Positions 1 through 27,360 of a stretch of DNA of 27,360 bases are shown here, piece after piece. The translations under genes were made by a program, and so were the position numbers. Within the stretch, counting starts at the first letter, position 1. Every line of letters begins with the position of its first letter. Below the pieces are notes generated by a model that saw only the letters and a list, made by a program, of their open reading frames with translations, did no database searches and was not told the origin of the DNA. The DNA is from a virus, in the IMG/VR virus record IMGVR_UViG_3300033149_006404, positions 1-27,360 of that record. One strand, given 5' to 3'.

Positions 1-1268
1 GTAATCTCAATACCTTTCTCTGAATCAATCTTACGCACAACAGCTTCTTCCACTACTGATTGGAACGTACGGGCATTGACAATCTGGATTGTATCACCCA
101 CAGAAATTTTGTCTTCTTCAACAGTCTCTTCTATCAAACCTAAAAGACTCTCAGCTGTACGAAGAGCTGTACATCCTTCAAAAGGCTCTTGATTATCAAG
201 ATTCTTGCTCTCAGTAGCAGCTTTAGTAACCTTAATAGAAGGATATTTCGCTTTAACAGCTTTTGCCACAGCATTTTTCAAGCTTTGCAAGCTCCCTTTA
301 TACCACTTAGGAGAACTACTGTATTGATTAGCACGTGCCAAAGCATTTCGAGCCTGACTGACACTGTTAATAGGATAGTGGTCTTTGTCATCAGTTACTT
401 TTGGATGAGTGGACTTAAAAACAGCGGTCCCCCGACTTCGGACTTTAGCTTTTGGGCTTTTCTTTTTAGCTTCAACAAGACCAACATCTTCAAGAATCTT
501 TCTAATATAAGTTAAAAGAGCATCATCTTCTACGGCCTCTTTACCAGCATTATCCATTGCTTCTCTATAATCCGTATACCATTGATCAACATATTCATCA
601 ATAGTAATATCACTTGATTGTTCAAATTCCATGGCGAGTCTCTCAGCCAGACCTTCTTCATCAGCAGTATCTGTCCAACTAAGCAAATCTTCCCACTGCT
701 CAGCAGAACCTGGGAAACCTACTGGTTCAATATCTTCGTTAGTTTTAGACTCTTCCTGAATCTGCTCAACTCCAGTAACTTCCTTCACACCCTTCTGCCT
801 TGCAATCATCCGTTTAGCTTCATGCTCATCATAGGCCAACACTCGAGTATCTTTCTCTTCTCCAGTGTCCACAATATAAGATACCTGGAAAATTTTCTTG
901 ATAGTTCCCTGTCCAGCCATATCAGAGTATTCGCCTTCTAACAAATTCTTCATTCTCTTTTCATCAGAGTCATCATTAGAAGGAATCTTGCCTTCATTTT
1001 CCTCAGTCCAGTCACCAGACTCATCTTCTTCCGGTTCACCCTCTATACCAGCTCCAGCCAATTTAGTGTAATATTTAGGATCTTCCTTCAAATGATCAAG
1101 AGCAATCTCCAGTGCAGCACTTGGATCATCAGAATGTTCCATCTCTACTTCTAATCCTCGTTTCAACTGATCTGGACGAACTTCTATAGGCTCATTATTA
1201 TCTGCTAACCCTCCGGGAATCTTATCAGCGCCTGAACTCGGACACGGTTCTCCAGCAGCTTGTCTCAT
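1..1268 (-). CDS. Partial acidic phage structural or scaffold-like protein (3' end beyond window)
   Basis: The frame is open for 422 codons from ATG at 1268 and continues past the left edge, so only the N-terminal part is visible. The ATG overlaps the stop of the upstream gene (ATGA). A second in-frame ATG lies at 1277, and the frame stays open further up to 1370 without a standard start. Residues 92-111 carry a 20-residue module (core PSNDDSDEKRMK) that occurs twice in the upstream neighbour. Residues about 124-165 form a small alpha/beta-looking segment ending in VLAYDEHEAKRMIA. Residues about 295-345 contain HYPINSVSQARNAL, then PKWYKGSL and VKAKYP, a pattern I associate with a small domain found in phage prohead-protease or scaffold-type proteins. 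The acidic character and position suggest a scaffold or internal head protein; that role is inferred. Confidence 0.75.
   Translation of the reverse strand, partial: MRQAAGEPCPSSGADKIPGGLADNNEPIEVRPDQLKRGLEVEMEHSDDPSAALEIALDHLKEDPKYYTKLAGAGIEGEPEEDESGDWTEENEGKIPSNDDSDEKRMKNLLEGEYSDMAGQGTIKKIFQVSYIVDTGEEKDTRVLAYDEHEAKRMIARQKGVKEVTGVEQIQEESKTNEDIEPVGFPGSAEQWEDLLSWTDTADEEGLAERLAMEFEQSSDITIDEYVDQWYTDYREAMDNAGKEAVEDDALLTYIRKILEDVGLVEAKKKSPKAKVRSRGTAVFKSTHPKVTDDKDHYPINSVSQARNALARANQYSSSPKWYKGSLQSLKNAVAKAVKAKYPSIKVTKAATESKNLDNQEPFEGCTALRTAESLLGLIEETVEEDKISVGDTIQIVNARTFQSVVEEAVVRKIDSEKGIEI
936..995 (-). repeat. 20-residue PSNDDSDEKRMK module, copy 1
   Basis: This encodes GKIPSNDDSDEKRMKNLL flanked by Glu on both sides, within the partial left-edge protein. 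It matches copies at 2423-2482 and 2549-2608 almost residue for residue. Confidence 0.85.
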
Positions 1269-3082
1269 TCCAGGCATACCAGCTTGGCCCCGAACAGAAC
1301 CTTTGTATGGACCAGTTCCATCTCGAACTCCACGCTCACCATAAGCTTCAATTCTCCAGATGCAGAAGTCTTATCAACCTCAACTATATTTCCTTCAGGG
1401 TCAATCAATTGCCATCTACGATTTGGACTATTATAAACAAAATCATCCCCTGTATACAAACGCCTTTTTTCTCCTTCCTCACGCTGAACCGTAATACCTT
1501 TTTCATCTGTACCAACTACATCGAAAATATCTCCTTGGGGACTCTTAACTGTGTATCCCTCAAGATCAGGACCTTGGAAGAAAATCCTATTTTTTCCACC
1601 TCTTTTGTATCTCCAACCAAGGTCTTCCCAAGTAGTAATCTCATTGATTTTATCTTCATTCTGAATCTGTGCCCCCACAATCTCTGCATAATCAAATTCA
1701 TTAAGATGGCTTAAAGTCTCAAGAGCCAATGTTTGGAGAGCCTCATCAGTAATCCTACCTTTTTCTTGTCCATAGATAGCAGCAAATTCAGGCTCGAACC
1801 GGAATTCACGACCATTGATAGCAACTACCACATCAGCTGTTCCTTCATCAACTACTTCTACGCGGAATTCATTCCCTTTATTATCTTTAACTTTCATCTC
1901 CGACGCATCTTGGTTTTCTCTTACACGACGACGTGGTCGACGGTTCTTAGATTCTCGAGGTCCGGGTATTTCTTCTTCCTCCTCTGGTTCACCTAATTCT
2001 TCCTCCTCACCAGCACCAGGTTCAAGAAGTTCTTCTTCTTCCTCTGCCTCCAAATCACCCTTAATTTTTGGAACCAGATACTGCAGTACTATACTCCGCT
2101 CCAATTGTGAACCTTGAAGAGCCTCATCTTCAATAGCAGATAAGATAAAAGACCCTACATCACCAAGATCAAGACCAGCTTCTTTTCCAGAAATAATCTG
2201 ATTCCCTTCTTGATCTACAATTTTCAAATCCTCTACTTGTCCAGTCTCTCCCTTATCAGCTACCATATAGAAATGGGTATCTTCTTTACGACCCAAGTAG
2301 AGTTTTTCAACATCTACATCAATATCTAGAGGTTCTTCCTCTCTATGAAACAAATCAGGCTCTTCTTCCTCAGGAGAGAACTCATCCTCTTCATCAGGCT
2401 CCGGAAATCTATCTTCAGGAGCTTCTAACAGTTTTTTCATTCTCTTTTCATCAGAATCATCATTAGAAGGGATCTTACCCTCCCTAGTAAGTTTAGCTTT
2501 TCTTGTCATCTTCCCACCTTTCTGCTTATCTGTTATAAACTCATCCTCCTCTAACAAATTCTTCATCCGCTTCTCATCAGAATCATCATTAGAAGGAACT
2601 TTACCTTCCAGTCTCTCTTCTCCAGCTCCTGCAGTAGAAATAGCTTTCGGAACAATAATATACCGTAAGTATGCTAAACGAACATCACCTGGTTCACTGG
2701 CGGGATCCACTAAATCTTCCAAACCAGACAATGCATCGATCATCTCTTCTTCAGACGGCCATTCGGAATCTATTCGACCGTCAGCTACCGCTTTACGAAC
2801 AGTCTGCACATCCTCAGGAGTCATCCATTCGACTTCACCAACCAACTCCAAGATTCCTTCAGTAAGATGGGGCACCTTAGCATTTAACTGAACAATCCAA
2901 GAATTAGGAAACTCGAGACCCTCTGGAATAAAACCATCTGGCCACTGTCCTGTCTCTTGCAGAACCTTGAATGCAGCCATGTGCTTTACGTCTGCTGGAT
3001 CGAACCACTCCACTATGGTCTTTCTATCAGCAAGAAGTTTCTCTCGCTGCTCAATCATATCTTGCATAATATCCTTACTCAT
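1265..3082 (-). CDS. Acidic low-complexity protein with two repeat modules (605 aa)
   Basis: The start is ATG at 3082, preceded by AAGGGAG six bases upstream. A longer TTG-initiated version from 3175 has no ribosome site. Residues 1-150 look folded and helical. Residues 159-178 and 201-220 are two copies of the PSNDDSDEKRMK module. Residues 221-255 are Asp/Glu/Pro-rich. Residues 345-390 form a striking bipartite tract, a long Glu run with LLEPGAGEEEE followed by basic PRESKNRRPRRRVRE, nearly identical to one in the protein at 7230-7931. Residues about 395-600 contain short beta-rich units (for example LIDPEGNIVEV). No enzyme motif is seen. It sits directly upstream of the partial protein with the same module, so the two probably act in one assembly. 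A scaffold, internal-head or prohead role is inferred only. Confidence 0.85.
   Translation of the reverse strand: MSKDIMQDMIEQREKLLADRKTIVEWFDPADVKHMAAFKVLQETGQWPDGFIPEGLEFPNSWIVQLNAKVPHLTEGILELVGEVEWMTPEDVQTVRKAVADGRIDSEWPSEEEMIDALSGLEDLVDPASEPGDVRLAYLRYIIVPKAISTAGAGEERLEGKVPSNDDSDEKRMKNLLEEDEFITDKQKGGKMTRKAKLTREGKIPSNDDSDEKRMKKLLEAPEDRFPEPDEEDEFSPEEEEPDLFHREEEPLDIDVDVEKLYLGRKEDTHFYMVADKGETGQVEDLKIVDQEGNQIISGKEAGLDLGDVGSFILSAIEDEALQGSQLERSIVLQYLVPKIKGDLEAEEEEELLEPGAGEEEELGEPEEEEEIPGPRESKNRRPRRRVRENQDASEMKVKDNKGNEFRVEVVDEGTADVVVAINGREFRFEPEFAAIYGQEKGRITDEALQTLALETLSHLNEFDYAEIVGAQIQNEDKINEITTWEDLGWRYKRGGKNRIFFQGPDLEGYTVKSPQGDIFDVVGTDEKGITVQREEGEKRRLYTGDDFVYNSPNRRWQLIDPEGNIVEVDKTSASGELKLMVSVEFEMELVHTKVLFGAKLVCLE
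1923..2038 (-). repeat. Acidic/basic module DNA repeat, copy A
   Basis: About 115 bases here match 7531-7646 with only about six differences by eye. They encode the Glu-rich run followed by PRESKNRRPRRRVRE. A shorter related copy is at 7242-7293. Confidence 0.85.
2423..2482 (-). repeat. 20-residue PSNDDSDEKRMK module, copy 2
   Basis: This encodes GKIPSNDDSDEKRMKKLL flanked by Glu, at residues 201-220 of the 605-residue protein. Confidence 0.85.
2549..2608 (-). repeat. 20-residue PSNDDSDEKRMK module, copy 3
   Basis: This encodes GKVPSNDDSDEKRMKNLL flanked by Glu, at residues 159-178 of the 605-residue protein. A 22-residue basic linker (residues 179-200) separates it from the next copy. Confidence 0.85.
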
Positions 3083-3147
3083 CCACTTCTCCCTTAGAAA
3101 CCAAAACCTGAATATATGTGCTCCACATACAATAAACTTTTCCTCTC

Positions 3148-4362
3148 TTAAGGGTTCTGTTTGTACTGTTTCCAAATCTTCTTTTTAGTATTACTAAAGT
3201 GATCCAACAATGTACAAAAGAGCTCATGCTCCTTGATCTTGATCTTTTCCTCTACTTCCTCCTCTTTTTCTTCATCTCCATACTCATAATCAATCTTAGA
3301 TCTCTGATACTCATCCCACTGATCTTGTGCATCCCGGAGGACACCCTGCATGATTCTTCTTCCTTCTTCTGACCTCAAGAGAACTTGATGAATCTCTTCC
3401 TTATCAAGATCAAGGACTAACTTATTCACCAGAGAAATGAGATACTGCTTATCAGAAGGAACATATTGATTGATGGCTTTAGAAATCTCTGGACCAACAA
3501 TAATATCAGGTGTTTCTCCTCCTACACCTCGAGATGGAACTGAAGAAAACTCCTCCTTAGTTGATATCCAACTATAGATCCCTTTTACTAACTCATGTAC
3601 CAAATATGGAAAGCAAATCGCCTGTACGCGAACAACGTAGGCATCATCAGTAGGAATAACTTCCTCTGCTCCAGCTTTACCACCGCCACTGGCTGCTGCA
3701 GATTCAATACCTTCTGGAGCAGCCCAATATCCAAGTTGTGCTGCACATGCAAGGATTCCATACAAGTTAGTTAGCTTCGGATCAATGCTTTCTAGTTCCT
3801 TATCTACCATGTGAAACGCATAGGTCTTCTGAACTGCTGCACCCTGTATCAGAAGATCTGCCAAACGTTTCCTCAGTACAGTGGGGGTTACACCTTCAAG
3901 GCCTTTTCCAAGGGCGAGGTTCATCTCCTCAGAATCATCAAGACCACTCTCATCTGCCCCCTCCCCCTGGACAGGTAACCTAATATCAGGTTGTTTCAAG
4001 GATAACTGGAAAGAGACCTCTCCATTTTCTACAGCTTCTTTAACGATCTTGAATTCATCAAAAGAGAAAATGAAGTCCAAAGCAAGTTGTTCAAGCTCCT
4101 TCTTATGTTCAGATTCTATATTAACAACTTCCTGAAGTGACTGATAAACTAACATCACAATACGAGGAAGATTTTCAGCCTCTGGCTCGATTCCCGTATA
4201 TCGAGTTAACCGAGAAACAAGCTGCTCATAGCTCCTAGAAGTAATCATCTGAAGATAGGTCTGTTCTTCGGAGCTAAGTGAGGGAAGAAGCTCCTGGAGT
4301 TCAGGATCTCCGCCTGATTGTATCCACTGCTTCTTACTAGGATGTATAAAATCCTTTGCCAT
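3148..4362 (-). CDS. Unknown phage protein, 404 aa
   Basis: ATG at 4362 has a strong GAGGAG site. The first 115 residues are helical (SEEQTYLQMI, QLVSRLTRYTG). Residues about 125-150 are an acidic linker, and residues 155-290 are mixed helical with a Gly/Ala-rich loop (ESAAASGGGKAG). The C-terminal 80 residues are charged and helical (DEEKEEEVEEKIKIKEHEL), probably coiled coil. I do not recognise the family. It lies between a basic Pro-rich small protein and the 605-residue repeat protein in the structural-looking left third, so a virion or assembly role is plausible. Confidence 0.8.
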   Translation of the reverse strand: MAKDFIHPSKKQWIQSGGDPELQELLPSLSSEEQTYLQMITSRSYEQLVSRLTRYTGIEPEAENLPRIVMLVYQSLQEVVNIESEHKKELEQLALDFIFSFDEFKIVKEAVENGEVSFQLSLKQPDIRLPVQGEGADESGLDDSEEMNLALGKGLEGVTPTVLRKRLADLLIQGAAVQKTYAFHMVDKELESIDPKLTNLYGILACAAQLGYWAAPEGIESAAASGGGKAGAEEVIPTDDAYVVRVQAICFPYLVHELVKGIYSWISTKEEFSSVPSRGVGGETPDIIVGPEISKAINQYVPSDKQYLISLVNKLVLDLDKEEIHQVLLRSEEGRRIMQGVLRDAQDQWDEYQRSKIDYEYGDEEKEEEVEEKIKIKEHELFCTLLDHFSNTKKKIWKQYKQNP

Positions 4363-4364
4363 CC

Positions 4365-4628
4365 TTAATCTCCTCTTATCCTCCGCTTCTTGAAAAGAAC
4401 AACATCCGGGTTTTCTTCCCCTTTAGGTTCTGGACGCTGACCCGGCTTAGGCCTAAGAGGAGTAGAAGGACGTTGTTTCTTTTTTCCTGGGGCCCGCACA
4501 GGACTTTCCTTAGGTCGAGGGAGGGTAACAGTGTCTTCTGAAACTGGCTCCTCTGGAGCTAACAGGTCCAAATCATAACTTACTTCATTTGTTGCATTAA
4601 ACAACTTACGGAATGCACCATCAGTCAT
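4365..4628 (-). CDS. Basic proline-rich small protein, 87 aa
   Basis: ATG at 4628 has AAGGAG six bases upstream. A longer in-frame start at 4730 has no ribosome site and overlaps the preceding gene, so I rejected it. The first 25 residues look folded. Residues 30-75 are rich in Pro, Lys and Arg (RPKESPVRAPGKKKQRPS), and the end is very basic (LFKKRRIRGD). Low complexity and positive charge suggest a disordered nucleic-acid- or acidic-protein-binding tail, possibly a partner for the strongly acidic neighbours. The family is unknown. Its stop lies two bases before the start of the 404-residue gene. Confidence 0.75.
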   Translation of the reverse strand: MTDGAFRKLFNATNEVSYDLDLLAPEEPVSEDTVTLPRPKESPVRAPGKKKQRPSTPLRPKPGQRPEPKGEENPDVVLFKKRRIRGD

Positions 4629-4707
4629 TTTTATCTCCTTTTTAGAAACACTACCTCTATATTTACCTGATAAGAGGGTCAAATGTATAAGTCGCCATTT
4701 GTTGTCA

Positions 4708-5040
4708 TCAAAATCCAAAAATAGATCCATGTTTCAATTCATAGGATGTTTCGACATCATCTGTATTTGTAGGTATACTTCCGGCTCGCTGATATATGAT
4801 AACATCATATGTATCACCTTCTGGAAGGTCCGCTGGGATAATAACAGGAAATTGCCCTGTGGTTCCTTTTTCTGTCATTGTAATGACTGAGTTGGCCCAA
4901 GTAGTAGTATCAGAAAACTCAACATTCGTAGCATCCCAAATCTTACCATCTCCTCGACGAACAACCCGAAAATAGTAGGTGTTCCCTGTATGTCCCTGTG
5001 CATCGTAGAAATTCCGATCTACATATCGTCCCAATGCCAT
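4708..5040 (-). CDS. Small beta-sandwich-like phage protein, 110 aa
   Basis: ATG at 5040 has GGAG eight bases upstream. The sequence alternates polar and hydrophobic residues typical of a beta sandwich, with NTYYFRVVRRGDGKIW, then EKGTTGQFPVIIP and GDTYDVIIYQRAG. The same rhythm (a glycine turn, a strand ending in aromatic-x-V, then G-x-Y/W-x-V) appears in the proteins at 6287-6586 and 6624-7058. That suggests a recurring Ig-like or jelly-roll decoration or tail unit. No catalytic motif is seen, and the fold assignment is by pattern only. Confidence 0.75.
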   Translation of the reverse strand: MALGRYVDRNFYDAQGHTGNTYYFRVVRRGDGKIWDATNVEFSDTTTWANSVITMTEKGTTGQFPVIIPADLPEGDTYDVIIYQRAGSIPTNTDDVETSYELKHGSIFGF

Positions 5041-5042
5041 AC

Positions 5043-5789
5043 TTAGTCTCCTTCTCCAACAACTGATTTCTCTCCAAGTTTTCTTGGATCATAGATCCAT
5101 GTATATTCAGATCCATCTACTATTAGAGGCTCATGAAAACTAACAAAATGTTTCGTATCCTTTTTATGTTTAACCTCTCCAGGAAGGACTCTACCTACAA
5201 AATCATCTATAGCTTTAAGCTCCTCCGGTGTTGCAGGAACATCTTCTGTCTGACGTTTTCGAATAGCAAATTTATACCTTCGCCTGCCACCGCTTCTCAA
5301 ATCAGAAAAAATTGAATAAAGATGATAGCCACTATCTTTGAGTCCAGCTCTAAGTTTCTGGATATATTTTTTACCTGTAATCGTTTTTCCTGGAATAGCA
5401 GTTTTCCAATATCCATATGATGTTTTTGCTTTCCGAACAGTCAAATAAACAAAAGAATCACTAGCTCTATATAACAACACCTCATGCTTTCCTCCAGGGA
5501 GTAACCATATATAGGTGCCATTTCTATCTATAACATGTTCACCAAATTTCTTATCAAATATCTTAACAATCTTATCCTTAATATGTGTACTTTCTTTAGC
5601 CTCTCCCTGCCTATCCCATACCATTGATTGAGAGCTTTTACCTATATCTTTTTCTTTCTTCCATCCACTACCAAGAATATTATCCACAATCTGTACAACC
5701 ATATCCAGAAAACCAGAACGTACTGTCCCATAATCTTCTATTCCCCCACCCTCGCAAAGAAATAGAAGCTTTTCAAGCAATGTTCTCAT
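5043..5789 (-). CDS. Unknown phage protein, 248 aa
   Basis: I place the start at ATG 5789 because GGAG lies seven bases upstream; a TTG two codons earlier is less likely. The N-terminal 40 residues are helical and hydrophobic (MRTLLEKLLFLCEGG, FLDMVVQIVDNIL). A mixed domain follows with aromatic strands (GTYIWLLPGGKHEVLLY, SFVYLTVRKAKTSYGYW) and a basic stretch RSGGRRRYKFAIRKRQ near residue 170. The C-terminal 60 residues contain ELKAIDDFVGRVLPGEV. The family is not recognised. Adjacent to a small membrane protein and small beta proteins in a probable virion cluster. Confidence 0.78.
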   Translation of the reverse strand: MRTLLEKLLFLCEGGGIEDYGTVRSGFLDMVVQIVDNILGSGWKKEKDIGKSSQSMVWDRQGEAKESTHIKDKIVKIFDKKFGEHVIDRNGTYIWLLPGGKHEVLLYRASDSFVYLTVRKAKTSYGYWKTAIPGKTITGKKYIQKLRAGLKDSGYHLYSIFSDLRSGGRRRYKFAIRKRQTEDVPATPEELKAIDDFVGRVLPGEVKHKKDTKHFVSFHEPLIVDGSEYTWIYDPRKLGEKSVVGEGD

Positions 5790-5791
5790 GC

Positions 5792-6025
5792 TCAATCTCC
5801 TTCTTTATCCTTCAATCCAGATGGTTTTCGTTTTCTAAATCTTATCACATATAAAACCACCGCTGTGACCGTAGCAATAAAGCCGCTTAGTAAAGTGATA
5901 TTATATACGAAATGATGTTCCAGATGATTAGTAAGAAGAAGATAGATTAGGTCTACTTTCTCACTTACTCGTACCAGCAAATCATGATCTGTTTCTACTT
6001 GAGACAATACAAACAAAAAATCCAT
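5792..6025 (-). CDS. Small membrane protein, possible holin-like (77 aa)
   Basis: ATG at 6025 follows AAGGAG closely. Residues 1-42 form an amphipathic helix (VRVSEKVDLIYLLLTNHLEHH). Residues about 43-63 are one clear membrane span (ITLLSGFIATVTAVVLYVI). The end is basic (RFRKRKPSGLKDKEGD), giving a cytoplasmic positive tail. An N-terminal helix, one span and a basic tail resemble XhlA-type haemolysin/holin accessory proteins, but the similarity is architectural only. The neighbours are structural genes, so a virion or membrane-contact role is equally possible. Confidence 0.75.
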   Translation of the reverse strand: MDFLFVLSQVETDHDLLVRVSEKVDLIYLLLTNHLEHHFVYNITLLSGFIATVTAVVLYVIRFRKRKPSGLKDKEGD

Positions 6026-6034
6026 TTCATCTCC

Positions 6035-6277
6035 TTATGGTCTGTTTCTATTCTGCAGTGTTTTCAACAGGTAATCTCTCTCACGTTGTGTAGCTTCAAG
6101 ATCCAACATAATGTATTTCATGTAAACACGTAAATAATCTAACATCTCAAGAAGATTTTGGTGAGTCAATTCTTTCAAACTCTTACTATTCATTTTAATT
6201 TCAGGATTCAAAAGAGTCAAAATCTCTTCAACACAAAACCTTACTTGTTGCAACATCTTTCTTTCTTCTTGAGTCAT
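6035..6277 (-). CDS. Small helical protein, 80 aa
   Basis: ATG at 6277 has GAGGTGGG upstream. The protein is almost entirely helical with heptad-like Leu/Ile/Met spacing (LKELTHQNLLEMLDYLRV, YIMLDLEATQRERDYLLK), consistent with a coiled coil. It has no known motif. It lies between a beta-rich small protein and a membrane protein with short spacing, so it is probably co-translated with them. Confidence 0.7.
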   Translation of the reverse strand: MTQEERKMLQQVRFCVEEILTLLNPEIKMNSKSLKELTHQNLLEMLDYLRVYMKYIMLDLEATQRERDYLLKTLQNRNRP

Positions 6278-6286
6278 CGACCCACC

Positions 6287-6586
6287 TCAGACATTCAACA
6301 GGTTGCTCCCTCGTAGAATAAGCCTACCACCTCTAAATGGCTCTTCGATGTTGAAATTCTGCGAGACTTTCTTAATGCCGTCTTCTAAAAAAATTCCCAC
6401 ATATGATCCTACCATCGGAAAATGATAATCAAGGAAGTATATTCCATCTCCTTCTTCTTCAAACTCCAGAGCTATATCCCGAATTCCTTCAGGGCCCCGG
6501 AAATCACCAGTAACTTTTATACCTTCCTTGAACCCGGTAGCCCGATACCATAATCGAACCAGCCCTGGAGGATATTTTTCAGCCAT
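6287..6586 (-). CDS. Small Ig-like beta protein, 99 aa
   Basis: I choose ATG 6586 (MAEKYPPGL) because GGGGGT lies just upstream. The ATG at 6613 has no ribosome site. Strand-turn patterns such as GIYFLDYHFPMVGSYVGIFL match the rhythm of the neighbours at 6624-7058 and 4708-5040, suggesting related beta sandwiches. The C-terminal part (FRGGRLILRGSNLLNV) looks like a final strand or a docking tail. A structural role in the tail or head surface is inferred from context and fold pattern. Confidence 0.72.
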   Translation of the reverse strand: MAEKYPPGLVRLWYRATGFKEGIKVTGDFRGPEGIRDIALEFEEEGDGIYFLDYHFPMVGSYVGIFLEDGIKKVSQNFNIEEPFRGGRLILRGSNLLNV

Positions 6587-6623
6587 TGCCGACCCCCAGA
6601 AACATTTCACCATCTATTATAGG

Positions 6624-7058
6624 TTAGCTAATCATAGGAGGTGTATCAAGAGCACTTACTTTGGTATCAATATTGTCCACTTTAGTCTCAACAGTATCCA
6701 TCTGTGTATCTAAATTAGCTACCTTGGTATGTACATTATCAACAACCGTTTTAGTATCAGAAATTTTCTCCCCGACTGTCTCTACATTATAACTACCGAC
6801 AGAATACTTCTTGGTAACCTGACCATCACCATCGTCCTTGTGGACAAGAACTTGCCAATCACCTGCTGCATCAGGAGTGAATGTACCAACATATGTCCCT
6901 GTACTTCCCCGCTCTGTTAGAGTAAAATCAGGAAAGTTTGAATCTTTATCTCCAGAAGGTAAAAAGATTTCAACCTCAATTGTAAGACCAGATTCTTTGT
7001 TTGGAGCCTGATATATAACTGTAATAGGCTCATTGATTGCAAAATTTCTCTCTGCCAT
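6624..7058 (-). CDS. Ig-like domain plus C-terminal coiled coil, 144 aa
   Basis: ATG at 7058 has AAGGAGGA upstream, formed by the last codons of the gene at 7062-7217. Residues 1-90 form a beta-sandwich candidate (ITVIYQAPNKESGLTIEV, ERGSTGTYVGTFTPDAAG, DWQVLVHK). Residues 95-137 are a heptad coiled coil (VVDNVHTKVANLDTQMDTV, VETKVDNIDTKVSALD) with Val/Leu/Ile core positions, likely trimeric. A globular beta domain joined to a coiled coil is common in phage fibre, whisker or decoration proteins. The exact role is unknown. Confidence 0.78.
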   Translation of the reverse strand: MAERNFAINEPITVIYQAPNKESGLTIEVEIFLPSGDKDSNFPDFTLTERGSTGTYVGTFTPDAAGDWQVLVHKDDGDGQVTKKYSVGSYNVETVGEKISDTKTVVDNVHTKVANLDTQMDTVETKVDNIDTKVSALDTPPMIS

Positions 7059-7061
7059 AAT

Positions 7062-7217
7062 TTATCCTCCTTGTTGTGCTGGTAGGCACTTGCCTACTAT
7101 CTGTTTTCTCTGATTCTCTTCAATCTTCTGAAGAATCTCTTTTATCTGTACTAATTTGTCAAGCAATTGCTTGAACTCAATCTCCTCCAGAATAACACCA
7201 TCTGATACAACAATCAC
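7062..7217 (-). CDS. Small coiled-coil protein, 51 aa, GTG start
   Basis: The GTG at 7217 is preceded by AAGGAG eight bases upstream, and the frame ends in TAA at 7062. The product starts MIVVSDGVILEEIEF and continues with strong heptads (LLDKLVQIKEILQKIEENQ), then ends GKCLPAQQGG. The final GGA GGA codons serve as the ribosome site for the next gene, an economical overlap that supports it being real. The function is unknown; the coiled coil may pair with the one in the 144-residue neighbour. Confidence 0.7.
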   Translation of the reverse strand: MIVVSDGVILEEIEFKQLLDKLVQIKEILQKIEENQRKQIVGKCLPAQQGG

Positions 7218-7229
7218 TACTAAAACTCC

Positions 7230-7931
7230 TTACTTACTTTTACGACGTGGTCGACGGTTTTTGGATTCTCGAGGTCGGGGTGGGAGCTCTTCTTCACCTT
7301 TCATGTCTTCAGAACTAGACAAAGTACGAATGGCAGATACAACACTCTGCAAATCAAAATCTTCGAAGAATACCTGCTCCAAATATTCTCGCAAATTCTC
7401 TCCAGGAGTTAATTCATCGTAAACCTGAGCAATCTGTTCCAGTGGAGCAGTGGTTATCCACTTTCCCACTTGATCAGATAGATCTTCTAAATCCTCTTCA
7501 CCAACTTCTCCCTCAACTTCAGCTTCTCTCACACGACGATGTGGTCGACGGGTTTTAGATTCTCGAGGTCTGGGTATTTCTTCTTCCTCCTCCGGTTCAC
7601 CTAATTCTTCCTCCTCACCAGCACCAGGTTCAAGAAGTTCTTCTTCACCTTCTTCACCCACAGGCTCAGCAAGAAGTTTATCTGTCAGATAAGCTGTAAT
7701 CTCCTCAGGCTCAAATCCTTCTTCTTCCAAAGCTCGAACAATCTCCACACCAGCTTCCTGGAACGTCCGGAAGGCCTCGTCTGGCATCAAACCCTCCATC
7801 CGATCAGCAGAACTCTGTGCATCACCTTCATCAGGAGATATCTCCTCTTCCCTACCTGCCTCATCGGAAGGAAAACCAGCCATATCTTCGTGAATATTCT
7901 CATACAGGTTACTGAACTGTCCTCTGTCCAT
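7230..7931 (-). CDS. Acidic protein with repeated PRESKNRRPRR modules, 233 aa
   Basis: ATG at 7931 has GGAG seven bases upstream. An in-frame ATG at 7937 sits only one base from that site and is less likely. Two helical acidic segments (EEITAYLTDKLLAEP near 77-91 and REYLEQVFFEDFDLQSVV near 171-188) are each followed by a module. Residues about 93-136 hold the Glu-rich run plus PRESKTRRPHRRVRE. Residues 213-233 hold EEELPPRPRESKNRRPRRKS at the very C-terminus. The first module nearly matches the 605-residue protein at DNA level. The alternation of acid blocks and Arg-rich tails suggests a disordered interaction motif used across several assembly proteins. The function is unknown. Confidence 0.82.
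   Translation of the reverse strand: MDRGQFSNLYENIHEDMAGFPSDEAGREEEISPDEGDAQSSADRMEGLMPDEAFRTFQEAGVEIVRALEEEGFEPEEITAYLTDKLLAEPVGEEGEEELLEPGAGEEEELGEPEEEEEIPRPRESKTRRPHRRVREAEVEGEVGEEDLEDLSDQVGKWITTAPLEQIAQVYDELTPGENLREYLEQVFFEDFDLQSVVSAIRTLSSSEDMKGEEELPPRPRESKNRRPRRKSK
7242..7293 (-). repeat. Basic module DNA repeat, short copy C
   Basis: This encodes the C-terminal PRPRESKNRRPRRKS of the 233-residue protein. The DNA shares the GTCGACCACGTCGT-type arm and CTCGAGAATC core with the copies at 1923-2038 and 7531-7646. Confidence 0.75.
7531..7646 (-). repeat. Acidic/basic module DNA repeat, copy B
   Basis: About 115 bases nearly identical to 1923-2038 although the two genes lie 5.6 kb apart. 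Such DNA-level identity suggests recent duplication or gene conversion rather than protein-level convergence. Confidence 0.85.
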
Positions 7932-7943
7932 TCTCATTCTCCT

Positions 7944-8312
7944 CTATTTCAAAACTTCCGTTCTTGTCGAAATATAATACAAATCATATTCCGGACCTAT
8001 TCCATATTTGATATTAACATCCTTCAAATTGCCCTCTCCATCTTCCAAACAAAAAGAGAACACAACAATAAAACGGTCTATCAAAAACTTCCGATCTTTT
8101 GGACCAACAAAACTTACTGCAGATACACAACTCTCGCAACCAATTTCTGTTTTTACATCTTTCTCCCCCAAACAATCTAAAATCCTTTTATTAAGAACCA
8201 CTGGAGTGGATGATTTGATTAAACTATCTCTACCACGTTGGAATCGACAATCTCGATAAACCTCTGCCCAGGTATCAACAGCAATTGTCTTGCAAATATC
8301 TATATCAGTCAC
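7944..8312 (-). CDS. Unknown protein, 122 aa, GTG start
   Basis: The only plausible start is GTG at 8312, with a weak GAGTGGTG-like site. The sequence contains TWAEVYRDCRFQRGRDSLI early, a central IGCESCVSAVSFVGPKD with two nearby cysteines, and beta-rich RFIVVFSFCLEDGEG. It ends with YDLYYISTRTEVLK. I do not recognise the family. It lies between two other unknowns with short gaps, so it probably belongs to the same transcript. Confidence 0.7.
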   Translation of the reverse strand: MTDIDICKTIAVDTWAEVYRDCRFQRGRDSLIKSSTPVVLNKRILDCLGEKDVKTEIGCESCVSAVSFVGPKDRKFLIDRFIVVFSFCLEDGEGNLKDVNIKYGIGPEYDLYYISTRTEVLK

Positions 8313-8325
8313 TTTTGTTCACCAC

Positions 8326-8700
8326 TCAAATACCAAACCCTATGTTATTTATCTTCTCCAAGAGCATAGGAATCAATCTTCGGTATTCCAAATGCCCTTG
8401 TTCACATTCGATTACAGTATGAGTTAGTAAACTGGAGAGCCCTTTAAGAGTCAGCAGATCTGATTTTTTCTTTCCAACCCTCTCCATTGTCTTATAGACA
8501 CTCTTCCCTTTCAACTTCTCCATCAATCGAGCCAAAAGCTCTTTATCCGATGGAAGTCGACCCAACTGCCCCTCACACCGTCTTGTCTCTCCCCGCTGAA
8601 AGAATCGACTCGCTTCCTGAACAATATGAGAGTACTGAGTATTGCTAAAAAACATCTCTGCTCTTTGAAGCTCTCGAAGAATATTTTGTTTACTGGACAT
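8326..8700 (-). CDS. Unknown helical basic protein, 124 aa
   Basis: ATG at 8700 overlaps the end of the protease gene by 11 bases. The protein is mostly helical and basic, with MSSKQNILRELQRAEMFF, ELLARLMEKLKGKSVYK and LSSLLTHTVIECEQGHLEY. No metal-binding pair or enzyme motif is evident. The overlap with the protease suggests translational coupling, so it may be a partner or simply the next gene in the run. Confidence 0.72.
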   Translation of the reverse strand: MSSKQNILRELQRAEMFFSNTQYSHIVQEASRFFQRGETRRCEGQLGRLPSDKELLARLMEKLKGKSVYKTMERVGKKKSDLLTLKGLSSLLTHTVIECEQGHLEYRRLIPMLLEKINNIGFGI

Positions 8701-9610
8701 TTACAGCCTCTCTACACTGGGACAACCCCTCTCTCATAATAACATCAACAGGAACCAAAAATTGAGCAGCAGAACCACCGCAAGACACAATTCCTAAGAG
8801 ATTACCTTCCAAATCAAATGCAGGCCCACCTGAATTACCTCCCACTACCTGAGCTGTCACATGCAAATAGGTCTGCTCTACTCCCCACGGATCTTCTGTT
8901 AAACGATTCGGATCAGAGATAACTCCGGTTGTTACGGAGAAATCTAAACCTCTAGGTGTTCCAATAATAATAATTTTTTGACCTTTCACAAGGCTTTCAC
9001 GAAGAGAAGGATTCATAGGAACAGCTGGAAGAATTCGACCTTTAGGATTGATCCATATTACACCTACATCAGGTTGACGATTAAAAGAATGAGCAATCAT
9101 AGTAACTTCATATTTTGTTCCATCTTCAAACTCAACCCATATATGATCATTCATAAGATCTACATCATCAACTACATGAGCAGCTGTCAAAATTATGCCT
9201 CCCCTATTGATTACTACTCCTGCTGCACACATCTGTAGAGGTTCCCCAGTATAAGGACTTATTCTGGTAGCAGATTCAATATAAATAGCTACTACAGAAG
9301 GCATCGATTGTTTGACGATATCTGTAACATTGTTCTTGTGGAGCTCCAAATCGGACTCCACATCTTCTATTCCCATCTCTGCATCTTCAACAGCTGCTTT
9401 GAGTCTTCCCTGCTCACAAGCCAGCTGATTGATTTTTTGATTTGTATACACATCATTCTGAATCAAGATTCGGTCATTGGTTTCTCCAACTTTCATGATG
9501 TGATTTGCCTGGTGCTCCAGTTGAAGAATCTGACGAGCCTGGAATCCACTATTCACGCACAAAGCAATCAGTATAGTCACCACAGTAATTTGTACCCATC
9601 GTTTCATCAT
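8690..9610 (-). CDS. HtrA/trypsin-like serine protease with N-terminal membrane anchor, 306 aa
   Basis: ATG at 9610 has AAGGGATAA upstream and overlaps the previous stop. Residues 6-20 are an uncleaved-looking signal anchor (VQITVVTILIALCVN). Residues 25-95 are charged, helical and coiled-coil-like. Residues about 95-300 form a chymotrypsin-fold domain. It has the His motif LTAAHVV (H145), the Asp motif DVGVIWI (D181) and the Ser motif GGNSGGPAF (S260), in the order and spacing of the HtrA/Deg (S1C) family. No PDZ domain follows, unlike most HtrA proteins. The anchor predicts a domain outside the cytoplasmic membrane. That fits envelope quality control, host-protein cleavage or superinfection exclusion better than capsid maturation, though a virion-associated role cannot be excluded. 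Confidence 0.9.
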   Translation of the reverse strand: MMKRWVQITVVTILIALCVNSGFQARQILQLEHQANHIMKVGETNDRILIQNDVYTNQKINQLACEQGRLKAAVEDAEMGIEDVESDLELHKNNVTDIVKQSMPSVVAIYIESATRISPYTGEPLQMCAAGVVINRGGIILTAAHVVDDVDLMNDHIWVEFEDGTKYEVTMIAHSFNRQPDVGVIWINPKGRILPAVPMNPSLRESLVKGQKIIIIGTPRGLDFSVTTGVISDPNRLTEDPWGVEQTYLHVTAQVVGGNSGGPAFDLEGNLLGIVSCGGSAAQFLVPVDVIMREGLSQCREAVNVQ

Positions 9611-10269
9611 TTATCCCTTTCCTTATGTGGTTTAGAAGTATGTAATCGCTCTGGATTAGTAGGAACCCATCCTGTTTCTAAATAGTCGTCTTCAGTAAAC
9701 TCGTCAAGATTATAATATGTTGCTCCTCCATCTGTAGAAAAACACGATGGCGATCGTCTTGATTGATGTAACATCTTTCCGTTATCCTCAGTAATATCCA
9801 TCCATTCTGCAGGGTCATCGGTGAGTGGGGTCAAAGGTTGACATTTTACTAACTTATCAAAGATAGTAGAAACCAATCCAGCACTGAATCCTGAATGGCC
9901 TTGCTTGGAAAACTCATCGATCAAATCCATAACTGCTTGACCCACCATACCATTATAGTCACTATCTTTGTCAAAAAGCCCTGCTCGTTCTAATTCGTCC
10001 CGTGCCCACTGTGACATATCCTCATTCACTCTCTGAACAGTCTGACCATCGAATGATGCCACGTATTGATTCTTCTTGGCCTGAAGCTTCATCACCAGTG
10101 TGCGAAAAGCTTCGGTATTCTCTTTACACATATTATCAGCTGTATCAATATCATCCAAGATTTGATACAGTGCATGTGCAATCTGCTCCCAAGTCATCTG
10201 CTTGCCTTCTTTAAGATCAAGCAATTGACAAAGGGTATCCATTTGGTCAAATAAAACATCAAATGACAT
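9607..10269 (-). CDS. Conserved-looking phage protein with PLTPLTDDPAEW motif, 220 aa
   Basis: ATG at 10269 has AGGGG upstream. Residues 1-110 are helical. The region GHSGFSAGLVSTIFDKLV followed by QPLTPLTDDPAEWMDI and then STDGGATYYNLDEF near residues 126-190 is an arrangement I associate with uncharacterised phage proteins in which an HSG motif precedes a PLTPLT-x-EW motif. No catalytic function is known to me. The end is basic (TSKPHKERDK). Its stop overlaps the protease start (ATGA), so the two are co-translated. Confidence 0.8.
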   Translation of the reverse strand: MSFDVLFDQMDTLCQLLDLKEGKQMTWEQIAHALYQILDDIDTADNMCKENTEAFRTLVMKLQAKKNQYVASFDGQTVQRVNEDMSQWARDELERAGLFDKDSDYNGMVGQAVMDLIDEFSKQGHSGFSAGLVSTIFDKLVKCQPLTPLTDDPAEWMDITEDNGKMLHQSRRSPSCFSTDGGATYYNLDEFTEDDYLETGWVPTNPERLHTSKPHKERDK

Positions 10270-10271
10270 TA

Positions 10272-10682
10272 TTAACCCCTAACTTGTTGAAGAAAAGATT
10301 GATAATCCTTTCCAAACACAGGTTTTTTACCTTCAAGATGCAATTCCCAAACAAATTCATCATTTTCTTTCGCTAATTTTCGAATAGTGCGCATCTGATT
10401 TACATTTGGCACAGTATGTGTTTCTATAGATACTGAATCAGTATAAATGATAAATCGAATATGGCCTTGATCCAAATACTGTAACAAAGCATCATTTGCT
10501 TCTTTTGAATAAAGTATTCCAGGGGTTCCGTGAATCTTCAAATGTGCATCAATCTCATGGCGTGTCAAATCATAACACTTAATGAATTCAAGCTCTCCAT
10601 TTTGATGGATCCAACCTCCTTGAGCACGAGTTGCCTTCTCAAAAACAGTCTTTAGAATTTCAAACAACTGCTGAAAACCCAT
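10272..10682 (-). CDS. Unknown protein, 136 aa
   Basis: ATG at 10682 has GGGAG upstream. It combines an N-terminal helix (LFEILKTVFEKATRAQ), a beta-rich centre (GHIRFIIYTDSVSIETHT) and a mixed C-terminus (KPVFGKDYQSFLQQVRG). No known motif is seen. It belongs to a run of small genes with short gaps between the Cys-rich protein at 11633 and the protease at 9610. Confidence 0.72.
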   Translation of the reverse strand: MGFQQLFEILKTVFEKATRAQGGWIHQNGELEFIKCYDLTRHEIDAHLKIHGTPGILYSKEANDALLQYLDQGHIRFIIYTDSVSIETHTVPNVNQMRTIRKLAKENDEFVWELHLEGKKPVFGKDYQSFLQQVRG

Positions 10683-10697
10683 ATTCTTGCTTCTCCC

Positions 10698-10970
10698 TCA
10701 TTCATCTACCTCTTTAGCTCGTAGATTGACAAGATGGACCTCTTGATTCTTCGGGATAATATCTACTATACCTGTTTCCATATCAACACAATAAACCACA
10801 TCGTCTCTCAATACCAGCTTTTGACCTTCTGCTTGAAGCTCACGAAACATATCTATTTGAGTCAAATCAATGACCTGTAAGCATCGTGCTTTCTGGATCT
10901 CTTTGAACGTTTGTCCAGATTTCAAATCTTCAGCTTTCACCTTTTGACGACTACGCAGTACCAGTTCCAC
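10698..10970 (-). CDS. Unknown small protein, 90 aa, GTG start
   Basis: The GTG at 10970 has GGGGAG nine bases upstream, and no ATG alternative fits. The sequence reads as a small beta-rich domain (AEDLKSGQTFKEI, CLQVIDLTQIDMF, DVVYCVDMETGIVDII). It vaguely resembles small SH3-like beta barrels, but I would not name a family. It is co-directional and tightly spaced with its neighbours. Confidence 0.68.
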   Translation of the reverse strand: MELVLRSRQKVKAEDLKSGQTFKEIQKARCLQVIDLTQIDMFRELQAEGQKLVLRDDVVYCVDMETGIVDIIPKNQEVHLVNLRAKEVDE

Positions 10971-10984
10971 TGTTTCTATCTCCC

Positions 10985-11530
10985 CTAATTGCTCCAGTAT
11001 TTGCCGTTTCGCTTTATTTTTCCATCTAAAATACTAAACAAGACTCTAAGCATTCTCGGGATCCCTATCGAGTTAGAATCCAAAACAAAGCACCCATCAT
11101 GTTCAAATGTCTCCACACGCAACACCACCGGCTGAATTTCTCCCCTGATGAATTTACCCAGCACACTTTTCTGATTAGAAGAACTAGGATTTCCAGAATA
11201 TTCTATATTAACATATAAAACATCTCCAAAATCCTCAAGAAAGACTCGTATAGCTCCTGATGCAATAACAGCTTGTTGGGTCCCTTCATCATCTCCATTT
11301 TTCACTATGGGGGAAATGATTTTTGTGTGTGTTAGGTCTTTATGTATGTTTCCCAAAATAATACCATTATTCAAAATGAAACAATGCTCCACCACATCTG
11401 ACGCAATGCCATCTCTCTTTTTCCAATAGTTCAGTAGGGTTTTTTGAATTGTTGGAAGTGCATTTTCAACTAGAACGTGATCAAGTTCTATCACCTCCAT
11501 CACTTTCAATGTCTCACTAAGTAAACTCAT
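10985..11530 (-). CDS. Unknown protein, 181 aa
   Basis: The best start is ATG 11530 (MSLLSETLKVMEVI) with a weak GGTG upstream. A TTG at 11593 would add 21 residues but lacks a ribosome site and overlaps a hairpin. The protein mixes helices (TIQKTLLNYWKK) with beta segments (HCFILNNGIILGNI, DVLYVNIEYSG, PVVLRVETFEHDG). It has no recognisable motif. The leader contains a perfect 10-bp inverted repeat (11546-11586) that may control its expression. Confidence 0.68.
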   Translation of the reverse strand: MSLLSETLKVMEVIELDHVLVENALPTIQKTLLNYWKKRDGIASDVVEHCFILNNGIILGNIHKDLTHTKIISPIVKNGDDEGTQQAVIASGAIRVFLEDFGDVLYVNIEYSGNPSSSNQKSVLGKFIRGEIQPVVLRVETFEHDGCFVLDSNSIGIPRMLRVLFSILDGKIKRNGKYWSN

Positions 11531-11545
11531 CTGAACACCAAAATA

Positions 11546-11586
11546 AACGTTCCCTATCCACCTCTCCCTGGTTTCAAGGGAACGTT
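11546..11586 (-). promoter_or_regulatory. Perfect 10-bp inverted repeat in the leader of the 181-aa gene
   Basis: AACGTTCCCT and AGGGAACGTT are exact complements separated by 21 bases, ending 16 bases upstream of ATG 11530. On the transcribed strand the second arm is followed by TATTTT, so it could be a weak terminator/attenuator, or a protein-binding operator. Confidence 0.5.
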
Positions 11587-11632
11587 GGGCCAAGGTTTAA
11601 TCCCTGGGAAAGATTCTATTGCTCCTTCAACT

Positions 11633-12058
11633 TCAAAAACTTACTTCGTTGATCTCTTCATTCTCTGGCCACTTGATTTTACACTCCTTCAACTCATCTT
11701 GCTTATGATCTATCTTCTTCTGCATCTGTCCTACACGATACAAAATATGATTAGCAAAATTCCTGGCAATAGCTGGACGCATAGTGACCATATCAGTCCA
11801 AGGATGTCCATGCCTCCATACATACCACATCAGACGGAGGCGATCCCGCCAAGACAATCTACCATCAGAATAATTCCCAATGCCCCAAAAGCTAATACCA
11901 AGAGTGAAGTAGTTATATACATCTTCTTGTTCCCCATCTCGAGCAACAGCTATTATAGCTGGGTCATCAAATCCATCTACACAATCTTCAATCGTTGTAA
12001 TGATAAGCCCTTCGCCGCAGCAGTCACAAGGAAACACCTTTTCTGGATGCTGTATCAT
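11633..12058 (-). CDS. Cys-motif phage protein, 141 aa, with possible +1 frameshift extension
   Basis: I choose ATG 12058 because GAGGAAG lies eight bases upstream; the ATG at 12076 has none. The N-terminus carries FPCDCCGEGLIITTIED, a Cys-x-Cys-Cys site. A central IISLxFW-like segment (NYFTLGISFWGIGN) and DGRLSWRDRLRLMWYVWRHG follow. This layout recalls a small family of phage proteins with an FxCxC start and a SWRxRLRxxW segment; no function is known to me. The frame ends at TTT TGA (11638-11633). The +1 frame then stays open for 26 more codons to TAG at 11554 and reads like protein (ESFPGIKPWPNVPLKPG). That may be a programmed +1 shift or a sequencing indel in the T5 run. Confidence 0.78.
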   Translation of the reverse strand: MIQHPEKVFPCDCCGEGLIITTIEDCVDGFDDPAIIAVARDGEQEDVYNYFTLGISFWGIGNYSDGRLSWRDRLRLMWYVWRHGHPWTDMVTMRPAIARNFANHILYRVGQMQKKIDHKQDELKECKIKWPENEEINEVSF

Positions 12059-12059
12059 T

Positions 12060-12170
12060 TCAACTTCCTCGCCCATTTGATAGGCGCCACATTAGATAAA
12101 GGAGGCCAACTGTATCTATCATCAACTTCAATACCAACCATCCAAGAAACAACAAATCAAATCTTCTCAT
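12060..12170 (-). CDS. Tiny single-span membrane protein, 36 aa
   Basis: ATG at 12170 overlaps the stop of the zinc-ribbon gene (ATGA), and the frame ends at 12060, two bases before the ATG of the next gene. The product starts MRRFDLL and is one hydrophobic helix (LFLGWLVLKLMIDTVGLL), with charge only at the ends. It has no independent ribosome site, so translation would depend on coupling. The function is unknown. The position, composition and flush fit between genes support it. Confidence 0.55.
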   Translation of the reverse strand: MRRFDLLFLGWLVLKLMIDTVGLLYLMWRLSNGRGS

Positions 12171-12307
12171 GAAATCATTCTTTTAATCATCTGAGTATGG
12201 CATCGGGGACATTTATGACTGAGAAACCGCCCTGACGTTCTCTTCTTTTTACCACAACGTGGACAGATCCATCGATACCATACTTCCCAGTACTCCTTAC
12301 CGGTCAT
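12167..12307 (-). CDS. Small zinc-ribbon protein, 46 aa
   Basis: ATG at 12307 has TAGGAG eight bases upstream. The product has two C-x2-C knuckles, WICPRCGKK and HKCPRCHT, separated by 17 residues rich in Lys/Arg, a typical zinc ribbon or rubredoxin knuckle. It fits exactly between the 68-residue gene and the 36-residue membrane gene. A nucleic-acid or protein adaptor role is likely, but the partner is unknown. Confidence 0.75.
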   Translation of the reverse strand: MTGKEYWEVWYRWICPRCGKKKRTSGRFLSHKCPRCHTQMIKRMIS

Positions 12308-12349
12308 CTCTCTATCTCCTAGTTGGTTTTTGCTGCAGGCCTCTCTATC

Positions 12350-12556
12350 TTAGGTCCATTCCCATTGGTCCCCATGTCTGATTGGATCGGGATCATAACC
12401 TTCGCGAATAGCTTGTTTGGCTCTAGCACGTTCTTGCCTTCTTCGCATTTGTTTGAATCCTTTCGGTGGTTTATTTCTTGGTTTTCGATCTCGACCCCTT
12501 TCTTCTTCATTCAACCATAAATATTTATTCTCGTGGTTTCTTATTGTACGACTCAT
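12350..12556 (-). CDS. Small basic protein, 68 aa
   Basis: ATG at 12556 has AGGAAAGGA upstream. The protein is very rich in Arg/Lys (ERGRDRKPRNKPPKGFKQMR, RRRQERARAKQAIREG) and ends in DPDPIRHGDQWEWT. It is probably a helical nucleic-acid-binding protein. No family is recognised. Confidence 0.68.
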   Translation of the reverse strand: MSRTIRNHENKYLWLNEEERGRDRKPRNKPPKGFKQMRRRQERARAKQAIREGYDPDPIRHGDQWEWT

Positions 12557-12566
12557 TGATCCTTTC

Positions 12567-12668
12567 CTATTTCTGCTCTATACGATGAAATCGAGAGATC
12601 ATATACAGAAACTGAATAATCATCAAACCCAACAGAAGTGCATCAATCCTAGACGTTATTTTCTCCAT
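12567..12668 (-). CDS. Possible tiny membrane protein, 33 aa
   Basis: The frame from ATG 12668 to TAG 12567 gives MEKITSRIDALLLGLMII followed by QFLYMISRFHRIEQK, a single hydrophobic helix flanked by basic residues. The upstream ribosome site is weak, but the stop lies just before the site of the next gene, as for other genes here. It fills an otherwise gene-free 177-base gap. Plausible but not proven. Confidence 0.42.
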   Translation of the reverse strand: MEKITSRIDALLLGLMIIQFLYMISRFHRIEQK

Positions 12669-12712
12669 CCATAGGAAAAAGATGTCACAGTTACCAAACT
12701 TAGACATCTACG

Positions 12713-12726
12713 CATTACATTATACT
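12713..12726 (-). promoter_or_regulatory. AGTATAATGTAATG leader motif, copy 1
   Basis: A 14-base motif containing a perfect TATAAT follows the stop of the 72-residue gene. An identical 14-mer occurs at 16477-16490, also just at a gene end, and both copies are followed at similar distance by TTTGGTA. No good -35 is seen. It may be a promoter for a phage-modified polymerase. Confidence 0.35.
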
Positions 12727-12733
12727 CTACTTT

Positions 12734-12952
12734 TTAGAAAAGATGATGTTCTCTTGGATTATATTTTTTCTTTTTTAATTGTTGAATTTCTTCATATATC
12801 TCTCTCAACATAGCTCTAACCTCAGTAAGTTGCTGAGCCAAAGTTTTCTGGTACTCTATACAACCAGAAACATCCTCAATTCGAGCTTGATGTAATTTAC
12901 ACCACCAATCGTTAGTAACATATAGACAACCGATACAATCACAAGATTCCAT
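12734..12952 (-). CDS. Cys-rich small protein with coiled coil, 72 aa
   Basis: ATG at 12952 overlaps the previous stop (TAATG). The N-terminus has CDCIGCLYV, WWCKLH and GCIEY, five cysteines and a histidine that could bind zinc or an Fe-S cluster. Residues 37-60 are a strong helix (LTEVRAMLREIYEEIQQLKK) with a Lys-rich end. The function is unknown. Confidence 0.72.
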   Translation of the reverse strand: MESCDCIGCLYVTNDWWCKLHQARIEDVSGCIEYQKTLAQQLTEVRAMLREIYEEIQQLKKKKYNPREHHLF

Positions 12953-13263
12953 TAGAAGCCCTTTACTTTCTTCTCACAAGCAAAACAGTAATGGTATTCT
13001 ACTTCACCACTGACATAATCTTCGATTGCTCTAACATCTCGATGTCCTTTGAAGGGACATATGAACCAACGATAGAAATAGCACCCAAAACTATCGTGCC
13101 AGAAATACTGTCGAGTCCACTTATCAGTAAACAATCGCTTAACAAAATGCTTGAACTCTTTCCACTCTTTTGCATGAGTCCAATATTCAGAAGCATATGG
13201 AAGATAAATACATCTCCACAACCTTAGCCAGATATTACAGGATTCTCTACCACAACTTCCCAT
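12952..13263 (-). CDS. Cys/aromatic-rich protein with zinc-site pattern, 103 aa
   Basis: ATG at 13263 has TAGGAG upstream. The protein is unusually rich in Trp, Tyr and Phe (HDSFGCYFYRWFICPFKGHR). The C-terminus has ICPFKGHRD, then YHYCFACEKKVKGF. The order C-x4-H followed by C-x2-C resembles the short zinc-binding signature of DUF1660-type prophage proteins. It is probably a small metal-stabilised protein; the role is unknown. Confidence 0.72.
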   Translation of the reverse strand: MGSCGRESCNIWLRLWRCIYLPYASEYWTHAKEWKEFKHFVKRLFTDKWTRQYFWHDSFGCYFYRWFICPFKGHRDVRAIEDYVSGEVEYHYCFACEKKVKGF

Positions 13264-13288
13264 CAGTTATCTCCTAACATTCTTGGTT

Positions 13289-13690
13289 TCAACCACTATT
13301 CCTCAATACATCTCTAACACTAACAGGAACAGGACAGCTTCGATATTCTACATCTATAACCGCTTGACGGCCTGTTTCCGATAAAAATTGGATGATTTCA
13401 GCTTTGTTGTTTTTTACATCTTGAAGCATATCAAGAAGATCAACTAAAGAAAGCTGAAACTTTCCCAGCATCCTGTTCAAAAGCTCCCACTGTTGATAAG
13501 ATTGAAAAACCAAATGTTTCCAGTCTTCTTTACAAATCTCCGATGGCGATATAAGAGCTTTGACAGATTTTACAGCATTCTCCCAAGCTGCCCCCAGGTT
13601 TTCAGAGATAATTTCGTCAAGAAGAGCATGGACAAAAAGGCCTATTGTAATATATCCTATTTGGTCTCTAATGTAGGTTCTTCCTAACAT
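13289..13690 (-). CDS. Unknown helical protein, 133 aa
   Basis: ATG at 13690 has GAGGAG upstream. It is helical throughout (GYITIGLFVHALLDEII, WKHLVFQSYQQWELLNRML, LVDLLDMLQDVKNNKAEIIQ). The C-terminal RSCPVPVSVRDVLRNSG is more extended. No motif is recognised. Confidence 0.72.
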   Translation of the reverse strand: MLGRTYIRDQIGYITIGLFVHALLDEIISENLGAAWENAVKSVKALISPSEICKEDWKHLVFQSYQQWELLNRMLGKFQLSLVDLLDMLQDVKNNKAEIIQFLSETGRQAVIDVEYRSCPVPVSVRDVLRNSG

Positions 13691-13711
13691 TTCCCAACTC
13701 CTCTGACGACA

Positions 13712-13903
13712 TCAGTATGGTCCCTCTTCTTCAATCGCCTTGTTAATAGCAACTCTCACACTGCTGGAAGCATCTTCTCGAATTGTTTCGTGGAGCCTCA
13801 TTCCTCGCCCACTATCGGACCAGCGAAAAATACATCTGCCAGAGTATCTTTTCTCGTCAAGTTTGGCTTGCAACCAATCAAGTAGTTCTGTATCCGATCT
13901 CAC
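13712..13903 (-). CDS. Small protein, 63-65 aa
   Basis: The GGAG site at the end of the upstream gene lies directly against ATG 13909 but six bases before GTG 13903, so spacing favours GTG. The ATG would overlap the previous stop as ATGA, so either start is possible. The sequence (DTELLDWLQAKLDEKRYSG, CIFRWSDSGRGMRLHE, SVRVAINKAIEEEG) looks like a compact alpha/beta protein. The function is unknown. Confidence 0.65.
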   Translation of the reverse strand: MRSDTELLDWLQAKLDEKRYSGRCIFRWSDSGRGMRLHETIREDASSSVRVAINKAIEEEGPY

Positions 13904-13905
13904 GC

Positions 13906-14586
13906 TCATCTCCTTCTTTTCTTTCTGCGCATCACTTGATGGAAGTTACCTGGTGCAGGAACAGATGGAATAGCTTTTTCTTCTACCTCACCCTCCTCAG
14001 GCTCTTCCTCAAAATCATCTTCAGGTTCACCTTGATCAACTGCGTGCTTTGGTTTAGATTTCACACTACTCTTACCTCGCTTCAACTTATCGAAAATATC
14101 ACCCATTGCATCTTCAATTATCTCCTTTGCTATACAATGATATTCATAAGAAGATCCCTCTTCTGTATCAATTTCATCTTCAGAAGGAATTTCATAAGGC
14201 ATTTGTACCTCACCCATATATTGTATAGCTTCGAAAGGAATTTTCCCAGTATCGATCCTACCAATGCGATAAAAAACTGTCGGTTCTAGAATCCAATGCT
14301 CCTCCGTTACTACAGAATCAAATACGCCTTCTGCAGGAATAGCATCTGCTTCTGTGGAATAGACAAAGAATTCGCTCCAATCACTTGGATCAGAAACACC
14401 TGCTACCAAACATCCTGCTATTGATGGTGACACACAGATCCTCGGAGTATCAGGCTCTTCAGGAAGTGCTCTTACAGGTCTGCGAGGTGTAAACTCTACC
14501 TCTGCTCCTAAATCTTCCGGTGATATATGGTAGAAGACACCTTTCTTCTCTACTAAAGTTTCGTACAATTTCAAAAATGAATCCAT
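13906..14586 (-). CDS. Unknown protein with acidic linker and Arg/Lys tail, 226 aa
   Basis: ATG at 14586 has GAGGGA upstream. Residues 1-130 look globular: GVFYHISPEDLGAEV, then PRICVSPSIAGCLVAG, then EEHWILEPTVFYRIGRID. The YHIS start, the RICVSPSI strand and the Cys/Gly segment recall small ADP-ribosyl-transferase-like or RES-like folds in phages, but I cannot confirm catalytic residues. Residues about 185-205 are acidic (EPEDDFEEEPEEGEVEE) and the end is strongly basic (MRRKKRRR), the same acid-then-base plan as the modules in the left-end proteins. It overlaps the next gene. Confidence 0.75.
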   Translation of the reverse strand: MDSFLKLYETLVEKKGVFYHISPEDLGAEVEFTPRRPVRALPEEPDTPRICVSPSIAGCLVAGVSDPSDWSEFFVYSTEADAIPAEGVFDSVVTEEHWILEPTVFYRIGRIDTGKIPFEAIQYMGEVQMPYEIPSEDEIDTEEGSSYEYHCIAKEIIEDAMGDIFDKLKRGKSSVKSKPKHAVDQGEPEDDFEEEPEEGEVEEKAIPSVPAPGNFHQVMRRKKRRR

Positions 14587-14590
14587 GTTA

Positions 14591-15130
14591 TTATCCCTCT
14601 ACAGCTATAAGATCGTCGGAGGTCACTATTTGAATCTTCTTTTTGGAGTCAGGATCAGGATTCTCTATCTCCACACCACTCATACTGACCAACACTATAT
14701 CTCCTGGTACGCAGGGTACCGGAACCCGTTCCCCATTAGGTAGAAAACTACCTGGACCTACAGCTAATACCAAAGCTCGCATTGGTCTGATCTTTGCTAC
14801 ATCAGGAAGTAAAATCCCTCCCTCCGTTTTGTCACTGGGCTCATCATACTCAACAACCAAATAATTACCAAGGGGACGAATCTTCTCTTTCACTTCTTTT
14901 CTCCATTCTCGATTTAACATATCGGGTCGTCCTCGATAATCTGCTAATGCTTGATCCCGCTGCTTCTCCGTATGGTACCGTTTCCAAAGCTGCCACGGCC
15001 GCCAAGCCTTGCACCAGCCAAAGCCCTCTGTAAACCTAACCTCTATTCCATAAAGCTTTCGACCCTTCCTTCTTCTTTTAGGGGGACGATGTGTTGGCTC
15101 TAAGAGATATTCTTTGTCAACTCTTCGCAT
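14591..15130 (-). CDS. GroES-like co-chaperonin with extra N-terminal domain, 179 aa
   Basis: ATG at 15130 has a weak AAGAGA site. Residues 1-80 form a basic, Trp-rich region (RRKGRKLYGIEVRFTEGFGW, KAWRPWQLWKRYHTEKQRD) not found in ordinary GroES. Residues 84-178 match GroES: IRPLGNYLVVEYDEP, a mobile loop with EGGILLPD (103-110), ALVLAVGPG (119-127), VPGDIVLVS and DDLIAVEG. Hydrophobic ILL in the loop is the expected GroEL-contact site. GroES proteins are usually about 95-100 residues, so this is a fusion. It may tune the host chaperonin for a large capsid protein, as T4 gp31 does. No GroEL is in the window. Confidence 0.85.
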   Translation of the reverse strand: MRRVDKEYLLEPTHRPPKRRRKGRKLYGIEVRFTEGFGWCKAWRPWQLWKRYHTEKQRDQALADYRGRPDMLNREWRKEVKEKIRPLGNYLVVEYDEPSDKTEGGILLPDVAKIRPMRALVLAVGPGSFLPNGERVPVPCVPGDIVLVSMSGVEIENPDPDSKKKIQIVTSDDLIAVEG

Positions 15131-15167
15131 GGTTCAATCTCTTATTGAAAGTTTCTATATTCTATAT

Positions 15168-15518
15168 CTATACCCCGGAACAAAACTCGCTGATTTTAGC
15201 AACAATGCTTCTCACTTCATAGCTTGATTCTTTTTTCATGGCCTTGGACAACTGTTTAGAAAGTTTCTTCAGGCGGCGTTGCTTTTCACAAGAAACATGC
15301 CAACACCCATTATCGAGCACATTCAAAAGCAAGGTGACAAATGCTCCGCCCGCCTGGCCAGGCAACTTACCAAACAGCTCACATAACAAAAACACCCGTT
15401 TCTCAAGCATTCTTGTTTCCTCTTGCAGACGGAGACGAAACCGTTGCATTGTATAATCAAGCTCTTGATTGTCATATGCTTCATCAAGACTTGCCATAAA
15501 TTCATATAGCGATTTCAT
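15168..15518 (-). CDS. Unknown helical protein, 116 aa
   Basis: ATG at 15518 has AAGGAG nine bases upstream. It is nearly all helix (YTMQRFRLRLQEETRMLEKR, AGGAFVTLLLNVLDNGCWHV, KLSKQLSKAMKKESSYEV). No metal site or enzyme motif is seen. It lies between the minigene zone and the long GroES-like gene. Confidence 0.72.
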   Translation of the reverse strand: MKSLYEFMASLDEAYDNQELDYTMQRFRLRLQEETRMLEKRVFLLCELFGKLPGQAGGAFVTLLLNVLDNGCWHVSCEKQRRLKKLSKQLSKAMKKESSYEVRSIVAKISEFCSGV

Positions 15519-15540
15519 CTCTTAGCTCTCCTTATCAAAT

Positions 15541-15597
15541 CTAACAGGTCTCTCTATTAACTTGTGAAAGAGCAGGTTCCTTGGCCCTGTCTTTCAT
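15541..15597 (-). CDS. Candidate minigene, 18 aa
   Basis: ATG at 15597 has TAGGAG seven bases upstream and reads MKDRAKEPALSQVNRETC before TAG. The ribosome site is as good as those of the large genes, but the product is too short to judge. It could be a small peptide or a translated leader. Confidence 0.3.
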   Translation of the reverse strand: MKDRAKEPALSQVNRETC

Positions 15598-15607
15598 AAT
15601 TTTTCTC

Positions 15608-15674
15608 CTAGACACAACAATAAATTGGGTCAGCATCAGGTTCGGTATCTAACGCGGCGGGTCTACATTTTCAC
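15608..15674 (-). pseudogene. Candidate frame-disrupted minigene with strong ribosome site
   Basis: AAAGGAG precedes GTG 15674, yet the frame is GTG AAA ATG TAG. Dropping one A of the A4 run (a +1 shift) opens MKCRPAALDTEPDADPIYCC, one further Val codon, then TAG at 15608. Either a programmed shift, a sequencing indel, a decayed gene, or chance. Confidence 0.3.
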
Positions 15675-15684
15675 AATGTCTCCT

Positions 15685-15978
15685 TTATACTAAGTATCCC
15701 CACATAATTGTTACGTAAGAAGAGCTCGTACGTTCTGCAAAAAAAACTGTCTCTCCACGTTTACACGTGTCCTTCTGTTTCTGAAAAACTCCTGGGAGAG
15801 ACAAAGACCCTATTTCTGTTGCATGTTCCGGAAGCTGTTGAAACATTTCCCACTGGATACACCGAACACGTTTCTCAGGCGGCTCTATTGGAAATTTGTT
15901 TCTCTGAAGACCAAAAACAGTGCAAAGCATAGTTATTGCCCCAGCGCCGATGTTCCTAAATGCCTCCCGTCTGTTCAT
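15685..15978 (-). CDS. Small protein with twin-arginine (Tat) signal peptide, 97 aa
   Basis: ATG at 15978 has GAGGAGG seven bases upstream and overlaps the previous stop (ATGA). The N-terminus MNRREAFRNIGAGAITMLCT has the twin arginines, a polar n-region and a moderately hydrophobic Gly/Ala-rich core typical of Tat signals. The mature part (QRNKFPIEPPEKRVRC, then QKQKDTCKRGETVFFAERTS) has two cysteines (C40 and C72) and no known domain. Its pairing with a phage TatA (20741-20968) and a second Tat-type protein of equal length suggests an exported product. The function outside the membrane is unknown. Confidence 0.8.
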   Translation of the reverse strand: MNRREAFRNIGAGAITMLCTVFGLQRNKFPIEPPEKRVRCIQWEMFQQLPEHATEIGSLSLPGVFQKQKDTCKRGETVFFAERTSSSYVTIMWGYLV

Positions 15979-16169
15979 CACTTGGCCTCCTCAACAAGCA
16001 AACTTAACTTAACTCGAAATCCTCGACCACAATTAGGACATAAGTCTTTCTCATCAGAAATCGCAGCAGGACTGTCAATATAAATCTTAAAACCACACGG
16101 GCACTCCAAAGTTCCATAGCATCCAATAAATTCAAACCTAGGATCAATATTTGGATTTTCTTCGGACAT
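15978..16169 (-). CDS. Small zinc-ribbon protein, 63-64 aa
   Basis: ATG at 16169 is adjacent to a GTG at 16172, and AGGA lies 7-10 bases upstream, so the start is uncertain by one codon. The protein has GTLECPCGFKIYID followed by DLCPNCGRGFRVKLS, a C-x-C and C-x2-C zinc ribbon. It ends overlapping the Tat-type gene. Probably a small adaptor or nucleic-acid-binding protein. Confidence 0.75.
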   Translation of the reverse strand: MSEENPNIDPRFEFIGCYGTLECPCGFKIYIDSPAAISDEKDLCPNCGRGFRVKLSLLVEEAK

Positions 16170-16181
16170 CACCAGAGATTC

Positions 16182-16445
16182 CTAAATACTGAAGTCTTCG
16201 ACATCTCCATTGTCCCGAACCTTCTCATCTTCATATGGTCCTATAACGCGACGATAGAGTTCAAAAGCGGCACAGGATAATATGCCCATTACCTTATTCA
16301 TTGTCACAAATCGCCTCTCTCTATCTTTGATGAACCTCAAGCACAACTTTGTGATAACATAGTCCAACTCAGGTTCATCAAGTTGCGGAAAGTGAGACAA
16401 AGCTGCATCTAATTCAGGTCGCATTTCTTGTTTTATATATGGCAT
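16182..16445 (-). CDS. Conserved MPYIK-type phage protein, 87 aa
   Basis: ATG at 16445 has TAGGAG upstream; a TTG one codon earlier is less likely. The sequence MPYIKQEMRPELDAALSHF, then ELDYVITKLCLRFI, then MGILSCAAFELYRRVIGPYE and NGDVEDF matches a pattern common in phages (MPYIK start, LNYVIT-like middle, ExYRRxxxPYEDxK near the end), which I believe is Pfam DUF6899. The function is unknown in that family. Its position just after the portal is typical of conserved small phage genes. Confidence 0.82.
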   Translation of the reverse strand: MPYIKQEMRPELDAALSHFPQLDEPELDYVITKLCLRFIKDRERRFVTMNKVMGILSCAAFELYRRVIGPYEDEKVRDNGDVEDFSI

Positions 16446-16476
16446 CAAATGCTCTCCTATACCAAAAACATCTCTA

Positions 16477-16490
16477 CATTACATTATACT
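16477..16490 (-). promoter_or_regulatory. AGTATAATGTAATG leader motif, copy 2
   Basis: Identical to 12713-12726. It spans the portal stop codon and lies about 32 bases upstream of ATG 16445. Both copies continue with similar bases (GATGT then TTTGGTA). Possible promoter for the small genes that follow; no -35 element is visible. Confidence 0.35.
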
Positions 16491-18415
16491 TCAGCAGGCT
16501 CCTCTTCCTTAGAAGTAGACTCATTTTCCTCGACAATTCTGATCTTAGCTTCTCCGGCTACTTCATACCAGGAATCAGCATCTCTCTTAGTAATCCACTC
16601 AACATTAGCACCTTCTTTCAAAACCTGCACCTTCTCTCTGATGCTTTTTTGTTTAGTCTCTTGGAGAGTAACAGGTAAGTAAGAGAAGCAGTCGATTCCT
16701 GGAGCGTGCTTTTCTCGTATCTTCTTCCTTCTTTGTACTTCTACATGCTCAGGACGAAGCCGTACAATTGGTCTTTCTCCAGGAGGGGGCACTTCTTCTC
16801 TAGGTAATCTTTCTGCACCTGGTCTAGCTTCTTCTTCTTTTGCTTTCATCGCAGCTCGAGCAGCTTGAGCCTCAGCTTGAAGTACTCCTGGATCTTTGTA
16901 GAAATCTTCTAAACGAAAATCACCAAACCGAAGGATCTTCTCATTGTAGTAATCCCATACCTTTTCTTTATCTACCTTCTTCCCGGCGATTTTAGTTAAG
17001 GTAGACATCATCACACCAAATGTCTTAGCTCCACTCTCTAAAGATTTCCTAAGAGCTTCTTCTTCCGCCGTACTGGACTCTGACATGTTGACTTCGAAAA
17101 GACATGGGTCTGGGTCCATACCCATATAGGCCAGATGGATTTGACAAAGACGAATGACACCGTTGATTATCGTTCGTTGGAGTCGACGAGCGGAACGGGC
17201 AAACCTGATATCTAACTTTGTAATGGCTTCTGCTCCGAGGGCCCCCGACGCCTCTTTCACAAACGCTCCGCCAAGAGCGGAAGGCGTCGCCAATGCAAAG
17301 GATAGCTGATTCCGTAATAGGTCAATATCAACAATCCATCTGATGTCAGCCTCTCCTCCAATCTTCTCATGTGCGAGGTCTCCAATGTCCCCCCACACAG
17401 GAACGAAGATGTCCTCGATCACGGTCATGGGATTCTGCTTGGAATCAAATGATGTCCCTGTTTCACTTGTATCAAGTGCACGGGCTCGTGTGATAAGTGT
17501 TGCATACTGATCCATCAATGCTGAAGCAGCCTCAGCATTGGTCATATCTACTTTCATCTTCCAAATGTACCGAATGATCCCTCTCGTCAATCGGGCTAAT
17601 AGAAGTGAATCCTCTGCTAACCTCAACCTCTTGTATGCTGGAAGAGCATTAACAACAATAGATGTTCCATATACTGTAGATACTTGTCGGATATCTGATC
17701 CTGAAATCAGATGAATCTGCCTCGTCTCTGAATATCCTTGGTTCCCCCCCTTCGGACGTTTCTTCTTCGCACCTAGAAGTCTAAAATGTACATACTCCCA
17801 AGGAGGAAGAAGTTTTGTCTCATTTGGTCCCGTCGTTGGGCCTGGGGCTGTTCCCATCGTCTGACCAGAAGGAGTCTTGTAGAAACCAACTAAGATCCCC
17901 TCATAATCCACTCTACTAACAGCCATCGGATGCTCACCATCATCAACTGCAATAATACCTAAACCGGGAACACCATTTGGTTTGACGAACAAATCCCCAT
18001 ATCCTGCGATTGTATATGCCCAATCATGTATCTTCTCTTCTATTCCGATACGATCCAACATACTATTCAATTCATTCTGATATGTCTCATTCTCAGAAGT
18101 TACCCATATTGTTGCATTTTGCATGGGGTTGTATGTTGTCGCAACCCCGGCATATAAATCAACTGCAGGACCAACAAACCAATGCTCGAGGGCCCTCTCT
18201 ATTTCCTGATAAAGATTATATCTCTCATAGCTAACCCTAATATCATCTGCAATAGACCGTGCTACCATATCAGCTGTAACACCGGCCTTTTGTAGAAGTC
18301 GGAGGGCCTCCATATCCATACCTTTCCCTTGTTGTAGAAAGGCATCTGCTGGGACCATTGGAGGTTTTTGTGTAAGGTCGGGGAGGAGTTGTTTGAATGG
18401 ATTCATTGAGGGCAT
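16484..18415 (-). CDS. Portal protein, T4-gp20-like, 643 aa
   Basis: ATG at 18415 has AAGGA upstream. The early region ADDIRVSYERYNLYQEIERA and ALEHWFVGPAVDLYAG matches the start of T4-type portals, where a chain of helices precedes the wing. LRLAEDSLLLARLTRGIIRY and YIWKMKVDMTNAEA correspond to the conserved core before the clip. PVWGDIGDLAHEKIGGEADI followed by IDLLRNQLSFALATPSALGG is the strand-helix segment before the stem. The length suits gp20-type portals (about 500-650). The last 110 residues are charged and add TLQETKQKSIREKVQV and acidic EENESTSKEEEPAEV, a possible extension. The portal forms the dodecameric ring at the head vertex and works with the terminase at 22453. A 138-base leader precedes it. 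Confidence 0.88.
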   Translation of the reverse strand: MPSMNPFKQLLPDLTQKPPMVPADAFLQQGKGMDMEALRLLQKAGVTADMVARSIADDIRVSYERYNLYQEIERALEHWFVGPAVDLYAGVATTYNPMQNATIWVTSENETYQNELNSMLDRIGIEEKIHDWAYTIAGYGDLFVKPNGVPGLGIIAVDDGEHPMAVSRVDYEGILVGFYKTPSGQTMGTAPGPTTGPNETKLLPPWEYVHFRLLGAKKKRPKGGNQGYSETRQIHLISGSDIRQVSTVYGTSIVVNALPAYKRLRLAEDSLLLARLTRGIIRYIWKMKVDMTNAEAASALMDQYATLITRARALDTSETGTSFDSKQNPMTVIEDIFVPVWGDIGDLAHEKIGGEADIRWIVDIDLLRNQLSFALATPSALGGAFVKEASGALGAEAITKLDIRFARSARRLQRTIINGVIRLCQIHLAYMGMDPDPCLFEVNMSESSTAEEEALRKSLESGAKTFGVMMSTLTKIAGKKVDKEKVWDYYNEKILRFGDFRLEDFYKDPGVLQAEAQAARAAMKAKEEEARPGAERLPREEVPPPGERPIVRLRPEHVEVQRRKKIREKHAPGIDCFSYLPVTLQETKQKSIREKVQVLKEGANVEWITKRDADSWYEVAGEAKIRIVEENESTSKEEEPAEV

Positions 18416-18518
18416 TAGATTTCCTTAACTAGTTATAAGCAGAAGCTGAGTATGGTCCCTACACTCTTCCTTCGGAAAATAAATAAATAACAATGTACGA
18501 AAGAACAGTAAAGAAATG

Positions 18519-18539
18519 TAGATTTTGTAGAAAAATCTA
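18519..18539 (-). other. 8-bp AT-rich hairpin before the portal
   Basis: TAGATTTT and AAAATCTA are exact inverted repeats with a five-base loop, just after the stop of the Tat-type gene. It could be a weak terminator or an mRNA processing/stability element. It lacks a GC-rich stem and a clean U-tract. Confidence 0.4.
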
Positions 18540-18553
18540 GTTCTTAGGAGCTC

Positions 18554-18847
18554 TTAAAACCAAAACACAGAGCTATTGATGAAATCCAACTTCTCCGTTT
18601 CCCAGATAGATTTTTCCATCCATCTAATATGATCGTCCAGAAGACGATCAGCTATAAGCCGTCCTAATTGTTCTTCATCATTCTCAAAAACTACTTCCCC
18701 TATTAACCTATATAAATCTAGCTTATGTGAATCAGTATCAGGCAAGGGAAGTGGTTTATCTTCTTTTGCAGATAACTTAGTCAGAAGTAGAAGAGGACCA
18801 GCTGCTACTCCACAACCTATTCTCTTAAGAAAGCTTCTTCGGTTCAT
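18554..18847 (-). CDS. Small protein with canonical Tat signal peptide, 97 aa
   Basis: ATG at 18847 has AGGAGATTAGGAAG upstream. The N-terminus MNRRSFLKRIGCGVAAGPLL fits the S/T-R-R-x-F-L-K consensus almost perfectly. A hydrophobic core and LSAKED follow, suggesting cleavage near residue 27. The mature part (LPLPDTDSHKLDLYRLIG, then EEQLGRLIADRLLDDHIRWM) is about 70 residues, helical and acidic, ending in NSSVFWF. No catalytic motif is seen. The Tat signal predicts export in a folded state, consistent with the phage TatA encoded two kilobases upstream in the same direction. Confidence 0.85.
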   Translation of the reverse strand: MNRRSFLKRIGCGVAAGPLLLLTKLSAKEDKPLPLPDTDSHKLDLYRLIGEVVFENDEEQLGRLIADRLLDDHIRWMEKSIWETEKLDFINSSVFWF

Positions 18848-18851
18848 CTTC

Positions 18852-19175
18852 CTAATCTCCTACCACAATCAACAACTCTCCAGAAATCCGAACGATATGA
18901 GTGTGCTTAACCCCACCTCTACTCCATACATCCACCACTAGTTGCACAGGATTTGTTGAAACTGCCTGTACGGCCCATTTAGAAATAGACGGATAAAATC
19001 CACTCTGGAGGGTATTCAAAAACAAAGATATTGTAAACATTAACCATTCGATGGGTTTCCCTTCTACAATAGTACCAACAAGATTTGATACAAGACTACT
19101 ATGGACTTGAAAAGTAATCATATCCTCTAGTATTTGAAAAAGATGAGAATCGATGTTATCTTCTGGGACATTCAT
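18852..19175 (-). CDS. Unknown protein, 107 aa
   Basis: ATG at 19175 has GAGGTATAA upstream. Helices dominate the first 70 residues (HLFQILEDMITFQVHSSLVS, WLMFTISLFLNTLQSGFYP). The last 35 are beta-like (NPVQLVVDVWSRGGVKHTHI). The stop lies just upstream of the Tat-signal gene. Unknown family. Confidence 0.7.
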   Translation of the reverse strand: MNVPEDNIDSHLFQILEDMITFQVHSSLVSNLVGTIVEGKPIEWLMFTISLFLNTLQSGFYPSISKWAVQAVSTNPVQLVVDVWSRGGVKHTHIVRISGELLIVVGD

Positions 19176-19211
19176 TTATACCTCAGTAAGAGTTTTTACC
19201 ATAATTCTCTC

Positions 19212-19655
19212 CTAGAGATCCAAAAACTTAGTTAGCTTATCTCGTTTCCATTTTGGCATAGCAGCAACAATCTCACCCGCCATTTGTGCAACCTTTTCAA
19301 AGCTTTCTTTTTCTTCCTCTGATGTCAACTCCTCCACTAGAGTATCCAGATCAACTTCTTCCAATCCTTCTCCTCTTTCAGATTCTTCTAATGTCTTCTG
19401 TGTCAACTCATTAGGTACATGATCTGATTGTATTTTTTCCCACTGGCCCATATAAAGATTGATACGAGGAACGATTCCATGGAAAGTGTGCACTTCAAAT
19501 TCGGCCTCCATATGAAGAACCATACCGTTATTAAAATACAAATCTACTTTTTTGGCAAACGGGTTACATAAATTGAAGTGGTGCCCATCAAGTATGGAAA
19601 CACGTTCCACCTCAGCTCCTACAATATTTGCACTGAATTCCTTCATACCTGACAT
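19212..19655 (-). CDS. Unknown acidic protein, 147 aa
   Basis: ATG at 19655 has GAGGTG upstream. Residues 1-80 are beta-rich (VERVSILDGHHFNLCNPF, KVDLYFNNGMVLHMEAEF). Residues 85-130 are acidic helices (GLEEVDLDTLVEELTSEEEK). The C-terminus is basic (PKWKRDKLTKFLDL). No motif I can name. Co-directional with close neighbours. Confidence 0.7.
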   Translation of the reverse strand: MSGMKEFSANIVGAEVERVSILDGHHFNLCNPFAKKVDLYFNNGMVLHMEAEFEVHTFHGIVPRINLYMGQWEKIQSDHVPNELTQKTLEESERGEGLEEVDLDTLVEELTSEEEKESFEKVAQMAGEIVAAMPKWKRDKLTKFLDL

Positions 19656-19688
19656 ATCACACCTCTATCGAAACATCTGAATTCGAAT

Positions 19689-19940
19689 CTATATACCTAA
19701 CTCTTGAAATGTTTCGAATATTGAAGATTTAACAAGAAGTGGGGTCCCACCAGCAAAATGAATAGCAGATGCAGGAACCCCAACAGGATTCCCATCGGGC
19801 CCAGTAATCTCACCTGGTATAGTAGCTTTAGACACCATACAGACCAGCTCTGGATTCACATACACCTCATGTTCCATCACATTGATTTTATCTTTACCTA
19901 CCTGTTGCATTTGAATCGCCGTAAACTTAACGAATTTCAT
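19689..19940 (-). CDS. Small FlbD-like beta protein, 83 aa
   Basis: ATG at 19940 has AAAGGGA upstream. The pattern FVKFTAIQM, HEVYVNPELVCMVSKA, SAIHFAGGTPLLVKSS and IFETFQEL matches the small beta fold seen in FlbD-type flagellar proteins (strand, VNP/VNxxxI, a Gly-Gly turn, then VKES-like). FlbD-like folds also occur as small phage proteins. The similarity is by eye and does not imply a flagellar role. Confidence 0.68.
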   Translation of the reverse strand: MKFVKFTAIQMQQVGKDKINVMEHEVYVNPELVCMVSKATIPGEITGPDGNPVGVPASAIHFAGGTPLLVKSSIFETFQELGI

Positions 19941-19941
19941 C

Positions 19942-20754
19942 TCAGATCCCTTTCTCTTCTAAACGTTTCGCCGTTTGAATATAGTATGTCTTACAGTTTT
20001 GACAATCCCGACACCAATTACTTTTCGGTGTTCCACACATGGTTACCAAACGACCACCAAATCCTTGCATTCGTTTGAGAACATAGCAGATAAATGCAAA
20101 TGTAGGACAATAATATGAATTGGTATGTCTTTTCTTCCATTGATAAGTAACGAAAGATTTCCAACCATAACAAATTCCATAATCTGGGCGATTCATTTCA
20201 TCTGTTCCAGGAGGAGCTTGATCATAATAAGACATAAATGTAAGAACCACAGGAACATCTATTGCTGTCCAGGCAGCCACAGCATGCTCAATCAACTCCA
20301 AATTTGTAGGAGATACTCGAAGTCGAACAAACATCAGTCGATCAAAAAACTGTTCTTGTTTTGAATGAATTTGTCTTGTCTTCTCTGCTCTATCAACAAC
20401 AGGACACCAAGCAGGTTCTTCCTCTTTTCTATTCGCAGTAAAAACTACTGGTCCCGGGAAATCAAAGTCAGAAATACTAGTATTGAAGAAGCAACGACGA
20501 TATTTTCGAGCTGTCTCAATAACCAATTCTTTCAAAAGATTTGAATCATGACCAGTATTCATCCGAACGATATCATTCCCTACATCAGCAGGATCCGGAA
20601 CATGGGGTTTGTTTATATCACAATAGAATGCCCCTTCCCGGTTATAGAAACACTGATTACATCCTACAGGACATTTTCCTACCTGTGGGCGGCAATCCCA
20701 AATGCCGACACCTTCCATCTTCGGATTTCGAGGATAAGTCTCAGATATTTCCAT
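19942..20754 (-). CDS. Radical-SAM-like Fe-S protein, 270 aa
   Basis: ATG at 20754 has GGAGAAGGAA upstream and overlaps the TatA stop by 14 bases. GKCPVGCNQCFYNREG carries C28-x3-C32-x2-C35, the radical SAM 4Fe-4S signature. RMNTGHDSNLLKELVIETAR, CFFNTSISDFDFPGPVVFTA, FVRLRVSPTNLELIEHAV and VPVVLTFMSYYD read like successive beta-alpha units of a partial TIM barrel. A C-terminal cluster CGTPKSNWCRDCQNC (C240, C248, C251, C254) could hold a second Fe-S centre or zinc. The substrate is unknown. With QueD nearby, a base- or pterin-linked reaction is possible, but peptide or RNA modification is equally open. Confidence 0.75.
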   Translation of the reverse strand: MEISETYPRNPKMEGVGIWDCRPQVGKCPVGCNQCFYNREGAFYCDINKPHVPDPADVGNDIVRMNTGHDSNLLKELVIETARKYRRCFFNTSISDFDFPGPVVFTANRKEEEPAWCPVVDRAEKTRQIHSKQEQFFDRLMFVRLRVSPTNLELIEHAVAAWTAIDVPVVLTFMSYYDQAPPGTDEMNRPDYGICYGWKSFVTYQWKKRHTNSYYCPTFAFICYVLKRMQGFGGRLVTMCGTPKSNWCRDCQNCKTYYIQTAKRLEEKGI

Positions 20755-20968
20755 TTCCTTCTCCTGCGTTTTTCAAATCCTGATCTAATTCCTGCCCAAC
20801 TTTTTTTGCTTCCCAGAGACCCCGTTTGAACTCAACAATAGTTTGTCCTACTCCGCGAGCCATTGATGGAAGCTTTCGACCGAAGATGAGAACAGCTACA
20901 AACGCTATAATCAACAGTTCCCACTGCCCCGGCATTCCAAAATATGCTACAACAATGTCAGTATTCAT
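20741..20968 (-). CDS. tatA: TatA/TatE-family twin-arginine translocase subunit, 75 aa
   Basis: ATG at 20968 has AAGGAG upstream. After a short periplasmic N-terminus, residues 15-29 are the single span (QWELLIIAFVAVLIF). The hinge FGRKLPSMARGVGQ (29-42) and an amphipathic helix IVEFKRGLWEAKKVGQEL follow, with a short acidic tail. This is the complete TatA plan (usual length 60-100). TatA polymerises to let folded proteins cross the cytoplasmic membrane with TatC, which would have to come from the host. Two downstream genes encode candidate Tat substrates (18554-18847, 15685-15978). The gene follows the diphosphohydrolase and a 6-bp inverted repeat. Confidence 0.92.
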   Translation of the reverse strand: MNTDIVVAYFGMPGQWELLIIAFVAVLIFGRKLPSMARGVGQTIVEFKRGLWEAKKVGQELDQDLKNAGEGNGNI

Positions 20969-20992
20969 CTTTTTCTCCTTAAACTAAATCTC

Positions 20993-21015
20993 TTTACCTT
21001 TTATTATACGGTAAA
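20993..21015 (-). promoter_or_regulatory. Inverted repeat with TATAAT upstream of tatA
   Basis: GGTAAA/TTTACC form a 6-bp inverted repeat around an 11-base centre that contains TATAAT on the coding strand, just upstream of the tatA ribosome site. It could be an operator over a promoter, or a weak hairpin. No matching -35 is visible. Confidence 0.4.
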
Positions 21016-21018
21016 CAA

Positions 21019-21453
21019 TCAGGTTTTTCTTTCCTTTTCTATAAAAGGAGAAGTCGGATTTGGATACTTTTCAACAATCTCAGCAGCCATAGCATTGAAT
21101 TGACTAATATTTGCTCCGCCAGGAACACGAAGTGGGCGATCATCTACCCAGTTTCCAGATAACATACTGTCTCGAAGAACAACAAGGTCTGTTAGAACCT
21201 TAGTAATGTGGGAAATCCCACTGTCTAAGTCTATATCTTCTCCTTCCCACCACGACATGAGATGACGCATAGCTGCATCGTAATAAACTGATGCCCGAAC
21301 CCCAACAGCTCGATAGTTATGTGATCCATATTTACATGCCCCATCCAACATTCCAAGACCCATCTCAAGTAAGACGGAACAAGGAAGGTTATGCATTGGA
21401 ACTTTCTTTGATCCCACAGTATCTTTTGGATTAGATTCTTTTGTTTCTCCCAT
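21019..21453 (-). CDS. dATP/dGTP diphosphohydrolase-like protein, 144 aa
   Basis: ATG at 21453 overlaps the previous stop (TAATG) and has GGAGGAG about ten bases upstream. A longer frame from 21495 has no such site. The sequence NPKDTVGSKKVPMHNLPCSV, GMLDGACKYGSHNYR, DAAMRHLMSWWEGEDIDLDS and SHITKVLTDLVVLRD follows the helical MazG-like pattern of the dATP/dGTP diphosphohydrolase family (DUF5664 type), with acidic residues near HLMSWWEGED and VLTDLVVLRD. Such enzymes hydrolyse dNTPs to dNMPs, and MazZ relatives serve purine-modified phage genomes. The exact substrate here is not shown. Confidence 0.8.
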   Translation of the reverse strand: MGETKESNPKDTVGSKKVPMHNLPCSVLLEMGLGMLDGACKYGSHNYRAVGVRASVYYDAAMRHLMSWWEGEDIDLDSGISHITKVLTDLVVLRDSMLSGNWVDDRPLRVPGGANISQFNAMAAEIVEKYPNPTSPFIEKERKT

Positions 21454-21641
21454 TATACTGTCACTCCTCCACATAAAATACGGAAAACCCAACACAACCA
21501 GAGGGGCATTCGTGGACGATTCAACTTCATATCTTCCTTCCTCTGCTCATCTAGAAGGAGCTTAAGCTTATAGTCCAGGTAGAACAACCTCCCCATTGAA
21601 TCTATTCCTCGCTGAACTGCTCTGCTCTTACTATTTTTCAT
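21453..21641 (-). CDS. Small protein with C-terminal membrane segment, 62 aa
   Basis: I choose ATG 21641 because AGGGGG lies six bases upstream; a longer frame from 21668 lacks this. The first 40 residues are basic and helical (SKSRAVQRGIDSMGRLFYL), and the last 18 are hydrophobic (LWLCWVFRILCGGVTV), perhaps a tail anchor. Unknown function; it overlaps both neighbours. Confidence 0.65.
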   Translation of the reverse strand: MKNSKSRAVQRGIDSMGRLFYLDYKLKLLLDEQRKEDMKLNRPRMPLWLCWVFRILCGGVTV

Positions 21642-21855
21642 CAAAAGCCCCCTTTGGTCTCTTCTCACTTTTTCTTGCTATATCCTGTCCAGGCCAACCA
21701 GATCCTTTGAAAATGATTCCTCCACCTGACCCTATCAATCGTTTCAAAGTCAACTTTCCACATGCAGGACATTTTCGAAGAGACGATGAAGTAATAGACT
21801 GAAACTTCTCAAATACATGGTGACAAGCTTTGCATTGATAATCATAAGTCGGCAC
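21631..21855 (-). CDS. FmdB-type zinc-ribbon protein, 74 aa, GTG start
   Basis: The GTG at 21855 reads VPTYDYQCKACHHVFEKFQS, exactly the FmdB-family start, and AAAGGGG lies nine bases upstream. An ATG seven codons earlier has no site. Two knuckles, CKACHHVF and CPACGKLTLKRL, bind one zinc. GSGGGIIFKGSGWPGQD is the typical Gly-rich segment after the ribbon. These proteins are small regulatory or adaptor proteins of unclear activity, common in bacteria and phages. The gene follows the sigma-like factor without overlap. Confidence 0.85.
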   Translation of the reverse strand: MPTYDYQCKACHHVFEKFQSITSSSLRKCPACGKLTLKRLIGSGGGIIFKGSGWPGQDIARKSEKRPKGAFDEK

Positions 21856-21859
21856 TATG

Positions 21860-22453
21860 TCAATCCCCTTTATCAATCCCTCGAAGTCTCAATTGATGCC
21901 TAATCCTGTTCGTTACATCATAGACTCTCCGTTTTACCGTCTCCATATGCAATGGAGTCGTTCGAGCAATATCTGCAAATGGAAGCCCATAAACATATCG
22001 TAAACGAAGAAAATTGAAATCCTCATCGGAAACAATTTCTTGATCAATCAAACTCTGAAATACCTCTCGAAGACACTCGCACTCTAGTTGATGGTAAACT
22101 GGAAGAGAAGAAAAAGATTCTATTCCACATCGACTTGAAATTCTAGGTCGAGGAAACCCCTTCCGAATTTCAGACTTTACATAGGCTATAATCCGAGCAA
22201 TAACCTTATCAGGTGTTTCTTCTATTCGAACAGTAAGAAGGGCATTATATAGACCTATTGTTGCTGTTTGGTATAAATCTCGAATATCCTCAAGCTGAAG
22301 ATGAGACCACTTTCGTCGCAAAGTATGCACGACATAAAGAAGAAGGTTGTCAACACGACAAAGAATACGCTCAAAGGTTTCCCCATCTCGATCTTCTTGA
22401 TACTTAAGAGCTAACTCCTTCAAAACTGTTTTTGGCACTTCCTGAATATTCAT
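21860..22453 (-). CDS. Sigma-70-like RNA polymerase sigma factor, 197 aa
   Basis: ATG at 22453 overlaps the terminase stop (ATGA) and has AGAGG six bases upstream. Residues about 36-100 look like region 2: LLLYVVHTLRRKWS, then LEDIRDLYQTATIGLYNALL, matching the DLxQEGxIGLxxA core that binds polymerase and the -10. Residues about 135-192 look like region 4: FNFLRLRYVYGLPFADIART, then TVKRRVYDVTNRIRHQLRL, a helix-turn-helix for the -35. The size fits a short phage or ECF-like sigma factor. It could redirect host polymerase to phage late promoters. Confidence 0.8.
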   Translation of the reverse strand: MNIQEVPKTVLKELALKYQEDRDGETFERILCRVDNLLLYVVHTLRRKWSHLQLEDIRDLYQTATIGLYNALLTVRIEETPDKVIARIIAYVKSEIRKGFPRPRISSRCGIESFSSLPVYHQLECECLREVFQSLIDQEIVSDEDFNFLRLRYVYGLPFADIARTTPLHMETVKRRVYDVTNRIRHQLRLRGIDKGD

Positions 22454-24423
22454 CAAAATCCTCTATAATGTTTCTTTCGCATCCGTTCCAGCATTTTATT
22501 ATACTGCTCAACTCCCTCCGAAGGTACCCCAGGAACATCTACATCGCTTTTTATAGGTTTAACTTCGATACCTGTTAGTTTCCAAATATCCATTTCTTCT
22601 ACAGGAGATTTCTTAATAGTTTTCTCCAGCAACTGCTGCATAACTCTTTCATCAGGAGGACAAATACAATTCTGCAATGCTAAACACACAGAACCGACTC
22701 CCCCATCTGCTACATCTTTTGAGCCCTTGAAAACCACCTCTCTAAGACTACCATCCTCCAAAATCTCCATCTCCGGCACCTCATCCGGATGATCAATCTT
22801 ATTGCGTTCTGGATCATCCTCAAGATTTTTTAACTCAAAATGTAAATAAGGATTGAATGGAGTCGACCACCTTTCTTCCTCGACTAATCCACGAAAGCTT
22901 CGGTACATCTGTGGATCCTTATCCATTGACAGACTATCACATTCTACACCAGCTCTAGTTAAAATCTGTTTAGTATCCTCCGTAGCAATTGACAGATCAT
23001 AAGATACCATCCGAATATTCACACCCTTCAAATTCTTCAAATCAAGGATCAATTTTCGAACCTTATTCAAAGGAATCTTATCTCCTGGTCGTCCTTTAAT
23101 TCGAAGGACAAAATCTGTCCACAAAATAGGAACCTTCTGAAGCACAAAATTTCCTTCTTGGGTCTCAACATTTTTATCTGTCCATCCACGAATACAAGAC
23201 ATACCTAATCCACATGCATCCCCATCTCCAGAATATGCATAGTCTACATGTATAAACCTAGGAATGTTTAAGGGAACACAAAAAGCACTAAAATCTAAAT
23301 ATTCAAGTAGATTAACATTATCTTCCAATCCAATTTCAATAGTTATCTGTTTCGACGGATTAGGATCATCTGTATAGCACCGAGTCAACAAAGTTTCAGA
23401 AGGAAACAGTTTAGTTGCCCGGATATGAGACACAGAGATTCCTGCTATATCTCGTAAAGACCCCACCAAATCCTTAACAAAAGATGGATAAAATTCTACC
23501 GGAACAGAAATAACATCAAAACCTTTCCGAACAGCTACATCCACATCTTCTTGATTTTCTAATATCACAGGGGGATTATAAATATCCCCAACCATAACAC
23601 GAAACATCTTCCCACAATAATGTGATTTTGGTTTAGCTCTCCACAGAGGGATGTCAACAACCATCATACAAGGATCCGACTTGTATTTAGCAATAAATGT
23701 ATTTAAGAATGACACACGTTCCTGTTTTGAAGCCACTAAAAAGAAACGACCTATGGTATCTCCTCCAATTACAAAACGTGAATCCAACCGACGTCGAGCA
23801 TTTTCATATGCCCGCACTACCTTCTGTCGCTGAACATCGGAGGCCACAGGACTATCGACCTCATCCATAAGAGCAGCAATGACATCTTCTCCCTGCGAAC
23901 CGAAACCAGGAACAAATGGAGAAGCAAATGTATACTTGAAGATAGGAAATTCTACCTTGGGATTCAATTCAGACCCACCAACAATACCATGTTCCCTGAA
24001 CCATGGGGAACCTAATAAGTGTGTTTGGAAAAGTTTGTAAGTACTAGATTCACTTTGACTTTTCGTGAGGTTGAAAAAGACAATAGACATTTGTCCACCA
24101 GACGCTAAATTAAAATGAGCCCATGGATCTTTCAAACAAAGGATCCGACACATGGTATAAAGGACCCCATAGACAGCACATCGCGTCTTTCCGGTGCCAA
24201 TTGCACCACTGAGGACAATGAGATACTTACTATCTTCTTTTGAAATAACATCTAAAGTTTCTTTCCAAACAGGATATACACCTTTACCTTCCTCCGTCAA
24301 ACCACCAAGGTAAGCAGGATTACAAAGGAACTCTCCCATTGTAGGAGGACGCTCCTTATAGTTCAAATTATACGCATACTCTAAATAAGTATGAAGAGAT
24401 TTATCCGAATCAGGCACTCTCAT
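22453..24423 (-). CDS. terL: Terminase large subunit, 656 aa
   Basis: ATG at 24423 overlaps the previous stop (ATGA). The ATPase domain has Walker A LSGAIGTGKT (71-80) and Walker B VIAALMDE (181-188). The nuclease domain has three acidic sites of an RNase-H-like fold: FIHVDYAYSGDGDACG (D394), MVSYDLSIATEDT (D476) and GSKDVADGGVGS (D573), with the typical KIDHP just before. The length suits large terminases. It packages DNA into the prohead through the portal at 16484. The partner small subunit may be the gene at 24420-25151. The last 60 residues (SDVDVPGVPSEGVEQYNKML) are a basic tail. Confidence 0.93.
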   Translation of the reverse strand: MRVPDSDKSLHTYLEYAYNLNYKERPPTMGEFLCNPAYLGGLTEEGKGVYPVWKETLDVISKEDSKYLIVLSGAIGTGKTRCAVYGVLYTMCRILCLKDPWAHFNLASGGQMSIVFFNLTKSQSESSTYKLFQTHLLGSPWFREHGIVGGSELNPKVEFPIFKYTFASPFVPGFGSQGEDVIAALMDEVDSPVASDVQRQKVVRAYENARRRLDSRFVIGGDTIGRFFLVASKQERVSFLNTFIAKYKSDPCMMVVDIPLWRAKPKSHYCGKMFRVMVGDIYNPPVILENQEDVDVAVRKGFDVISVPVEFYPSFVKDLVGSLRDIAGISVSHIRATKLFPSETLLTRCYTDDPNPSKQITIEIGLEDNVNLLEYLDFSAFCVPLNIPRFIHVDYAYSGDGDACGLGMSCIRGWTDKNVETQEGNFVLQKVPILWTDFVLRIKGRPGDKIPLNKVRKLILDLKNLKGVNIRMVSYDLSIATEDTKQILTRAGVECDSLSMDKDPQMYRSFRGLVEEERWSTPFNPYLHFELKNLEDDPERNKIDHPDEVPEMEILEDGSLREVVFKGSKDVADGGVGSVCLALQNCICPPDERVMQQLLEKTIKKSPVEEMDIWKLTGIEVKPIKSDVDVPGVPSEGVEQYNKMLERMRKKHYRGF

Positions 24424-25151
24424 TGTTCACACTTCAAATCTTTCTGCCCTACAAACTCAACATCAACTGGAGGTGTAGCTACTTCACTCATTTTCTCAAG
24501 TTGCTTGATAACTCGTTCACGTTCTACGGGAGACATATCATCTATCTTCTGAGCTACTTCAGCATCCACAGAAACGGATGATTGGGAAGATTTATTACTA
24601 TTTCCTACCAACACAAAATTCGTATTTTTTGTAATTTGTTGTGGCGGACCTTCAGACGCAGTGAATCCCATTTCTTTTGCAAACCGCAGCAGGAGTTCTG
24701 ATTCAGTTCGCATTTCCCGAAGAATATCCATCTTCAACCGCTCGAGAGATAAATCTTTCACTACCTTTATACTACATGTTTCGTCACATTTCAAACAACG
24801 GAAGTATGGAGCCCCTTGCATCGGCTCTAGTTTTTGCACTGGCGCTTTACAACAAAGAGACACCTCCACCTCTTCCTTGCCATCCCACATCTCATACATT
24901 GCATCCAACTTGGCTTTACGTTGATGTGAAGACTGGAGAATCTCTCGAGATAAATTACATGCTACCCAGAGAGAAACATCTTTATCCTGATGTGCCTTGA
25001 AACGTTTTCGAATCCGAACTACCTCTTCCACAGGAACTAAGCGTCCCACATACTCTCCTGCTTCTTTAGCAACCCGTTTCAAATCTCGAGGGAACCGAAG
25101 AAGCAGGTATCGAACATGTTCCTCAAACTCTCGTTTAACAATACTCCCCAT
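24420..25151 (-). CDS. Zinc-ribbon protein next to terL, candidate small terminase, 243 aa
   Basis: ATG at 25151 overlaps the previous stop (TAATG). Residues 1-95 are helical and basic (DLKRVAKEAGEYVGRLVPVE, VVRIRKRFKAHQDKDVS), suiting DNA binding. Residues about 98-127 form a zinc ribbon: LCCKAPVQKL, then FRCLKCDETCSIKV. The rest is helical with a Ser/Asn-rich linker (VGNSNKSSQSSVSV) and DDMSPVERERVIKQLEKMS. Its overlap with the large terminase is typical of small subunits, but no family match is visible, so this is a positional call. Confidence 0.7.
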   Translation of the reverse strand: MGSIVKREFEEHVRYLLLRFPRDLKRVAKEAGEYVGRLVPVEEVVRIRKRFKAHQDKDVSLWVACNLSREILQSSHQRKAKLDAMYEMWDGKEEVEVSLCCKAPVQKLEPMQGAPYFRCLKCDETCSIKVVKDLSLERLKMDILREMRTESELLLRFAKEMGFTASEGPPQQITKNTNFVLVGNSNKSSQSSVSVDAEVAQKIDDMSPVERERVIKQLEKMSEVATPPVDVEFVGQKDLKCEQ

Positions 25152-25510
25152 TATTTCCCCACTGCCATGATGTCACTTGCCCCACAAAAAACTACCACAT
25201 GCTCTTTCCCATCTACTCCAATAACTACCTCTCTCCAAGGAACAGTAACGTCATAGTAAATATGGCAACCTGGAGACAATTCAGGGAGAGTCGGACACCA
25301 TCGACCTTTTTTATTATAGAACCCTGGACCAACAGCCAATAAAACACCATATCCTTTTCGATAATCAAGTTGAAGGGTTTCTGGAATTCTAATCACTCCA
25401 CCTTCTATAAATGTCTCCGGTGGTGGGGACGGAAAGATAAATGCTCGATCAGCTGTAGGTTTCCAAGGAAACTGAATTTCACCTTCCGAGGTATGAAATG
25501 GAGTGATCAT
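25151..25510 (-). CDS. GroES-like co-chaperonin, 119 aa
   Basis: ATG at 25510 has AAGGAG five bases upstream. The layout fits GroES: WKPTADRAFIFPSPP, a mobile loop GGVIRIPETLQ (37-47), GYGVLLAVGPGFYNKKGRW (53-71), LSPGCHIYYD and SDIMAVGK. The sequence is divergent from bacterial GroES and carries a 20-residue N-terminal extension. It is the second GroES-like gene in the window (the other at 14591). Phages such as T4 (gp31) and RB49 (CocO) use own co-chaperonins to fold capsid proteins; a head-assembly role is inferred. Confidence 0.82.
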   Translation of the reverse strand: MITPFHTSEGEIQFPWKPTADRAFIFPSPPPETFIEGGVIRIPETLQLDYRKGYGVLLAVGPGFYNKKGRWCPTLPELSPGCHIYYDVTVPWREVVIGVDGKEHVVVFCGASDIMAVGK

Positions 25511-25512
25511 AC

Positions 25513-25716
25513 TTACTCCTTCTCTTCTCTTGAAATTGACAGCAATTTTTGTTTTCGAAAGCGATTAAACTTTGCTCGAATAGACTCCCAGGAGCGTGAA
25601 CGAAGTTTCATTGCTTTAAGATATTTGACTATAAAATATATTGAATATCCACAATCAAAAAAGCTTTCCACGGCATCCCGAACATGCTGCTCCTCTGTTT
25701 TTGTCCATCGTTTCAT
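25513..25716 (-). CDS. Small basic helical DNA-binding-like protein, 67 aa
   Basis: ATG at 25716 overlaps the QueD stop (ATGA). MKRWTKTEEQHVRDAVESFF, YSIYFIVKYLKAMKLRSRSW and ESIRAKFNRFRKQKL suggest a SANT/Myb-like three-helix unit: WT-x-EE start, then IVxYL, then SWxxIRAKFNRFR. It is likely DNA binding, perhaps a regulator or packaging accessory. By-eye only. Confidence 0.7.
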   Translation of the reverse strand: MKRWTKTEEQHVRDAVESFFDCGYSIYFIVKYLKAMKLRSRSWESIRAKFNRFRKQKLLSISREEKE

Positions 25717-26081
25717 TCTACACCCCCTAGAAAAGAATCATCGATGTATGTGGCAACATTGCCACTTGATTCTTGAACATCTACCCTGTAACAACCAAAA
25801 ATCTGCTGACAAATCCAACGGGCTATATTCTCAGCTGTGGGGTTCCCTTCAATTCCAGAGATATCATTCAAACATTGATGGTCTATTACATCATGTATTT
25901 GATTCTTAACATGGGTAAAGTCAATGACCATCATGTTATTTTTCTCCACAGCCTCATCCGATGCCTGACAGTAAACTGTGATAAAAAGATTGTGTCCGTG
26001 AAGGTACTGACATTTACTCTCATAGGGAAGATCCAAAAAATGAGATATTGCTACTTCAAAAGTTTTTTGAATTCGAAACAT
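25713..26081 (-). CDS. queD: QueD-like 6-carboxytetrahydropterin synthase, 122 aa
   Basis: ATG at 26081 has AAGGAG six bases upstream; an ATG one codon earlier is too close. The signature is complete: H14 in AISHFL, C24 and the zinc histidines H28/H30 in KCQYLHGHN, VIDFTHVKNQIHDVIDHQCL with the D-H pair (67-68), NPTAENIARWI, and E104 in DVQESSGNVATY. The length is typical (about 120). QueD makes 6-carboxytetrahydropterin from dihydroneopterin triphosphate in the queuosine/7-deazaguanine pathway. Phages use this pathway to make deazaguanine DNA bases or to feed tRNA queuosine. QueC, QueE, FolE and DpdA are not in the window. Confidence 0.9.
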   Translation of the reverse strand: MFRIQKTFEVAISHFLDLPYESKCQYLHGHNLFITVYCQASDEAVEKNNMMVIDFTHVKNQIHDVIDHQCLNDISGIEGNPTAENIARWICQQIFGCYRVDVQESSGNVATYIDDSFLGGVE

Positions 26082-26091
26082 CATCTTCTCC

Positions 26092-26751
26092 TTATACAAT
26101 AGCCCGAACTTTAGCTACCTCTACTGCGGTTGTTTCATCTTGAGCTCTACCGAGGAAGGTTTTCAATTCTTTCAGCACCGTATCCATTTTCTCATCTTTG
26201 GACTTAGCTTTTATAAATCGCTCCACCCCAGTAACAACCTGAGCGAATTGTTTTTCTCTAATAGCTGCTTCACCCTTAAACGGAACAATAGCAGCTTCAA
26301 AGTCTGATGGTGTTAAATCCCCAGGACGTTTTCTGGAGAGGCCCAATAAACCTGCAAATCCCCCCATTCCAGCCATTCCCAAACCTAAGGATATTAGCCC
26401 CTCAGATCCAAAAAGAGTCTCTTCTCGAGCCTGTGCAGATTTCAGATTCTTTGAAACCACATCATTCAAAAGTGCATAATCTAACTGGTTCTTCTCCTCC
26501 ATCTGTTGAATAGCAAGTGCCTGTACCTCATATGCTGAATCTACAGCAGAATCCAGACGGAGAGCTTTCTCAAGATTCTTCCAACCCTTAAACTCATTTG
26601 CATCTGCTACTCCTGCCTCCACCACATAACTCACAGCACGAGGATCAATTGTCGCAGGAGTGAGAAATTCACTAAGGCTGGCACAACCAATACTAGCACT
26701 AACAGCTACCAACGATAGAATACAAATTACAACTAATGTTCTCAATTTCAT
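26092..26751 (-). CDS. Probable lipoprotein with Gly-rich hydrophobic segment, 219 aa
   Basis: ATG at 26751 has AAAGGAG upstream; the TTG at 26769 is rejected. Residues 1-22 are a signal peptide (MKLRTLVVICILSLVAVSAS) ending in SIGC, an imperfect lipobox. If processed, C23 would be lipidated. After a helical region (EVQALAIQQMEEKNQLDYAL), residues about 125-150 are a Gly/Leu/Met membrane-like segment (LISLGLGMAGMGGFAGLLGL). A helical charged C-terminus follows. It could be a phage envelope or lysis accessory (a spanin-like or superinfection-exclusion protein), but no family is recognised. Confidence 0.75.
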   Translation of the reverse strand: MKLRTLVVICILSLVAVSASIGCASLSEFLTPATIDPRAVSYVVEAGVADANEFKGWKNLEKALRLDSAVDSAYEVQALAIQQMEEKNQLDYALLNDVVSKNLKSAQAREETLFGSEGLISLGLGMAGMGGFAGLLGLSRKRPGDLTPSDFEAAIVPFKGEAAIREKQFAQVVTGVERFIKAKSKDEKMDTVLKELKTFLGRAQDETTAVEVAKVRAIV

Positions 26752-26765
26752 AATCTTTTCTCCTT

Positions 26766-27335
26766 TCAATCACAACTGACATTATTTTCAGCATAAATCT
26801 CTGGAAGATGACGATACTTTTCTCCTGCTCCCATTCCACATCCACATAAAAACTGTTGTCCACCAAACACGAAACCTGAAATATTTGGAGAGGAATATTC
26901 AGATGCCTGATCTCGCCGAACCAACACACCAGTTCGAACACTTCTGGGATTCATCATAAGAAGCCGTTCTCTTCCTTTCTGGAGTGTAGTCCCCCGATGC
27001 CAAATATCATCAATCAACCAAACATTCTGACCTTGAATATCTTGAATATCAAGATCCAATGTATAAGTGACTTTCATCTCTCTTGGCACTCTCTGATCAC
27101 CATATGAAGAGAGTCCCATATGACCTATTCGAATATCCTCAAAATGACCACTCTCCACAATTTTATACAGGAGATGATAAGCAGTCCACAAACCGCCTTT
27201 CAAAATCGTCACTAGAACCAACGGAGCATTCGTATCTCCATTACAAATGATGTAACTCGCCATTTCATGTATGGCTAAATCAACCTGATATCGATTATAT
27301 ACCATAGTCCATTGAGATAAGAAACTATCATTCAT
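26766..27335 (-). CDS. Hypoxanthine/guanine phosphoribosyltransferase-like protein, 189 aa
   Basis: ATG at 27335 has GGAG eight bases upstream. VTILKGGLWTAYHLLY has the LKGG loop that binds pyrophosphate. MGLSSYGDQRVPREMKV matches the flexible loop. VWLIDDIWHRGTTLQKG (105-120) is the PRPP-binding motif. VFGGQQFLCGCGMGAGEKY and RHLPEIYAE match the end of HGPRT proteins (Gx-GMxxxEKYRxLP). These enzymes join a purine base and PRPP to give a nucleotide. Base preference is not settled; a deazaguanine-type base is possible given QueD two genes away. It is the first whole gene on the right and may have more partners beyond. Confidence 0.85.
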   Translation of the reverse strand: MNDSFLSQWTMVYNRYQVDLAIHEMASYIICNGDTNAPLVLVTILKGGLWTAYHLLYKIVESGHFEDIRIGHMGLSSYGDQRVPREMKVTYTLDLDIQDIQGQNVWLIDDIWHRGTTLQKGRERLLMMNPRSVRTGVLVRRDQASEYSSPNISGFVFGGQQFLCGCGMGAGEKYRHLPEIYAENNVSCD

Positions 27336-27360
27336 ATTACCTGCTCCACTTTACTGACAC

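Follow-up and report, generated by a model that had tools for sequence, protein, structure and literature searches.

A phage-borne TatA protein and candidate twin-arginine cargo: sequence evidence for a probable phage use of the host Tat pathway

Introduction

The TatA and TatE proteins of bacteria (PF02416; TIGR01411) have a short membrane span, a polar residue that contacts TatC, an FG hinge, an LP pair and an amphipathic helix. In E. coli TatA, the polar residue is Q8, which contacts TatC, and upon substrate binding TatA takes the place of TatB (PMC5201420). The phage proteins described here share all of these sequence features. They differ from the bacterial proteins in that the phage version comes without TatC or a recognised TatB, belongs mostly to a phage-specific clade and is encoded beside genes with Tat signals. 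The putative substrates share with the known Tat signal peptides (TIGR01409, PF10518) the RRxFLK motif, an uncharged hydrophobic stretch and, in some cases, AxA-type sites. Unlike the usual Tat signals, those of the phages are found on very small proteins (mostly 60–160 aa), the mature parts of which are unrelated and have no known domain.

Several described phage systems resemble this arrangement in part. The BhlA/TpeE holins are like the phage TatA in their short span and amphipathic helix and in the proposed weakening of the membrane, but they are described as unrelated in sequence and have another conserved motif, T-Q-G (PMC9527704). In a circular marine virus, TatC has been annotated automatically (PMC10564846). 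This is also a Tat component, but it is TatC, and neither cargo nor function is discussed in the portion of that report consulted. A host export route is likewise used by SAR endolysins and T4 RI (PMC8385771). However, that route is Sec and not Tat, and it is not known to involve a translocase subunit supplied by the phage. Our searches of the open-access literature turned up no description of a phage TatA, or of phages that supply a Tat translocase subunit together with Tat cargo; a report elsewhere is possible. The components are of known kinds, and the combination of a phage-borne TatA with cargo appears to be new.

Results

Gene layout of the window

The window, i.e., the whole stretch of DNA that was analysed, is the complete IMG/VR record IMGVR_UViG_3300033149_006404 (27,360 bp, linear, possibly a fragment). 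Most of its genes are on the minus strand, and a homology search detected a terminase large-subunit homologue. The tatA gene and the genes of two putative cargo proteins, RR1 and RR2, lie on the same strand in a tightly spaced gene run (Table 1). The tatA gene overlaps the start of the gene encoding the CxxxCxxC protein by 14 nt, and four genes separate tatA from RR1. RR1 starts 4 nt after the neighbouring gene and is located directly upstream of the portal gene, while the ATG of RR2 overlaps the stop codon of the preceding gene. Scans for promoters and terminators gave only chance-level matches.

Table 1. Features of the window discussed in the text
Feature	Coordinates	Strand	Evidence and remarks
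Trypsin-like protease, N-terminal membrane anchor	8690..9610	-	PF13365
Tad3 (type I Thoeris inhibitor) match, likely an anti-defence gene	9607..10269	-	PF25185 116 bits, strong
GroES/Cpn10-like gene	14591..15130	-	over the Pfam cut-off
RR2, 97 aa, RR + hydrophobic stretch, probable Tat signal	15685..15978	-	motif only
Portal protein, T4 type	16484..18415	-	PF07230 82.5 bits; between RR1 and RR2
RR1, 97 aa, canonical Tat signal	18554..18847	-	TIGR01409; strict motif scan
CxxxCxxC protein, 270 aa, conserved in relatives	19942..20754	-	synteny; no Pfam match
TatA-family protein, 75 aa	20741..20968	-	PF02416, TIGR01411, PDB TatA matches
Gene with a dATP/dGTP diphosphohydrolase N-terminal domain, located upstream of tatA	21019..21495	-	PF18909
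GroES/Cpn10-like gene	25151..25510	-	just below the Pfam cut-off
6-pyruvoyl tetrahydropterin synthase/QueD-like gene	25713..26099	-	PF01242

The TatA protein and its putative cargo

A Pfam profile search matched the window TatA to PF02416 with 44.8 bits (E 7.4e-12, cut-off 21). The best NCBIfam match was the tatAE model TIGR01411, whose score of 49.1 bits is just below the cut-off of 53.9; the TatB model gave 30.1 bits (cut-off 56.5). Solved TatA structures were matched as well (9e07, E 6.9e-9). The protein carries E17 at the TatC-contact position, the FG hinge at positions 29–30 and LP at positions 33–34, followed by the amphipathic helix. Thus, the claim of a complete TatA, made earlier in a sequence-only reading of this DNA, is borne out by the PF02416 score, the hinge, the LP pair and the helix. 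TatC (PF00902) was not found in the window record, nor in the whole records, some of them fragments, of the 26 TatA viruses described below. Since no phage TatC was found, host TatC would be required, as that reading had also supposed. No endolysin was recognised near tatA by eye or among the Pfam-scanned proteins of the window.

RR1 (MNRRSFLKRIGCGVAAGPLLLL) has MNRRSFLK, a hydrophobic stretch and LSA as a possible cleavage site, and an SD-like AGGA lies upstream of the gene. The curated Tat-signal model TIGR01409 recognised RR1 with 19.7 bits (cut-off 16.7). RR2 (MNRREAFRNIGAGAITMLCTVFGL) has the RR pair and a hydrophobic stretch; profile searches gave no match of RR2 to the Tat-signal models, and a signal-peptidase site is not evident in it. 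Both starts had been called classic twin-arginine signals; the word suits RR1 and is generous for RR2, which has the motif only. Two sets of candidate relatives of RR1 were rejected: in L010 the similarity was confined to the signal, and in L011/L012 MNRRSFLK was internal to a 593-aa protein.

Close relatives of the window phage

Terminases 60–73% identical to that of the window were found in five IMG/VR records, of which two are 80–90 kb long and the others are shorter fragments. Scanning of the entire records revealed no PF02416 match in these relatives, and the strict scan described below did not detect any Tat-signal start preceded by an SD-like site. L006 is the closest relative; there tatA is missing, and the dATP/dGTP diphosphohydrolase gene adjoins the CxxxCxxC gene, which marks the syntenic position at which the relatives have no tatA. 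Because the relatives carry neither TatA nor Tat-signal candidates, the TatA and the RR proteins are accessory in the window lineage. As far as these records show, this accessory set is present or absent jointly. One relative (L003) encodes two long pentapeptide-repeat proteins at 15935–17161.

We abandoned the idea that TatA is linked to the trypsin-like protease, since G001 and G002, two relatives without TatA, encode the protease too. Proteases related to that of the window are also present in several TatA contigs.

TatA proteins in other phages

When exact peptides of the window TatA were searched for, three bacterial proteins were the only relatives recovered and none was viral; an alignment-based scan gave one phage TatA. 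A DNA pattern of the TatA core, which favoured the Planctomycetota-like form, matched 26 IMG/VR contigs, and all 26 encode TatA. In several phages the protein is very short (45–49 aa). INPHARED (50,697 phage records) contained no convincing phage TatA: the matches there came from two short records, an unannotated one of Staphylococcus and one of Salmonella, and from tatE-annotated Salmonella contigs, and were set aside as probable host DNA.

Clear terminase matches (E 1e-7 or better) were present in 13 of the 25 TatA records examined, and gene-content groups connect most of the remaining records to terminase-bearing ones. Weak phrog_2 matches in four records were not trusted as terminases; on inspection those of G009 and G027 looked like PhoH-type ATPases, and those of G012 and G017 were equally weak. 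The TGA stops in G009, G021 and G027 are upstream of the coding match. Among the fetched records, gene content separates the window and its relatives, group A (G006, G009, G014, G017, G020, G021, G022, G024, G026–G029), group B (G010, G012, G013, G015, G031), group C (G011, G016) and the singletons G007, G008, G018 and G023. These groups share few genes with one another. Two very large records, G019 and G030 (511 kb and 527 kb), were outside this comparison and were taken as separate lineages because of their size.

A tree was built from the phage TatAs, Planctomycetota TatAs and those of an outgroup phylum. It turned out that 19 of the 24 phage TatAs, including that of the window, form one clade beside the Planctomycetota TatAs, with support of 96/87, or 99/94 without the outgroup; the sequences are short (about 58 columns), which limits the support and resolution of the tree. 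The clade spans lineages that have few genes in common, including the 511- and 527-kb records. TatA was found in 73 of 79 Planctomycetota genomes. Being nearly universal in this phylum, it makes Planctomycetota plausible hosts.

In the alignment, all 24 phage TatAs have a glutamate at the position of E. coli TatA Q8, a residue that the DNA pattern used for the search did not specify. The FG hinge and LP are also conserved in 24 of 24.

Tat-signal proteins in phages without TatA

An exact DNA pattern for MNRRxFLK matched at least 120 IMG/VR contigs, compared to 17 in all for MNRxRFLK of the same composition. Among the matches listed, the proteins are mostly small (85 distinct, median 102 aa) with differing mature parts, and they are encoded near genes for terminase, portal and head proteins and DNA polymerase, among others. 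None of the 83 MNRRxFLK contigs tested contained PF02416. As such proteins are common in TatA-less phages, TatA is dispensable for having this cargo. Judged from these sequences, phage Tat cargo is common and would usually depend on the host alone, TatA apparently being a rare, optional booster. In TatA-less contigs (L141–L260), several of the small MNRRxFLK proteins share APxGGW or PPAxTYERIWK after the signal.

Enrichment of cargo genes and their linkage to tatA

In the strict scan, a cargo start was defined as RR, any residue and a hydrophobic residue, then an uncharged hydrophobic stretch, together with an SD-like site. The 22 non-duplicate TatA records (1.56 Mb, window included) contained 39 such starts, or 25 per Mb, about a quarter of which looked Sec-like or otherwise weak by eye. 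A control motif of the same composition, RxR, gave 4 starts in the same records (2.6 per Mb). There were no Tat-signal starts in 0.26 Mb of the TatA-less relatives and one in 0.35 Mb of 12 control contigs that had been picked without regard to TatA (2.8 per Mb). At least one start was present in 18 of 22 TatA contigs and in 1 of 17 TatA-less contigs (Fisher p 2e-6); GC is 0.53 in the TatA set and 0.41–0.46 in the comparison sets, so the RxR control within the contigs weighs most. At least one convincing cargo gene occurs in 8 of the 10 TatA lineages; for G019 and G030, the scan covered the tatA locus and 200 kb of each record. The strict scan found no cargo in the G018 and G023 lineages.

In nine contigs, a cargo gene on the same strand lies within 300 bp of tatA, with 0.8 expected at random, and several of these genes overlap tatA. 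Many TatA contigs belong to lineage A; when one contig per lineage is counted, such cargo is found in 3, compared to 0.3 expected (p 0.002). A supposed cargo gene in G010 was a false match overlapping the 3' end of tatA and was removed from the count. In group A, a cargo family with five members, 25–44% identical to the first, is encoded directly upstream of tatA. Only 7 columns are invariant in this family, and both arginines are among them. The Tat signal was recognised by NCBIfam in 10 of 33 cargo proteins, RR1 of the window having the best score. Profile searches of the mature parts found no other domain family and no match to a known cellular domain. The model of the tatA-adjacent cargo is weak (pLDDT 62) and has a beta-alpha-beta core, which suggests that this family may be a small beta-alpha-beta domain. 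One TatA phage contig (G031, 18568–19560; L065) encodes a 330-aa Tat-signal protein that by eye looks like a papain-type cysteine peptidase; it has no Pfam domain match at E 0.01.

At the level of sequence, the Tat signals of the cargo are real and selected, and tatA and cargo genes are linked across unrelated phages. The sequence-only reading had proposed TatA and its cargo as a set that should co-occur in related phages. The pairing does recur in other, unrelated phage lineages, often with adjacent or overlapping genes, but the closest relatives of the window have neither part. That reading holds in part: enrichment and linkage are far above chance, but small Tat-signal proteins are common without TatA (0/83).

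Discussion

We consider it most likely that the phage TatA associates with the host receptor and increases the export of phage cargo, and we put the probability of this at about 60%. This reading is preferred because the contact glutamate is present in every phage TatA although the search pattern did not ask for it. The phage cargo with its twin-arginine signal would dock at host TatC (or TatBC), which would then recruit the phage TatA. The extra TatA during infection could give the host Tat system a greater capacity for small phage proteins targeted to the envelope. The partnership of phage TatA with host TatC, the higher export and the action of the cargo in the envelope are what we infer from these data. 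The roles in lysis timing, envelope modification or superinfection exclusion suggested earlier for the cargo are guesses.

The phage TatA could instead be a neutral passenger, or one of general benefit to the host, with no relation to the RR proteins, if both are simply common in phages of Tat-rich hosts. Small Tat-signal proteins occur without TatA, the host group commonly has TatA (73 of 79 Planctomycetota genomes), and tatA and the RR genes of the window are not adjacent, all of which would suit a passenger. Nevertheless, we regard this as unlikely, given the nine contigs with abutting or nearby same-strand cargo, the recurrence over unrelated lineages and the phage-specific TatA clade. It is rather improbable that the phage TatA acts by interference, displacing host TatA or TatB from TatC and so blocking maturation of the host envelope or favouring phage cargo. 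The absence of a phage TatC from the records counts in favour of this, but a Tat block would also stop export of the RR cargo in which these very genomes are enriched. This argument leaves standing a version in which TatA is a selective switch.

We give little credence to a phage TatA that is a lysis protein, a holin of the pinholin/TpeE type that weakens the membrane, with the proximity of RR genes being secondary. Its similarity to the BhlA/TpeE holins in span and helix (PMC9527704) and the length of only 45–49 aa in several phages fit this idea. However, the TatC-contact glutamate, the FG hinge and LP, present in all 24, would be superfluous for a pure holin; tatA is linked to RR cargo, and its neighbours are nucleotide-metabolism genes and this cargo, with no endolysin recognised beside it by eye. 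Finally, IMG/VR records are predictions and some of ours have no detected terminase, but host DNA mis-assigned as viral, with TatA and its substrates as bacterial neighbours, is very improbable in view of the clear terminases in 13 of 25 records, the gene-content groups that tie in most others, the lack of TatC in any record, the portal and terminase of the window and the cargo without a match to a known cellular domain family.

Returning to TatA as a partner of the host receptor, a broader proposal seems to us tentative, a little short of an even chance. A phage-specific TatA lineage, passed between unrelated phages, the largest of megaphage size, may be a translocase-hijacking module that redirects host TatC export toward a large unrecognised class of small, envelope-acting RR proteins of phages. 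The use of host Sec by phages is known; if the proposal is true, their envelope proteins would have a second way of export in Tat, and a wide class of small proteins of phages would be singled out for study. Such phages would also allow one to ask, in a natural setting, to what extent TatA by itself limits the capacity or selectivity of the Tat pathway.
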